Below are positions 1 through 64,000 of a stretch of 64,000 bases of DNA, one piece after another (position 1 is the first letter of the stretch; each line of letters starts with the position of its first letter). Source of the stretch: Nocardiopsis alba DSM 43377 (GTDB lineage: Bacteria > Actinomycetota > Actinomycetes > Streptosporangiales > Streptosporangiaceae); NCBI RefSeq assembly GCF_000341225.1, contig NZ_ANAC01000010.1, positions 372,001-436,000 on the forward strand. Direction: 5' to 3'. Position numbers and translations under genes: made by a program. The notes under the pieces were generated by a model. It was not told the DNA's origin and made no database searches. It was given only the letters and a program-made list of their open reading frames with translations.

Positions 1-356
1 TCGGCCTCGCCGTCGACGCTCTCGTCCGCGTCGTAGCGGCGTTGGTAGAGCTCCCAGGGCTGATCGTGCCGGTCCTCGGGGATATGGCACAGACCGTTCT
101 CGTCGATGTCCCCGAAGGCCCACATGATCCGGGTCAACCGGTCGGCGGCCCCGCTCGCGCGCAGGTGTTCGATGGTGAAACCGCGGTTGGCCACGTTCCA
201 GTCGGCGAAATAGCCGATCCGGTGGAGCGGGCGCTGGTTCACGAGGACGAGGATCCCCACGACCAGGACCACGGCGACGACGGCGGCGCCCAGGACCAGG
301 AGCGGGCGCCGGCCGGAAGGACGTTCGGAACCGGAGGGACTCGACAGGGCGTTCAC
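1..356 (-). CDS. Glycoside hydrolase family 18 chitinase, 5' part only
   Basis: Read on the minus strand this frame begins GTG at 356 and runs off the left edge after about 118 residues. The first 40 residues are a basic stretch and one hydrophobic segment ending LVGILVLVNQ, which reads as a signal anchor. Then comes the typical GH18 beta-1 strand GYFADWNVANRGF, followed by the (A)ADRLTRIMWAFGDID block and a DADESVDGEA segment. These match bacterial chitinases of the ChiC/ChiD type, which hydrolyse chitin outside the cell. The catalytic DxxDxDxE motif lies beyond the window, so activity cannot be judged. A GAGG sits only a few bases before the GTG, and no better in-frame start is visible upstream. 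The family call is firm; the exact start is less so. Confidence 0.8.
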   Translation of the reverse strand, partial: MNALSSPSGSERPSGRRPLLVLGAAVVAVVLVVGILVLVNQRPLHRIGYFADWNVANRGFTIEHLRASGAADRLTRIMWAFGDIDENGLCHIPEDRHDQPWELYQRRYDADESVDGEA

Positions 357-501
357 ACCTCGACCGTAGGGGCACGGAGGTGTTCCGGAGAGGTCGTTCG
401 CCCCATGTCGGCCACATGAGGCCGTTCACGGGTCGGAGGGAACCCGCGCCCCTCCTCGAACGTTGTAGCGAGGCCGGAGCGTATCGGCCCGCGCCGAAGG
501 G

Positions 502-1632
<1,131 letters not shown>

Positions 1633-1691
1633 CAGTACATTGTGCCCATATCCCCACTGAAACGGGGAGAAGTACTATTGTCACCCTTTTG

Positions 1692-4517
1692 CTACATACT
1701 CTCGACGCCACCCTCTTGCAGGGCACGTTTCTGCTGGCCGAGGCGCATGAGGTCGGCGAAGATCCGATCGAACTCCTCCGGTTGCGCGGCCTGGTCGATC
1801 CGGTGCAACTCCGACTTGAGGTTTGACTCGCGACGGTTGATGGAATGAGTCTTGATCGTGCTCAACATTTCCCGCGCGAAATGTTCATCGAGTTCTCCGT
1901 AGAACTCGATCTCCTCCACACCCAGGCGGGTGACGAAATCGCGCTGGAGTTCGTTGGGGGCCGCCTCACGCAGAGCGATCGGCCAATGCTGAGGATCGGC
2001 CACCGACGAGACGCCGCCCTGATCCCGGATGATCCGGAGCACCGCCTGGTGCTGGGGGACGGTGAAGTCCTCCTCGGTGAGGGAGTCGAAGCCCCGCGCC
2101 AAATGGGGGTACTGGATCGCGAGCTTGAGCGCCTGGCGCTCCCGCTGCACCGAGGGGTCGCGCAGGTCGTAGGGCGCCTCCTGGGCGTCCGACGTCGGAG
2201 CCGGAGCGGCCTGCCTCGGGCGGTCGGCACCACCGCGCGCACGGCCCCGGCCCATGTGCTGGCGGACCCGGCGCAGCACGAAGGCCTCGTCCATCAGCCC
2301 CAGCCAACGGTCCAGGTTCTTGCCATAGGTCAGACGCACGCCCTCGTCCCGGATACCGGCGACCACGGGGGCGGCGGCGTCCAAGGCGGCGATACGCCCC
2401 TCGGCGTTGTTCAGGTCATAGCCCTCGACGATGGTCCGGATCATGAACTCGTACAAGGGGCTGGCGCCGTCGACCAGGTCCGCCACCGCCTGAGGACCGT
2501 GCTGAAGACGCAGGTCGCAGGGGTCGAGACCGTCGGGCTGGACGGCCACGAAGGTCTCCGAGGTGAAACCGTGCTCCTCGGCGAAGGCCCGGACGGCCGC
2601 CTTCTGGCCGGCCTTGTCGCCGTCGAAGGTGAAGACGACCCTGCCGCCCTGATTGGAGCGGCCCAACAACATGCGACGCAGGATCTTGAGGTGGTCCTCG
2701 CCGAAGGAGGTGCCACAGGTGGCGACCGCCGTGGTGACCCCGGCCTCGTGGCAGGCCATCACATCGGTGTAGCCCTCGACGATGACCGCCTCGCCCTTAC
2801 GGGAGATCTCCCGTTTGGCCAGGTCCATCCCGTAGAGCAGACGCCCCTTGTGGAAGATGGGGCTCTCCGGGGAGTTGAGGTACTTGGGGCCGTCCTCCTC
2901 CTCGGCGAGCTTGCGCGCGCCGAAGCCGACGACCTCGCCGGTGACCTCGCGCACCGGCCACAGCAGCCGGTTGCGGAAACGGTCGTAGGCGCCGCGCCGC
3001 CCCTGGCTGGCCAATCCGCCCTCGATCAGTTCGGCGTCGGTGAAGCCCTGGTGGCGCAGGTGGGTGGTGAGGTTCTCCCAGCCGGCGGGGGCGAACCCCA
3101 GACCGAACCGTTCGGCGTGCACCCGGTTGAACCCGCGCTCGTCCAGGAACCGTCGGGCGGCCACGGCCTCCGGGGTCAGGAGCCGCTCGGCGTAGTACTC
3201 GGCGGCGGCCTTGTGGGCGTCGAGCAGACGTCGACGTTTGCCCTCGTCGCGTCGGGCGGTGCTACGGCCGCCCTCTTCGTAGCGGAGCGTGATCCCGGTC
3301 TGGCGGGCCAGGGACTCGACGGCCTCGATGAAGCTGAGGCTGTCGATCTTCTGAACGAAGGAGATGACGTCCCCGCCCTCCCCACAACCAAAGCAGTTCC
3401 CCGTGAGGATGTTGTCCTCGAGCACGAAGGCGTGTCCCTCGTCCACGACCGCGCAGAAGACCTCCTCGAAACGGTCGGTCTCCTCCACCGAGAGCACGGT
3501 CCAACCCCGGCGGGCGAACTTCTTCTCCGCTTCGGAGAAACGCGAGCGATGCGCGTCGTGAAGGAAGAACTCCTCGGTCAGGTCCTCGTTGACGAAGTGC
3601 ACCCGGAAGATCGAGGAGGGCTCACGTCCGGGGAAACCCTCACGCACCTGCTCCGTGATCCCGTAGGTTCCGATCCCGAGCCGGGTCGCGACCATGCGGA
3701 CGTGTTCCAGCACGGAGCGGTCGGCGCAGTTGAGCATGACCGTCCCGTCCTTGGAGACGTGCCCATCGGCGGCCAGGTACCCGGCGAGCCAACCGTAGAG
3801 GTAGGAATGGGACTCCTCCAGCGACGGCGGGTCCTTGAAGAAGCCGGGGAGGTGATGGACCAGGATCTGACGGCCCTGCTCCGAGGTCTCGCTGTTGGGG
3901 AACCACTTGAGCAGCGCGGGATCCTTCTCGGCGTCCAGTCGGGCCATGCTGCCGCGCCCGTGACGTGTCCCGTCCCCGAACGTGATTCCGTGCGCGATTC
4001 CGAACGGCGAGGGGGTGGTCCTGGTGATCTTCTTGGGCGGGAAGACGTAGGCGAGACGGTGGTCGGGGCGCAACTCCTCGGTGGTGACCTCACGGACCTT
4101 CGAACGGTCCTTGCCCGCCTGCACGAACCACCTGTGCTCCGGGGTGGCGTGGATCTCCTTGCGCTGACCGTTCCTGCTCAGGGTCAGTCTCATGAGTCGC
4201 TGCTCACCGAATGAGTAGAAGGGCGCCTCCACCCAAGTGGCGCTTCTGGTGAGGATCGTGTGCCTGCCTCCGGCCAACTCCCTGATGGGCCTGACCCCGT
4301 CACGGGTCAGCACCCGTGTCTCTCCCGCCAGGCAGTAGTAGAGGTTTTTGGCCGGGGTGACGTTGAAGGAGGGGGACTTCTCGTCGTGGAAGGGGCACAG
4401 GCCCTTCAGCGATCCGCCTCCCGCGTTGCGCAATTGGAGGTACTCGCCGATCACGTCGGCGATGGGGGTGCGCTCGCGTACGAGGGCGATGTCTTCGTCT
4501 CTGATCCGTCCTGCCAC
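1692..4517 (-). CDS. dnaG: DNA primase DnaG, interrupted by an intein
   Basis: Makes RNA primers for replication with DnaB helicase. The precursor has 941 residues. The N-terminal CHC2 zinc ribbon starts CPFHDEKSPSF at about residue 41. The third zinc ligand is exactly where a 313-residue intein is inserted (residues 62-374), and the ribbon resumes CFGCGEGGD. The Toprim core follows (EGYTDVMACHEAG, then FTFDGDKAGQ near 625-635), then the helicase-binding C-terminus. Splicing leaves 628 residues, normal for actinobacterial DnaG. I chose GTG at 4517 (VAGRIRDED) because family members start at this point and the frame upstream shows no conservation; an AGGAG lies about 16 bases upstream. Function depends on protein splicing, since without it the zinc site is broken. 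Confidence 0.95.
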   Translation of the reverse strand: MAGRIRDEDIALVRERTPIADVIGEYLQLRNAGGGSLKGLCPFHDEKSPSFNVTPAKNLYYCLAGETRVLTRDGVRPIRELAGGRHTILTRSATWVEAPFYSFGEQRLMRLTLSRNGQRKEIHATPEHRWFVQAGKDRSKVREVTTEELRPDHRLAYVFPPKKITRTTPSPFGIAHGITFGDGTRHGRGSMARLDAEKDPALLKWFPNSETSEQGRQILVHHLPGFFKDPPSLEESHSYLYGWLAGYLAADGHVSKDGTVMLNCADRSVLEHVRMVATRLGIGTYGITEQVREGFPGREPSSIFRVHFVNEDLTEEFFLHDAHRSRFSEAEKKFARRGWTVLSVEETDRFEEVFCAVVDEGHAFVLEDNILTGNCFGCGEGGDVISFVQKIDSLSFIEAVESLARQTGITLRYEEGGRSTARRDEGKRRRLLDAHKAAAEYYAERLLTPEAVAARRFLDERGFNRVHAERFGLGFAPAGWENLTTHLRHQGFTDAELIEGGLASQGRRGAYDRFRNRLLWPVREVTGEVVGFGARKLAEEEDGPKYLNSPESPIFHKGRLLYGMDLAKREISRKGEAVIVEGYTDVMACHEAGVTTAVATCGTSFGEDHLKILRRMLLGRSNQGGRVVFTFDGDKAGQKAAVRAFAEEHGFTSETFVAVQPDGLDPCDLRLQHGPQAVADLVDGASPLYEFMIRTIVEGYDLNNAEGRIAALDAAAPVVAGIRDEGVRLTYGKNLDRWLGLMDEAFVLRRVRQHMGRGRARGGADRPRQAAPAPTSDAQEAPYDLRDPSVQRERQALKLAIQYPHLARGFDSLTEEDFTVPQHQAVLRIIRDQGGVSSVADPQHWPIALREAAPNELQRDFVTRLGVEEIEFYGELDEHFAREMLSTIKTHSINRRESNLKSELHRIDQAAQPEEFDRIFADLMRLGQQKRALQEGGVESM
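3396..4334 (-). other. Intein with LAGLIDADG endonuclease inside DnaG
   Basis: A 313-residue intein: block A is CLAGETRVLTRDG, block B is ATPEHRWFV, and the end is DNILTGN followed by Cys +1 of the host. The LAGLIDADG endonuclease is visible as GWLAGYLAADGHVS in the middle, with a weaker second half. By block alignment His67 and Trp69 fall at B10 and B12, Cys294 at F4 and Thr311 at G5. The penultimate residue is Gly312 rather than the usual His. It begins with Cys1, so by position 1 it looks class 1, yet it carries the Trp/Cys/Thr set used to define class 3. Boundaries come from the uninterrupted zinc ribbon (YY then CFGCG) and are secure. Confidence 0.93.
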
Positions 4518-4663
4518 GGTGTTCAGGGTAGTTCTCCTCGAGCACGTTCCGGCCATCGCCCGGGGTTCGCCGGGGGTCCACCGTCCGGCCATCCCGGTGT
4601 CGGACGCCGGTCGGCGACGCGGAGCAGGCTGGGGATCCTCACATCCCCCAGGAGGTGCGCCCC

Positions 4664-5833
4664 GTGCGTGCTCAGGATCAACGGTCCGATCGGTACCGGA
4701 GATGGATCGTACTGTCGGGCGGTGCCGTGGTGGCGGTACTGGTACTGGCCCTCGGCCTCGTGGTGATCGATCGCTTCGGCGGTTCCCCGGTGGTGGTCGA
4801 GGGGGTCGTCGGCTCGGAGAAGGTCGATCTGTTCGAGGACGAGAGGGTCCGGGAACGGTTCGCCGAACTCGGATACGACGTTCGGGTACGCCCTCAGGGC
4901 TCCCGATCGATGGCCGAGCGGGCCGACGAGTCGGACTTCGTCTCCCCCGGTTCCGCGGCCGCCTCGGAGCACATCCGCGGCCTGCACGGCGTCGAAGACG
5001 AATACGACCCCTTCAGCACGCCCATGGTGATGCTCGCGCACGGCCCCATGGCCGAGGCCCTCCGGGAGGAGGGGGTCGCGCGCGTCGCCGAGGACGGCAC
5101 CTGGTCGCTGGACCTGGCCGCCTATCTGGAGCTGACCGAGGACCGCGTCCGTTGGCGCGATCTGCCCGGCGACGCGGTGAGTTCGAGCAACCGCAACGAG
5201 GTGCTGGCCCGCACCACCGACCCGCGCACCTCGAACTCGGCGGCGATGTACGTGGTGGTGCTGTCCTACCTGCTCAACGACGAGGAGGTGGTCACGCCCG
5301 GTTCCGTGGACGAGGAGCTGACGTCCACACTGGCCCGGTTGTTCCTGGCCCAAGGGCAGCCCCCGGAGTCCTCACGTCAGCCCTTCGAGCAGTTCCGAGA
5401 CCTGGGGCCGGGGCACACCCCGCTGCTGTGGGCCTACGAGTCCCAGTACGTGCACGCCGCGGTCCTCGGCCCTCCCCCACCCGAGGACTCGGTGGTGATG
5501 TACCCGGAGCCGACCGTGTTCTCGACCCATACCATCGTGCCCTTCACCGGGGCGGGTGACGAGGTGGGGCGTCTGCTGACCGAGGACCCGGAGCTGCGCG
5601 GGCTGATCTCCGAGCACGGTTACCGCACCGAGGACACCGGGCGTTTCCGGGAACTGGTCGAGGAGTACGGGCCTGCCGTGCGGACGGGGATCGGCGACGT
5701 GGTGCACTCTCCCGCCTACGAGGCCCTGGAGGCTCTGCTGAACGCCATCGAGCAGGAGTACGAGGACACCGGAACGGCCCCCGCGGCCCCGGAGGACGCG
5801 TTCGTCGGACGTTCCGGGGGTGGACGGACGTGA
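4664..5833 (+). CDS. Membrane-anchored solute-binding-type protein, function unknown
   Basis: 389 residues. One hydrophobic segment near residues 14-36 (IVLSGGAVVAVLVLALGLVV) anchors an extracytoplasmic domain that looks like an ABC-type extracellular solute-binding fold; an asparagine and serine rich turn (SSSNRNEVLARTTDPRTSNS) sits where such folds contact ligand. No transporter subunits are adjacent. The start is GTG at 4664, because AGGAGG at 4650-4655 has ideal spacing to it; an earlier in-frame GTG at 4655 overlaps that site. The stop overlaps the next start (GTGA at 5830-5833), so the two proteins are made together and probably act together. I do not recognise a specific substrate or pathway. 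Confidence 0.75.
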   Translation: MRAQDQRSDRYRRWIVLSGGAVVAVLVLALGLVVIDRFGGSPVVVEGVVGSEKVDLFEDERVRERFAELGYDVRVRPQGSRSMAERADESDFVSPGSAAASEHIRGLHGVEDEYDPFSTPMVMLAHGPMAEALREEGVARVAEDGTWSLDLAAYLELTEDRVRWRDLPGDAVSSSNRNEVLARTTDPRTSNSAAMYVVVLSYLLNDEEVVTPGSVDEELTSTLARLFLAQGQPPESSRQPFEQFRDLGPGHTPLLWAYESQYVHAAVLGPPPPEDSVVMYPEPTVFSTHTIVPFTGAGDEVGRLLTEDPELRGLISEHGYRTEDTGRFRELVEEYGPAVRTGIGDVVHSPAYEALEALLNAIEQEYEDTGTAPAAPEDAFVGRSGGGRT

Positions 5834-7443
5834 AGGGTCGCACACGCGCGGGGGCCGGCGCCCTGGCGGCGCTCTTGGCCGTGAGCGCCTGTTCCTTCGT
5901 CGAAGGCGCGGGGGTCGCCGGGACTCTGAGGGTTCTGGCCGGCAGCGAACTGGCCGACATGGAGCCGTTGTTGGCGGAGTCGGCCGAACGGACCGGCGTC
6001 GAGCTGGTCCTGGACTACTCCGGCACGTTGGACGGGACGGAACGGATCGTGGCGGGCGCCGTCGAGGACTACGACGCGGTGTGGTTCCCCTCCAACCGCT
6101 ACCTGCACCTGGTCGACGGCGACCGTTCGTCGGTGCGCGGCGAGACCTCGGTGATGCTCTCCCCCGTGGTGTTGGGGGTGTCCGCCTCGCGGGCCGAGGA
6201 GCTCGGCTGGGTCGCCGGGGACGGAAGCGTCTCCGGGGTCACCTGGGAGGACGTGACCCTGGCGGTCGAGGAGGAGGGGTTGACCTACGGCATGTCCAGC
6301 CCGGCCGCCTCCAACTCGGGTTTCTCGGCCCTGATCGGCGCGGCGTCGGCGATGGCCGACAGCGGTGCCGCGTTGGAGCGCGAGGACGTGGCCGGGGTGG
6401 AGGAACGGTTGGCGACGTTCTTCTCCGGTCAAGAGCTCACCGCCGGATCGTCGGGGTGGTTGATGGAGGAGTTCGAGCGGCGTCGGCGCGACGCCTCCGG
6501 GTCGGGGGCGGTCGTCCCCGACGGGGTGGTGAACTACGAGTCGGTGTTGATGTCGTACGTCCCCGAGGCCGGCGAGGATCCGCTGGTCCTGGTGTATCCG
6601 GAGGACGGGGTGGTCACCGCCGACTATCCGCTGACCCTGCTGGCGGGCGCGTCGGAGGAGGCCGCGGCCGCCTACGAACGGGTGGTGGCCGACCTGACCT
6701 CGGCCGAGGTCCAGGCCCGTATCGCCGAGACCACCTTCCGCCGTCCGGCCGCGGCCGGTGTCTCGGAGCGTGGGTTCCCCTCGGTGGTGGAGCTGCCGTT
6801 CCCCGCCCGTCGGGAGGTCGTGGACGAGTTGGTGGCGGCCTACTTCTCGGAGCTGCGCCGCCCGGCGCGCACGGTGTACGTGCTGGACGTGTCCGGGTCG
6901 ATGTCCGGCTCCCGGATCTCGGGGCTGCGTCGGGCGTTGACCGTGTTGACCGGGGCGGACGAGGGGCCGCTGTCCTCACGCGGGCAGGTCTTCCAGGAAC
7001 GTGAGGAGGTGACGCTGCTGCCCTTCTCGGACGAGCCCGGGGAGCCGGTCTCCTTCGTGGTGGAGTCGGAGGGCGCGGACCGCGCTCGGCGGGGGTTGGC
7101 GGAGGAGATCGCCGCTCTGGAGGTCGGCGGCGAGACCGCGGCCTATGACGCCGTGGAGGCGGCGTACTCCCTCGTGGAGGAGGCCGGAGAGGACGGGTAC
7201 CTGTCGTCGGTGGTGCTGATGACCGACGGTGAGGTGAACCGGGGGCTGGACCTGGACGGGTTGTTCGCCTCGTTGGAGGGGCTGCCCTCCCACGCCGCGG
7301 CCGCGCCGGTGTTCACCGTGCTGTTCGGCGAGGCCGACGCCGAGGAGATGGAGCGTCTGTCGTCCCGGACGGGTGGTCGGGTCTTCGACGCCCGCGACCT
7401 GGACCTGGAGGAGGTGTTCCGGGAGATCCGGGGCTATCACTGA
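5830..7443 (+). CDS. VWA-domain lipoprotein with N-terminal solute-binding domain
   Basis: 537 residues. A lipoprotein signal with lipobox LLAVSAC ends near residue 21. Residues about 30-330 resemble a periplasmic binding protein (GTLRVLAGSELADMEPLLAE at the first strand, ligand-loop SSPAASNSGFSAL). Residues about 345-537 form a von Willebrand A domain with a full MIDAS: DVSGSMSGS, a conserved threonine in GGETAAYDAV, and MTDGEVN. VWA domains bind divalent metal and mediate protein contacts. It is translationally coupled by GTGA to the upstream anchored binding protein. The pair suggests a surface ligand-sensing or adhesion module rather than an importer, as no permease or ATPase is present; that reading is inference. 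Confidence 0.85.
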   Translation: MKGRTRAGAGALAALLAVSACSFVEGAGVAGTLRVLAGSELADMEPLLAESAERTGVELVLDYSGTLDGTERIVAGAVEDYDAVWFPSNRYLHLVDGDRSSVRGETSVMLSPVVLGVSASRAEELGWVAGDGSVSGVTWEDVTLAVEEEGLTYGMSSPAASNSGFSALIGAASAMADSGAALEREDVAGVEERLATFFSGQELTAGSSGWLMEEFERRRRDASGSGAVVPDGVVNYESVLMSYVPEAGEDPLVLVYPEDGVVTADYPLTLLAGASEEAAAAYERVVADLTSAEVQARIAETTFRRPAAAGVSERGFPSVVELPFPARREVVDELVAAYFSELRRPARTVYVLDVSGSMSGSRISGLRRALTVLTGADEGPLSSRGQVFQEREEVTLLPFSDEPGEPVSFVVESEGADRARRGLAEEIAALEVGGETAAYDAVEAAYSLVEEAGEDGYLSSVVLMTDGEVNRGLDLDGLFASLEGLPSHAAAAPVFTVLFGEADAEEMERLSSRTGGRVFDARDLDLEEVFREIRGYH

Positions 7444-7445
7444 GT

Positions 7446-7470
7446 CCCCGCGCCGCTCAGCGTCGCGGGG
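7446..7470. terminator. Inverted repeat between convergent genes
   Basis: CCCCGCG at 7446-7452 pairs with CGCGGGG at 7464-7470. It sits between the stop of the VWA lipoprotein and the 3' end of dgt and overlaps the last dgt codons. No T-run follows, so its role as a shared terminator is tentative. Confidence 0.45.
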
Positions 7471-8722
7471 TCGTCCCGGTGAGGTCCGCGTGCAGGAGGG
7501 CGGCCGAGGTGTCGGTCAGGGAGGCCACCTGGTCGATGATCACGCGCAGCGCCCCGGCGTCGTCGGTGGCCGCCTCGTAGGAGGCCCGGAACTGAGGTTC
7601 CAGGGCCTCGGGGGCTCCGTGCAGGAGGGCGTCGACCAGTTCGGTGAGGACGCGGCGTTCCTCCGCCTGGTAGATCCTCGCCTCCTCACGGGACATCACG
7701 AAGTGCGCGGCCACCGCCTTGAGCAGTGCGCACTCCAGCAGGGTCCGTCGCGGGAGGACCAGGTCGGCGCCGTAGCGGGTGAGGCGTTCGGGGCCGTGGA
7801 CCTCGCGAGTGGCCTGTTCGGCGGCGCGGCAGAAGCGGCCGATGAGCTCGCTGGTGAGGTTCTTGAGGGCGGCCAGGGAGGCGAGGTCGCCGGTGAACGC
7901 TTCGGGCCACACGGGTTCGGCGAGCAGGTCGGTGTAGACCTCCTCCAGCTCGGCGGTGCCGGCGTCGCAGTAGTGGGCGGCCGCCACCCGACAGATCTCG
8001 GCGCGTTCGTGGGGGTCGCGCAGGGCGGACATCCTCACCAGGCCGGCGTGCAGGGCGTCCTCGACGTCGTGCACGGAGTAGGCGACGTCGTCGGACCAGT
8101 CCATGACCTGTGCCTCGAAGCAGGTGCGGCCGAGGGGTGCTCCCTCCCTCAACCAGGTGAACACGGCGACGTCGTCGGGGTAGCAGTTGAACTTGGCGGT
8201 GTCGCCGCCCTCTCCACGGCGCCAGGGGTACTTGACGGTGGCGTCGAGGGTGGCGCGGGTGAGGTTGAGGCCGGCGCTGCGTCCGTCGGGGTCGATGACC
8301 TTGCCCTCCAGCCGGACGAGCAGGCGCAGACTCTGGGCGTTGCCCTCGAACCCTCCGCAGGAGGCCGCGGCCTCGTCGAGGGCGCGTTCGCCGTTGTGTC
8401 CGAAGGGCGGGTGGCCCAGGTCGTGGGAGAGGCAGGCGGCCTCCACCAGGTCGGGGTCGCAGCCGAACGATCGGCCGAGTTCCCGGCCGATCTGGGCGCA
8501 CTCCAGGGAGTGGGTGAGCCTGGTGCGGGGGAAGTCGCTGATCCCGAGTCGGACGACCTGGGTCTTGGCCGACAGACGGCGCAGTGCGGAGCTGTGCAGG
8601 ACCCGGGCGCGGTCGCGTTCGAAGGGGCCGCGCCTGCGGCTCTTGCGGGACTCGCGGGCGTAGCGTTCGGTGTCGTTCGCCCGGTAGCCGTGGGCCGAGG
8701 TCTCGCCCGGGGTGCTCGTCAT
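7457..8722 (-). CDS. dgt: Deoxyguanosinetriphosphate triphosphohydrolase-like protein
   Basis: 421 residues of the HD superfamily, dGTPase type, which cleaves dNTPs to nucleoside and triphosphate. The metal site is clear: [13 protein letters not shown] supplies the first His, [15 protein letters not shown] the HD pair and further ligands, and a later Asp is in [12 protein letters not shown]. The start ATG at 8722 ([14 protein letters not shown]) fits family members; reading frame upstream of it is noise. In actinobacteria this gene typically lies near dnaG, as here. Substrate specificity among dNTPs cannot be read from sequence. Confidence 0.93.
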
Positions 8723-8802
8723 GGTCGCGACCCTACTTCTCGACGATGACGAAGCACGCCCGTGACGCACCTTCGGGCCCGTTCGGGGTGGATCCGCGAC
8801 GG

Positions 8803-9954
8803 TCAGGCCGCGTTGACCCGGATGTCGCTGCTGTCGTTGAAGATCCAGTAGTACCAGAGGGAGGCGGTCTCCCTGGTGATGTACCAGAGCTGGGTACGGC
8901 GCTCTATGACGGCGGGGCCGGAGCGGGCGGGCGAGGTGCCCGCCTCGATGCCGTGGTCGGCCGCCATCACCTTGGAGCGCAGGCTGTGCCAGGGATCGGA
9001 GACGAGGATGGCCGTCTCCCAATGGTTGGCCTCGAAGACCTCCGAGACCGCCTGGAAGCTCTGGAGGGTGTCGCGTCCCTCCTCGACCGCGATGACGTGG
9101 TCGGCGGGGATACCGACCTCGATCAGCCAGTTACGGCCGGCCGCGGCCTCGGTGTAGGCGTCGTCGGGCTGTTTTCCGCCGACGGTGACGATCATCGGCG
9201 CCACACCCTCCTGGTAGAGGACCTGGGCCTGCCGCAGACGTGCCTCGAAGACGGGCGAGGGCACTCCGTTGTACTGGCTGGCGCCGAGCACGACGATGGC
9301 GTCGGAGACGTCCCGGTCGTCCTGGCGCGCGGTGTACCAGACCCAGCCCCACGTCGCCGGGGGCAGCGCCACGAGGAGGAGCAGGACCACGGCGATGATC
9401 CGACGGAGCCGGAAGCGGCGCCGTTTGCGTCGTTTGGGGCGATGGGGCGGTCGGTCGTCGCCCGAAGAGCGGCCACCGCGTCCCGGACCGCCTCCGGAGC
9501 CGCCGAAGTCGTCGAAGTCCCCACGACGGGGGTCGTCCTCGGGGTCCTCTCCGGGCACGGGCGGGCCCGGCTCGAAGGGTTCGGGTTCGAAGGGATCGGT
9601 CCGGTAGGTCTCGCGCGGCGCGGGTCCGCCCGCTCGGGAGCGCGATCCGGGGCGTTCGCGGACGAACCTGCGGGTGAACTCGGAGTCCGGATCGGGTTCC
9701 GGGGTCCGGACGTCCCGTTCGTCGGGGGCGTTCCATTCGGAGGTGTCGAACACGCGGGTGGTGTCGTCGGAGGTCTCCCGTGGGAAGGCGCCCGTGGTCT
9801 CGGGGACACGGGTGAAGTCCCGCGTCGTCTCGGACCCGGTGGGGGCGTCCGCGGGGCCGCCTCGGGAGAAGACCCGGGTGGCCTCGTCGTCGGCCGACAC
9901 GGCACTGTGGTGGTCCCACGCCTCGTCACCACGACCGTCGCTCGCCGTTCGCAC
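8803..9954 (-). CDS. YdcF/SanA family (DUF218) membrane protein
   Basis: 383 residues in three parts. Residues 1-175 are acidic, Pro/Gly/Arg-rich and probably disordered in the cytoplasm. A basic patch ([15 protein letters not shown]) leads into one membrane span ([20 protein letters not shown]). The C-terminal DUF218 domain follows, with the strand [16 protein letters not shown], the [10 protein letters not shown] loop and [15 protein letters not shown]218 proteins are linked to envelope integrity and vancomycin sensitivity in other bacteria, but their reaction is unproven. The GTG start at 9954 has GGAGGT six bases upstream. It is oriented with dgt and 80 bases upstream of it, so probably co-transcribed. 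Confidence 0.85.
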
Positions 9955-10278
9955 CGGCTCACCTCCGCACAGTTGATTCCGGGAACCCTGTTCCCCCTGG
10001 GATGTCCCCCGTCCGTCACAGGTTGTGGCCCTCCCCGACCGTCGCGGGGTGAAGTGTGAAGGGTGGTCCGTCCGGCCCTGGAGATCCGCCCGTGGGGGTG
10101 GGCGAAGGGCCGCTCTGGGGAAGGCTGTGGCGGCGACCGAGAATATATCACGAAAAGATCACGGCCTTGATTCCCTCCCCGCCACCGAGGGGGTTCCGAT
10201 TGTAGTGTCCTCGACACCCGGAAACGCCCCCGTCGGCGCCCTTCCCGGGACACCGACGGGGATGTACGTCACTCGGGT
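9955..10278. other. Intergenic region between the YdcF gene and ppdK
   Basis: No gene is supported. An AT-rich island at 10139-10165 contains TATATT-like sequence and a direct repeat ATCACG at 10147-10152 and 10158-10163, spaced one helical turn (11 bp). This would suit the promoter and a regulator site for the leftward YdcF-dgt unit. The right part holds the ppdK terminator hairpin. Confidence 0.5.
10228..10261 (-). terminator. Hairpin downstream of ppdK
   Basis: CCCCGTCGG at 10228-10236 pairs with CCGACGGGG at 10253-10261, a 9-bp GC-rich stem about 17 bases past the ppdK stop. Only a short T-rich stretch follows on the minus strand. Confidence 0.55.
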
Positions 10279-12972
<2,694 letters not shown>

Positions 12973-13411
12973 GGGGGTACTCCCTCGCTCTCTCGGTGAC
13001 CCGGTGTTCGGGTCAACCCCTGAATCTGGCCGCGACTCTATCCACACTCGACAAGAGCACCCCTCCACGAACCGCCCTTTTACCGCATAGCTGCTGTTCA
13101 GGGCTATTAGAGAGGTCTATACCAATGGTTCAGAAAGAGAGGCCGTCGCCCCACCCCACTTCGAGCGACCACCACCACACCCTTGGACGAAACCCCTGTT
13201 CAGGGCACCGGCCTTCGCCCTCATACGAAACAGGCACACCGTCGCCCGCACATCGGAGCCGGGAGACCAATACCCGCGCCGACCACCCCCGAGGCCGTGG
13301 ACTGTGCCGGGCGACACAGCATTACCAGAAAGTAACCTACGCTTCCGTAAGTTAGGCTGGGCGACGGACCCGCCGAGGGGCGGGCCCGTGAGGACCTGAG
13401 AGGTGCGCGCG
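12973..13411. other. Divergent intergenic region, ppdK and trhA promoters
   Basis: No gene is supported in these 439 bases. The region separates leftward ppdK from the rightward hemolysin III gene. The only clear element is the palindrome at 13333-13354. A small hairpin (CCCGCC/GGCGGG around 13369-13384) lies in the likely leader of trhA. Confidence 0.5.
13333..13354. promoter_or_regulatory. 22-bp near-perfect palindrome upstream of trhA
   Basis: TAACCTACG, four bases, then CGTAAGTTA: the two 9-base arms match at 8 of 9 positions. It is far more AT-rich than its surroundings and lies 58 bases before the trhA start, where a repressor would block the promoter. The arm length and spacing resemble operators of TetR-family regulators of lipid genes. 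No TetR gene is present in the window, so the cognate regulator is unknown. Confidence 0.6.
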
Positions 13412-14185
13412 GTGTCGGAGGAGCAGAGGACCGGGGCTTCCGGAAGCGGAACGGACGAACGGGTCGCCCCCGAGGCGACCGGTCGGACCGAGCACGGGAA
13501 CCCCTCGATACCCGAACGGGCCGCGGCCACCGCCGGCGACCTGCTGGAGGCGGTCAAACCCCGTCTGCGCGGATGGCTGCATCTGGGCACCGCCCCGCTC
13601 GCCCTGGCCGCGGGCATCGTCCTGGTGGCGCTCTCCCCCACGATCCCCGCCATGGTCGCCGGCGCCGTCTACGCGCTCAGCTCGGTGCTGCTGTTCAGCA
13701 CCTCGGCCATCTACCACGTGGGGCGGTGGTCCCCCCGGGCCCAGCGGACCCTGCGCCGCATGGACCACTCGAACATCTACCTGATCATCGCCGGGACCTA
13801 CACGCCGTTCATCGTGCTGGTCCTGGAGGGGACCCTGCGTGTGGCCATGCTCTCCCTGGTCTGGGGCGGCGCGATCGCCGGGGTGGCCTTCAAACTCCTG
13901 TGGCTCAACGCCCCCCGCTGGCTCTCCACGTCCCTCTACCTGGCCATCGGCTGGGTGGCGGTCCTGTTCATCCCCGAACTGGTGAGCGGCACCCACCCGG
14001 CCACCTGGATCCTCATCCTCGTGGGGGGCGTGCTCTACAGCGTCGGCGCGGTGGTCTACGGCCTCAAGCGCCCCGACCCCGCGCCCCGATGGTTCGGGTT
14101 CCACGAGATCTTCCACTCCCTGACCATCGCGGCGTTCATCTGCCACTACATCGCCGTGTCCTTCGTGGTCTACACGGCGGGCTGA
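13412..14185 (+). CDS. trhA: Hemolysin III family membrane protein (TrhA/YqfA, PAQR superfamily)
   Basis: 257 residues. After about 50 hydrophilic residues there are seven hydrophobic segments. The family's metal-site blocks are present: STSAIYHVGRW after helix 2, MDHSNIYLIIAGTYTPF, and HEIFHSLTIAAFICHYIAV near the end. These His residues and the Asp of MDHSN form the zinc site in PAQR-type proteins. Members affect membrane energetics or lipid homeostasis in bacteria; despite the name, haemolysis is usually not their role. GTG at 13412 is preferred because GAGAGG is eight bases upstream; an in-frame GTG at 13403 is the alternative. A strong palindrome lies in the promoter. Confidence 0.9.
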   Translation: MSEEQRTGASGSGTDERVAPEATGRTEHGNPSIPERAAATAGDLLEAVKPRLRGWLHLGTAPLALAAGIVLVALSPTIPAMVAGAVYALSSVLLFSTSAIYHVGRWSPRAQRTLRRMDHSNIYLIIAGTYTPFIVLVLEGTLRVAMLSLVWGGAIAGVAFKLLWLNAPRWLSTSLYLAIGWVAVLFIPELVSGTHPATWILILVGGVLYSVGAVVYGLKRPDPAPRWFGFHEIFHSLTIAAFICHYIAVSFVVYTAG

Positions 14186-14423
14186 CCCCGCGATCGAAGC
14201 AGGATCCGGACCGCCCTCGCCCGGAGGAACCGACGACCGCTTCCGGCCAGATCGTCACGATTGGCTTACACGACAGGACAAGAAGGACGAAACACCCTCG
14301 TATCCCCCACCCCCTACCGCTACGTTGAGGGAAGGTTCCCCCGGTCGTGTGCGGCCGAGGGTTCCAGGAGGCGACCGGAGACCACATCCCCCCGGGTCCG
14401 GTCGTCTCTGTCGTGTTCCGGAC

Positions 14424-15284
14424 CTAGGTCGTGACCTCCTCCGCGTGCCCGGAACCCTCCTCCAACAGCACCCGGTCGATACCGGTGTAGACGTTCATCG
14501 AGGCGCCGCGCAGGAAACCCACCAGGGTCATGCCCGCCTCCTCCGCGAGTTCCACCGCCAACGACGAGGGCGCCGACACCGCCGCCAAGGTCGGGATCCC
14601 GGCCATCCAGGCCTTCTGCACCAGCTCGAACGAGGCACGACCGGAGACCATCAGCACACTCCCCCTCAGCGGGACGCGGCCCTGACGCAGAGCCCATCCG
14701 ACCACCTTGTCGACCGCGTTGTGCCGTCCCACGTCCTCACAGACCGCCAGCGTCTCCCCCTCGACGGTGAACAGCCCGGCCGCGTGCAGACCCCCCGTGC
14801 GGTCGAAGACCCGCTGGGCCCCGCGGAGCCGGTCGGGCAGCTCCATCAGGATCCGCGACCCGATCCCCACCCGGTCGTCGGCCACCGGCCACTGGGCCCG
14901 GGTGCGCACCGCGTCCAGGCTCGCCTTCCCGCACAGCCCGCACGAGGAGGTGGTGTAGAAGTTCCGTTCGAGCGAGGTGTCCGGAGGCGGAACGTGCTCG
15001 GCCAGGGACACGTCCAGGACGTTGTAGGTGTTGGAACCGTCCTCGGTCGCCCCCGCGCAGTAGCGGATCACCCTCAGGTCCTCCGCCCGGCGCACCACAC
15101 CCTCGCCGAGCAGGAAACCGGCGGCCAGATCGAAGTCGTGCCCCGGCGTGCGCATCGTCACCGTGAGAGGCTTCCCGTTCACCCGGATCTCCAGGGGCTC
15201 CTCCACCACGAGGGTGTCCGCGCGCTCGTCGACGGAGCCGTTCCTGATCCGCAGGATCCTCCCGCGCGTCGTCGCACGTCCCAT
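14424..15284 (-). CDS. fdhD: Formate dehydrogenase accessory sulfurtransferase FdhD
   Basis: 286 residues. FdhD carries sulfur from the cysteine desulfurase to the molybdenum cofactor of formate dehydrogenase. The conserved segments are present: [34 protein letters not shown], the cysteine loop [10 protein letters not shown] that holds the transferred persulfide, and the [15 protein letters not shown] block. ATG at 15284 (MGRATTRG) matches the family start, although GAGG is only two bases away; ATG at 15314 is an upstream alternative. No formate dehydrogenase or other molybdoenzyme gene is near, so its client lies elsewhere in the genome. Confidence 0.93.
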
Positions 15285-15366
15285 GACCTCACCGTGTCCC
15301 TCGCCCACCGGCATCGTCCGGTTCCCCGGCGTCACGTTACCGCCGAGGGAGGTACCGGGTACAGGA

Positions 15367-15404
15367 CGGGCCCCGCCCGACCGTCGACGGTCGGGCGGGG
15401 CCCG
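15367..15404 (-). terminator. Strong hairpin downstream of glyS
   Basis: A perfect 17-bp stem, 15367-15383 with 15388-15404, and a TCGA loop, 18 bases past the glycyl-tRNA synthetase stop. No T-run, as is common in high-GC actinobacteria. Confidence 0.8.
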
Positions 15405-15421
15405 GAAAGGGCGTGCTCCGG

Positions 15422-16810
15422 TCAGCAACCGGGCAGACGCTCCAGCAGGTACATCTCGACGCGGTCCAGGGACACGCGCTCCTGCGACATGGTGTCGCGC
15501 TCGCGCACGGTCACCGCGTCGTCCTCGAGGGTGTCGAAGTCCACCGTGACGCAGAACGGGGTACCGATCTCGTCCTGACGGCGGTAGCGACGGCCGATCG
15601 CGCCGGCGTCGTCGAACTCGACGTTCCAGCGCTTGCGCAGCCTCGCGGCCAGGTCACGGGCCTTGGGCGACAGATCGGCGTTGCGCGACAGCGGCAGGAC
15701 GGCGGCCTTGACCGGGGACAGGCGCGGGTCCAGACGCATGACGGCGCGCTTCTCCAGCTTGCCCTTGGCGTTGGGCGCCTCGTCCACGTTGTAGGCGTCG
15801 AGCATGAACGTGAGCACCGCCCGGTCGACACCGGCCGCGGGCTCGATGACGTAGGGGATGTAGCGCTCGTTGTTCTCCTGGTCGAAGTAGGACAGGTCGA
15901 CACCGGAGGCCTCGGAGTGGGTCCGCAGGTCGTAGTCGGTGCGGTTGGCGACGCCCTCCAGCTCGCCCCACTCACTGCCCTGGAAGTTGAACCGGTACTC
16001 GATGTCCACGGTCCGCTTGGAGTAGTGGGACAGCTTGTCCGCCGGGTGCTCGTACAGGCGCAGGTTGTCCTTGGCGATGCCCAGGTCCAGGTACCACTGG
16101 TGACGGGCGTCGATCCAGTACTGGTGCCACTCCTCGTCGCTGCCCGGCTTGCAGAAGAACTCCATCTCCATCTGCTCGAACTCGCGGGTCCGGAAGATGA
16201 AGTTGCCCGGGGTGATCTCGTTACGGAACGACTTGCCGATCTGGCCGATGCCGAAGGGGACCTTGCGGCGGGCGCTCTGCTCGACGTTCTTGTAGTTGAT
16301 GAAGATGCCCTGCGCCGTCTCCGGGCGCAGGTAGGCGAGGCCCTTCTCGTCCTGGACCGGGCCCAGGTAGGTGCGCAGAAGGCCGTTGAACATGCGCGGC
16401 TCGGTGAAGGAGGCCTTGGCGCCGCAGTTGGGGCAGGCGATGGCGGCCAGGCCCTCGGCGGGCTCGTGGCCGTGCTTCTCCTCGTAGGCCTCGATGAGGT
16501 GGTCCGCGCGGAAGCGCTTGTGGCAGGCCTGGCACTCGGTGAGCGGGTCCACGAACTCCTTGACGTGGCCGGAGGCCTCCCAGACCTCACGGGCCAGGAT
16601 CACGCTGGAGTCGAGGCCGACGATGTCGTCGCGCTCCTGCACCATCGAACGCCACCACTGGCGCTTGACGTTGTTCTTCAGCTCCACGCCCAAGGGGCCG
16701 TAGTCCCAGGCGGCGCGCAGACCTCCGTAGATCTCGCTGGAGGGGTAGACCAGACCTCGGCGTTTGGCGAGGTTGACCAGTGCGTCCATTGCCTCTGACT
16801 TGGCGGCCAT
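15422..16810 (-). CDS. glyS: Glycyl-tRNA synthetase, alpha2 type
   Basis: 462 residues, the homodimeric class II GlyRS that charges tRNA-Gly. The N-terminus has the family block [18 protein letters not shown] zinc ribbon follows (CQACHKRF, then CPNCGAK). Class II motif 2 is visible around [20 protein letters not shown] with [10 protein letters not shown], and motif 3 near [15 protein letters not shown]. The C-terminal anticodon-binding domain ends the protein. ATG at 16810 is preceded by GGAGAG at normal spacing. Frame upstream of it is not conserved. Monocistronic, with its own strong terminator. Confidence 0.97.
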
Positions 16811-16976
16811 GGGTGACTCTCCATCCGGCTGGCGGTCGGTGGATCGCTGTTCGCGATACATCGTCGGGTGTGTTGGAACGCGGATCACGCGCGGAGCCAC
16901 GGATGTGGCGCTCCGGGCGACCGCGTCACCCCAGGCTAGAGCAATCGGAGGGCTCTCGCGCACGTATTCGGTCACG

Positions 16977-17003
16977 CTCGGAGGCGGGCGGCCCGCCTCC
17001 GAG
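16977..17003 (-). terminator. Hairpin downstream of the ABM-domain gene
   Basis: CTCGGAGGCGGG at 16977-16988 pairs perfectly with 16992-17003 over a 3-base loop, just beyond the stop of the small gene at 17011. Confidence 0.75.
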
Positions 17004-17010
17004 ACGGGTC

Positions 17011-17304
17011 TCAGCGGGACCGCTCTCCGTCGAGGATCTCGAAGGCGGTCGGCTCGTCGATGGCCCGGGACAGCAGGGGGACCGCGGTGATCTTGACGTC
17101 GAAGTTCGAGAGTGCGCGCCGGTAGTAGCCCGCGCCCTCCCATTCGGTGACGACCGTCCACAGCTCGGGGTCGTCGGCGGCGCGGCCGATACGGTGCCGC
17201 ACGAATCCGGGTCGGGCGGCCAGCACCGCCACGGCGGCGTCGGCGTCGGTTCGAAAGGCCTCGCTGTCGGCCTCGGGCACGGAGTAACGGGTGATGACGA
17301 TCAC
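17011..17304 (-). CDS. Antibiotic biosynthesis monooxygenase (ABM) domain protein
   Basis: 97 residues forming a single ferredoxin-like ABM domain: [17 protein letters not shown] as first strand and helix, [17 protein letters not shown], and a central [18 protein letters not shown] strand. Such small proteins dimerise. Some are cofactor-free oxygenases or haem-degrading enzymes, and many have no assigned reaction. No haem-binding Asn/Trp pair typical of IsdG is evident. It stands alone between two hairpins, so there is no operon clue. Confidence 0.8.
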
Positions 17305-17345
17305 CGGACCATTGTGGCGCAGCCCATGGACGCCCCGGCCCCGGG

Positions 17346-17374
17346 GCGGGCGGGAGACCGGGTCTCCCGCCCGC
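17346..17374. terminator. Hairpin between the polymerase gene and the ABM gene
   Basis: Perfect 14-bp inverted repeat, 17346-17359 with 17361-17374, four bases beyond the stop of the long gene at 17379. It should end that leftward transcript. Confidence 0.75.
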
Positions 17375-17378
17375 TCCC

Positions 17379-20300
17379 CTACCTTCCTCGGCCCTCGCCG
17401 AAGACCCGGTCCACGACGCGGGCGGCGGCGTAACCGTCGTCGAGGGGACAGAACTGTTCGACGAACGCCCGATAGGAGTCCTCGCTGTTCCGGGCGACCT
17501 CGTCGATGTCGAGCAGGGAGGCGATGACGTCGTCGGAGCGGGTCAGGAGCGGGCCGGGCGCCGTCTCCTCGAAGTCGAAGTAGAACCCGCGCAGGTTGTC
17601 GCGGTAGCTCTCCAGGTCGTAGGTGAAGAAGAGCATGGGCCGGCCGGTGTTGGCGAAGTCGAACATCATCGACGAGTAGTCCGTGATGAGCACGTCGGTG
17701 ATCAGGAACAGCTCCATGATCTCCGGGTACAGGGACACGTCGTAGACGAAGTCCTCTCCGACGATCGGCACACTGTCCACCACGCGGGGGTGGCGGCGGA
17801 CCAGCAGCACGTGGTCGTCGCCGAGCTTGTCGTACATCCGGCGCAGGTCCAGGTGCAGGTCGAGCTTGTGCTTGCCCCGCGTGTAGTACTTGTCGTCCCG
17901 CCAGGTGGGCGCGTACAGGACGACCTTCTTGCCCTCGGGCAGTCCGAGGACGCGCCGGGTGCGTTCGGCGATGCGTTCCCGGTCGGCGGAGAAGAAGATG
18001 TCGTTACGCGGGTAGCCGGTCTCCAGCACCTCGCCCTCGAAGCGGAAGGCACTGCGCAGGATCGGCGTGGCCCAGGGGCTGGGCGAGACCAGGTAGTCCC
18101 ACTGGCGGGTCTCCCAGGCCAGCTTGTCGAAGTAGTCGCGCGACTTGCCGCGGATGTTCTCCACGTCGAAGCCGATGCGCTTGAGCATCGATCCGTGCCA
18201 GGTCTGTACGACCACCTGGTCGGGGTGACGGTGGAACCAGGCGGGCTGACGCGAGTTGGAGACCAGGTAGCGGCTGCGCGCGAGCTCCCTGTAGTACTCC
18301 TCGCCCTTGTGCCGGACCGGGGTGAGGTCCTCGGGCAGGTTGACCTGCCCGTCGGCGACCAGCCAGGACATCGGGTAGTCGGCCCAGCCCTCACGACGGC
18401 GCAGTTCGGCGTAGATGCTCTGAGGGCTGTCGGAGTACTGGCGGCCGGTGTAGGTGTCGAAGAGGATGCCCTCGGTGACGGGCTCGTTCCGCTGGGCCGG
18501 GTAGAAGGTCTCCCGCAGTCGACGCTGGGCGAAGGCACCGCGTTCCACGGGGCGCAGGTCGCTGCCGACCTGGATCACCGGGATGCCGCGGTTCTGGTAG
18601 GTGAGCGTGTAGGTGCGCTCGGGGCTCCGGGTCTCCAGGGGCAGATCCCCGAGGAGCGTGTCGGCGAACTCCACACCGACGTCGACGCTTCCGGCGCCGG
18701 TCTCCTCCTCCGGTGCGTCGTCCTCCTCGCCGACGCGACCCCACAGCTGGTAGGAGCCCGCGGGAAGGGAGAGCTCCCCGGACAGGGTGCGGATGCGGGA
18801 GGGATCGAAGCGGGTGGTGAATCGGTTCCCGGAACGCTCCAGGGAGAGTTCGTGCTCCTCGTCGCGGCCTCGGGCCTTGGCGACGATGCGCAGGTCGACC
18901 CCGCTGGGGAACTCGCCGCCCAGGATGAGGACGCGTTCGTCCCATTCGGCGCGGTCCACCACGGGCCTGGCCCGGCCCGCGCGGAGCTTGAGGTGTCCGG
19001 TGGCCGTGCGCAGCACGACCAGTTCCTGCTGGGCGCCGTCGGAGTTGTAGGGGGTGGTGGGCACCTCGTCGGGCAGGACGAGGGGTACCCCGACCTGGGA
19101 GTCGGTGACCAGTTCGGCGTCCCATTCCTCCTGACGGATCACCCCGCCGCACTCGCTGAGGCCTCGGGCGAACAGTTCCTCGGCGCGGACGCTCGCGCTG
19201 AAGCGACCGCCCTCGATCCGGACCGGATAGGTGAGCCGGGCGGTACCGGGACGCCGGACCAACCGCAGAGCGGTGGCGTCGGCGGCGGGCGCGGACAGCA
19301 GCTCGCCCTCCAGGTGGAGTTCGGCGGTGCGGGCGTCGAAACGGTGCTCGACGACACGGGCGCGCGCGGGCTCGACCGCGATGACCAGGTGACGCTCACG
19401 GTTCCAGTGGGGTCGGATCCACATGTCACCGCCGACCTCGTGGTATCCGGGGCGTTCGGGCTGGCCGGAGACGGGGTTGGCGATGATGCGGCGTCGGGTC
19501 AGGCCGCGGTTGAACACGACCAGTTCGATCTTCCACTCACCGGGTTCCCACTCCCTGGCGGAGCGCAGTCGACGCGGGTCCAGGATCGCGGTGAAGCCGC
19601 CGTAGTCGTGCCGGGCGGCGTCGGGCAGGTCCGGCAGGCGGTACTCGGCGGCCAGCCGGACCTGCACAGGAACACGGATCCGGCGCTTGGTGGAGGTGTT
19701 GATCGCGAAGGCGACGATGTGCTGGTGCCAACGTTTGTGGGCCCGCAGGTGGCGGATGCCGACGCGGCCCTTGATGTGCAGCCGCCCGTCCTCCCAGTAG
19801 AGGGCCTCGGTCTTCTGCCGGACCTTGATCTCGTCGTCGAGGCGGTAGATCTCGCGGGGGACCGCCTTGGCGGGGTCCTCGGCGTCGAAGAAGGGGTACC
19901 GGATGTAGTAGCCCAGCCCCTGTCGGACGGCGGGCGCCTTCTTGATCTCGACGCTCTTGGCGAAGGTGGCGACCTCCAGCAGGTCGGCCTGTCGCCGCTT
20001 GCGCACCAGGTGGTAGAGGAGACGGTCCAGGACGGGCAGGCCCCGCAACAGGGTGTCCGGCACGTGGTCGATGTAGGCGTTGAGCAGGTCCATGACGACC
20101 TCGCGGACCGGCTCCTCGGCGTCGTCCAGACGCAGGAGGAGACGGTGGAGCTCGCCGTGGAGGAGGTTGCGGTCCCACAGTTCACGGTCGGTGCCGGGAA
20201 GTTCGAGGGCGATCTCGCGCATCGCGGTGAGCCGCCGGGTGAGGGAGGCCTCGTCGAGGGAGAGACGATCGCCGGTCCGTTCGCGCATGAGCAGTACCGG

Positions 20301-21113
20301 GGCCGGGAGCACGTCCACGGCGTCGGCCCTCAGGGTCAGTCTCCGAACGGCGAGGTCGGCGTCTTCGGGGGCGAGGGCCGAGGTGTCGTGGGCGAGCCAG
20401 AACTCCCGCCGCCATAGACGGTTGCCCAGGGTCGCGTCCGAGATCAGGCCGGGGACGTTCCGGGGGTCCTCGGCCAGACGCCGGCGGCCGCACAGTCGCC
20501 GGTGCGCCTTGGAGGGGGAGGCGCCCAGCTCGTTGAACCGGTGGACGTTGCCGATGACCAGGTCCGAACGGGTGTCGGCGGCGCTGTGGGCCAAGTGCGC
20601 GAGGGCGTAGCCGGTCAGGGCGTCGGCGCCGGAGAGGAAGAGCAGGTGGTCGCCGCTCGCCACCTCCGCCCCGCGGGTGCGGGCCGCGGGGTGGTGAGGG
20701 GCGGGGTCCTCGTCCAGCAGGGTGACGCGCAGGCCGGTCGGGGGCGCCGCGGCGAAGGCGCGCGCCGTGGCCAGTCCGTCCTCGCGCGCGGAGTCGACGG
20801 CCTCGTCCCCCTGGTCGTTCTCCTCCGGACGCTGTTCGTCGGTCTCGGCCGTCTCGTCGTCTCCGCCGGTGTCCGGTTCGGTGTTCTCCCCTTCGGGATC
20901 CTCCGGGACGGTGGGCGCGGTCGAGGTGGCCTCGCCGACGGCGCGGACCGGTACGAGGACCACCTCGATGTCCGGCACGTCCATGGGGCGCGTCGTGTCC
21001 TCGATCCGGCTCTCGTCACGTTGACGGGCCAGGGAGTCGAGGCAGTTCTGAAGGTGAGGCTCGGTGACGTCGAACGTCACGATGACTGTGGGTTCGGGCA
21101 CGGAAGTTGACAC
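17379..21113 (-). CDS. CDP-glycerol glycerophosphotransferase family wall-polymer synthase
   Basis: 1244 residues. Residues about 1-330 read as a degenerate GT2-like glycosyltransferase (start [12 protein letters not shown], central [19 protein letters not shown]), broken by an acidic Glu/Asp/Thr insertion near residues 55-110. The middle is beta-rich and unassigned. The last 400 residues are a TagF/TarF-type domain: [51 protein letters not shown] and [17 protein letters not shown]. That domain transfers polyol phosphate from CDP-polyol to grow teichoic acid-like chains at the membrane. GTG at 21113 is the best start; spacing of GGAG is tight. No other teichoic acid genes are adjacent. Confidence 0.88.
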
Positions 21114-21520
21114 TCTCCGGAGGGTTCGTCGCTGGACGAAGTACGGGCACCGTAGTGCGGAAGGTCCGCGCTGCTCAAACGGTCGATAACCGACTGTAGA
21201 AGGTACTCGACCCCCCGTACGCCCCGTGGTCCCGACCGGGGGCGGGGACCGCGCGGGTGCCCGGCTCGTCTGTACCCCGTCGTCGAGGCGGGTCGATCTG
21301 GACCGGGGGCCGCCCCGGGGTCTCGGCTCCCTCATAGAACCGTCACCATGGGATCGGTGATCCGAAGCCGACCGGGGGGAGCCGCACGCCTCGCGGTGGC
21401 GGCCGGTTCCTGCTTCACTGACATGGCGGACCGGAGGTCCCGGCAGACCGGCGCGTCATCGCTCGCTCGGCTGTCACGGACACCTGCGAATCTATCAGGG
21501 AAGCGACGAACGCGTGTCCC
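21114..21520. other. Divergent intergenic region
   Basis: No gene is supported in these 407 bases. It must hold the leftward promoter of the wall-polymer synthase and the rightward one of the small membrane protein. A short CGGT/ACCG inverted repeat at 21180-21192 is the only visible element. Confidence 0.4.
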
Positions 21521-21955
21521 ATGGGAGCGGGTGATCCGGACCCTTCCGGGGAATCGATCGTGGACGACGAGGAACGGGCGGCGATGGTCTCTCCCGAGCA
21601 CGAGGACGAGCGGCGACGGACCGATCGGGGCGCTTCCCCGACCGAGGGGGACGGCACGTCCGGCTCCGGCTCGGGAGGGTTCCGTCGGGCGGTGGAGCGG
21701 CGCAGCGCCGTCCCTCTGGTGTGGCTGCGGCAGCGTCCGCGTTGGGCGGTCCCGCTGATCTTCGGGGCGCTGTTCATCGCGGGGTTGACGGCCCCGGGGG
21801 TGATCGGCGCCCTGTGCCTGACGCTGGTGGCCGTGTTCTTCCTGTGGCTGGCCTTCCTGACGTGGCCGACGCTGGACCGGGCACGGAAGACCCCGCGTGT
21901 GCTGATGGTGGCGGTGGTGCTGCTCTTGGCCGTGGCGCGCGCCCTCGGCTACTGA
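21521..21955 (+). CDS. Small two-span membrane protein, DUF6703-like
   Basis: 144 residues. The first 60 are hydrophilic and acidic. Then come ERRSAVPLVWLRQRPRW and two or three hydrophobic segments (AVPLIFGALFIAGLTAPGVIG, LCLTLVAVFFLWLAFLTW, VLMVAVVLLLAVARALGY). This matches a widespread actinobacterial family of unknown function, often found beside zinc uptake genes as here. No reaction can be proposed. The start is uncertain: ATG at 21521 lacks a good ribosome site, and in-frame GTG at 21560 or ATG at 21584 would shorten only the disordered N-terminus. Confidence 0.7.
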   Translation: MGAGDPDPSGESIVDDEERAAMVSPEHEDERRRTDRGASPTEGDGTSGSGSGGFRRAVERRSAVPLVWLRQRPRWAVPLIFGALFIAGLTAPGVIGALCLTLVAVFFLWLAFLTWPTLDRARKTPRVLMVAVVLLLAVARALGY

Positions 21956-21997
21956 GGAGGTCTCCGAGAAGGGGGCGTCCGGGCGATCCGATGAGTT

Positions 21998-22032
21998 TTG
22001 ACAATCATTTTCACTTTCGTCATAATGTGTGA
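21998..22032 (+). promoter_or_regulatory. Sigma-70 promoter of the znu operon
   Basis: TTGACA at 21998-22003 and CATAAT at 22021-22026 are separated by exactly 17 bp, a near-consensus housekeeping promoter. The expected first transcribed base, about seven bases after the -10, is the G of the znuC start codon at 22033, so the mRNA should be leaderless. Confidence 0.8.
21999..22013. promoter_or_regulatory. Zur box
   Basis: TGACAATCATTTTCA matches the 15-bp actinobacterial Zur palindrome (TGAAAATGATTTTCA type) at 12 of 15 positions. It overlaps the -35 element and spacer, so zinc-loaded Zur would occlude polymerase. The zur gene is the third gene of this operon, giving autoregulation. Confidence 0.8.
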
Positions 22033-22860
22033 GTGTCAGCCCAGTTCGATGGGGCGAGGAGTACCTCTCCCGACGCCCCCGCCGCCTTCCAGATCATCGA
22101 CGCCCACGCCGCCTACGACGGCGTTCCCGTCCTCGACGGCGTCGATGTCGAGATACCCGTGGGCCGGACCCTCGCGGTCCTGGGCCCCAACGGATCCGGG
22201 AAGTCGACCCTGATGCGGGCCATGCTCGGCATCGTCCCCCTCACCTCCGGTGAGATCCGCGTCCACGGGACCCCCTTGAAGCGCTTCCGGGACTGGCGGC
22301 GCATCGGCTACGTGCCCCAGCGGCTGACCGCGGGCGGCGCGGTCCCGGCCACCGTCCGCGAGATCGTCGCCTCCGGCCAGGTCGCGCGCCGACGCCGTCT
22401 GTCCCTGCCCACCCGGGCCGACCGGGTGGCGGTCGACGAGGCCCTGGCCGCGGTCGACCTGGGCGACCGGGCCGGCGACTCCGTCCGTGAGCTCTCCGGC
22501 GGCCAGCAGCAACGGGTGCTCATCGCCCGAGCGCTGGCGGGACGCCCCGACACCTTCGTCATGGACGAGCCGATGGCGGGGGTGGACGCCGACAATCAGC
22601 GCGCGTTGGCCGAGGCCATCTCCCGACTGCGCGACCAGGGCAGCACCGTGGTCCTGGTCCTGCACGAACTGGGCCCGTTGGAGGAGGTCATCGACCGCGC
22701 CGTGGTGCTCGAACACGGCCGGGTGGTCCATGACGGGGCCCCGCCCAAGGCCACCGGCGCGTGCGCCCGGCCGGGCCACGAGCACCAGCATCCCCATCCC
22801 GACCCCAACGATCCCGACGCCCACCCGGAGATCATCCCGACGCGAGGTGCCCGACCGTGA
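22033..22860 (+). CDS. znuC: Zinc ABC transporter ATP-binding protein
   Basis: 275 residues. Walker A GPNGSGKST, Q-loop near GYVPQR, signature LSGGQQQR, Walker B VMDEPMAGVD and the H-loop LVLHELG are all present. The C-terminal tail is His-rich (GHEHQHPHPDPN), common in metal transporters. It powers zinc import with the adjacent permease. The GTG start at 22033 has no ribosome site and coincides with the predicted transcription start. The stop overlaps the znuB start (GTGA). The metal is assigned from the Zur box and zur neighbour. No substrate-binding protein gene (znuA) is in the window. Confidence 0.92.
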   Translation: MSAQFDGARSTSPDAPAAFQIIDAHAAYDGVPVLDGVDVEIPVGRTLAVLGPNGSGKSTLMRAMLGIVPLTSGEIRVHGTPLKRFRDWRRIGYVPQRLTAGGAVPATVREIVASGQVARRRRLSLPTRADRVAVDEALAAVDLGDRAGDSVRELSGGQQQRVLIARALAGRPDTFVMDEPMAGVDADNQRALAEAISRLRDQGSTVVLVLHELGPLEEVIDRAVVLEHGRVVHDGAPPKATGACARPGHEHQHPHPDPNDPDAHPEIIPTRGARP

Positions 22861-23759
22861 TCGAACTGCTCCAGTACGAGTTCATGCGGCGTGCGCTGAT
22901 CGCCGCGGTGCTGGTGGGTCTGGTCACCCCGGTGATCGGTACCTTCCTGGTCCAACGACGGCTGGCCCTGTTGGGCGACGGCATCGGCCACGTGGCGCTG
23001 ACCGGGGTGGCCCTGGGGTTGCTCACCAGTACCTCCCCCGTGCTGACCGCCGCCGTCGTGGCGACCCTCGGAGCCGTCCTCATGGAGTTGGTGCGGGTCC
23101 GCACGCGCACCAGCGGCGACGTGGCGCTGGCCCTGCTGTTCTACGGGGGCATCGCGGGCGGTGTCCTGCTGATCGGTCTGACCCCCGGAGCCAGCAACGC
23201 CACCCTCACGTCGTTCCTCTTCGGCTCGGTGAGCACCGTCGGCGAACAGGACATCTGGATCGTGGGGGCGCTGGCCGTCGGGGTCCTGACGGTCCTGGCC
23301 GTGTTCGGTCGCGAACTGTTCGTCCTGTGTCAGGATGAGGAGGTGGCGCGGGCCCACGGGCTTCCGGTGCGTTTCCTCAGCATCCTGCTGGCGGTGACCG
23401 CCGCGTTGACCGTGGTGATCGCCATGCGCGTGGTGGGCGTGCTGATGGTGAGCGCTCTGATGATCGTCCCCGTCGCCGCGGCCCAGCAACTGAGTCGCAG
23501 CTTCCGGGTGACCGTCGGGCTGGCCGTGCTGATCGGCCTGCTGTCGTCACTGGGCGGGCTGACCACGGCCTTCTACTCGGACCTGGCTCCGGGTGCCACG
23601 ATCGTGCTGCTGGCCCTGGCGGTCTACTGCGTGGCGGTCGTGGTCGGAGGCCTGCTGCGCAGGGCGACCGCGCGCCGAGGAGTCCCACCCCTGCCCCAGG
23701 GCACGGGAGGACCGACGGATACGATGCCCCAGACCGATCGGGGGAGGGTGACACCATGA
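22857..23759 (+). CDS. znuB: Zinc ABC transporter permease
   Basis: 300 residues of the ABC-3 metal permease family with about eight membrane helices. The block FLVQRRLALLGDGIGHVALTGVALG is the conserved cytoplasmic coupling region, and MRVVGVLMVSALMIVPVAAAQ is the helix typical of this family. GTG at 22857 overlaps the znuC stop. The end overlaps the zur start as ATGA at 23756-23759, so all three genes are translationally coupled. It forms the membrane channel for Zn2+ delivered by an unlinked ZnuA. Confidence 0.93.
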   Translation: MIELLQYEFMRRALIAAVLVGLVTPVIGTFLVQRRLALLGDGIGHVALTGVALGLLTSTSPVLTAAVVATLGAVLMELVRVRTRTSGDVALALLFYGGIAGGVLLIGLTPGASNATLTSFLFGSVSTVGEQDIWIVGALAVGVLTVLAVFGRELFVLCQDEEVARAHGLPVRFLSILLAVTAALTVVIAMRVVGVLMVSALMIVPVAAAQQLSRSFRVTVGLAVLIGLLSSLGGLTTAFYSDLAPGATIVLLALAVYCVAVVVGGLLRRATARRGVPPLPQGTGGPTDTMPQTDRGRVTP

Positions 23760-24130
23760 CCACACGACGTGAGGCGGTCCGCCGGGCGCTGACCGAGTCC
23801 TCCGGTTTCCGTAGCGCCCAGGACCTGTACGCGGATCTTCGGGCCGACGGCTCCAAGATCGGCCTGACCACCGTCTACCGGGCCCTCCAGGCCATGAGCG
23901 ACTCGGGCGAGGTCGACGTCCTGCGCACCGACGAGGGCGAGGCCGTCTACCGGGCCTGCGACACCGAGGACCACCACCATCACCTGGTGTGCCGGGTGTG
24001 CTCCACCGCGGTGGAGATCGAGGGTCCCGCCGTGGAGCGCTGGGCCGCCGAGATCGGCGCCCAGCACGGCTTCACCGAGGTGACCCACACCGTGGAGGTC
24101 TTCGGGACCTGCGCCCGCTGCTCGGCCTGA
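23756..24130 (+). CDS. zur: Zinc uptake regulator, Fur family
   Basis: 124 residues. N-terminal winged helix (FRSAQDLYADLRADGSKIGLTTVYRALQ in the family pattern) and a C-terminal dimerisation domain with the metal motifs HHHHLVCRVC and the closing CARC that hold structural zinc. Zn-loaded Zur represses uptake genes at boxes like the one at 21999-22013. Being last in the operon, it is autoregulated. Operon context distinguishes it from the ferric Fur and peroxide-sensing members of the family. ATG at 23756 has GGGGGAGGG upstream. Confidence 0.93.
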   Translation: MTTRREAVRRALTESSGFRSAQDLYADLRADGSKIGLTTVYRALQAMSDSGEVDVLRTDEGEAVYRACDTEDHHHHLVCRVCSTAVEIEGPAVERWAAEIGAQHGFTEVTHTVEVFGTCARCSA

Positions 24131-24160
24131 GACGTCCACGAACGATAGAACGCTTCTCCC

Positions 24161-24193
24161 CGGGGCCCGCGCACACCATGTGCGCGGGCCCCG
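24161..24193. terminator. Terminator after the znu-zur operon
   Basis: Perfect 15-bp stem, 24161-24175 with 24179-24193, and a 3-base loop, about 30 bases after the zur stop. Confidence 0.85.
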
Positions 24194-24270
24194 GGCGTGC
24201 ATACGGTCTCCACCCAGAGGTTACTTACCGGTAACCCCCTCGTGTCACGGCCGGACCAGGCTGGAGCCCC

Positions 24271-25236
24271 GTGTACAGACGAACCGCGGCCGCGCTTCTG
24301 ACAGCGCTGCTCATCACCCCGCTCCTGCCCACGACCCCGGCCACCGCCTCCTCCGAGACGGAACGTCAGGCCCCCCGCATCACCACCTACAACACGTTCC
24401 TCATGCCCAAGGCCCTCTACCCGAACTGGGGCCAGGACATCCGCGCCGACCTGATCCCGGCCGACGGGGTCCTCGACGGCCAGGACGTGGTGGTCCTCCA
24501 GGAGCTCTTTGAGAACTCCAGCGCCGAGCGCCTGCGCGAGGGCCTCTCCGAGGACTACCCGTACTCGACCCCCGTCGTGGGCCGTTCCAAGACGGGCTGG
24601 GACGACACCACCGGATTCCGCGGCGAGACCGTCACCAACGGCGGGGTGAGCGTGCACAGCGTCTGGCCGATCGTCCGCGCCGAGCAGCACATCTTCTCCC
24701 GCGCCTGCGGGGCCGACTGGTTCTCCAACAAGGGTTTCGCCTACGTCGAGCTCGACACCCCCGACGGCCCTCTGCACGTGGTGGGCACCCACATGCAGGC
24801 CGAGGACGGCGCCTGCCGAAGCGGCGAGGACCGGCGGATCCGGGCCGGGCAGCTGGACCAGATCGTGTCCGTCCTACGAGGGATCCCCGAGGACGAGCCG
24901 ATCTACGTCGCGGGCGACCTGAACATCGTGGGCGGGACCGAGGAGTGGAACGACGCCCTCGACCGGCTCGACGCGGTGGAGCCCACCCCCGTCGACGACA
25001 CCATCTCCTGGGACCCCTCCACCAACTCCATCGCCGGCCACGACTACTCCGGCCACGAGCCCCAGCAACTGGACCACGTCCTGCCGATCCGCAACCAGGC
25101 CTCCCCCGAGACCTACCTCAACGAGACCCGGGCGGTGAAGAGCGAGCCGTGGACGGTCCGTTCCTGGGGCCGCGACTACACCTACGACGACTACTCGGAC
25201 CACTACCCCGTGTTCGGCTCCGCCGCGCGCCCCTGA
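24271..25236 (+). CDS. Secreted sphingomyelin phosphodiesterase (sphingomyelinase C type)
   Basis: 321 residues. A Sec signal peptide (two Arg, a hydrophobic core LLTALLITPLLP, cleavage near ATASS) precedes an endonuclease/exonuclease/phosphatase fold. Catalytic blocks are in order: TYNTFLMP, VVLQELFENSSAERL with the metal Glu, GTHMQAEDGAC, AGDLNIVGG with the Asp-x-Asn pair, QLDHVLP and SDHYPVFG with the general-base His. This is the bacterial sphingomyelinase layout, which releases ceramide and phosphocholine from membranes. The beta-hairpin used for host membrane insertion cannot be verified. GTG start at 24271 has GGAG upstream. Monocistronic. Confidence 0.88.
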   Translation: MYRRTAAALLTALLITPLLPTTPATASSETERQAPRITTYNTFLMPKALYPNWGQDIRADLIPADGVLDGQDVVVLQELFENSSAERLREGLSEDYPYSTPVVGRSKTGWDDTTGFRGETVTNGGVSVHSVWPIVRAEQHIFSRACGADWFSNKGFAYVELDTPDGPLHVVGTHMQAEDGACRSGEDRRIRAGQLDQIVSVLRGIPEDEPIYVAGDLNIVGGTEEWNDALDRLDAVEPTPVDDTISWDPSTNSIAGHDYSGHEPQQLDHVLPIRNQASPETYLNETRAVKSEPWTVRSWGRDYTYDDYSDHYPVFGSAARP

Positions 25237-25283
25237 GATCCCCGTGCGCGGGCGAGCCCGTGACCGGGTGATCGCACGCACGA

Positions 25284-25333
25284 CGTCGGGCCCCGCCCCG
25301 GTCCCTCGAAAGGACACGGAGCGGGGCCCGACG
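25284..25333. terminator. Bidirectional terminator between convergent genes
   Basis: CGTCGGGCCCCGC at 25284-25296 pairs perfectly with 25321-25333 across a 24-base loop. It lies between the ends of the sphingomyelinase gene and the first SGNH hydrolase gene. Confidence 0.7.
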
Positions 25334-25353
25334 GCCGTCTCGCGAACGTGGAC

Positions 25354-26190
25354 TCAGTCGCCCGGACGATACCGCTCGCAGCGCTGGAGCTCCGGACGCT
25401 TGGGACTCACACCGTCACCGGAGGAACGACCGGTCAACCGACGACCGATCCACGGCACCAGGAACTCACGGGCCCAGTGCAGGTCCTCCTGCCGGGCGCT
25501 GCGCCAACCCCGAGGCTCCGGCGGCGGCCAGGGACGGTTCCAGTCGTCGTCGACCGGCAGACCCAGGACCTCGCACACACGCAGGGCCAGCCGACGGTGC
25601 CCCTCCGAGGACAGGTGCAGCCGGTCCCAGTTCCAGGCCCGCTGATCGTCGAAGATCCGCATGCTCCACACGTCGACGACATCGCAGCCATAACGGTCGG
25701 CGACCGAACGCATGTGCATGTTGTACGTGGCGATCTTGCCGCGCAGGTGACGCATCACCGGCTGCCAGTTGGTGTCGAAGCCGGTGAAGATGACCACGCG
25801 GGCGCCGGTCGAACGGAGCTCGGCGATCATCGACTCGAAGATCTCGACGACCTTGTCCGGATCGCTGCCGGGGCGGATGATGTCGTTGCCGCCCGCGCAG
25901 AGCGTGATCAGGTCGGGGGACATCTCGACCGCGCGCGGCACCTGCTCGTCACGGATCTGGGCGATCAGACGCCCCCGGACGGCGAGGTTGGCGTAACGCA
26001 CCTCGGACACGTGGTCGGCGAGGTGTTCGGCCACGCGATCGGCCCAACCGCGATAACGACCGTTGGGGACGCTGTCACTGTCCGGGTAGGGGTCGCTCAT
26101 ACCCTCGGTGAAACTGTCTCCGAGGGCGACGTAGGACAGGATGTCCTTGTTCTCGAGGTCACCGGAGCTTCCGGTCGGCACACCGCTCAT
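25354..26190 (-). CDS. SGNH/GDSL hydrolase (paralogue 1)
   Basis: 278 residues, no signal peptide. The GDS nucleophile block SYVALGDSFTEG is at residue 18, the Gly block near [11 protein letters not shown], the Asn block LCAGGNDIIRPG near 95, and the Asp/His block WDRLHLSSEGH near 195. It is an esterase/lipase-type serine hydrolase of unknown substrate. The next gene upstream is a clear paralogue with the same architecture and the same C-terminal tail ([14 protein letters not shown]), so this is a tandem duplication. GAGG precedes ATG at 26190. Confidence 0.9.
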   Translation of the reverse strand: MSGVPTGSSGDLENKDILSYVALGDSFTEGMSDPYPDSDSVPNGRYRGWADRVAEHLADHVSEVRYANLAVRGRLIAQIRDEQVPRAVEMSPDLITLCAGGNDIIRPGSDPDKVVEIFESMIAELRSTGARVVIFTGFDTNWQPVMRHLRGKIATYNMHMRSVADRYGCDVVDVWSMRIFDDQRAWNWDRLHLSSEGHRRLALRVCEVLGLPVDDDWNRPWPPPEPRGWRSARQEDLHWAREFLVPWIGRRLTGRSSGDGVSPKRPELQRCERYRPGD

Positions 26191-26314
26191 AGTCCTCGAT
26201 GATGCAACCCGACCCCCGGGTTACGCGACAGTAGGTTCCTGGTTCGTCACGTTTTGGGGTGGAGCTCACACCACGAACGGTACGGCGGAGGCCGCGTGGA
26301 GCGACCCCCGTCCC

Positions 26315-27127
26315 TCAGCCGAGCGGACCGTCTCCCTCTCCCCCGAACGGCGTGAGCTCGGGCCGCTTGGCGGTCACCGTGTCACCGGAGGAACGTCCGG
26401 TCAGCCTGCGCCCGATCCACGGCCCCAGGGAGTCCTTCACCCAACGCAGGTCCTCACGGCGCGCGTCGGTCCAACCGACCGTCTCCGCCGTCGGCCAGGG
26501 CTCGTCCCAACGCTCCTCGGTGGGCACCCCCAGGACCTCGGCCACCCTCAGCGCCAGCCGACGGTGCCCCTCCGGGGACATGTGCAGCCGATCGTCGTCC
26601 CACGCGCGCGGGTCGGTGAGCACGTCCATGGACCACTGGTCGACCAGGAGACAGTCGTGGGCGTCGGCGATCGCGCGCACGTTCATGTAGTAGCGGGCGA
26701 ACAGCCCGATGGCACCGCGCATATAGCCGGTGGAGACGTTCACCCCGGTGAAGAGGACGACCCGGGCGCCGCCGGCCCGCAGCCGGGACACGGTGTGCTC
26801 CAGCACGCGCGCCAGACGTTCGGGGTCTCCCCCGGGACGCAGCAGGTCGTTGCCCCCGGCGCACAGGGTGACCAGGTCGGGCGACATCTCCAGCGCCGGC
26901 GGGAGCTGGTCGGTGACGATCTGCCGGATGAGCTTGCCGCGCACGGCCAGGTTGGCGTAGCGGATCCCGCCCACGTGGTCGGCCAGATGCCCGGCCACCC
27001 GGTCGGCCCAGCCCCGGAAGACCCCGGAGCCGTCCGGGTAGGGATCGCCCACACCCTCGGTGAAGCTGTCCCCCACCGCGACGAACGACATCCCCCGCCG
27101 GAGGAGTCCCTCTCCCTCTACCGTCAC
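26315..27127 (-). CDS. SGNH/GDSL hydrolase (paralogue 2), coupled to uppS
   Basis: 270 residues with the same four blocks as its neighbour: [33 protein letters not shown] and [14 protein letters not shown] at 27127 overlaps the uppS stop as GTGA, implying coupling; an internal ATG at 27091 (MSFVAVGDS) is an alternative closer to the domain. The conserved [13 protein letters not shown] segment lies between blocks. Cytosolic by absence of a signal. Its position directly after uppS hints at a role in lipid-linked precursor metabolism, but this is inference only. Confidence 0.9.
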
Positions 27128-27951
27128 TTCTTCTCCCCCTCGACCGGGTTGGGCACGGCACCGCCGTAACGACGGTCCCGGCTCGCGTAGATCTCACAGG
27201 CCCGCCACAGGTCGCGGCGGTCGAAGTCGGGCCAGAGCGTCTCCAGGAAGACGAACTCGGCGTAGGCGGACTGCCACAGGAGGAAGTTGGACAGCCGCTG
27301 CTCCCCCGAGGAGCGCACGAACAGGTCGACCGGGGGGACCTCGGGAGAGTAGAGGTGGCGGGCGAGGAGGTCCTCGTTGATCTTCTCCGGAGAGATGAGC
27401 CCCTCGGCGGCCTGACGGGCCAACTCGCGGGCGGCGTCGACGATCTCGGCCTGGCCTCCGTAGTTCACGCAGAACTGGAGGGTGAGCGCCGTGTTGTCCT
27501 TGGTCAGCTCCTCGGCGTCCTCCAGCTCCTTGATGACGCTCTTCCAGAGCATCCCCGGGCGGCCGGACCAGGTGACGCGCACACCGCGGGCGTGCAGCTC
27601 GTCGCGCCTGCGGCGGATGACGTCACGGTTGAAACCGAGGAGGAAGCGCACCTCGTCGGGGGATCGCTTCCAGTTCTCCGTGGAGAAGGCGTAGGCGGAC
27701 AGGTGGGGGATCCCCATCTCCAGAGCGCCCTCGATGACGTCGAAGAGGGAGGACTCCCCCGCCTTGTGGCCCTCGGTGCGCGGTAGACCGCGTTCCTTGG
27801 CCCATCGGCCGTTGCCGTCCATGACCACGGCGACGTGTCGGGGCACCAGCTCGGCCGGCAACGCCGGGGGACGCGCGCCGTCGGGGTGCGGGACGGGAGC
27901 CGTGTACTCCTGTCGACTCCGCCTGCCGTTGTCGAAGTTGAACAGACTCAA
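27124..27951 (-). CDS. uppS: Isoprenyl transferase (cis-prenyl diphosphate synthase)
   Basis: 275 residues. It condenses isopentenyl diphosphate into long cis-polyprenyl diphosphates, the lipid carrier for wall synthesis. Signature blocks: [17 protein letters not shown] with the catalytic Asp, [12 protein letters not shown], and the family pattern [19 protein letters not shown] near the end. The start is judged to be TTG at 27951: it overlaps the recO stop as TTGA and has GGAG five bases upstream. ATG at 27999, inside recO, is the alternative. It is in a recO-uppS-SGNH operon. Confidence 0.93.
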
Positions 27952-28679
27952 GAACGCTCCACATGCCGCAGTGATCGGATTCCGTTCTCCAGGTGCCATT
28001 GCAGGTAGGCGGCGACCATCCCGCTGCACTCGGAGCGATGCCCGCCCTCGCTGGCGTCCGCGCTGTCCCAGTCTCCTCCCAGCAGGGCCGCCATCAGGCG
28101 GATCGTGTCGGGTGAGGGGTACACGGAGCCGTGGGGACGGCACACCGAGCAGACCATACCGCCGGCGTGCACCGCGAAGGCACGGTGCTCCCCAGGGCTT
28201 CCACACCGGGCGCACTCGACCAGGGCCGGAGCGTACCCGGCCACGGCCAGGGTCCGCAGCAGGTAGGCGTCCAGGATCAGCCTGGAGTCGTGCACGCCCT
28301 CGCCCAGCGTACGCAGGGCTCCGATGAGCAGGAGGAACTGGCGCAGCGCCGGGTCCTTCTCCACCGCGACGACCTTCTCCGCGGTCTCCAGCATCGCGGT
28401 GGCGGCCGTGTAACGGGAGTAGTCGTGGACCACGGCGGCCCCGTAGGAGCGCACGGTCTCGGCCTGGGTGATGACGTCGAGGGTGCGCCCGGTGTGCAAC
28501 TGGACGTCGACGTGGGTACACGGCTCCAGGCGGGCGCCGAAGCGCGATCTGGTCCGGCGCACCCCCTTGCCGACGGCGCGCACCAGGCCGGTGCGTCGGG
28601 TCAGGAGGGTGATGATGCGGTCGGCCTCGCCCAGCTTCTGGTTGCGCAGGACGACACCCTCGTCACGGTAGAGGCTCAC
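27948..28679 (-). CDS. recO: DNA repair protein RecO
   Basis: 243 residues. The N-terminal OB fold ([19 protein letters not shown]) is followed by a helical domain and a C-terminal zinc site, CARCG near 155 and CSVCR near 175. RecO anneals strands and loads RecA in the RecF pathway. GTG at 28679 follows GGAAGG directly, tighter than ideal. The 3' end overlaps uppS. In many actinobacteria recO is close to era and leuA; here era is about 19 kb away. Confidence 0.93.
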
Positions 28680-29025
28680 CCTTCCATTGTCGCGGATGTC
28701 CCGACCTCTCCGACGACTCCCGCCACTCTGATCAGCTTTATTACGTTTTGGATTCCCTTTTCCCTACATTTGCTCTACTCTCACGCGCTAGGAGTCCGAC
28801 GACCAGGGCACGCCGCCCTTCCCCCGCGGCGTACGCGGTCCATGAACCGTGGAAGACCCCCTCGGACTCCCGGTCACCGAAGCCACACGTGGCCGTGGGC
28901 ACGGGAGGAGTCCTCCCGGGGAGGGACACTCCCCGGTCGGCGCCAACCCCGTCGGGCCCTCCGTCCCGACCACCCCGCAGGGGTGCCCGCACGATTCCCC
29001 ATCCCGGCACGGAAGGTGCAGCGAT
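28680..29025. other. Divergent intergenic region between recO and the CAP gene
   Basis: No gene is supported. An AT-rich stretch at 28730-28775, unusual here, probably holds the divergent promoters. The 250 bases between it and the CAP start are GC-rich with several short inverted repeats (for example GGAGTCCTCCC around 28907) and could be a structured 5' leader. I could not match it to a known riboswitch. Confidence 0.4.
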
Positions 29026-29874
29026 ATGGCGCGAGGTCGCCGAGGCAGACGCAGGAAGAGCCCTCGTGAACAGGAGGCGGCTTCTCGTGAGGGCCACCCG
29101 GAACGACGCCGGAGAGGCCGCGCCCTGCCCTTGGTGGCGGGTGTGGCGGCGGTACCCATCGGTCTGACCCTGGCCGGGGCGTTGATCCTGCACGGGGTCG
29201 GGGACGAGACCGGCCCCGCCGACGGTTCGCCCACCCTCGGGGCGTCCGGTGAGGGGGTCGCCGACGACTCCATGGTCCCCGGCGCCGAAGAGGACGACGA
29301 CTTCTTCGTCGAGCCCACCGCCTCGCCCGAGCGCGACGGCCCCGGCGGCGACAGCGGCCCGCGGAGCGACCAGGCCACCGCCTCCTACTCCCCCGAGGAC
29401 ACCGCTGAGAGCTCCGACCGTCCGAACTCCGACGAGGACGGCGGAGGCGACGACGGAGGCGGCACGAACGGTGGCGGTGGGAACGGAGACGAGACCCCGA
29501 CCTCGTCCGGCCCCCGGGCCACCGCCGTGGTGAACCTGGTCAACGAGGAACGCGCCGCCCAGGGCTGCGACCCGGTGCACGTGGACGGCCGGCTCACCGC
29601 CGCCGCCCAGGAGCACAGCGAGGACATGGCCGCCCGCGACTACATGGCGCACGACAACCCCGACGGAGAGGGGCCCGGCGATCGGGCCCGACGTCACGGC
29701 TACTCCTCCTGGGGCGCGGAGAACGTCGCCAAGGGCCAGAGCAGCGCGGAGCAGGTGATGGAGGCCTGGATGAACAGTCCCGGCCACCGCGCCAACATCC
29801 TCAACTGCGATCTGACCGCCATCGGTGTCGGCGAGGCGTCCAACGCCTGGACCCAGAAGTTCGGCTACGAGTAG
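29026..29874 (+). CDS. Membrane-anchored CAP-domain protein
   Basis: 282 residues. A very basic N-terminus (MARGRRGRRRKSPREQE) leads into one membrane span (LVAGVAAVPIGLTLAGALIL). A 100-residue Asp/Glu/Ser/Gly-rich linker follows, then a CAP/SCP domain: AVVNLVNEERAAQGCDPVHV, HSEDMAARDYMAHDN, GYSSWGAENVAKG, EAWMNSPGHRANILN and the closing TAIGVG. The His/Glu/Glu/His cavity residues are present. Bacterial CAP proteins are extracytoplasmic and mostly of unknown activity. ATG at 29026 has GGAAGG nine bases upstream. Confidence 0.9.
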   Translation: MARGRRGRRRKSPREQEAASREGHPERRRRGRALPLVAGVAAVPIGLTLAGALILHGVGDETGPADGSPTLGASGEGVADDSMVPGAEEDDDFFVEPTASPERDGPGGDSGPRSDQATASYSPEDTAESSDRPNSDEDGGGDDGGGTNGGGGNGDETPTSSGPRATAVVNLVNEERAAQGCDPVHVDGRLTAAAQEHSEDMAARDYMAHDNPDGEGPGDRARRHGYSSWGAENVAKGQSSAEQVMEAWMNSPGHRANILNCDLTAIGVGEASNAWTQKFGYE

Positions 29875-29895
29875 CCCGCGGGCCTTCCGAACGCA

Positions 29896-29938
29896 CGAGG
29901 GCGGGCCCGGGACCGTGTCGGTCCCGGGCCCGCCCTCG
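29896..29938. terminator. Strong bidirectional terminator
   Basis: Perfect 19-bp stem, 29896-29914 with 29920-29938, and a GTGTC loop, between the convergent CAP gene and leuA. Confidence 0.88.
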
Positions 29939-29945
29939 TCTCGGA

Positions 29946-31733
<1,788 letters not shown>

Positions 31734-31781
31734 CTAACGATCCCCGCCGCGGCCACTAAGGAGGAGCAGCACGCGCAGCAT
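31734..31781 (-). CDS. leuL: Leucine leader peptide
   Basis: A 15-codon frame on the leuA strand, 88 bases before leuA: MLRVLLLLSGRGGDR then TAG. Five of its first eight residues are Leu (one at position 2, four consecutive at positions 5-8). This is the hallmark of a ribosome-mediated attenuator: stalling on Leu codons when charged tRNA-Leu is scarce alters folding of the downstream RNA and permits leuA expression. The ribosome site is weak, so the mRNA may be nearly leaderless. The alternate hairpins between 31647 and 31733 were not resolved by eye. Confidence 0.78.
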   Translation of the reverse strand: MLRVLLLLSGRGGDR

Positions 31782-32360
31782 AACGATCGTCACGCTAGCA
31801 GACGTCCACGAGAATTCGATACTCGACGCTCACATAGTGAGATCATGCGGCCATGACCTGGGACGTTTCCACCGTCTCGTGACGATTTAAACCGATCTGC
31901 CGACATGGGTAACTCGACTTCAAGATATAGCCCTCGAAGGGTTACCCTTGGGGGGAACCCTTCAGTGCTAGGGGGGTCATACGGAGTCCGTCGGCGGGAC
32001 CCAGGGTGCGGCCAACACCCGGGCCCGCTCGCTCACGCCGATCAAGACACGTAAGCCGTGCCGACGCAGGGCCGGTACCGCCGACGGACATCCTCAGCCA
32101 TACGAACCCGCGCCCCGAGATCACACGATCCGGGGCGCTCGTCGTGTCCGCGCACGGGATCCCCCGAGAGACCCGATACCGTATGGCCGCATGTGGACAC
32201 GGAGCGTATCCGCACACTCCTCCGGAAAGCGGGCTTCACGTGCGGAGAACCCTAAACAGGACGTTCCCCCACACCCCCCGCCCGTGTTGACATCCCACCT
32301 CGGGACGATCTCCAATACCGCCACGTGTTCGAAGCCTCACACCCCGCTCATGGAGGCGAC
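31782..32360. other. Long intergenic region between leuA leader and the carboxypeptidase
   Basis: No convincing gene in about 580 bases. Visible elements are: the inverted repeat CTCAC-ATA-GTGAG at 31829-31841, in position for the leuA promoter; GAAGGGTT/AACCCTTC at 31936-31943 and 31956-31963; a GGGTG/CACCC hairpin at 32001-32023; and a 12-bp stem with one bulge at 32110-32138. Three short words here recur in the gcl leader at 35515-35671. It may hold a small RNA gene, but no promoter-terminator pair is clear. Confidence 0.5.
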
Positions 32361-33632
32361 GTGAAGATCCCGACCCCCACACCCCTTCGAAGAACCCTCG
32401 TCCCCGTCTCCGTCGGCGCCCTGCTCCTGGGCGGCCTGGTCACGGGAAGCGCGAACGCCGAACCCGCCTACGGTCTCTACGAGATCGACGGGGTCGCCAC
32501 CGCTCAGGAACGCACCGAGATCGCCGATACCGGCGTGGCGATCGACCACGTCGGAGACGACTCCGTCCTGATCACCGGCTCGTCGAGCGAGATCGCCGAA
32601 CTCGACGCGCTCGGCTACACCGCCGAACCCCTGTCCCTCCCGGAGACCTACGCCTCCCCCGACCCGGGGTACACCACCTATCCGGAACTGTTGGAGATCA
32701 TCGACGAGGTGGTCGAGAACAACCCCGACATCGCCGCCCAGGAGGTGTACGGCAGCTCCTACGAGGGCCAGGACCTGGTCGCGATCAAGATCAGCGGCGA
32801 CGTCTCCACCGACCAGGACCTGCCCGAGGTCCTGTTCACCCACTCCCAGCACGCGCGGGAGCATCTGACAGTGGAGATGGCGATCTACCTGATGCGCCTG
32901 TTCACCGAGGGCTACGGCGAGGATCCGCGGATCACCGAGCTGGTCGACGGACGGGAGATCTGGATCCTGCCCAACGTCAACCCGGACGGCAGTGAGTACG
33001 ACATGGCCGGGGACACCTGGCGGGACTGGCGCAAGAACCGCCAGCCCAATGAGGGCTCCTCGTCGGTCGGTACCGACCTGAACCGCAACTGGGCCTACAA
33101 CTGGGGCTGCTGCGGCGGCGCCTCCGACAACCCCGACAGCATCACCTACCGGGGCCCCGAGGCCGAGTCGGCCCCCGAGGTCCGGGCCGTCGCCGACTTC
33201 GTGCGCGGCCGTGTGGTCGACGGCGAACAGCAGATCACCACGGCCATCGACTTCCACACCTTCAGCGAACTCATCCTGTGGCCGTTCGGATACACCTACG
33301 ACGAGGTCACCGACGGGATGACGCGGGAGGAGTACGACACCCACCGGGCCCTGGGCGAGTACATGGCCGAGGCCAACGGGTACACGCCCCAACAGTCCAG
33401 TGATCTGTACGTCACGGACGGATCCATCAACGACTGGCTGTGGGCCGACCAGAACATCGTCAACTTCACCTACGAGATGTACCCGAAGAGCCTCTCCGAC
33501 GGCGGCTTCTATCCGCCCTCGTCGGTGATCGAACGCGAGACCTCCCGCAACGAGGAGGCCGTGCTCCGGCTTCTCGACTACGCCGACTGCCCCTACCGGA
33601 TCATCGGCGAAGAGGCCGCCTACTGCGGCTGA
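32361..33632 (+). CDS. Secreted M14 zinc carboxypeptidase
   Basis: 423 residues. A signal peptide (TPLRRTLVPVSVGALLLGG, cleavage near SANAEP) and a propeptide of about 90 residues precede the M14 domain. Zinc ligands: His and Glu in the HARE motif of THSQHAREHL and His in DFHTFSELI. Substrate residues: DLNRNW and a late catalytic Glu in NFTYEMYP. Paired cysteines (CCGG, and two near the C-terminus) suit an exported enzyme. It removes C-terminal residues from peptides outside the cell. GTG at 32361 has GGAGG six bases upstream. Monocistronic. Confidence 0.93.
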   Translation: MKIPTPTPLRRTLVPVSVGALLLGGLVTGSANAEPAYGLYEIDGVATAQERTEIADTGVAIDHVGDDSVLITGSSSEIAELDALGYTAEPLSLPETYASPDPGYTTYPELLEIIDEVVENNPDIAAQEVYGSSYEGQDLVAIKISGDVSTDQDLPEVLFTHSQHAREHLTVEMAIYLMRLFTEGYGEDPRITELVDGREIWILPNVNPDGSEYDMAGDTWRDWRKNRQPNEGSSSVGTDLNRNWAYNWGCCGGASDNPDSITYRGPEAESAPEVRAVADFVRGRVVDGEQQITTAIDFHTFSELILWPFGYTYDEVTDGMTREEYDTHRALGEYMAEANGYTPQQSSDLYVTDGSINDWLWADQNIVNFTYEMYPKSLSDGGFYPPSSVIERETSRNEEAVLRLLDYADCPYRIIGEEAAYCG

Positions 33633-33664
33633 CCCCTCTGTCTCAGAGACCCGGGGCATGACGG

Positions 33665-33703
33665 AGGGGCGACGGTGTGCCAGCGAAGAACACCGTCGCC
33701 CCT
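33665..33703. terminator. Terminator after the carboxypeptidase gene
   Basis: Perfect 14-bp stem, 33665-33678 with 33690-33703, and an 11-base loop. Confidence 0.85.
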
Positions 33704-33739
33704 CTGGGGCCTCCTCCTGCCGGTCTCGGAGGAGGCCGG

Positions 33740-33774
33740 ACCATGGGGCCGGGGTGCAGGTCCAGCCCCATGGT
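33740..33774 (-). terminator. Hairpin downstream of gcl
   Basis: ACCATGGGG at 33740-33748 pairs with CCCCATGGT at 33766-33774, about 18 bases beyond the gcl stop on the minus strand. Confidence 0.6.
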
Positions 33775-33791
33775 GGTTCAGTGGATCGGGA

Positions 33792-35507
33792 TCAGGCCTC
33801 CGGCAGCGGCTCGAACTCCTTGACCGCGTCGATGGCCGGGCCGTGCGGCGTGTTGGCCTCGCGCTCGATCATGATCTCGACCAACACCGGACGAGAGGTG
33901 GCCTTGGCCTCCTTGCGGGCCCACTCCAGGCTGTCCCGGATCTCGGAGGGCTCCCAGACGCGACGCCCGGAGCAGCCGTAGGCCTCCATGAGCTTGACGT
34001 TGTCGGTGCCGTACTCGTCGTAGTGGATGTCCACCTGGTAGTTCATGTCGAACGGGATCGACGCCTGACGGATCAGGCCCAGGTACTCGTTGTTGAGCAT
34101 GATGATGACGTAGGGAACGTCGTACTGGGCGGCGACGGCCAGTTCCTCGACCATGTACTGGAAGCCGTAGTCGCCGACGATGCCCACGACCTCGGCGTCG
34201 GGGTCGGTGTTCTTGAGCGCCTTCTTGACACCGATGGCGGCGGGGATCTCCCAGCCGAGCGGGCCGGCCTGACCACAGATCTGGTAGTGGCGCGGCTTGT
34301 AGGCCTTCTGGTGCTGGCCGCCCCAGATCTGGTAGAGGCCGATCGCGGTGACGAAGTAGGTGTCCTCGTCGAAGACCTCGTTGATCTCCTTGTAGACGCG
34401 CGGCGCCTTGACCGGGACGCTGTCGAAGTCCTCACGACGGGTCAGGGTGGTCTTGAGCTCGCCGACGCGGGAGATCCACGACTCGACCCGAGCCTTGGCG
34501 TTCCGGCGCTTGGCGGCGTTCAGCAGTTCCTGGAGGAACAGCTTGGCGTCGGAGACCACGCCCAGGTCCGGCTCGAAGACACGGCCGATCTGGGTGGCCT
34601 CGATGTCGACGTGGATGAACTTGCGCTCACCGCGGTAGACGTCGATCTGGCCGGTGTGGCGGTCGGCGAAGCGCGCGCCCACGGCCAGGACCAGGTCCGA
34701 CTCCAGGAAGGAGGCGTTGCCGTAGCGCTGGGAGGTCTGGACACCGGTCATACCGGAGTACAGCGGGGAGTCCTCGTCGAAGGAACCCTTGCCCATGAGG
34801 GTGACCTGGACGGGCACCTGGAGGTAGTCGGCGAGCTCGCGCAGCTCGTCGGAGGCCTCGGCCAGGATCACGCCGCCGCCGGCGAGGATGAGCGGACGCT
34901 CGGCCTCCAGCAGCAGGTCGAGGGCCTTCTCGACGCGGGGCAGGTGCGGCTCGACCGTGTTGATCTTGAGCGCGGCGTCCAGCTCGGGGTCGTACTCGAT
35001 GACCTGCTGGGCGACGTCCAGCGGAATGTCGATCAGGACGGGGCCGGGACGACCCTCTTGGGCGATCCGGAAGGCCTCGCGGAAGATCCACGGAGCGGTC
35101 GCGGCCTCCTTGATCTGGACGGCCCACTTGGTGACGGGCTTGGCGATCTCGACGATGTCGACCGCCTGGAAGCCCTCCTTGTCGAGCAGGTCGGTGCGCT
35201 GCTGACCGGTGATGCACACGATCGGGACCGAGTCCGCGATGGCGGTGTACAGACCGGTGATCATGTTGGTGCCGGCGGGACCGGAGGTACCGATCGCCAC
35301 ACCGACCTTGCCGGTGGTGCGCGACCAACCGTCGGCCATGTGGGTGGCGCCCTCTTCGTGGCGGACGGTCAGGTGCTCGATGCCGCCGACGTCCTCCATC
35401 GCCTTGTAGAGCGGCAGGATCGCCGCGCCGGGGCAACCGAAGGCGGTGTCGACGCCTTCGTCCTTGAGGACCTCCACGACCGCGTTCATCGCGGGCATTT
35501 TCGCCAT
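33792..35507 (-). CDS. gcl: Glyoxylate carboligase (tartronate-semialdehyde synthase)
   Basis: 571 residues, a ThDP enzyme joining two glyoxylates into tartronate semialdehyde and CO2. The N-terminal domain has GVDTAFGCPGAAILPLY and VRHEEGATHMADG. In Gcl the usual catalytic Glu of ThDP enzymes is replaced, and the segment here (DTAFGCPGAAI) fits Gcl rather than acetolactate synthase. The C-terminal ThDP motif is GDYGFQYMVEEL...NNEYLG. GAAGGG precedes the ATG at 35507. It is third in hyi-glxR-gcl and handles glyoxylate from ureidoglycolate. Confidence 0.95.
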   Translation of the reverse strand: MAKMPAMNAVVEVLKDEGVDTAFGCPGAAILPLYKAMEDVGGIEHLTVRHEEGATHMADGWSRTTGKVGVAIGTSGPAGTNMITGLYTAIADSVPIVCITGQQRTDLLDKEGFQAVDIVEIAKPVTKWAVQIKEAATAPWIFREAFRIAQEGRPGPVLIDIPLDVAQQVIEYDPELDAALKINTVEPHLPRVEKALDLLLEAERPLILAGGGVILAEASDELRELADYLQVPVQVTLMGKGSFDEDSPLYSGMTGVQTSQRYGNASFLESDLVLAVGARFADRHTGQIDVYRGERKFIHVDIEATQIGRVFEPDLGVVSDAKLFLQELLNAAKRRNAKARVESWISRVGELKTTLTRREDFDSVPVKAPRVYKEINEVFDEDTYFVTAIGLYQIWGGQHQKAYKPRHYQICGQAGPLGWEIPAAIGVKKALKNTDPDAEVVGIVGDYGFQYMVEELAVAAQYDVPYVIIMLNNEYLGLIRQASIPFDMNYQVDIHYDEYGTDNVKLMEAYGCSGRRVWEPSEIRDSLEWARKEAKATSRPVLVEIMIEREANTPHGPAIDAVKEFEPLPEA

Positions 35508-35687
35508 GGGTGCGAACCCTTCAGTGCTGGGGTGTCCGGTGCGCCGGGGACGACCGTGTTCGATCGGTCGCCCCCGGCCCGGAGAAACAGGTGCCAGGGG
35601 TGGGGCGGCGTGTTCGCCGGCCTCCCGGGTGGGCCAACACCCGGGGGCGAGACGACGCCCCGGTCATACGGTGTGCGGTCGCGGTGA
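35508..35687 (-). other. glxR-gcl spacer with a hairpin and repeated words
   Basis: A perfect hairpin, CCCGGGTG at 35624-35631 with CACCCGGG at 35638-35645 and loop GGCCAA, lies in the 180-base gap. The words AACCCTTCAGTGCT (35515-35528), GGCCAACACCCGGG (35632-35645) and GGTCATACGG (35662-35671) also occur at 31956, 32010 and 31975. The hairpin may attenuate or punctuate transcription between glxR and gcl. Confidence 0.5.
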
Positions 35688-36575
35688 CTACTCGCCGCGG
35701 CCGGAGAGCTGCTCGACGATCTTGAGGAGCGCCGAGTGGTCGAGGCCGCCGTGCCCCTGGTTCTTGAGCGCGGCGACGTTCTGGGCGACCTGGGCACCGA
35801 GCGGCACCGCTACGCCGGCGGCGTGGGCGGAGTCGGTGACGATGCGCATGTCCTTGTCGTGCAGGGCGATCCGGAAGCCCGGGGTGAAGTTGCGCTCGCG
35901 CATCCCCTTGCCCTTGCGCTGGAGGACGGTGCTGCCGGCGAGACCGCCGCCGAGGACCTCCAGGCCGGACTCGGTGTCCACACCGTGGGCCTCCAGGAAC
36001 ACCAGGGCCTCGGCGAGGAGCTGGATGTTGCCGGCCACGATGAGCTGGTTGGCGGCCTTGACCGTCTGACCGGAGCCGCTGGGGCCGACCAGGACGGGGG
36101 TGGTGCCCAGGACGTCGAAGACCGGACGGGCCGCGTCGAAGTCCTCCTGGGAACCGCCGACCATGATCGAGAGCTTGGCCTCGATGGCACCGGCCTCGCC
36201 GCCGCTGACCGGGGCGTCCAGGACACGGAAGCCGCGCTCGGCGCCGATGCCGGCGACGGAACGGGCGACGTCCGGGCGGATCGTGCTCATGTCGATGACG
36301 AGCGTGCCGGGCTTGGCGTTCTCGAAGACGCCGCCCTCACCGGCCAGCACGGCCTCGACGTCCGGGGAGTCCGGGACCATCGTGATGACGACCTCGGCGT
36401 CGGCCACGGCCTCGGCGATGCTGCCACCGCGCAGACCGCCCTCGGCGACCAGGGAGTCGACACGCTGGGGGCTGCGGTTGAAGCCGGTGACGGTGTGACC
36501 GGCGCGGACGAGGTTGACGGCCATGGGCAGACCCATGATGCCGAGGCCGATGAAGGCGATCTTCTTCGCGGACAT
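35688..36575 (-). CDS. glxR: 2-hydroxy-3-oxopropionate (tartronate semialdehyde) reductase
   Basis: 295 residues of the beta-hydroxyacid dehydrogenase family. The Rossmann start FIGLGIMGLPMAVNLVRAGH carries the dinucleotide site, with the NADP/NAD choice set by FNRSPQ. The substrate block DAPVSGGEAGAIEAKLSIMVGG and the catalytic Lys in GQTVKAANQLIVAGN follow. It reduces tartronate semialdehyde from Gcl to glycerate. It lies between hyi and gcl in the same direction, completing the glycerate pathway. Confidence 0.95.
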   Translation of the reverse strand: MSAKKIAFIGLGIMGLPMAVNLVRAGHTVTGFNRSPQRVDSLVAEGGLRGGSIAEAVADAEVVITMVPDSPDVEAVLAGEGGVFENAKPGTLVIDMSTIRPDVARSVAGIGAERGFRVLDAPVSGGEAGAIEAKLSIMVGGSQEDFDAARPVFDVLGTTPVLVGPSGSGQTVKAANQLIVAGNIQLLAEALVFLEAHGVDTESGLEVLGGGLAGSTVLQRKGKGMRERNFTPGFRIALHDKDMRIVTDSAHAAGVAVPLGAQVAQNVAALKNQGHGGLDHSALLKIVEQLSGRGE

Positions 36576-36705
36576 GGCGGAGTCCTTGTCTGTCTGTCGG
36601 TACGCCCGGTGGCGTGTCTCGCACCGGACTCTGTGTGGCTTGGAAGCCTCGGGTACACCGGATCTTCGCAGTGCACCCGAGGCGGTCGGGCGGCCGGGCC
36701 GCGCG

Positions 36706-37503
36706 TCAGCGCAGCCAGCCGAAGCTCTCGGTGGTGGGGACGGTGGGCTTGTACTCCAGGCCCACCAGGCCCTGGTAGCCGCCGGCCTGGGAGGCGCTCA
36801 GCAGCTCGTCGATGGCGAGGTCGCCGGTGCCGGGCTCGCCGCGGCCGGGGGCGTCGGCGATCTGGATGTGACCGAAGGACGCGGCGTGCTCACGGACCAC
36901 GGCGGCGACGTCGTCGCCGTTGACGGCCAGGTGGAAGAAGTCGGCGAGGAGCGCGACGTTCGCGGCGCCGGCCTCCTTGGCCTTGGCGACGAAGGCGAGC
37001 CCTTCCTCGGCGGTCTTGAAGGGGTAGTCCTCGGAGCCGCTGATCGGCTCGATGAGGACGGTGCCGCCGACCTTGGCGACGCCTTCGGCCGCGGCGAGGG
37101 TGTTCTCCAGGGCGATCCGGTCCTGCTCGGCCGGGTCGACGCCCTCCTGCCGCAGGCCGTAGAGGGCGTTGAAGCCGGTGGTCCCGGTGCGCTCGGCGAT
37201 ACCGACGACCACGTCGATGTTGGCGCGGAACTCGGCGGCGCGGTCGGGGTGGGAGAGCACGCCGCGGTCCGGACCCGGGAGCCGGCCGGCGAAGAAGTTC
37301 AGGCCGGTGAGTCGGACGTCCGCCTTCTCGATGGCGCCGACGAAGGCGTCGACCTCGGCCTGGGCGGGCGTGGCGCTCTCGAAGGGCCACCAGAACTCGA
37401 CGGCGTGGAAGCCCGCGTCCCGTGCGGCCTGGGGGCGCTCGTTGACGGGGAGCTCGGTGAACAGCAGGGAGCAGTTCACCGTGTACCCGAGTGTGTGGCT
37501 CAT
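36706..37503 (-). CDS. hyi: Hydroxypyruvate isomerase
   Basis: 265 residues, an AP-endonuclease-2 type TIM barrel. It interconverts hydroxypyruvate and tartronate semialdehyde. Family blocks: NCSLLFTELPVNERPQAA, FHAVEFWWPFE, LTGLNFFAGR, the metal Glu in VLIEPISGSEDYPF, LLADFFHLAVNGDD and HIQIADAPGRGEPGTG. GGAGG precedes ATG at 37503 at good spacing. First gene of the hyi-glxR-gcl unit; a pair of candidate AllR-type sites lies directly upstream at 37524-37559. Confidence 0.94.
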   Translation of the reverse strand: MSHTLGYTVNCSLLFTELPVNERPQAARDAGFHAVEFWWPFESATPAQAEVDAFVGAIEKADVRLTGLNFFAGRLPGPDRGVLSHPDRAAEFRANIDVVVGIAERTGTTGFNALYGLRQEGVDPAEQDRIALENTLAAAEGVAKVGGTVLIEPISGSEDYPFKTAEEGLAFVAKAKEAGAANVALLADFFHLAVNGDDVAAVVREHAASFGHIQIADAPGRGEPGTGDLAIDELLSASQAGGYQGLVGLEYKPTVPTTESFGWLR

Positions 37504-37523
37504 GCGTTGCCTCCAGCAGCTAC

Positions 37524-37559
37524 TTCCACATTGCGGAAATCAGATTTCGCTTTAAGGAA
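37524..37559. promoter_or_regulatory. Paired AllR-type operator upstream of hyi
   Basis: TTCCACATTGCGGAA at 37524-37538 and TTTCGCTTTAAGGAA at 37545-37559, start-to-start spacing 21 bp. Both follow the consensus TTYCG-N5-CGGAA found at two further promoters. They lie 20-56 bases before the hyi start, so binding would block the hyi-glxR-gcl promoter. Confidence 0.68.
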
Positions 37560-37779
37560 TGATCTGAGTGTGCGCTGAGCCACCGCCCCTTGTCAACCAC
37601 TCCGGTCCGCTCACTTTGAACGGAGTGTGACCTCATGTGCCCCAAGCACACCACCAGCCTCGGAAGCCGACGTGAACTTCACTACTTCTTGCGCCGAGGT
37701 CACAGATTTCGGAGTTTTTCGCAGGATGCCCCTTGCGAGTGTTGACAAGGTCACACTGGCATGAACTAGAGTCCCCCCA

Positions 37780-37815
37780 ATCCGTAATACGGAATCCGCA
37801 ATCTGCTCTACGAAA
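37780..37815. promoter_or_regulatory. Paired AllR-type operator upstream of uraD
   Basis: ATCCGTAATACGGAA at 37780-37794 and ATCTGCTCTACGAAA at 37801-37815 are reverse-strand copies of the same 15-bp motif, again 21 bp apart. The second ends 23 bases before the uraD ATG. Confidence 0.66.
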
Positions 37816-37838
37816 TGCACGGAGCCACGGGAGTACAC

Positions 37839-38396
37839 ATGCCCGAGACCACCCCGGACGCGTCGGGGGCGGCCGTCCCCGACCCGGGACTGGCCCGCCT
37901 GAACCGGCTGTCCAAGGAGGAGCTGCGCACCGAACTCGCGCAGTGCCTCAACGTGGACCGCTGGGTGGAGGCGCTCGCCTCCGAAGCGCCCTTCGCCGAC
38001 AGGGAGACCCTGCTCGCCAGTGCCGACGGGCACGCCCGAGCGATCACCTCCGAAGAGGCCGCCACCGCCCTGGCCCGCCACCCCCGCATCGGGGAGAAGG
38101 CCGAGGGCGAGGACACCGAGTCCGCGTGGTCGCGCGGTGAACAGTCCGCGTTCGCGGCCGACACCGACGACGCCTCCGCTCGTGTCCAGCGGATCTTCAC
38201 CTTCGCCCAGGGCGAGTACGAAGGCCGCTTCGGCCAGATCTACCTCGTCTGCGCGAGCGGACGGACCGGCCGCGAACTCCTCGCCGACCTGGTCGCCCGT
38301 CTGGACAACGACACCGAGACCGAACTCTCCGTCGTCGGCGAGGAACTGCGCAAGATCGCCGGGCTGCGCCTGGTCAAACTCCTGGAGGCAGCATGA
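37839..38396 (+). CDS. uraD: OHCU decarboxylase
   Basis: 185 residues. It converts 2-oxo-4-hydroxy-4-carboxy-5-ureidoimidazoline to S-allantoin, the last step of urate oxidation. The all-helical fold is recognisable from LNRLSKEELRTELAQCLNV and the active-site HPRIGEKAEGEDTESAWSRGEQS pattern, then FTFAQGEYEGRFGQIYLVCASGR. ATG at 37839 has GGGAG five bases upstream and is preferred over ATG at 37815. Its stop overlaps the next start (ATGA). Confidence 0.94.
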   Translation: MPETTPDASGAAVPDPGLARLNRLSKEELRTELAQCLNVDRWVEALASEAPFADRETLLASADGHARAITSEEAATALARHPRIGEKAEGEDTESAWSRGEQSAFAADTDDASARVQRIFTFAQGEYEGRFGQIYLVCASGRTGRELLADLVARLDNDTETELSVVGEELRKIAGLRLVKLLEAA

Positions 38397-38737
38397 GCCA
38401 CGTGACCACACACGTCCTCGACGCCGCGCTGGGCAGCCCCGCCCGCGACGTCCCCGTCCGCCTGGAGGCCGCCGCCGACCGCGAGCGCACCTCGTGGAAG
38501 CCGGTCGCCGAGGGCCGCACCAACGATGACGGCCGTGTCCCCGACTTCGGACCCGAGCGGCTTCAGGCCGGGTACTACCGGGTCGTGTTCGACACCGAGG
38601 CCTACTTCACCGCGACCGGGCAGAAGGGGTTCTACCCCGAGGTCACCATCGTGTTCGACCTCGCCGACGAGGACTCGCACTACCACGTGCCGCTCCTCCT
38701 GAGCCCGTTCGCCTACTCGACCTACCGGGGCTCCTAG
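38393..38737 (+). CDS. uraH: 5-hydroxyisourate hydrolase (transthyretin-like)
   Basis: 114 residues. It hydrolyses 5-hydroxyisourate, the uricase product, to OHCU. The hallmarks are the N-terminal HVLDAALGSPA with the first active-site His, the TNDDGRVPDF region, HYHVPLLLSPFAYSTYRGS at the end and the C-terminal tetrapeptide YRGS that defines HIU hydrolases against transthyretin. Coupled to uraD by ATGA at 38393-38396. Confidence 0.95.
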   Translation: MSHVTTHVLDAALGSPARDVPVRLEAAADRERTSWKPVAEGRTNDDGRVPDFGPERLQAGYYRVVFDTEAYFTATGQKGFYPEVTIVFDLADEDSHYHVPLLLSPFAYSTYRGS

Positions 38738-38984
38738 CGGTACGGACGCCCCACGGGACCTGGCTCACCCCGTGACCGGCGTCCTCCCGCCCCGGTGAAA
38801 GCGACATCCGGACCAAGGAGGAGATCCAGGCAGAACACCCGACCCCAGTCCCCCCACATCTTCGAGTGCGTGACAGGTCCTTCCGCATGACCACAGCGGT
38901 CCTCCCTCATACGCACACTGCGCAGGCCGAGGCACATGGCGGCGCAAGCGATGAAAAGAATCCACATGGATGGAGTTCACCCTG

Positions 38985-39881
38985 ATGGGCATCAAGCTCG
39001 GAGACAACCAGTACGGCAAGGCCGAGGTCCGTCTCGTCCACATCAACCGCGACACCGACGTCCACCGGATCAAGGACGTCAACGTCACCTCCCAGCTCCG
39101 CGGGGACCTGGAGGAAGTCCACACCATCGGTGACAACGGCACGTGTCTGCCGACCGACACCCAGAAGAACACCGTCTACGCCAAGGCCCGCGAGTGGGGC
39201 GGCGTCGGCGCGATCGAGGACTTCGCCCTGCGTCTGGCCCGCCACTTCGTGGACGAGCACGACTACGTGCACGGCGCCCGCCAGGAGATCGAGGAGTACT
39301 CCTGGGACCGGATCGACACCTCCAGCGGCCCGCACGACCACGCGTTCTCCCGCAACGGCGCCGAGACCCGCAACACCATCGTCAACAAGGACGGTGACAA
39401 GGAGTGGGTGGTCTCCGGATTCGAGGGCCTGACCGTCCTCAAGTCCACCGGCTCGGAGTTCCACGGCTTCCCCAAGACCCGGTACACGACTCTTCAGGAG
39501 ACCACCGACCGGATCCTGGCCACCGACGTCGCCGCCCGCTGGCGCTACGTCGGCACCGACCACGACTTCGACAAGACCTACGCCTCCGTGCGCGCGCTGT
39601 GCCTCGAGGCCTTCGCCGAGACCCACAGCCTCGCCCTCCAGCAGACGCTGTACGCGATGGGCAAGGCCGTCCTGGAGGCCCACCCGGAGATCGCGGAGAT
39701 CCGCTTCTCCATGCCCAACAAGCACCACTTCCTCGTGGACCTGTCCTCGTTCGACCTGGACAACCCGAACGAGGTCTTCTTCGCCGCCGACCGGCCCTAC
39801 GGCAAGATCGAGGCCGTCGTCCAGCGTGACGACGCCCCCGAGGCCGGCGACGCCTGGAAGACCGTCCCGGGCTTCCTCTAA
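38985..39881 (+). CDS. Urate oxidase (uricase)
   Basis: 298 residues, two tunnelling-fold halves. It oxidises urate with O2 to 5-hydroxyisourate and peroxide without a cofactor. Blocks: LGDNQYGKAEVRLVHINRDTD with the active-site Lys/Thr region, TDTQKNTVYAKAREW (TDxxKN signature), GFEGLTVLKSTGSEFHGFP (substrate Phe), and SMPNKHHFLVDLSSF. ATG at 38985 is preferred because GGAG lies nine bases upstream and known uricases begin at this point; ATG at 38970 has no ribosome site. A 247-base gap separates it from uraH, so it may have its own promoter. Confidence 0.95.
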   Translation: MGIKLGDNQYGKAEVRLVHINRDTDVHRIKDVNVTSQLRGDLEEVHTIGDNGTCLPTDTQKNTVYAKAREWGGVGAIEDFALRLARHFVDEHDYVHGARQEIEEYSWDRIDTSSGPHDHAFSRNGAETRNTIVNKDGDKEWVVSGFEGLTVLKSTGSEFHGFPKTRYTTLQETTDRILATDVAARWRYVGTDHDFDKTYASVRALCLEAFAETHSLALQQTLYAMGKAVLEAHPEIAEIRFSMPNKHHFLVDLSSFDLDNPNEVFFAADRPYGKIEAVVQRDDAPEAGDAWKTVPGFL

Positions 39882-39947
39882 AGGACCCGTTCAGGGCACG
39901 TTCCCTCCCGGACCCCGCCGCGCGGGACCGAGGACCGAACGTCCCCC

Positions 39948-39973
39948 GTGGAACGGGCCGACACCCGTTCCAC
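39948..39973 (+). terminator. Terminator after uricase
   Basis: GTGGAACGGG at 39948-39957 pairs perfectly with 39964-39973 over a 6-base loop. Confidence 0.75.
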
Positions 39974-39984
39974 ACCTTCCTACT

Positions 39985-40014
39985 CCGGGGCCCGCGCGTG
40001 CGGCCGGGCCCCGG
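39985..40014 (+). terminator. Second hairpin after uricase
   Basis: CCGGGGCCCG at 39985-39994 pairs with CGGGCCCCGG at 40005-40014 over a 10-base loop, eleven bases after the first hairpin; probably a tandem terminator. Confidence 0.65.
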
Positions 40015-40250
40015 CTCCCGAACCGGAGTACACCTCCACGACCGAGGCCTGTCCCTCCTCGTGCGACACGCGTGTCCCGCCCGGGATCAATATCCGAGGT
40101 TCTCCTCGCCTGCCCGTCTTCATGGGCCCCACCGACCTCCGTCGTACTTCTTGAATCGGGTGTACCGAGGTCGGCGCGACATCAACGGATCCCCCGAATC
40201 CGAACCCAGGTCATCCCCTGACCGCCGATCGCAAAGGCTGGAAACTGGCC

Positions 40251-41765
40251 ATGTCGAACAGTCCGTCCGCGAAGGACTCGGCCACAACAACCGCCACGAC
40301 CCCCGCTCGCCCCGAGGACGAGAAGCTGCCCGCGCGGCTTCTGCTCGTCTACGGACTCCAGCACATTCTCACCATGTACGCCGGTGCGGTGGCACCGGCA
40401 CTCGTAGTAGGCGCCGCCGCTGGGCTCGCGAACGACCCCGCCGCCATGGGAATCCTCGTCAGCGGTGCGCTTCTCGTGGCGGGTATCGCCACTCTTCTCC
40501 AGACCGTGGGACACCGCCGACTCGGCGCGCAGCTGCCGATCGTGGTCGGCACCTCCTTCGTCCCCGTCAGCGCCATCACCGCCCTGGCCGCCGGTCAGGG
40601 CGGTGAGAACCTGCCCATCGCCTTCGGCGCCTCGATGGCCGCCGGTGTCTTCGGGCTCATCCTGACCCCCTTCTTCGGTCAGCTCATCCGCTTCTTCCCC
40701 CCGATCGTCACCGGAACGATCATCACCGTGATCGGCATCAGCCTGATGCCGGTGGCCGCCCGCTGGATCATGGACGGGTCGACCACCACGTTCAACGGTG
40801 AGCAGGTCGACGCCGCTCCGATGGCCAACCTGGGTCTGGCCGGCCTGACCCTCGCCGTCATCCTCATCGGTTCTCGACTCTTCCCGGGCATCTGGGGTCG
40901 TCTGTCGATCCTTCTCGGTCTGCTCGTCGGCACCCTCGTCTCGATCCCGCTGGGCATGGCCGACTTCAGCCGTGTCGGCGAGGCCGACATCGTGTTCAAC
41001 CCGGCCTCGGTGTTCTACTTCGGTGCCCCGCAGTTCCAGGTCACCGCGATCATCACCATGTGCATCATCATGCTGGTGGTGCTCACCGAGGGCGCGTCCC
41101 ACATCATCGCGGTCGGTGAGATCACCGGCACCAAGATCGACGCCAAGCGCATCTCGGCCGGTCTGCGCGCCGACGTGAGCGGTTCGATCATCGGTCCGAT
41201 CTTCAGCGCCACCCCGACCAGCTCCTTCGCCCAGAACATCGGTCTGCTGGCCCTGACCGGTATCCGCAGCCGCTACGTGGTCGCCACCGGCGCCGCCATC
41301 CTTCTCGCCCTGGGCATGTTCCCCGTGCTCGGTGGCGTGATGGCCGCCATCCCGACCCCCGTGCTGGGCGGTGCCGGTCTGGTGCTGTTCGGCAGCGTCG
41401 CCTCCAGCGGTGTGAAGACGCTGGCCAAGGTGGACTTCACCAACAACCTCAACCTGATCCTGGTGGCGTCCTCGATCGGTGTGGCCATCATCCCGCTGGC
41501 CTACCCGACCTTCTACGCCTTCCTGCCCGAGTCGGTCGAGCTCATCGCCCACTCGGGCATCATCGGTGCCGCGATCGTGTCGATCCTGTTGAACATCTGC
41601 TTCAACGTGATCGGTCGACCGGCCTCCGGTACGCCCGCCGACATCGACCAGGCCGACATCGGTACCGCCGGCCCCGGTGAGGCCAAGTACACCGATCAAG
41701 CCGGAGCCACCTACCGGAGCAGCGACTCCGACCGTCCCGAGGCCGACCGGACCCCCGGCCGGTAG
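40251..41765 (+). CDS. NCS2 family purine (urate/xanthine) permease
   Basis: 504 residues with about 12-14 membrane helices. The NCS2 fold is marked by LLLVYGLQHILTMYAGAVAPALVVG, GTSFVPVSAI, LTEGASHIIAVGEITG (the substrate-binding helix Glu) and the signature QNIGLLALTGIRSRYV. The hydrophilic C-terminal tail is about 55 residues. NCS2 carriers of this branch import xanthine, urate or uracil with a cation; location in a urate operon favours urate or xanthine. ATG at 40251 has a weak GG-rich site. It has its own terminators. Confidence 0.93.
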   Translation: MSNSPSAKDSATTTATTPARPEDEKLPARLLLVYGLQHILTMYAGAVAPALVVGAAAGLANDPAAMGILVSGALLVAGIATLLQTVGHRRLGAQLPIVVGTSFVPVSAITALAAGQGGENLPIAFGASMAAGVFGLILTPFFGQLIRFFPPIVTGTIITVIGISLMPVAARWIMDGSTTTFNGEQVDAAPMANLGLAGLTLAVILIGSRLFPGIWGRLSILLGLLVGTLVSIPLGMADFSRVGEADIVFNPASVFYFGAPQFQVTAIITMCIIMLVVLTEGASHIIAVGEITGTKIDAKRISAGLRADVSGSIIGPIFSATPTSSFAQNIGLLALTGIRSRYVVATGAAILLALGMFPVLGGVMAAIPTPVLGGAGLVLFGSVASSGVKTLAKVDFTNNLNLILVASSIGVAIIPLAYPTFYAFLPESVELIAHSGIIGAAIVSILLNICFNVIGRPASGTPADIDQADIGTAGPGEAKYTDQAGATYRSSDSDRPEADRTPGR

Positions 41766-41774
41766 ACCGAGAAC

Positions 41775-41799
41775 GTCCGGGCGGCGAACCCGCCCGGAC
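41775..41799 (+). terminator. Terminator after the permease
   Basis: GTCCGGGCGG at 41775-41784 pairs perfectly with 41790-41799 over CGAAC. Confidence 0.8.
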
Positions 41800-41821
41800 C
41801 TTCGGGGCCTCCCCCTCTCAT

Positions 41822-41850
41822 GGCGGGCGCACGGTGACCGTGCGCCCGCC
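41822..41850. terminator. Second hairpin between permease and LysR gene
   Basis: A 14-bp inverted repeat, 41822-41835 with 41837-41850, followed by CTTCGTTCTC. It lies 47 bases before the LysR ribosome site and would insulate it. Confidence 0.65.
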
Positions 41851-41909
41851 CTTCGTTCTCGGAACCGTTTCGAGCACGCCACCGAATCCGTTAAGCGGAG
41901 GTGAATGGT

Positions 41910-42848
41910 ATGTCTGTGAAGATGACCGACTGGGATCTGCGCAAACTCCGTGTGCTCCGCACCCTCCAGGAGCTCGGCACCGTCCGGGCCACCGCCGAGG
42001 CCCTGTCCATGACCCCCTCCGCCGTCTCCCAGCAGCTCTCCTCCCTGTCCCAACAGGTGGGCGTGGCCCTGCTGGAGGCGCACGGTCGGCGGGTCCGGCT
42101 GACCGACGCCGCCCACGTGCTGCTGCGCCACACCGACGTGGTCCTGGCACAGTTGGAGCGGGCCGAGGCCGAACTCGACGGGTTCGTGCGGGGCGAGGCC
42201 GGACGGGTCCGGATCGGGGCCTTCGCCACCGCCATCCCGACCCTGGTGGTCCCGACCCTGAAGATCCTGCGGCGTACCCGCCCGGATCTGCGCACCCGGG
42301 TGCACCAGGCCGACGCCGCCGAGGTGTACGAACTGTTGGCCGCGGGTGAGATCGACATCGGTCTGTCGCTGGCCGCCCAGGCCCCCAGTGACCAGGATGG
42401 ACGCTACGAGCGCGGCGAGCTTCTCGCCGACCCCCTGGACGTGGCGTTGCCCGTCCAGCACCGGCTGGCCTCGGCCCCGGCGTTGGGTCTGCGCGACCTG
42501 GCCGACGAACCGTGGATCTACGGGGCGTCGGGGCCGTGGCGGGACATCACCATCGCCGCCTGCGCGCAGGCCGGTTTCGTTCCGGAACAGGGGCACGTGG
42601 CCTCGGACTGGCGGGCCATCCTCGACATGGTCGCCGCCGGGCTGGGCGTGGCCCTCATCCCCCGCCTGGCCGCGGCGGCCGACACACCGGAGGTGGCCCT
42701 GCGCACCCCCCAGATCGACCAGCCGCGCCGTCACGTGGTCTGGGCCGTGCGGGCCGGGGCGGGGCAGCGACCACAGATCGAGGCGACGCTTCGGGCCCTG
42801 GCCGAGACCGCGTCGACCCTGCGAGCCGCGAATGTTCAGTCCAGATGA
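41910..42848 (+). CDS. LysR-family transcriptional regulator
   Basis: 312 residues. The N-terminal winged helix is clear (LRKLRVLRTLQELGTVRATAEAL then MTPSAVSQQLSSLSQQVG). The effector domain follows, with FATAIPTLVVPTLKILRR and GEIDIGLSLA. ATG at 41910 (MSVKMTDWDL) has GGAGG eight bases upstream; GTG at 41901 overlaps that site. It precedes allantoicase by 87 bases in the same direction, and the gap holds an ATGATCAT palindrome near 42855. A role in controlling allantoicase or the permease is plausible but unproven; effector unknown. Confidence 0.9.
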   Translation: MSVKMTDWDLRKLRVLRTLQELGTVRATAEALSMTPSAVSQQLSSLSQQVGVALLEAHGRRVRLTDAAHVLLRHTDVVLAQLERAEAELDGFVRGEAGRVRIGAFATAIPTLVVPTLKILRRTRPDLRTRVHQADAAEVYELLAAGEIDIGLSLAAQAPSDQDGRYERGELLADPLDVALPVQHRLASAPALGLRDLADEPWIYGASGPWRDITIAACAQAGFVPEQGHVASDWRAILDMVAAGLGVALIPRLAAAADTPEVALRTPQIDQPRRHVVWAVRAGAGQRPQIEATLRALAETASTLRAANVQSR

Positions 42849-42935
42849 ACGTAATGATCATAAACTTTCGATGGAATTAACCGGTTTCTCCTGACAATCT
42901 AGAAAAGTCCCACCCATCGATACGACAGGAGAACC

Positions 42936-44063
42936 ATGAGCGGGGCCCAGCCCTTCGATCCTCGTGCCTACAACGCCCAGCCCTACCAGGGCGGTGACCC
43001 CTACGCCGACTACAAGGACACCAAGCTCGACTTCTCGGGCCTGGTCGACCTCGCCGACCGGCGTCTGGGCGGCAGCGTCGTCGCGGCCAACGACGAGTTC
43101 TTCGCCCACCGCGAGAACCTCCTCAAGCCCGAGCCCGGCAAGTTCGACCCGCACGCCTTCGGCCACAAGGGCAAGGTCATGGACGGCTGGGAGACCCGCC
43201 GTCGCCGCGGTGTCAGCGCCGAGCAGCCGCACCCGACCTCCGAGGACCACGACTGGGCGCTCATCCGCCTGGCCCTGCCCGGCGTGATCCGCGGCGTGAA
43301 CATCGACACCGCCCACTTCCGCGGCAACCAGCCCACCGAGGTCTCCCTCGAGGCGACCCACGTCGAGGGCACCCCCACGACCGAGGAGCTGCTGGCCGCC
43401 GAGTGGACCGAGCTGGTCCCCCGTACCCCCGCGTACGGCCACGCCGCCAACGCCTTCGAGATCTCCTCGACCCGTCGCTGGACGCACCTGCGCCTCAAGC
43501 AGTACCCGGACGGCGGCATCGCCCGTCTGCGCGTGTACGGCGAGCAGGTCGCCGACCCGACCTGGCTGTCCGCCCAGGGCTCCTTCGACGTCGCGGCCCT
43601 GCTCAACGGCGGTGTCGTCGAGGACGCCTCGGACCGTTTCTTCTCCCCGCCGGAGAACATCATCACCCCGGGCCGTTCCCACAAGATGGACGACGGCTGG
43701 GAGAACCGCCGTCGCCGTGACAACGGCAACGACTGGGTGGTCTTCCGTCTGACCGCGCAGGCGAGCGTCCGCGCGATCGAGGTCGACACCGCCTACCTCA
43801 AGGGCAACTCCGCCGGATGGATCACCATCCTGGGCCGTGACGCCCACTCCGACAAGCCGGACGAGTGGTTCGAGATCGTGGGCCGCACCGCCCTCGAGCC
43901 CGACAGCCCGCACCGCTTCGTGCTGGACGCCCCGGCGACCGTCACCCACGTGCGCACCGACGTCTTCCCCGACGGAGGCATGTCGCGTCTGCACGTCTAC
44001 GGTTCGCTGACCGAGACCGGCACCGCCGACCTCAAGGCCCGTTGGGAGGCCGCGCGCGGCTGA
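42936..44063 (+). CDS. alc: Allantoicase
   Basis: 375 residues, two repeats of the jelly-roll allantoicase domain. Repeat 1 has LADRRLGGSVVAANDEFFA and KVMDGWETRRRRG; repeat 2 has VVEDASDRFFSPPENIITPGR and KMDDGWENRRRRD. Both keep the RLHVYG-type strand ending. It hydrolyses allantoate to S-ureidoglycolate and urea. ACAGGAG lies 5-11 bases before ATG 42936. Terminated by the hairpin at 44089-44124. No ureidoglycolate lyase gene accompanies it. Confidence 0.95.
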   Translation: MSGAQPFDPRAYNAQPYQGGDPYADYKDTKLDFSGLVDLADRRLGGSVVAANDEFFAHRENLLKPEPGKFDPHAFGHKGKVMDGWETRRRRGVSAEQPHPTSEDHDWALIRLALPGVIRGVNIDTAHFRGNQPTEVSLEATHVEGTPTTEELLAAEWTELVPRTPAYGHAANAFEISSTRRWTHLRLKQYPDGGIARLRVYGEQVADPTWLSAQGSFDVAALLNGGVVEDASDRFFSPPENIITPGRSHKMDDGWENRRRRDNGNDWVVFRLTAQASVRAIEVDTAYLKGNSAGWITILGRDAHSDKPDEWFEIVGRTALEPDSPHRFVLDAPATVTHVRTDVFPDGGMSRLHVYGSLTETGTADLKARWEAARG

Positions 44064-44088
44064 TCGCCCGGTCGACGCGCGAGCGCCG

Positions 44089-44124
44089 AAGGGGGAGGGC
44101 ACCACGAACGGTGCCCTCCCCCTT
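44089..44124 (+). terminator. Terminator after allantoicase
   Basis: Perfect 15-bp stem, 44089-44103 with 44110-44124, loop ACGAAC, then a T: the best-formed intrinsic terminator in the cluster. Confidence 0.88.
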
Positions 44125-44168
44125 TCGCCTGCCCGGGCCTCGCCCGCGCCCTCTCCCCCGGAACGCGA

Positions 44169-44200
44169 GAGGGCGCCCCGCCGTGCGGCGGGGCGCCCTC
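44169..44200 (-). terminator. Terminator after allantoinase
   Basis: 15-bp inverted repeat, 44169-44183 with 44186-44200, 14 bases past the allB stop on the minus strand. Confidence 0.8.
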
Positions 44201-44213
44201 ATCGGAGCGTCGC

Positions 44214-45563
44214 TCAGGAGCGCGCGATCATGCGACCGGAGACGCTGTCGGCGGTGATCTCGACACCGCGCAGGAGGGTGCGACGCACCCGGCCCTTGAG
44301 GTCGGCGCCGTCGTAGGCGCTCACCGGGTTGCGGTGCGCCAGGGAGCGCGCCTCCACGTGGAAGGCCTCCTCCGGAGCGAACACCGCCAGGTCGGCGTCG
44401 TTCCCGACCGCGATGGAACCCTTGCCCTCGACCCCGGCCACGGCCGCGGGAGAGGCGGACATCCACCGCACCACCTCGGCGAGCGGCACGCCACGGCCGG
44501 ACGCCTCGGTCCACACGGCCGCGAAGCCCACCTGGAGACCGGCCACGCCGCCCCAGGCGGTACCGAAGTCACCGGTGTCCAGGTGCTTCAGGTCCGGGGT
44601 GCTCGGCGAGTGGTCGGTGACCACGCAGTCGATCAGCCCGTCGCGCAGCGCCCGCCACAGCAGGTCGCGGTTGGCCGAGTCTCGGATCGGCGGACAGCAC
44701 TTGTAGCTGGTGGCCCCCGCCGGGACCTCCTCGGCCGCCAGGGTGAGGTAGTGCGGGCAGGTCTCGACCGTGAGAGCCACCCCCTCCTCCTTGGCCCGGG
44801 CGATCAGCGGCAGCGCCGACGCGCTCGACAGGTGCAGGATGTGCGCCCGCACCCCGGTACGCCGGGCCGTCTCGATCACCAGGGAGATCGCCGCGTTCTC
44901 CGCCTCGTCCGGACGGGAGGCCAGGAAGTCGGCGTACTCACGACCCGAGGCCGCGGGCGCCGAGTCCAGCACCTTCGGGTCCTCGGCGTGCACGATCAGC
45001 CGGCCACCGAAGGCCTGGATGGCGGTGGCGGCAGCCTCCAGACGCTCGGCGGTCAGGTGGCCGAACTCGTCCACGCCCGAGGGCGAGAGGAACGCCTTGA
45101 ACCCGTACACGCCCTCCGACCACAGGTCGGACAGCACGCCCGTGGTGTCCGGACCGGTGTTCTCCGGCACGGCACCGCCCCAGAAGCCCACGTCCACGGC
45201 GAGCTTGCCCTCGGCCGCGGCCCGCTTGGCCTTGAGGCCCTCGGTGGTGGTCGTGGGGGGAACGCTGTTGAGGGGCATGTCCACGATCGTGGTCACACCG
45301 CCCAGGGCGGCCGCGCGCGTGGCGCTGGCGAAACCCTCCCACTCGGTGCGGCCGGGCTCGTTGACGTGCACGTGGCTGTCGACCAGCCCGGGCAGCAGGA
45401 CCTCGTCCTCGGCCAGACGCAGCTCGCGGTCGGCGTCGACCGTGGCGTCCACGCCGTCGAGGACGTCGGTGATCCAGCCACCGTCCACCACCACGCTGAC
45501 GGGACGCTCCCCCTCAGGGGTGACGGCGCGGGCGGCCCGCACCACCAGTACGTGTTCTGCCAT
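44214..45563 (-). CDS. allB: Allantoinase
   Basis: 449 residues, an amidohydrolase-family TIM barrel opening the allantoin ring to allantoate. Binuclear metal site: His pair in [18 protein letters not shown], the carboxylated Lys in YGFKAFLS, His in LIVHAED and HILHLSSA, and Asp in VTDHSP. PHYL and CCPPIRD are also typical. GGAG lies ten bases before ATG 45563. The gene begins two bases after the stop of the DUF6986 gene, so the two form one operon from the promoter near 46850-46950. Confidence 0.95.
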
Positions 45564-45565
45564 CC

Positions 45566-46849
45566 CTACTTCTTCTCCTGTCCGGCCCGGCGGGTGGCGA
45601 GGTTCTCGATGCTCGCGGCGTCGGTCCCGCAGGCCTCGACCACCTCAGTCTCCTCCAGCGCGCCACAGCGCAGGCCACCGGCCAACACCGAGGCCAGCGC
45701 CTGGGCGGTGGCGGGCTCGTCCATCACGTTGCCGGAGGCCTGGCCCAGGTAGGCCTTGAGTCGGGCGGCGGCCGGGGCGAAGGCCTCGCGGTAGAACGCG
45801 TAGGTGGCCAGGAAACGGATGGTGAGCTGGTTCGGGTGCAGGTCCCAGCCCTGGTAGTAGCCGCGCTCCAGCGAGCGACGGATCAGGTCGGCGTGCAGCC
45901 TCCAGGCCGAGTGGACCTCCTGACGGGTGCCGACCGGCAGGATGTTGCTACCGCCGTCGGACAGCCACACGCCGGTGCCGGCGGCGGCCACCTGCATGAC
46001 GGCCTTGGCGTGGTCCGCGGCCGGGTGGGCCAGGCTCTGGTACGCGGCGGTGATACCGCAGGAGGCGCTGTAGTCGTAGGTGCCGTAGTGCAGGGCGGTG
46101 ACCCGACCCTCGCCGGCCTGGATCATCCGCGCGACCGCGGCGGTGCCGTCGGTCAGCAGGATCGACTGCGGGGTCTCGATCTGGAGCTCGAAGCCCAGAC
46201 GCCCGGCCGGAAGACCGAAGCGCTCCTCCAGGCGGCCGCTCAGCCAGGTCATGGCCTCGACCTGCTCCACCGAGGTGATCTTGGGCAGGGTGAGCACCAG
46301 GTTCTCCGGGAGGGAGCCGTGCTCGTCCAGAAGGGTCTGGAGGAAGAGGCCGAGCGTACGCACGCCGCGGTGACGGCCGGGGGCCTCCATGCCCTTCATG
46401 CGGATACCGAAGTAGGGGGTGGCCTCCCCGTTCCTCAGGTCGGCGGCGAACGCGCGGGCGACGGCGCGCGCGTCGGCGTCCTCGGCCTCGTCACCGGGGT
46501 CGCCGTAGCCGTCCTCGAAGTCGGCGCGCAGGTCCTCGATGGGCTCCCGGGTGAGCTTCTCCCGGACCCGGGGCAGGGCGTCGGCGACGGCCTCTTCGCT
46601 CAGGCCGGTGGCCTCGGCCAGGTCGGAGGCCTTGGGGGCGAACTCCTCCAGCGCTTCCAGGGCCTTCTTGCCCCAGTCGGTGGCCAGGCCGGCGCCGACC
46701 TTGTCGGCGGGGACGTAGACGCTGTGGATGGGCTGGCGACCACCGTTGTTGCCCGGGTACTCCCGTGCGAGGCGCTCGTCGGCCTCGGCCAGGCGGGTGT
46801 CGAGTTCGGTGGCCAGGTCGGTCAGACCGGACGGGATGTCGCTCGCCAC
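45566..46849 (-). CDS. DUF6986 / CitE-HpcH-like aldolase superfamily protein
   Basis: 427 residues. The C-terminal 300 residues look like a PEP/pyruvate-type TIM barrel related to CitE and Hpc[20 protein letters not shown] (Arg strand), [17 protein letters not shown], the metal Glu in [14 protein letters not shown] and the metal Asp in [23 protein letters not shown] near the end matches the closing strand. The metal ligands are intact, so it should be active in an aldol, Claisen or lyase-type reaction. It is the first gene of an operon with allantoinase, next to the AllR-like regulator and under a paired operator. Actual substrate unknown; ureidoglycolate or glyoxylate chemistry is my inference. 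GAGGAGG precedes GTG 46849. Confidence 0.8.
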
Positions 46850-46907
46850 GTGTGGTGTCCTCCTCCGTCGACGGAACCGGGCTCCCCCTACGGGAGCCGG
46901 GATCAGT

Positions 46908-46943
46908 TTTCTACATGCGGATATTAACTTCTGCTATTCGGAA
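46908..46943. promoter_or_regulatory. Paired AllR-type operator upstream of the DUF6986-allB operon
   Basis: TTTCTACATGCGGAT at 46908-46922 and TTCTGCTATTCGGAA at 46929-46943, 21 bp apart, 59-94 bases upstream of the DUF6986 start. Same motif and spacing as the pairs at 37524 and 37780. Confidence 0.66.
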
Positions 46944-47015
46944 GAACAAGGGGTTCGGGCGGTATCATGATGCGAGACGGAGATCTTCCATGGGCGAGTA
47001 AGAGCGAAAAGCGCC

Positions 47016-47030
47016 TTTCGTATTGCAGAA
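47016..47030. promoter_or_regulatory. Single AllR-type operator upstream of the IclR gene
   Basis: TTTCGTATTGCAGAA, one of the best matches to the shared motif, 28-42 bases before the regulator's start, as expected for autoregulation. A weak reverse copy lies 21 bp to the left at 46995-47009. Confidence 0.6.
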
Positions 47031-47057
47031 TGAACCAGTGACCTAGCGGCCCTCAGC

Positions 47058-47879
47058 ATGGGAGCACGACCCTTGTCAGCCTCACAGACCCCCCCTATGG
47101 ACCAACCCCGCAGCACCGTGGAGACGTCCCGTCGTCCCGGTGGCGTCCAGTCCCTCGATCGCGCGTTCTCCCTCCTGGAGATCATGGCCGAGCAGGGCGG
47201 CGAGGCCTCCTTGAGCCAACTCGCCGACTCCTCCGGACTCCCGCTGCCCACCATCCACCGGATCATCCGGACCCTGGTCGGCAACGGCTACGTGCGCCAG
47301 CTCCCCTCCCGCCGCTACGCCCTGGGCCCCCGCCTGATCGGACTCGGTGACAAGGCCGCCCAGATGCTCGGCACCTGGGCCCGCCCCCACCTGGCCCAAC
47401 TCGTCGAGGACCTCGGAGAGACCGCCAACCTCGCCATGCTCGACGGCGACAAGGTCATCTACGTCGCCCAGGTCCCCTCACCCCACGCCATGCGCATGTT
47501 CACCGAGGTCGGACGCCGCGTCCTGCCCCACTCCGCCGGCGTCGGCAAGGCCCTCCTGTCCCAGCTCAGCGACGAAGAGGCCCTGGCCACCGTCCGACGC
47601 ACCGGCATGCCCGCCGCCACCGACCGCACCATCACCGACCCCGACGCCTTCCTCGCCGAACTCCACCGCATCCGCGAGACCGGCTACGCCATCGACGACG
47701 GCGAACAGGAGGTCGGCGTCCGCTGCGTCGCCGTCCCCGTCAAGGACGCCCCCTCCGGCATGGCCGTCTCCGTCTCCGGCCCCGAGGCCCGCGTGGGATG
47801 GGACTTCGTCGACCGGGCCGCGCCCATCGTGCAGAACTGCGCCACCGTCCTGGCCATCGACCTCAACAACCAGAGCTGA
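47058..47879 (+). CDS. allR: IclR-family regulator, AllR-like
   Basis: 273 residues. The N-terminal winged helix (VQSLDRAFSLLEIMAEQGG, then LADSSGLPLPTIHRIIRTL) is followed by the IclR effector domain (LGETANLAMLDGDKVIYVAQV, HSAGVGKALLS, GYAIDDGEQEVGVRCVAVPV). AllR-type members repress allantoin and glyoxylate genes and release DNA on binding a pathway intermediate. Four motif sets at the cluster's promoters support this role here. The start is uncertain: ATG at 47058 lacks a ribosome site, whereas TTG at 47073 has GGGAG eight bases upstream. Confidence 0.88.
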   Translation: MGARPLSASQTPPMDQPRSTVETSRRPGGVQSLDRAFSLLEIMAEQGGEASLSQLADSSGLPLPTIHRIIRTLVGNGYVRQLPSRRYALGPRLIGLGDKAAQMLGTWARPHLAQLVEDLGETANLAMLDGDKVIYVAQVPSPHAMRMFTEVGRRVLPHSAGVGKALLSQLSDEEALATVRRTGMPAATDRTITDPDAFLAELHRIRETGYAIDDGEQEVGVRCVAVPVKDAPSGMAVSVSGPEARVGWDFVDRAAPIVQNCATVLAIDLNNQS

Positions 47880-47942
47880 CCCGCCCCGCCCGTCCCTGGA
47901 CCGTGTCCGACGACGCGAAGCGGGACCCGGCCCGCGACAGCA

Positions 47943-47978
47943 CGAGGGGCCCTGACCGAAAACGGCCAGGGCCCCTCG
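47943..47978. terminator. Bidirectional terminator between allR and era
   Basis: 12-bp stem, 47943-47954 with 47967-47978, continuing inward with CCG-AAAA-CGG, between convergent genes. Confidence 0.8.
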
Positions 47979-47985
47979 TCCATCC

Positions 47986-48954
47986 TCAGCTCTGCTGGTC
48001 GAAACCCAGCTTCCGCAGCTGCTTGGGATCGCGCTGCCAGTCCTTGGCCACACGCACCCGCAGGTCGAGGAAGACCCGCTGCCCCAGAAGACCCTCGATC
48101 TGCTTACGGGCACGAGAGCCCACGTCGCGCAGACGCGAACCCTTCGTACCGATCACGATCGCCTTCTGACTGGGGCGCTCCACGTACAAAGACGCGTAGA
48201 TGTCCACCAATTCCTTGCCCGGCTTGGTGTTCTCACGCTCGTACATCTCGTCGACGACCACCGCGATCGAATGCGGAAGCTCGTCCCGGACCCCCTCCAA
48301 GGCGGCCTCCCGGACCAGCTCCGCGACGAGCATCTCGTCGGGCTCGTCGGTGAGATCGCCGTCCGGGTAGAGCGGCGGCCCCTCCGGAAGATGCGAACAG
48401 AGCACGTCGGTGACGGTGTCCAACTGATAGCCGCCCCGCGCCGACACCGGAACGATGTCGGCCCAGTCCCCCAACTCGTCGACGGCCATCAAATGCTCAC
48501 CGAGAGCCGCCTTGTCGACCAGGTCGGCCTTGGTCACCAGGGCCACCACCGGGGTGCGGGTCTGCGCGGCCAACTCCTTGGCGATGTAGGTGTCGCCCCG
48601 GCCGATCGGCTCATCGGCCGGCAGACAGAACGCGATCACGTCCACTTCGACCAGCGTGGACCGCACCAGGGAGTCGAGCCGTTCCCCCAACAGGGTCCGG
48701 GGCTTGTGCAGCCCGGGAGTGTCCACGATGATCAGCTGCGCCTCGGGGCGATGCACGATCCCGCGCACCGTCCGTCGAGTGGTCTGGGGACGGTTGCTGG
48801 TGATCGCCACCTTCTGCCCGACCAGCGCGTTCATCAAGGTGGACTTGCCGACGTTCGGGCGGCCCACGAAGCACACGAAGCCGCTCCGGAAGCCCTCCGG
48901 ATAGGAGGGGAGTTCCAGAGGGACCCGCAGCTTCTCGAGGTCGAGGTCGTTCAT
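47986..48954 (-). CDS. era: GTPase Era
   Basis: 322 residues. GTPase motifs: G1 GRPNVGKST, switch NRPQTTRRT, G3 VDTPGLHKPR, G4 TKADL. The C-terminal KH domain carries TKGSRLRDVGSRARKQIEGLLG and ends LRKLGF. Era binds 16S rRNA and helps 30S assembly. It is last of the phoH-ybeY-CNNM-deaminase-like-era series on this strand, nine bases after its neighbour. Confidence 0.96.
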   Translation of the reverse strand: MNDLDLEKLRVPLELPSYPEGFRSGFVCFVGRPNVGKSTLMNALVGQKVAITSNRPQTTRRTVRGIVHRPEAQLIIVDTPGLHKPRTLLGERLDSLVRSTLVEVDVIAFCLPADEPIGRGDTYIAKELAAQTRTPVVALVTKADLVDKAALGEHLMAVDELGDWADIVPVSARGGYQLDTVTDVLCSHLPEGPPLYPDGDLTDEPDEMLVAELVREAALEGVRDELPHSIAVVVDEMYERENTKPGKELVDIYASLYVERPSQKAIVIGTKGSRLRDVGSRARKQIEGLLGQRVFLDLRVRVAKDWQRDPKQLRKLGFDQQS

Positions 48955-48963
48955 GTGTCCTTC

Positions 48964-49308
48964 TCAGCGCCGGGTGATGCTCGCGGGCACCCCGTCGGGG
49001 GCGGCGATCACCACCACCTGGGTCTTCAGATCGTCCATCACCGAGCGGTCGTCCTCGGTCAGGGCCTCGGCCGTGGTGACGACCGCCGCGGCCTCCAGCG
49101 CGGTGGCCTCGCTCGAGACCGCCGCCGCCACCGCCGCCTGGAGCGCGGAGAGCCTGAGCGAGGGCAGGTCCACCGTGGTGGCCACGTACGTGCGCCCCGT
49201 CTCGTCGCGCACCGCGGCGCCCTCGGAGGCCGCGTTGCGGGCCCGAGAGGCCCGCGCGAGCGTGATGAGCTTGCCGTCCTCGGGGCCGAGCCCCGTCGTG
49301 TCCGTCAC
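48964..49308 (-). CDS. Cytidine deaminase-like protein lacking zinc ligands
   Basis: 114 residues. It follows the cytidine deaminase fold at the N-terminus (EDGKLITLARASRARN, GAAVRDETGRTYVATTVDLPSLRLSALQAAVAAAV). The positions where true deaminases carry Cys/His-Ala-Glu and Pro-Cys-x-x-Cys have none of these residues; there is no Cys at all in the protein. It cannot bind the catalytic zinc, so it is not an active deaminase. Its position between a CorC-type gene (ATGA overlap at 49305-49308) and era is conserved in actinobacteria, suggesting a retained non-enzymatic role. Confidence 0.82.
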   Translation of the reverse strand: MTDTTGLGPEDGKLITLARASRARNAASEGAAVRDETGRTYVATTVDLPSLRLSALQAAVAAAVSSEATALEAAAVVTTAEALTEDDRSVMDDLKTQVVVIAAPDGVPASITRR

Positions 49309-50699
49309 TGGTCCGTGCTCCTCGTGTGCTTGTCCTTGTCCCCTTCGGACTCGGTCTCCTCGACCGGGAGCCGTTCCACCAGAACCGTCGTCATCCGGTT
49401 GCGGCGGCTGCTCTTGCCCTCCAGAGTGAGTCTGAGTCCAGCGTATTCCGCCTGGGCGCCTCCGGCCGGGACCCGACCCAGCACGAACGCCACCAGGCCG
49501 CCCACCGTCTCCACGTCGGACACCTCCAGGTCCCGGTCGGGGAAGAGCTCGGCGAGCTCGCCCAGAGGCAACCGCGCGGTCACCCGGACACGATCCTCGT
49601 CCAACCGCTCCACCGGAGGGATCTCGTGGTCGTACTCGTCGGTGATCTCACCGACGATCTCCTCCACGATGTCCTCCAGGGTCACCAGCCCGGCGGTACC
49701 GCCGTACTCGTCGATGGCGACCGCGACGTGGTTGCGCTGCTTCTGCATCTCGCGCAACAACTCGTCGATGGGCTTGGTGTCGGGAATGTAGGTGGCACGA
49801 CGCATCACGTCGCCCGCCGTCAACGGAACCTCCTCGGCCCCACCGGCGGCCGCCGCCCACCGATCGCGCAACCGCTCCACGAGGTCCTTGAGATAGACGA
49901 TGCCGACCACGTCGTCCTCGTCCTCGCCCGTGACCGGGATCCGCGAGTATCCGCTGGCCAGCGCCAGGGTGAGGACCGCGTCGGCGTCGGCCGCGCGGTT
50001 GGTGAAGACGATGTCGGGCCGGGGCACCATGACCTCGCGGACGGAGGTGTCGTCGAGCTTGAACACGGAATGGATCATCTGCCGTTCCTCGGCGTCGATC
50101 ACCTCTCCGCGCTCGGCCAGGTCCACCAGCTTGCGCAGCTCGACCTCACTGCTGAACGGCCCCTCACGATCGCCCTTTCCACGCGGGGTGAGCGCGCGTC
50201 CCGCCCCCACCAGCAGTCGGGCCGGCGGACCGAGCACGAACCGGAGCGGATGCACGACGGTGGCGCTGACCCTGGCGATGGGCCCGGCGAACTGACGGCC
50301 CAGGATCCGGGGGGTGACGGCGATGAGCACGCACTCCACCACGATCATCACGAGCGCGGTGACCACCAGCGCGGGCCACCCCGGCCCCCACAGGAACAGC
50401 ATGCCCACGGCGGCCGCCAGGACGGCGCAGACCTCGCACACCACACGCAGGAACAACAGCGTGTTCAGGTGGGCGGTGGTGTCCGCGGCGACCCGCTCCC
50501 AGGCGGGGCTCGCCTTGACGGCCCGCTCGCCGTAGGTCGCCTCCATGCCGACCGCCATCACCCTCGTGACGGCGACCTCCGCCGCCACCAGGAAACCGGC
50601 GATCCCGGTGAGGGCCAGGGCCACCGCGAGGGCCACGATCCACACCCAGGGCTCCGCCCCGCCCATCGAGGCGGGGTCCGGCCACAGTGAGGCGCTCAT
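49305..50699 (-). CDS. CNNM/CorC family transporter (hemolysin-like, DUF21-CBS)
   Basis: 464 residues. The N-terminal DUF21 domain has four membrane segments (WIVALAVALALTGIAGFLVAAEVAV, then LLFLRVVCEVCAVLAAAVGML and others). Two CBS domains follow (VREVMVPRPDIVFT, GYSRIPVTGED, IDEYGGTAGLVTLEDIVEEIVG), then the CorC/HlyC C-terminal domain. The family is linked to Mg2+/Co2+ export or homeostasis. ATG overlaps the ybeY stop (ATGA at 50696-50699) and its own stop overlaps the next start, so it is tightly coupled with both. Confidence 0.92.
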   Translation of the reverse strand: MSASLWPDPASMGGAEPWVWIVALAVALALTGIAGFLVAAEVAVTRVMAVGMEATYGERAVKASPAWERVAADTTAHLNTLLFLRVVCEVCAVLAAAVGMLFLWGPGWPALVVTALVMIVVECVLIAVTPRILGRQFAGPIARVSATVVHPLRFVLGPPARLLVGAGRALTPRGKGDREGPFSSEVELRKLVDLAERGEVIDAEERQMIHSVFKLDDTSVREVMVPRPDIVFTNRAADADAVLTLALASGYSRIPVTGEDEDDVVGIVYLKDLVERLRDRWAAAAGGAEEVPLTAGDVMRRATYIPDTKPIDELLREMQKQRNHVAVAIDEYGGTAGLVTLEDIVEEIVGEITDEYDHEIPPVERLDEDRVRVTARLPLGELAELFPDRDLEVSDVETVGGLVAFVLGRVPAGGAQAEYAGLRLTLEGKSSRRNRMTTVLVERLPVEETESEGDKDKHTRSTDQ

Positions 50700-51193
50700 C
50701 GGGCGGTCTCGTCCCCTTCGGACGTGCTCTCCCCGGCCGCCTCGCGCTCACGCCAGGCGGCGAGGATCTCGCCTTGGAGACCGAACATCTCCTTGTGCTC
50801 CTCGGGCTCGGCGTGGTCGTAGCCGAGCAGGTGGAGGATGCCGTGGGTGCACAGCAGGTCGATCTCGGCCTCGGTGCCGTGACCGGCCTTCTCCCCCTGA
50901 CGCTCCGCGACCTGCGGGCAGATGATCACGTCACCGAGCACACCGGGGTCGCTGGTGCGGCCGGGGCCACCGGGACGCAGCTCGTCCATGGGGAAGGAGA
51001 GCACGTCGGTGGGGCCGGGCTCGTCCATCCAGCGAACGTGCAGATCGGTCATGGGGCCTTCGTCCACCAGCACGACGGACAGCTCGGCCAACGGGTGGAC
51101 GCGCATGGCGTCGAGCACGTGCCGGGCCAGACGGGAGAGCCTCTCCTCGTCCACACTGGAGACGCCTGACTCGTTGGCGACGTCGATACTCAT
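50696..51193 (-). CDS. ybeY: Endoribonuclease YbeY
   Basis: 165 residues. A zinc-dependent RNase that matures 16S rRNA 3' ends and takes part in ribosome quality control. The defining motif THGILHLLGYDHAEPEE supplies the three His ligands, and VLSFPMDEL is the other conserved block. ATG at 51193 (MSIDVANESG) fits the family; frame upstream is unconserved. It lies 137 bases after phoH, the partner with which it is usually paired. Confidence 0.95.
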   Translation of the reverse strand: MSIDVANESGVSSVDEERLSRLARHVLDAMRVHPLAELSVVLVDEGPMTDLHVRWMDEPGPTDVLSFPMDELRPGGPGRTSDPGVLGDVIICPQVAERQGEKAGHGTEAEIDLLCTHGILHLLGYDHAEPEEHKEMFGLQGEILAAWREREAAGESTSEGDETAR

Positions 51194-51330
51194 CGGTTGC
51201 GGGTGCCTCACTTGGTCGGTGGTGATCGGCGGGACGGGCCGCCGGACGTTCTTCGGAGAACGGACGCCGTACCGACAGCGGTGGGCCCGCACGTGGCGGG
51301 CCCACCGGCCGGTGTCATCCGTACGTCCTC

Positions 51331-53505
51331 TCAGTCTGCCCGGTCCGGGCCGTCCTCGGTGCGGTCCGTACGCGGGATGTCGCCGGAGGGGCGCCGTCCA
51401 CGCCGAGGTCGGGACCGGCCGGCCCCGTCGCCGTTCACGCCCTGGGCCGCGTCGTAGCGACCGTAGGCGTCGACGATCTGGCCCACGAGCCGGTGCCGGA
51501 CGACGTCCTCACTGCTCAATCGGCAGAAGGCGATGTCGTCGATGTCACGCAGGATGTTCTCGATGGTCCGGAGCCCGCTGGTCTGTCCACCGGGCAGGTC
51601 CACCTGGGTGACGTCACCGGTGACCACGATCTTGGAGCCGAAGCCGAGCCGGGTGAGGAACATCTTCATCTGCTCGGGCGAGGTGTTCTGCGCCTCGTCC
51701 AAGATGATGAACGAGTCATTGAGGGTGTTGTGCGTGAGCAGGAAGTCCTCGGTGACGTAGAGGGAATCCTCCGCGGCCACCTGGATGCACACGCACTCCT
51801 CGCTCCCCGCCGGTTCGATGGCGTCGACGAAACGCATCGGCCGCCCGCCCCCGGTCGCGTCGTACTTCTCCTGCTTGCGCCGCAGACGGAAGGGCCGAAC
51901 GCCCTCCGGCAAACGCAGGTCGAGCACGTACGCGTCCTGCCGGTGGAACACCTCCCGGCCCCTCGCCAGACCAGGGGAACGTCCCTCGGCCGGCCTGGAA
52001 CGCTCGTAGACCACGCCACCGAGAGACCTCGTCAGGAAGGTCACCGCGTCACGCAGCCGAGGCGAAGCCGTGCCGTACTGGACACGGCAGGTGCGTCCCG
52101 CCTGCGTCACCGGGCCCCCGTCCGAGTCGAGGAGACCCTGGAGCAGGGCCAGTCGTACCTCGGCGGTGTTGTACAGGTACTCGTCCGGGACGAACTTCGT
52201 ACCCGAGGTGGCCCCGCACAGGCCCAGATCGCGCATGATCGCGGTCACCGGGTTGGCGATGGTGATCACGTCACCGGGCTCGCTCTCGCGGTTGAGCACG
52301 TAGTCCACGTCGGTCTTGCGCCGTACCCGCACGCCGGGAAGGAGGCTGTCGAGCGCCTCGGCCAGCTCCGGGTCCCGGGTGGCGAAACTCGGGGTCGTCG
52401 ATCCCGTGAGGCATCCGTCCCCGAGGAGGAGACCGAGCGCGTAGGCGTCCATGGGCACCTCCCGCTCCGGGAAGGCGACGGGTTCACTGAGGAGCGGGAG
52501 CTCGTACTTGCGGTAGTGGGCCGTACGCAGCCCGCTCTCGGCGATCTCCTTGGCGGTGAGCACCCGGGGCGGCTTCCCCCGACGGGCGTCGTCCCGGGTC
52601 CGAACCGTCCACAGGTGATCCTCGGAGCAGAGGGTGGACGCCCCGTCCTGGGAGGAGAACCGGTAGATCGGCTTCTCTCCCTGCGGGTACACGCCGATCA
52701 CCGGGGTGGGCCTCCCGTCGGAGCCCACCACCAGGTCGCCGACCCGCAGATCCCCGATGGGCCGGAAACCCTCCGGGGTCAACACCTTGGTCCGCAAGGG
52801 CTGCGCCCGCCCGCGCATGTACGCCAGGGGGGCGACCTCGATGGTGCCGGCGGCCATCAGCTTGGGGATGGAGTCCGGGTCCAACATGTCGTGCAGGGCG
52901 TCGTAGAGCGGCCGCAGGTAGGGGTCGATCTTGTCGTAGAGGGTGCCCGGAAGGAATCCCAGACGCTCACCGGCCTCGACCGCCGGACGCGTGAGGATGA
53001 TCCGGTTGACCTCCTTGTCCTGGAGGGCCTTGACCGCCTTGGCCATCGCCAGGTAGGTCTTACCGGTCCCCGCCGGGCCGATGCCGAAGACCACGGTGCT
53101 GCGGTCGATGGTGTCGACGTAGCGCTTCTGGTTCAGCGTCTTGGGGCGGATCGTCTTGCCCCGGTTCGACAGGATGTTGGTGGTGAGCACGTCCGCGGGG
53201 CGCTCGTTCCCGGGCGAGCGCAGCATGTGGATCATGCGCCCGATCGTGTCGGGGGTGATGTGCGTGCCGCTCTTGGCGAGCTCGATCAGCTCCTCCACGA
53301 GGCGGACCACCACGGCGGTCTCCTCGGGGGTGCCCGTGATCGTGAACTCGTTGCCGCGGACGTGGATGTCACTGTCGAAGGCCCGCTCCAGGGCCCGGAG
53401 GAGTTCGTCTCCCGAGCCGAGCAGACCGACCATCGTATGTTCGTCCGGCACCACGACCTTGACCTGGGTCTCCTGGTCCTGGTGCGCGTGATTTGACTCG
53501 GCCAT
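51331..53505 (-). CDS. phoH: PhoH family ATPase, interrupted by an intein
   Basis: 724-residue precursor, 364 after splicing. An N-terminal KH-like region (HTMVGLLGSGDELLRALE) precedes the PhoH P-loop: Walker A GIGPAGTGKTYLAMAKAV at about 141, then LTRPAVEAGERLGFLPG, and APLAYMRGR, where the intein enters. After it come TLNDSFIILDEAQNTSPEQ (Walker B) and GDVTQVDLP. PhoH/YbeZ is an RNA-associated ATPase acting with YbeY. The C-terminal 35 residues are Arg/Gly/Asp-rich and probably disordered. Without splicing the Walker B is separated from Walker A by 360 residues. Confidence 0.95.
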   Translation of the reverse strand: MAESNHAHQDQETQVKVVVPDEHTMVGLLGSGDELLRALERAFDSDIHVRGNEFTITGTPEETAVVVRLVEELIELAKSGTHITPDTIGRMIHMLRSPGNERPADVLTTNILSNRGKTIRPKTLNQKRYVDTIDRSTVVFGIGPAGTGKTYLAMAKAVKALQDKEVNRIILTRPAVEAGERLGFLPGTLYDKIDPYLRPLYDALHDMLDPDSIPKLMAAGTIEVAPLAYMRGRAQPLRTKVLTPEGFRPIGDLRVGDLVVGSDGRPTPVIGVYPQGEKPIYRFSSQDGASTLCSEDHLWTVRTRDDARRGKPPRVLTAKEIAESGLRTAHYRKYELPLLSEPVAFPEREVPMDAYALGLLLGDGCLTGSTTPSFATRDPELAEALDSLLPGVRVRRKTDVDYVLNRESEPGDVITIANPVTAIMRDLGLCGATSGTKFVPDEYLYNTAEVRLALLQGLLDSDGGPVTQAGRTCRVQYGTASPRLRDAVTFLTRSLGGVVYERSRPAEGRSPGLARGREVFHRQDAYVLDLRLPEGVRPFRLRRKQEKYDATGGGRPMRFVDAIEPAGSEECVCIQVAAEDSLYVTEDFLLTHNTLNDSFIILDEAQNTSPEQMKMFLTRLGFGSKIVVTGDVTQVDLPGGQTSGLRTIENILRDIDDIAFCRLSSEDVVRHRLVGQIVDAYGRYDAAQGVNGDGAGRSRPRRGRRPSGDIPRTDRTEDGPDRAD
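51727..52806 (-). other. Class 3 (WCT) intein with LAGLIDADG endonuclease inside PhoH
   Basis: 360 residues, inserted between RGR and TLND of PhoH. Block A is AQPLRTKVLTPEGF, so residue 1 is Ala and not a nucleophile. Block B is SEDHLWTV (His64, Trp66), block F is ECVCIQVAAEDS (Cys340 at F4), and the end is FLLTHN (Thr358, His359, Asn360) followed by Thr +1. Trp66/Cys340/Thr358 are the three residues that define class 3 inteins, in which a block F Cys starts splicing. Two endonuclease motifs are visible, ALGLLLGDGCLTG near 123 and LLQGLLDSDGGPV near 220. Confidence 0.94.
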
Positions 53506-53770
53506 GGTGTGGCCTTGCGGCCGCTGTCCTTACCCTTCGGTCACGTACCCCACGGCGGGGGCTTGTCCCGGGCCCGGCACCGAGGTCGGTCGACGGCGCC
53601 GCCGTGGTCACCACGGGTGTTCGAGACACCCGGAGCGACCGATGAGCCCTGGTTCGATTCTACCAACGCGGGCCCGGCGGGCACGATCGGTTAAAACGGG
53701 CGGCCGCCGGGCCGGACGGGCGTTCGTCGACGGTGTCGAAGGGGCCGGACCGGGCGGAACCGGTCACCGT

Positions 53771-54121
53771 CTATCCGGGGGGCCAGTTGAGACCGCGGCC
53801 GCCGAGCACGTGGGCGTGGAGGTGGAAGACGGTCTGTCCGGCGCCGGGGCCCGTGTTGAGAACGATCCGGTAGCCGGTCTCGGCGATGCCCTCGGCTTCG
53901 GCCACCTGGTGGGCCTCACGGACGATCTCGTCCAGCAGGCCGTTGTCGGCGATGGCCGCCGCGACGGCGTCACGGTGGTGTTCGCGCGGGATCACCAGGA
54001 CGTGGGTGGGGGCCTGGGGGTTGATGTCGCGGAAGGCGAGGGTGCGCTCCGTCTCGCGAACGATGTCCGCGGGCACCTCCCCCTTCACGATCTTGCAGAA
54101 AAGGCAGTCGGGGTCGACCAT
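53771..54121 (-). CDS. HIT family nucleotide hydrolase/transferase
   Basis: 116 residues. Starts MVDPDCLFCKIVKGEVPADIV and ends with the catalytic triad motif FHLHAHVLGGRGL (HxHxH). The Cys pair in CLFC suggests partial zinc binding, as in Hint proteins. Members hydrolyse AMP-linked substrates such as AMP-lysine. GGAAGG lies six bases before ATG 54121. It is on the same strand as phoH, 265 bases away; HIT and phoH neighbours are conserved in actinobacteria. Confidence 0.93.
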   Translation of the reverse strand: MVDPDCLFCKIVKGEVPADIVRETERTLAFRDINPQAPTHVLVIPREHHRDAVAAAIADNGLLDEIVREAHQVAEAEGIAETGYRIVLNTGPGAGQTVFHLHAHVLGGRGLNWPPG

Positions 54122-54401
54122 CGCGTACCTTCCGTCGCTCGGCCCGACCGTTCTCCGTCGGGCCCTCCGGGTGCGTTCGGGCACCATGATGCCGCAGGGA
54201 TCGGTCGGTCGCAGGGTTCCGGCCGGGGAGATGAACTCTCAACCTTTCCGCAACCGGGCCGATCTCCGTTCCCTCGACGGCCGCGAGCGGCGACACGATA
54301 GGCTTTCTGTCCGTGCGCGTCATGAGCGCCGATCTCGTCGCCTTTCGACCGGATCGGGCCCCTTCGAATCGGAACGCGCGTCTACCTGGAAAAGAAGAGG
54401 T

Positions 54402-54992
54402 ATGCCCTTTCGTAAACCCCGCGACAAGGGTGTGCGTCGAACTGACGTGACGACAGAAACCATGGTGGCCGGAGCCACCACGGCGCCACTCGCGGTCGAG
54501 TGGGACGCCGACCACGCCGTGACGGAGCTCTACCGGGAGCACTACCGCCCCCTCGTCAGGCTGGCCGCGCTTCTCGTCCGGGACCATGCGACCGCGGAGG
54601 AAGTCGTTCAGGACGCCTTCGTGGCCATGCACGGAGCCTGGCGCCGTCTACGGGACCCCAGCAAGGCCCTGTCCTATCTGCGTCAGGCCGTGGTGAACAA
54701 GGCCAGGTCGGTCCTGCGCCACCGCGCGGTCGTGGAGAAGCACGCCCCCAAGGCCCTACCCGACGCCCCCAGCGCCGAGCACGGCGCCATGAACCTGATG
54801 GAACGCGAAGCGGTCATCAGGGCCCTACGCAAGCTACCCACTCGTCAGCGAGAGGCCATCGTGCTCCGGTACTACGGTGACCTGTCCGAAGCGCAGATCG
54901 CGGACGCCATGGGCATCAGCCGAGGTGCGGTCAAGAGCCACTCCTCCCGTGGTATCGCCGCGCTCCGCTCTGCACTGGAGCAGACCACATGA
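54402..54992 (+). CDS. ECF sigma factor, SigE family
   Basis: 196 residues. Region 2 (LYREHYRPLVRLAALLVRDH, then AEEVVQDAFVAMHGAWRRL) and region 4 (LRKLPTRQREAIVLRYYGDLSEAQIADAM, GISRGAVKSHSSRGIAAL) without regions 1 or 3 mark an ECF factor. It runs opposite to its neighbours and overlaps by ATGA a gene for a one-span membrane protein, the usual sigma/anti-sigma layout. The start is unsure: ATG 54402 has AGAGG only one base away; GTG at 54447 or ATG at 54462 would trim the non-conserved N-terminus. Confidence 0.88.
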   Translation: MPFRKPRDKGVRRTDVTTETMVAGATTAPLAVEWDADHAVTELYREHYRPLVRLAALLVRDHATAEEVVQDAFVAMHGAWRRLRDPSKALSYLRQAVVNKARSVLRHRAVVEKHAPKALPDAPSAEHGAMNLMEREAVIRALRKLPTRQREAIVLRYYGDLSEAQIADAMGISRGAVKSHSSRGIAALRSALEQTT

Positions 54993-55708
54993 GCAGTCCA
55001 AACGACCAGAACGACCTGGAGTTCGAGGAACAGCTCCGCCGGATGCTCCAAGCGGAGGCGGACACCGTCTCGCCCTCGGCCGAGGGCCTCAACCTGATCC
55101 GTGAACGCACCGAGCGGCATCGGCGTTCGTCCTGGTTCGGCCTTCCCTGGCTACGTCCGGTCGCCGCGGTGGCGGCGGCGGTCCTGATCGTGGCCTCGGT
55201 GATCATCTCCAGCCCCCAGGTGCGCGACCAGGTGTTGGAGATGGTCCCCGCCGGCGCGGATCGTGAGGGTACGCCTCCGGTGGCGGGCGAGGAACGCGAC
55301 GGCGACGTCGTGGCGACGTCCGACGAGTCCGACCCCGCCATCGATGGTGGTGGGGCCTCGGAGGAGCCGGAGAAGGACCGAGAGGGTTCGCCCAGCCCCG
55401 ACGCCGAGGAGGGGTCGGACGAGGAGAAGGTGGAGTCCGCCGCCTCCTGCCGTCCCACGGACATGGCCTCCCCCTCGCCTTCGGGTTCCGACAGGGAGAG
55501 GGACCGAGAGGGTTCCTCCTCTCCCGAGGATCGCGACTGCGATCCGGAGAAGGAGCCCACGGCCGACCCGAGCTCTCCGAGCACCGACCCCGGTTCCGAC
55601 CCGGACAAGGAGCCCGAGGACAACGAGTCGCCGAACGGCGACGGTTCCGGGAACGGCGGCGGAAGCGGCGGTGGAGGTTCCGAAGAGGACAACGTCACCG
55701 TCGAGTGA
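54989..55708 (+). CDS. One-span membrane protein, putative anti-sigma factor
   Basis: 239 residues. A cytoplasmic part of about 50 residues (EFEEQLRRMLQAEADTVSPS, LNLIRERTERHRR) precedes one membrane span (LRPVAAVAAAVLIVASVIIS). The outer part of about 155 residues is low complexity, rich in Glu, Asp, Ser, Pro and Gly, with two Cys. It is coupled by ATGA to the ECF sigma gene. No zinc-binding ZAS motif is seen, so it is a candidate anti-sigma by position and topology only. A strong terminator follows. Confidence 0.75.
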   Translation: MSSPNDQNDLEFEEQLRRMLQAEADTVSPSAEGLNLIRERTERHRRSSWFGLPWLRPVAAVAAAVLIVASVIISSPQVRDQVLEMVPAGADREGTPPVAGEERDGDVVATSDESDPAIDGGGASEEPEKDREGSPSPDAEEGSDEEKVESAASCRPTDMASPSPSGSDRERDREGSSSPEDRDCDPEKEPTADPSSPSTDPGSDPDKEPEDNESPNGDGSGNGGGSGGGGSEEDNVTVE

Positions 55709-55741
55709 CCGCGACGGTCCGTGTCATGACACGGTCGTACG

Positions 55742-55779
55742 AAGAGGAGGGGCCGCGCGATCGCGCGGCCCCTCCTCTT
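55742..55779. terminator. Intrinsic terminator with T-run
   Basis: A continuous palindrome centred at 55760/55761 with at least 17 perfect pairs (55744-55760 with 55761-55777), extended by AA/TT, then TTTT at 55778-55781. It ends the rightward sigma-membrane protein transcript and faces the end of rsmE. Confidence 0.9.
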
Positions 55780-55821
55780 TTCGTTCTCTTCGTGTTCGCG
55801 GTCCGGCGGTGCCGGGTGCGG

Positions 55822-56565
55822 TCACCAACGTCCGGTGCGTGCCTGGAGTATCGACAGTGCCGCCACTCCGGCCGTGGAGGTCCGTAGGACCGAGGGCCCG
55901 AGTAGGGCCCGTACGGCGCCGGCCTCGTCGAAGGCGGCGAGTTCGGCGTCGGATACTCCTCCCTCCGGCCCCACCAGCAGGACGATGCCTCCGTCGTGGG
56001 GGGCTTCGGGGAGGGTGAGCGTGGAGAGCCGTTCGGCGCCGTCCTCGTGCAGGACCACGGCCAGATCGGCCGCGGCGAGCAGTTCGGCCGCGCCCTTGCG
56101 GTCGACCGGTTCGGTGACCTCGGGCATCCGGGCACGCCTGGCCTGTTTGGCGGCCTCTCGAGCGCAGGAGCGCCACTTGGCCAGGGCCTTGGAGCCTCGA
56201 TCGCCCTTCCACTGGGTGACGCAGCGTTCGGCCGCCCAGGGGACGACGATGTCGACCCCGGCCTCGGTCATCGTCTCGACCGCCAGTTCGCCGCGGTCCC
56301 GTTTGGGCAGGGCCTGGATCACGGTGAGCCGTGGTCGCGGCTCGGGTTCGTCCAGGCGTTCGGAGACTCGGCAGAGGAGGGTGTCCTTGCCGACGACCTC
56401 CACCACCTCGCAGCGGGCCCGGAGGCCGAGACCGTCGGAGAGATCGACGGTCTCGCCCTCACGGATGCGTCGGACGGCGGCGGCGTGCCGACCCTCGGGT
56501 CCGTCGAGACGGATCAGGTCGGCGGCCAGGGCCCCGGTCTCCACCAGGAAGACCGGCGGCGTCAC
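55822..56565 (-). CDS. rsmE: 16S rRNA (uracil(1498)-N(3))-methyltransferase
   Basis: 247 residues. N-terminal PUA-like domain (GPEGRHAAAVRRIREGETVDL) and a C-terminal SPOUT methyltransferase with the SAM knot LLVGPEGGVSDAELAAFDEAG and LRTSTAGVAALSIL. It methylates U1498 of 16S rRNA. GTG at 56565 overlaps the dnaJ stop (GTGA), so translation is coupled. The dnaJ-rsmE order is conserved widely. Confidence 0.94.
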   Translation of the reverse strand: MTPPVFLVETGALAADLIRLDGPEGRHAAAVRRIREGETVDLSDGLGLRARCEVVEVVGKDTLLCRVSERLDEPEPRPRLTVIQALPKRDRGELAVETMTEAGVDIVVPWAAERCVTQWKGDRGSKALAKWRSCAREAAKQARRARMPEVTEPVDRKGAAELLAAADLAVVLHEDGAERLSTLTLPEAPHDGGIVLLVGPEGGVSDAELAAFDEAGAVRALLGPSVLRTSTAGVAALSILQARTGRW

Positions 56566-57707
56566 TTGTTCGCGCCGAAGGCGTCACGGATCTTGGAGAA
56601 GAACCCGCCGTGTCCGGGGCTGAATCGTCCCGGGTTCTGGTCCTCGCCGCGCAGTTCGGCGAACTTGCGCAGGAGGGCCTCCTGCTCCTCGTCGAGCTTG
56701 CCGGGGGTCTCCACGTCGACCCGGATGCGCAGGTCGCCCCGGCCTCCGCCGTCGAGGTGGGTGACGCCCTTGCCCGGCAGGGTGATCACGTGTCCGGAGT
56801 TGGTCCCCGGGCGCAGGTCGATGTTCTCGGTGCCGTCGAGGGTGTCGAAGGCGAAGGAGGCGCCCAGCGCCGCGGCCGTCATCGGCACGGTGATGGTGCA
56901 GTGCAGGTCGTCGCCGCGACGTTCGAACGTCGGGTGGGACTTCTGCACGATCTCCAGGATGATGTCGCCGCGCGGTCCGCCGTTGGGGCCGACCTCGCCC
57001 TCGCCGGCGAGCTGGATGCGGGTGCCGTCGTCCACACCGGCGGGGATCTTGACGGTACGGGTGACCTTCTCCCGGACCCGCCCCTCTCCGGCGCAGTCTC
57101 CGCAGGGGTTGGTGATGACCGAGCCCTGGCCCGAGCACTGCGGGCAGGGGCGCGAGGTCATGACCTGGCCCAGGAAGGAGCGCGTGACCTGGGAGACCTC
57201 TCCCTGGCCGTGGCACATCTCGCAGGTGGTGCGGTGCGAACCGGCGGCCGTCCCCTCACCCTGGCAGGTCTCGCACAGGATGGCGGTGGGGAAGGTGATC
57301 TCCTTGCTCACGCCGAAGGCGGTCTCGACCAGGTCCAGTTCGATGCGGATCTTGATGCTGCGTCCGCGCCGGACCCGTTCGCGCGGCCCACGCCCACCGG
57401 GCTGGCCGCCGCCGAAGAAGGCGTTCATGATGTCGTCGAAGGCGAAGCCGCCCGAGCCGCCGAAGCCGCCGGCCCCTCCCCCGCCGCCCGGAGCGAAGGG
57501 GTCCTGGCCCATGTCGAACATCCGACGCTTGTTCTCGTCGGAGAGGACCTCGTAGGCCTGGGTCACCTCCTTGAAGCGCTCCTGGGTCGCCGGGTCCGGG
57601 TTGATGTCCGGGTGCAACTCGCGCGCGAGCCGCCGGTACGCCTTCTTGATCTCGTCCTTGGACGCGTCGCGACGCACCCCGAGAACCTGGTAATAGTCTC
57701 TGGCCAC
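56562..57707 (-). CDS. dnaJ: Molecular chaperone DnaJ
   Basis: 381 residues. J domain with the DnaK-stimulating HPD motif (RELHPDINPD), a Gly/Phe-rich linker (FAPGGGGGAGGFGGSGGF), then four zinc-finger repeats CETCQGEG, CEMCHGQG, CPQCSGQG and CGDCAGEG, and the substrate-binding beta domains. GTG at 57707 (VARDYYQVLGV) begins four bases after the hrcA stop. Likely one of two DnaJ proteins in the organism, this being the HrcA-linked copy. Confidence 0.96.
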   Translation of the reverse strand: MARDYYQVLGVRRDASKDEIKKAYRRLARELHPDINPDPATQERFKEVTQAYEVLSDENKRRMFDMGQDPFAPGGGGGAGGFGGSGGFAFDDIMNAFFGGGQPGGRGPRERVRRGRSIKIRIELDLVETAFGVSKEITFPTAILCETCQGEGTAAGSHRTTCEMCHGQGEVSQVTRSFLGQVMTSRPCPQCSGQGSVITNPCGDCAGEGRVREKVTRTVKIPAGVDDGTRIQLAGEGEVGPNGGPRGDIILEIVQKSHPTFERRGDDLHCTITVPMTAAALGASFAFDTLDGTENIDLRPGTNSGHVITLPGKGVTHLDGGGRGDLRIRVDVETPGKLDEEQEALLRKFAELRGEDQNPGRFSPGHGGFFSKIRDAFGANK

Positions 57708-57711
57708 TGAG

Positions 57712-58725
57712 TTACTGTCCTGCCAAAATCTGTCCGACATACCGAGCCACCGCACGGACGGCGCCCATCGTCCCCGGGTAGTCCATCCGGGTGGGTCCCA
57801 CCACACCGATCTTGGCCAGCGACTGGTTTCCCACACCGTAGTCGGCCGACACGATGGAGGTGGATCGAAGCCCCTCGTGGAAGTTCTCCGCGCCGATACG
57901 CACGGTGAGCATCGAGGGGTCCTTCGCCTCACCCAACAAACGGATGAGGACCATGTTCTCTTCCAGTGCTTCGAGTACGTCCCGCAGGCTCGCCGCGAAG
58001 TCGACCGCCGCGAGGTTGGCGGTGCCCGCCAGGACGATCTTCTCCTCGTGCCGCTCGACGAGGCTCTCCAACAGGACCGAGAGGACGGCGATCGCGAACG
58101 ATCGGTCCTCCGGCGCGACCTGGGCGGGCAGGTCCTCCACCGCGTCGGGCACGTCACCGAGGTGTTTGCCGGCGATGGCGCGGTTGAGCATGGAGCGCAG
58201 GTCCTCCACCACGCTCTCGTCGACGACGCCGAGGCCGTCGATGACCCGCTGTTCGACACGGCCGGTGTTGGTGATGACGACCATCATGATGCGGTGGCCG
58301 CCGAGGGGTACGAGTTCCACGTGCTGGACCGACGAGCGGGTCAGCGACGGGTACTGGACGATCGCGACCTGGCGGGTGAGCTGCGCGAGCAGCCGTACCG
58401 TGCGAGCGACGATCTCGTCGAGGTCCACGGCGCCGCCGAGGAAGGACTCGATGGCGCGGCGTTCCGCCGCGGAGAGGGGTTTGACCGAGGAGAGGCGGTC
58501 CACGAAGAGGCGGTACCCCTTGTCCGTGGGCACCCGTCCGGCACTGGTGTGCGGCTGGGTGATGTACCCCTCCTCCTCCAGCGCGACCATGTCGTTGCGA
58601 ATGGTCGCCGGAGAGACACCGAGAGGGTGTCGGTCGGCCAACGCCCTGGAACCGACCGGTTCGTTGGTGTTGACGAAGTCCTCGACGACGGCACGCAGGA
58701 CCGCGAGCTTGCGCTCATCCAGCAA
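57712..58725 (-). CDS. hrcA: Heat-inducible transcription repressor HrcA
   Basis: 337 residues. The winged helix ([24 protein letters not shown] pattern, [33 protein letters not shown]) precedes the inserted dimerisation and GAF-like domains. HrcA represses chaperone genes at CIRCE sites. TTG at 58725 is the start: AGGAGG is seven bases upstream and homologues begin MLDER/MLSER at this point; the in-frame GTG at 58743 overlaps the ribosome site. First gene of hrcA-dnaJ-rsmE. Confidence 0.95.
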
Positions 58726-58738
58726 CTCGCCACCTCCT

Positions 58739-58761
58739 GGCACTCCGTGGTCCTCAGTGCC
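58739..58761. promoter_or_regulatory. Degenerate CIRCE element upstream of hrcA
   Basis: GGCACTC, nine bases, CAGTGCC: the spacing is exactly that of CIRCE (TTAGCACTC-N9-GAGTGCTAA) and the inner CACT/AGTG bases agree. It abuts the hrcA ribosome site, the expected position for autoregulation. Confidence 0.62.
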
Positions 58762-58902
58762 GATTCTATGCCCGACCGCAAACCCGCACGGCTACTCGCC
58801 GGGGGCAACGTCCGGGACGCCCTCTCTTCTTCCCGGTGGATCGGCGACCTACCGCACACGGTCGCCGGAGCACCGATCCTCTCACCAGTACACTGCACCA
58901 CC

Positions 58903-59742
58903 GTGGCTACCAAGGGAACCGGCCGGTACGGCCGAGACGTTCTGGCGGAGGATCGACGACGACGCGGCGCGAGCGTGGTGCCCGAGGTACCGCTCGCTCG
59001 CGACCTGGTCGTGGAGGACGTCGAGGAGACGTTCTGTGGGGCCGTGGTGGCCTGGGACAAGGCCACGGTGACCTTGGAGGATCGGGCCGGTCGACGGCGG
59101 GTGTTCGATCTGGAACCGGCCGCCTTCTCCCTGGAGGGGCGCACGGTGACCCTGGTGCGTCCTCGTGAGGCGCCCAAGGGGCCGTTGCGCAGCGCCTCGG
59201 GGTCGATCGCGGTGACCGACGCCCGTGCCCGTACGGCCAGGGAGAGTCGGATCTACGTCGAGGGCGCCCACGACGCGGAGCTGGTGGAGAAGGTGTGGGG
59301 TCACGACCTTCGTGTGGAGGGTGTGGCCGTGGAGTTCCTGGAGGGCGTGGACGATCTGCCCTCGGTGGTGACGGAGTTCTCCCCCGGACCGGGGCGGCGT
59401 CTGGGCGTCCTGGTGGACCATCTGGTCCCGGGCTCCAAGGAGAGCCGGATCGCCGAGCGTGTCCAGGGCGAGGACGTGCTCGTGGTGGGGCATCCGTACG
59501 TGGACGTGTGGCAGGCGGTGCGCCCCGGGGCGGTGGGGATCCGGGCCTGGCCCGAGGTCCCTCGGGGGCTCCCCTGGAAGGAGGGGGTGGTCTCCGCGCT
59601 GGGTTGGCGGATGGAGACGGGCGAGGCCTGGCGGCGCATCCTCGGCTCGGTCCGCGGTTACGGTGATCTCGAACCCTCCCTGTTGGGGCGGGTCGAGGAG
59701 CTCATCGACTTCGTCACCGGCCCCCACCCCCTGGAAGACTGA
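58903..59742 (+). CDS. DUF3097 family protein
   Basis: 279 residues, actinobacterial family of unknown function usually next to the hrcA/hemW region. N-terminal block YGRDVLAEDRRRRG; a small beta domain (GAVVAWDKATVTLEDRAGR); then RIYVEGAHDAELVEKVWGHD and LGVLVDHLVPGSKESRI. The EG-x-x-D start followed by an Asp-containing strand is reminiscent of a Toprim-like fold, but the match is only by eye. GTG at 58903 has no ribosome site; TACACT at 58889-58894 could be a -10, making it leaderless. Confidence 0.82.
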   Translation: MATKGTGRYGRDVLAEDRRRRGASVVPEVPLARDLVVEDVEETFCGAVVAWDKATVTLEDRAGRRRVFDLEPAAFSLEGRTVTLVRPREAPKGPLRSASGSIAVTDARARTARESRIYVEGAHDAELVEKVWGHDLRVEGVAVEFLEGVDDLPSVVTEFSPGPGRRLGVLVDHLVPGSKESRIAERVQGEDVLVVGHPYVDVWQAVRPGAVGIRAWPEVPRGLPWKEGVVSALGWRMETGEAWRRILGSVRGYGDLEPSLLGRVEELIDFVTGPHPLED

Positions 59743-59803
59743 GGTCCCGGGCGCCGTCGTGGTGTGTCCGCCCGACGTCCCGACCGTCGAACCGAGGAAG
59801 AGC

Positions 59804-60574
59804 ATGAGCGAGACCCCGTCGAACCCCCCGTCCCCGGACGAGCCTCGGGGGCAGTGGCCGCCGCACCGGGACCAGAGAGGTGGTCCGGGGGCCTCTCCCG
59901 CTCCGGGAGGTCCGTCGGGCGGGCATCCCGCGCCCCCTCCGCAGCGACCTGAGGGTTCTCCCCGTCCGGCCCCGCCCGCGGCCGGTGACCATCACACCCT
60001 CGGACGACGGCCTTTGATGGGCGGGCGCCCGGACTTCGCCCCTCCGACTCCGCCCGTGCCCCAGGGGCCCCGTCAGGATCACCCGGCTCCGGCTCCACAT
60101 CACCCGTCGGGCGGGCACCCCGCGCCGACCCCTCAAGCTCCCCAGGGCGCTCCGGTTCCGGGGGGACACCCCGGCCAGGGCGCGCCCCACCCCGTGTCCG
60201 TCGCCCCCGCGCCGGTCGGCGGTGGCCGCGACGTCCTGGCGGCGATGCTCGCCCACCTGTCCGGTTTCGTGTTCGCCTTCCTCGGTTGGATCCCACCGCT
60301 CGCCGTCTACCTCGCCGAACGCGAGCGTTCCCCGTTCGCGCGGCATCACGCTGCGGAGGCCACGAACTTCCAGCTCACCCTGCTGATCCCCTATCTGCTC
60401 TCGGGGGTGCTCTACGTCGTCCTGGGGCTCTTCCTCGGGGATCTGGCCTGGATCGGCCCTCTACTCGTCGCCCTGATCTGGCTCGTGGCGATCGTCCTCG
60501 GCGTGATCGCGGCGTCGGGGGCGAACAACGGGGCCTGGAACCGCTACCCGTTCGCCCTCCGTCTCCTGAAGTGA
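59804..60574 (+). CDS. DUF4870 membrane protein with Pro/Gly/His-rich N-terminus
   Basis: 256 residues. The first 145 are low complexity (Pro, Gly, His, Ala). The DUF4870 domain follows with about three membrane segments: MLAHLSGFVFAFLGWIPPLAVYL, ERSPFARHHAAEATNFQLTLLI, and two hydrophobic stretches before NNGAWNRYPFALRLLK. Function of the family is unknown. GAGGAAG is at good distance from ATG 59804. A second DUF4870 gene lies 201 bases downstream in the same direction. Confidence 0.85.
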   Translation: MSETPSNPPSPDEPRGQWPPHRDQRGGPGASPAPGGPSGGHPAPPPQRPEGSPRPAPPAAGDHHTLGRRPLMGGRPDFAPPTPPVPQGPRQDHPAPAPHHPSGGHPAPTPQAPQGAPVPGGHPGQGAPHPVSVAPAPVGGGRDVLAAMLAHLSGFVFAFLGWIPPLAVYLAERERSPFARHHAAEATNFQLTLLIPYLLSGVLYVVLGLFLGDLAWIGPLLVALIWLVAIVLGVIAASGANNGAWNRYPFALRLLK

Positions 60575-60775
60575 CCCCCACGCCATGGGATCCATCGCGG
60601 GGCCCGCGGAACGTGCCGGCGGGCGACGTGTCGGTGACCGGCCGTACCCTTCTTCCGGAACACCCTCGAAAGTCGTGGTGTCCGTGTTCATTTCCGGTTT
60701 CCGCGCGGCCTCGAGGCCGAAGTACTCTCGGAACCGGCAGGTAGACCCAGTTCCCGCACCTCAAGGATTCCAGTC

Positions 60776-61423
60776 ATGTCCTATCCCGGAAACCCCTCAC
60801 CCGAAGATCCCTACGGTGGGCAGAACCAGGGCGGATACGGCGGGTATCCGCCGCCGCAGGGGGGACAGCCCTCCGGTGGGTATCCGACTCCGGGGCAGCC
60901 CGGCGGGTATCCGCCTCCCCCCGGTCACCCCGGCGAGCACCCTCAGCAGGGCGGGTACCCGCCCATGGGCCACGAGCAGGGCGGTTTCCCGCCCCCCGGG
61001 CAGGACCAGGGCGGCTACCCGCCCCCTCCCGGTGGCTACGGCGGCTACGGCGGTTACGGGCCCCACCCCGGCGCGGCGGCCTCCTCCGCGACCACCGGTC
61101 AGCCCAACGCCGACGAGCGCAGCATGGGTCTGATCTCCCACCTGGGCGGTGGCCTCCTCGGCCTCCTGGTTCCGCTGATCATGTACCTGATCAAGAAGGA
61201 CGAGTCCCCCTTCATCCGCGACCAGGCGGCGCAGGCGCTGAACTTCCAGATCCTGATCCTGATCGTCTACATCGTCTCGTTCCCGCTCATGCTCCTGATC
61301 ATCGGCTACCTCACCTGGTTCGCCGCGTGGGTGTGCGCGATCGTGTTCGGCATCATGGGCGGTATGGCCGCGAACAAGGGCGAGTGGTACCGCTACCCGT
61401 TCAACGTCTCCTGGATCAAGTAG
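60776..61423 (+). CDS. DUF4870 membrane protein with Gly/Tyr/Pro-rich repeats
   Basis: 215 residues. The N-terminal 105 residues are repeats of GGYPPP type. Then come the DUF4870 core ([38 protein letters not shown], two further spans) and [14 protein letters not shown] at the end. It resembles its upstream neighbour in domain order but its low-complexity part is different in composition. AAGGA precedes ATG 60776. Function unknown. Confidence 0.86.
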
Positions 61424-61439
61424 TCCTCGACGTACGAGA

Positions 61440-61462
61440 GGGGCCCGGCGTCGCCGGGCCCC
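61440..61462. terminator. Bidirectional terminator
   Basis: GGGGCCCGGC at 61440-61449 pairs with GCCGGGCCCC at 61453-61462, loop GTC, followed by TTCGTCGT; between the convergent DUF4870 and hemW genes. Confidence 0.82.
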
Positions 61463-61480
61463 TTCGTCGTGTCCGTCGGG

Positions 61481-62713
61481 TCAGGTGAGGTCGCGGACCA
61501 CGGCGTCGGCGAGCAGCCGTCCCCGTCGGGTCAGGACGGCGCGGCCCTCGGCGTGCGCGCGGGGGTCCAGGAGCCCGTCCGCGACCAGCCGTTCCGCGGC
61601 CGCCAGTCCGTGGGCGTCGAGCAGCTCCAGCGGGCAGCCGGACTCCACCCGCAGTTCGAGCAGGATCCGTTCGAAGCGGCGTTCGGCGTCGGTGAGGATC
61701 TCCCTCGCCTGGGCGGGGGTCTCTCCGGCGGCCAGGCGGGCCGCGTAGGCGGCGGGGTGCTTGACGTTCCACCAACGGGTCCCCCCGACGTGGCTGTGCG
61801 CCCCGGGTCCCACGCCCCACCAGTGACCGCCGGTCCAGTAGAGCAGGTTGTGGGCGCTGCGTCCCTCTTCGGTGCGCGCCCAGTTGGACACCTCGTAGGG
61901 CGTGTATCCGGCGGACGCGAGGGCCTCGTCCGCCATGAGGTAGCGGTCGGCCATGGCGTCGTCGTCGGGTTCGGTGAGTTCGCCTCGGCGGACGCGGGCG
62001 GCCAGACGGGTCCCCTCCTCGACGATGAGCGAGTAGGCGGAGACGTGGTCGGGGCCGGCCCCGATGGCGGCCTCCAGTGAGGCGGCCCAGTCCTCGTCGC
62101 TCTCGCCGGGGGTGCCGTAGATGAGGTCGAGGTTGACGTGGTCGAACCCGGCCTCGCGCGCCCAGGTGACGCACTGTTCGGGGCGGCCCGGGGTGTGCCC
62201 GCGTTCGAGGACGCGCAGGACGTGCGGGCGTGCGCTCTGCATGCCGAAGGAGACCCGGGTGAACCCGGCCCGCCTGAGACGGCGCAGGTAGTCGGGGGTG
62301 ACGGTCTCGGGGTTGGCCTCGGTGGTGATCTCCGCGTCGGGGGCGAACCCGAAGCGGTCGCCGATCGCGGAGACGATACGTCCCAGGTCCTCGGCGGAGA
62401 GCAGGGTGGGGGTGCCTCCGCCGACGAACACGGTGCTCACGCGAGGGCGGTCTCCGGCCAGGACGCGGTCGGCCGTCTCGATCTCGGCCACCGCCTGTCC
62501 GGCGTAGGTCTCCCGGGAGGCGGTGGCGGTGCCGTCCCGGGAGACGAGCTCGTCGGCGGTGTAGGTGTTGAAGTCGCAGTAGCCGCAGCGGGTGACGCAG
62601 AAGGGCACGTGGACGTAGAACCCGAGGGGTCGGTCCCCGAGCTCGGCGAGGGAGTGCGCGGGAAGGTCCCCGGTGCGAGGGACGGGTTCACCATCGAGGG
62701 CTACGGAAGGCAT
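61481..62713 (-). CDS. hemW: Radical SAM protein HemW (haem chaperone)
   Basis: 410 residues. The radical SAM Cys triad is CVTRCGYCDF, with FYVHVPFC before it; the family's GGGTPTLLS, EANPETVTPDYL, RVSFGMQS and VNLDLIYGTPGES blocks follow. HemW resembles coproporphyrinogen oxidase HemN but lacks the fourth Cys immediately after the triad and acts in haem insertion. The position near hrcA-dnaJ is conserved. ATG at 62713. Confidence 0.93.
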   Translation of the reverse strand: MPSVALDGEPVPRTGDLPAHSLAELGDRPLGFYVHVPFCVTRCGYCDFNTYTADELVSRDGTATASRETYAGQAVAEIETADRVLAGDRPRVSTVFVGGGTPTLLSAEDLGRIVSAIGDRFGFAPDAEITTEANPETVTPDYLRRLRRAGFTRVSFGMQSARPHVLRVLERGHTPGRPEQCVTWAREAGFDHVNLDLIYGTPGESDEDWAASLEAAIGAGPDHVSAYSLIVEEGTRLAARVRRGELTEPDDDAMADRYLMADEALASAGYTPYEVSNWARTEEGRSAHNLLYWTGGHWWGVGPGAHSHVGGTRWWNVKHPAAYAARLAAGETPAQAREILTDAERRFERILLELRVESGCPLELLDAHGLAAAERLVADGLLDPRAHAEGRAVLTRRGRLLADAVVRDLT

Positions 62714-62788
62714 GTCCCCAGTGTCGCCGACCCTCCGTAGTGCCCCGACCGGTGTGTTCCGCCGGTCGAGCGGCCTCGGAGCCCCGGT

Positions 62789-63850
62789 TCAGCGGCCTCC
62801 GGCGACGCGTTCGGGGTCGCGGAGCGGAGGGTCCGCGAGCGTGGGGGCCGGCGGGGCGACGGCGGTCGAGCCGCGCACCACCAGTTCGGGGTCGAAGAGG
62901 TACTCGGTGTGCGAGACCGGGTGGCCGGCGATCTCGTCGCACAGGGCGCGGGCGGCGGCCATGGCCATGGCGGTGACGGGCTGCCTGACGGTGGTCAGGG
63001 GCGGGTCGGTGAAGGCGATGAGCTGGGAGTCGTCGTAGCCGACCACGGAGAAGTCCCGGGGGACGCGCAGGCCCCGCTGACGGGCGGCCCTGATGGCGCC
63101 GAGCGCCATGAGGTCGGATCCGCAGACCATGGCGGTGACCCCGCGTTCGATCAGACGGACGGCGGCGGCGTGTCCGCCCTCGACGCCGAACAGGGAGAGT
63201 TCGACCAGCCCGTCGCCGTCCAGTCCGTGTTCGGCCAGGGCGCGATGGAAGCCCTCCAGCTTGCGACGGACCGGCACGTAACGCTCGGGGCCGCTGGTGA
63301 AGCCGATGCGGGTGTGCCCCAGGGCGACCAGGTGGTCGACGGCCAGGCGGCCGGCCTCGCGGTCGTCGGCGGAGATGAAGGCGGCGGGGATGGCGTCGGC
63401 GTAGCCGTTGACCAGGACGATGGGCAGGCGTCTGGAGACCAGGGCCTGGTAGCGCTCGTGGGAGGCGCTGGTGTCGGCGTGTTTTCCGGAGATGAAGAGG
63501 ATGCCCGAGACGTTGCGCTCCAACAGGAGTTCGACGTACTCGTCCTCCGATATCCCGCCGGGGGTCTGGGTGCACAGCACCGGTGTGTAGCCGCGTTGGG
63601 CCAAGGCGCTCTCCGCGGCCTGCGCGAACATCGGGAACACCGGGTTGTCCAGTTCGGGGGTGACCATGCCGACCAGGCCGGCGGAGCGTTGGCGCAACCT
63701 GGCGGGACGCTCGTAGCCGAGCACGTCCAAGGCGGTGAGGACGGCCTTACGGGTGTCGCCGCCGACGCCGGGCTTGTCGTTGAGCACACGCGAGACGGTG
63801 GCCTCGCTGACTCCTGCGTGCCGTGCGATGTCGGCTAGTCGTGGACCCAT
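62789..63850 (-). CDS. LacI-family transcriptional regulator
   Basis: 353 residues. The HTH and hinge (LADIARHAGVSEATVSRVLNDK, ALDVLGYERPARLRQ) precede a periplasmic-binding-like effector domain (GMVTPELDNPVFPMFAQAAESAL, ISADDREAGRLAVDHLVALGH, VVGYDDSQLIAFTDPPLTTV). It is divergent from a GH13 glucosidase gene, so it most likely represses that sugar-utilisation unit. ATG at 63850 is used; GTG at 63856 is possible. Confidence 0.92.
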   Translation of the reverse strand: MGPRLADIARHAGVSEATVSRVLNDKPGVGGDTRKAVLTALDVLGYERPARLRQRSAGLVGMVTPELDNPVFPMFAQAAESALAQRGYTPVLCTQTPGGISEDEYVELLLERNVSGILFISGKHADTSASHERYQALVSRRLPIVLVNGYADAIPAAFISADDREAGRLAVDHLVALGHTRIGFTSGPERYVPVRRKLEGFHRALAEHGLDGDGLVELSLFGVEGGHAAAVRLIERGVTAMVCGSDLMALGAIRAARQRGLRVPRDFSVVGYDDSQLIAFTDPPLTTVRQPVTAMAMAAARALCDEIAGHPVSHTEYLFDPELVVRGSTAVAPPAPTLADPPLRDPERVAGGR

Positions 63851-63902
63851 GCGCACAACTCTAGTGGAGATCGGCATCACATGACAGAAAGTTGACGGTA
63901 AT

Positions 63903-63912
63903 CTTGCGCAAG
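63903..63912. promoter_or_regulatory. LacI-type operator in the divergent promoter
   Basis: CTTGCGCAAG is a perfect 10-bp palindrome with a central CG, as LacI-family regulators prefer, followed by a further half-site CTTGCAA at 63915-63921. TTGACG at 63892-63897 is a likely -35 of the rightward gene, placing the operator in the spacer. Confidence 0.65.
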
Positions 63913-63945
63913 AACTTGCAATCCTGATTGGGAAGGATCCCGTTG

Positions 63946-64000
63946 ATGGAGCACAAGGCGCGTTGGTGGCGCGAGGCAGCCATCTACCAGATCTACGTGC
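63946..64000 (+). CDS. GH13 family glucosidase, 5' end only
   Basis: Only 18 codons are in the window: MEHKARWWREAAIYQIYV. The WWREAAIYQIY pattern is the first strand of GH13 enzymes of the oligo-1,6-glucosidase / alpha-glucosidase / trehalose synthase branch. AAGGA lies eight bases before the ATG. The divergent LacI regulator supports a sugar-inducible alpha-glucosidase. The exact enzyme cannot be told from this fragment. Confidence 0.8.
   Translation, partial: MEHKARWWREAAIYQIYV

Follow-up and report, generated by a model that had tools for sequence, protein, structure and literature searches.

The window, a 64,000-nt stretch of Nocardiopsis alba DSM 43377 (positions 372,001-436,000 of contig NZ_ANAC01000010.1), carries a purine cluster with genes for OHCU decarboxylase, 5-hydroxyisourate hydrolase (hiuH), urate oxidase (uox), a permease, allantoicase and allantoinase, and the other arm of the cluster comprises hyi, glxR and gcl (Table 1). 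This content agrees with an earlier, sequence-only reading of the locus, which had listed the steps from urate to ureidoglycolate followed by Gcl and GlxR; hyi is an addition to that list. The gene under study encodes a DUF6986 protein, and its stop codon ends at 45566 while allB starts at 45563, confirming the gap of two bases between the two genes. The protein is a full-length match to PF22484 (DUF6986; 595 bits, cut-off 27, E 8.4e-179, profile positions 1-407 of 408), and its HpcH/HpaI Pfam signal was sub-threshold only. Its closest relatives among the matches listed were from Nocardiopsis species, and the whole arrangement is common to several of them. The divergent regulator matched IclR-type NCBIfam models, none of them above cut-off.

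Table 1. Genes and operator-like sites of the purine cluster, in window coordinates.
Feature	Position	Strand	Remarks
Glyoxylate carboligase (gcl)	33792..35507	-	NF008431 908 bits, above cut-off
Tartronate semialdehyde reductase (glxR)	35688..36575	-	TIGR01505 368 bits, above cut-off
Hydroxypyruvate isomerase-like (hyi)	36706..37503	-	TIGR03234 238 bits, below cut-off 353
Operator-like site upstream of hyi	37524..37538	-	2 mismatches to pattern
Operator-like site at OHCU decarboxylase gene start	37801..37815	+	2 mismatches to pattern
OHCU decarboxylase	37815..38396	+	PF09349 138 bits
5-Hydroxyisourate hydrolase (hiuH)	38393..38737	+	Identity from translation and homologues in related clusters, without profile
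Urate oxidase (uox)	38970..39881	+	TIGR03383 351 bits
Xanthine/urate permease	40251..41765	+	TIGR03173 435 bits
LysR-family regulator	41901..42848	+	PF03466, PF00126
Allantoicase (alc)	42936..44063	+	PF03561 297 bits; makes ureidoglycolate and urea
Allantoinase (allB)	44214..45563	-	TIGR03178 547 bits, cut-off 357.85
DUF6986 protein, proposed ureidoglycolate lyase	45566..46849	-	427 aa, GTG start, ORF open
Operator-like site 1, regulator/DUF6986 intergenic	46929..46943	+	Inverted repeat arm; in 10/11 related regions
Operator-like site 2, inverted partner of site 1	47016..47030	-	Whole in 10/11 related regions, cut off in L080
IclR-family regulator, AllR-like	47058..47879	+	PF09339 and PF01614; divergent from DUF6986

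The two operator-like sites between the regulator and DUF6986 are inverted and lie 70 nt apart, and both were recognisable in 9 of 11 aligned related intergenic regions (one is missing from L014, and L080 is truncated within one), so the paired operator that had been proposed for this region is real. A pattern built from them matched six places in the window, counting the two source sites, compared with an expectation of 0.59 from shuffles. Two of the four further matches lie in the divergent hyi/OHCU-decarboxylase intergenic region, which suggests that a single regulator probably governs both arms of the cluster. The last two, at 11926 and 35058 (the latter inside gcl), do not fit this two-arm picture. 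Elsewhere in the window, a PhoH-like protein of 724 aa (51331-53505, minus strand) has PhoH sequence in two stretches and, at residues 449-508, a LAGLIDADG domain that looks like an intein in PhoH.

Distribution of DUF6986 and of enzymes acting on ureidoglycolate

Among 148 genomes drawn evenly from the Actinomycetota, PF22484 matched in 57; 16 of these matches were full-length (E < 1e-100), and the 41 partial ones represent the wider superfamily. AllB was found above cut-off in 28 of the 148, and all 16 genomes with full-length DUF6986 were among those 28 (Fisher p 2.8e-14). These 16 were combined with 42 genomes reached through 43 loci picked from the best 80 relatives, giving a 58-genome set that is biased to the clade of the window protein because the 42 came through the loci of relatives. 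Allantoicase was present in 29 of the 58 and AllE, the (S)-ureidoglycine aminohydrolase, in 28; no genome had both, and one (G167) had neither. Thus, 57 of the 58 contain one or the other, and the 16 evenly sampled genomes agree with the larger set (16/16). AllE was counted here at its curated cut-off, leaving out weaker cupin matches in 16 further genomes of 72. Since allantoicase and AllE both yield ureidoglycolate, DUF6986 follows ureidoglycolate whichever enzyme makes it. In a tree of 57 of the 58 DUF6986 proteins (G146 was left out), well supported branches force at least three changes between allantoicase and AllE as partner, as between Georgenia (allantoicase) and its sister Isoptericola (AllE); the tree shows partner changes, not an absence of losses, because it holds only DUF6986-bearing genomes. 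Separately, 10 of the 28 AllE-type genomes had no match to the AllC model, and two AllE proteins that were tested reached the NCBIfam model named 'bifunctional allantoicase/(S)-ureidoglycine aminohydrolase'; the missing AllC matches would fit that bifunctional name.

The sequence-only reading had noted no AllA-type lyase in the cluster and had named a normal AllA elsewhere in the genome as evidence against its proposal. An AllA profile search found none in the whole N. alba genome, so the absence extends well beyond the cluster. In the 58-genome set (the AllA search left out L042), 57 were without AllA, and the lone match (G148, 71 bits) had only xanthine-dehydrogenase-type subunits nearby by reference BLAST. 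AllA was also present in 2 of the 148 evenly sampled genomes (G033 and G119), and both lacked full-length DUF6986, AllB above cut-off, allantoicase and AllE. The 12 AllB-positive sample genomes without full-length DUF6986 included two with allantoicase (G034 and G076) and none with AllE above cut-off. G076 was kept as a miss in the counts; its allantoicase frame ends 161 bases from a contig end, so that an assembly gap may explain the missing DUF6986.

Some genomes count against a ureidoglycolate lyase role for DUF6986. G034 has AllB and two allantoicase places (L099 and L100) but neither full-length DUF6986 nor AllA, indicating that another solution exists or that ureidoglycolate decays unaided there, and G167 (locus L040) has DUF6986 without allantoicase or AllE. 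In addition, M20-type matches below the AllC cut-off occur in 43 of the 58 DUF6986 genomes. These include N. alba, which has two (195 and 178 bits; cut-off 598) on other contigs; M20 enzymes were screened by the AllC model alone, so a ureidoglycolate amidohydrolase is possible in those 43. AllD-type matches below cut-off were likewise found in 19 of the 60 genomes searched, and N. alba has one (108 against 496) on another contig. The other 15 of the 58 had no AllC-model match at all, and 12 of the 58 had no match to AllA, AllC or AllD. Urease alpha, present in 33 of the 58, is neutral as evidence.

Gene context of the DUF6986 homologues

At least one ureide gene was present in the fetched flanks of 81 of 94 DUF6986 loci. 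The genes found on the same strand within 250 nt of DUF6986 were AllE (26 loci), aceB (17), allB (16) and malic enzyme (14), after weak matches had been dropped (allB, glxR, hyi and lysR below 45% identity, pbuX below 38%). In Arthrobacter (L052), malic enzyme, aceB, DUF6986 and AllE stand in an order that mirrors the route from ureidoglycine through ureidoglycolate, glyoxylate and malate to pyruvate. A locus of a distant family (L083) has allB, an allantoicase-OHCU decarboxylase fusion, hiuH, uox and DUF6986 in a compact operon that DUF6986 closes, and no glyoxylate-using gene was found in its 17 kb. Allantoicase follows DUF6986 in Nocardia farcinica. On plasmids, DUF6986 adjoins a gene annotated as bifunctional allantoicase/(S)-ureidoglycine aminohydrolase in Tsukamurella; on Paenarthrobacter pCZY, a PuuE-like allantoinase gene (279 bits, below the cut-off of 425) is divergent from it; and on p174 of Gordonia polyisoprenivorans (L109:7543-13895), a PaaI-type thioesterase gene overlaps its start and urease genes come next. 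Of the five plasmid copies, three carry the annotation 'aldolase/citrate lyase family protein' and two carry none. A second, separate CitE/RipC-like gene was observed in five DUF6986 loci (L072:12170-13084, L059, L060, L064 and L067).

Not all homologues share this setting. Thirteen of the 94 loci lacked a ureide gene, eight of them of Streptomyces type with DUF6986 unlinked, which counts against the lyase reading. A 38%-identical homologue in Nonomuraea (L112:7441-11089) lies beside an FAD/NAD oxidoreductase with an AMP-binding enzyme two genes upstream; no ureide gene was found near it, and a divergent function is possible. The Gordonia thioesterase and the Nonomuraea AMP-binding enzyme hint at CoA chemistry in divergent members, again at the expense of the lyase reading. 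In Planosporangium (L040:2006-11248), DUF6986 was found with an M20 carbamoylase, two carbon-nitrogen hydrolases, a D-hydantoinase, an L-serine ammonia-lyase and aceB; this cluster may degrade 5-hydroxy- and 5-hydroxymethyl-hydantoin, the first yielding ureidoglycolate.

These divergent settings in Nonomuraea and the Streptomyces-type loci, together with the sub-cut-off M20 matches in 43 genomes, would suit a DUF6986 that is merely co-regulated with ureide genes and serves an unrelated branch, with ureidoglycolate left to an M20 amidohydrolase or to spontaneous decay. We consider this very unlikely, given that DUF6986 tracks AllB without exception in the even sample and allantoicase or AllE in all but one of 58 genomes, and that in 15 of these genomes the AllC model matched no M20 protein. 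A different chemistry on the same pathway is also unlikely, be it addition of glyoxylate to pyruvate, hydrolysis of ureidoglycolate to ammonia, or a transureido or racemising enzyme. In its favour, aldolases of the pyruvate and glyoxylate types belong to the CitE/HpcH superfamily, and DUF6986 is tied to the pathway step rather than to one particular reaction. However, the recurrent neighbours across the 94 loci are ureide genes, aceB and malic enzyme, with none recurrent for an aldol product, and DUF6986 is the last gene of the compact L083 operon, near which no further glyoxylate gene was found. The urease genes in Gordonia do not weigh either way, as urease alpha is found in little more than half of the 58 genomes.

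Predicted fold and active site

DUF6986 is predicted to have the barrel fold of the CitE/malyl-CoA lyase/malate synthase superfamily. A DUF6986 profile gave a clear match to malyl-CoA lyase in the PDB, and malate synthase A came at E 0.51, ranked under unrelated chance matches (E 0.15-0.34). A phmmer search of the PDB with the single window protein returned no match, nor did a PHROGs search. The window protein had no match to PF01274 or TIGR01344 (malate synthase A/G) or to the AllA profile PF04115 at E <= 0.01, and it reached none of the NCBIfam equivalog cut-offs; on the DUF6986 relatives in G039 and G160, PF01274 scored 20-23 bits, below its cut-off of 26.4. Long frames in L083, L084, L085 and L044 were considered as fusion proteins and rejected: their Pfam content was DUF6986 only, with an HpcH/HpaI overlap in L044, and in L083 and L085 the additional N-terminal part runs across uox in a different reading frame. 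None of these frames is evidence of fusion.

The metal-binding Glu and Asp, described earlier as intact, are Glu225 and Asp259, invariant in 95 of 95 DUF6986 proteins. Both aligned with the corresponding positions of 5ugr and 3cuz (profile against PDB) and of malate synthase A (hhalign E 7e-4, but a probability of only 26%). Arg150 is also invariant in the 95 sequences and lies 75 residues before Glu225, compared with 74 in malate synthase H (numbering from PMC3112382), at a position outside the residue-level alignments. Near the C-terminus, Asp377 is invariant and position 378 is Glu in 93 and Asp in 2 sequences; the lid motif 'DEPAT' that they belong to resembles 'MEDAAT' of malate synthase and lies beyond the hhalign range. 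The proposed active site consists of Arg150, Glu225, Asp259, Trp335 and Asp377/Glu378.

This residue set equals what a CoA-dependent malate synthase would have, which counts against the lyase reading. Malate synthase or malyl-CoA lyase activity is the main rival to that reading. Here, DUF6986 would be an unrecognised enzyme of that kind that removes glyoxylate from the ureide pathway, with ureidoglycolate split otherwise or by spontaneous decay. The fold and metal residues shared with malate synthase H and malyl-CoA lyase, the lid motif, the malic enzyme gene close by in 14 of 94 loci, the adjoining PaaI thioesterase in Gordonia and two of the 58 genomes without another malate synthase (G039, where the match was DUF6986 itself, and G126) all fit this picture. 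We nevertheless regard it as unlikely. Malate synthase was found above cut-off in the other 56 of the 58 genomes, N. alba included. The claim that there is no malate synthase stands for the cluster but fails for the genome, as a malate synthase A gene (G000:C10:454407-456011; TIGR01344 796 bits, above cut-off) lies on the same contig, 18.4 kb past the window end and 35.6 kb from DUF6986. With aceB within 250 nt of DUF6986 in 17 loci, a second malate synthase would be redundant. PF01274 does not match the window protein and stays below cut-off on its two relatives, and Pro339, the counterpart of the adenine-capping proline of malate synthases, is replaced in 8 of 95 sequences. Moreover, this rival does not account for the gap at ureidoglycolate. 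A missing malate synthase ceased to be the main reading on account of the malate synthase A gene 35.6 kb away and of its adjoining DUF6986 in other clusters.

Proposed reaction and comparison with known systems

We propose, with a probability of about 70%, that DUF6986, an uncharacterised family of soil actinobacteria, is an AllA analogue that uses the malyl-CoA lyase/malate synthase barrel as the scaffold of a metal-dependent urea-lyase acting on ureidoglycolate (EC 4.3.2.3 reaction). The proposal draws on the predicted fold, the conserved metal-site residues, the tight tie to ureidoglycolate-forming enzymes and the absence of AllA, all of them computed. Of the two reactions that the sequence-only reading had offered, cleavage of ureidoglycolate to glyoxylate and urea is well supported by distribution and gene context, and the malate synthases already present in these genomes and beside DUF6986 speak against condensation of glyoxylate with an acyl-CoA. 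Ureidoglycolate, HOOC-CH(OH)-NH-CO-NH2, is the aza-analogue of a malyl thioester, HOOC-CH(OH)-CH2-CO-S-CoA, and urea would thus take the place of acetyl-CoA. In the mechanism we envisage, Glu225 and Asp259 would hold Mg2+ or Mn2+, and the metal would chelate ureidoglycolate through its carboxylate and hydroxyl, much as glyoxylate is chelated in malate synthase H. Arg150 would stabilise the oxyanion together with the ureido carbonyl, retro-aldol-like cleavage of the C-N bond would follow, and the acid of the C-terminal lid (Asp377/Glu378) would protonate the leaving urea. The glyoxylate would then pass to Gcl and GlxR in N. alba; in other genera, malate synthase A and malic enzyme would take it up. 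To our knowledge, the CitE/malyl-CoA lyase/malate synthase superfamily has no known C-N lyase, a point against the proposal.

With somewhat less confidence, we favour the broader view that a CoA-independent C-N lyase reading ureidoglycolate as 'aza-malyl-CoA' is the general ureidoglycolate lyase of ureidoglycolate-forming Actinomycetota, unrelated to AllA/DAL3, and closes a gap in Arthrobacter. If so, purine and allantoin use would have a gene for its last nitrogen-releasing step in a large phylum mostly without AllA, a DUF would gain a named function, and a C-C lyase site would have been turned to C-N cleavage simply by replacing an acetyl thioester with the isosteric urea; the Planosporangium cluster would further suggest use of the enzyme on ureidoglycolate from 5-hydroxyhydantoin. 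The gap itself appears in the Arthrobacter Rue61a genome paper, whose account of allantoin growth calls the genes after allantoate 'not obvious' (PMC3534580). A literature search, with subscription papers mostly outside its scope, found no paper mentioning DUF6986 and, among the matches listed, none on a ureidoglycolate enzyme of the aldolase, citrate lyase, HpcH or malyl-CoA kind.

The ureidoglycolate lyases that PMC3793230 describes are AllA/DAL3 and, with a disputed role, a protein from Burkholderia. AllA/DAL3 (PF04115) has the same reaction and pathway position as we propose for DUF6986; AllA is nickel-dependent according to that source, whereas DUF6986 would have a Glu-Asp site of the Mg/Mn type, and DUF6986 has no AllA profile match. 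The CitE/RipC-type proteins belong to the same superfamily but to a different family and are encoded by a separate gene (304 versus 427 aa); the one in L072 scored 105 bits with NF038242, below the cut-off of 375. The malate synthases H of Haloferax volcanii (3oyx, 3oyz, 3pug) and A (3cv2, 3cuz, 3cux) differ from DUF6986 in that it does not reach the PF01274 cut-off, and malate synthase A coexists with it, in 17 of 94 loci within 250 nt. Either reaction had been called new for the family; for condensation, this does not hold at the level of the superfamily, because malate synthase H and the malyl-CoA lyases are already members (PMC3112382, PMC3832036). Malyl-CoA lyase (Rhodobacter sphaeroides 4l9y/4l9z; Methylobacterium extorquens 5ugr) shares 18-19% identity with DUF6986, and its leaving group is acetyl-CoA, whereas that proposed for DUF6986 is urea.
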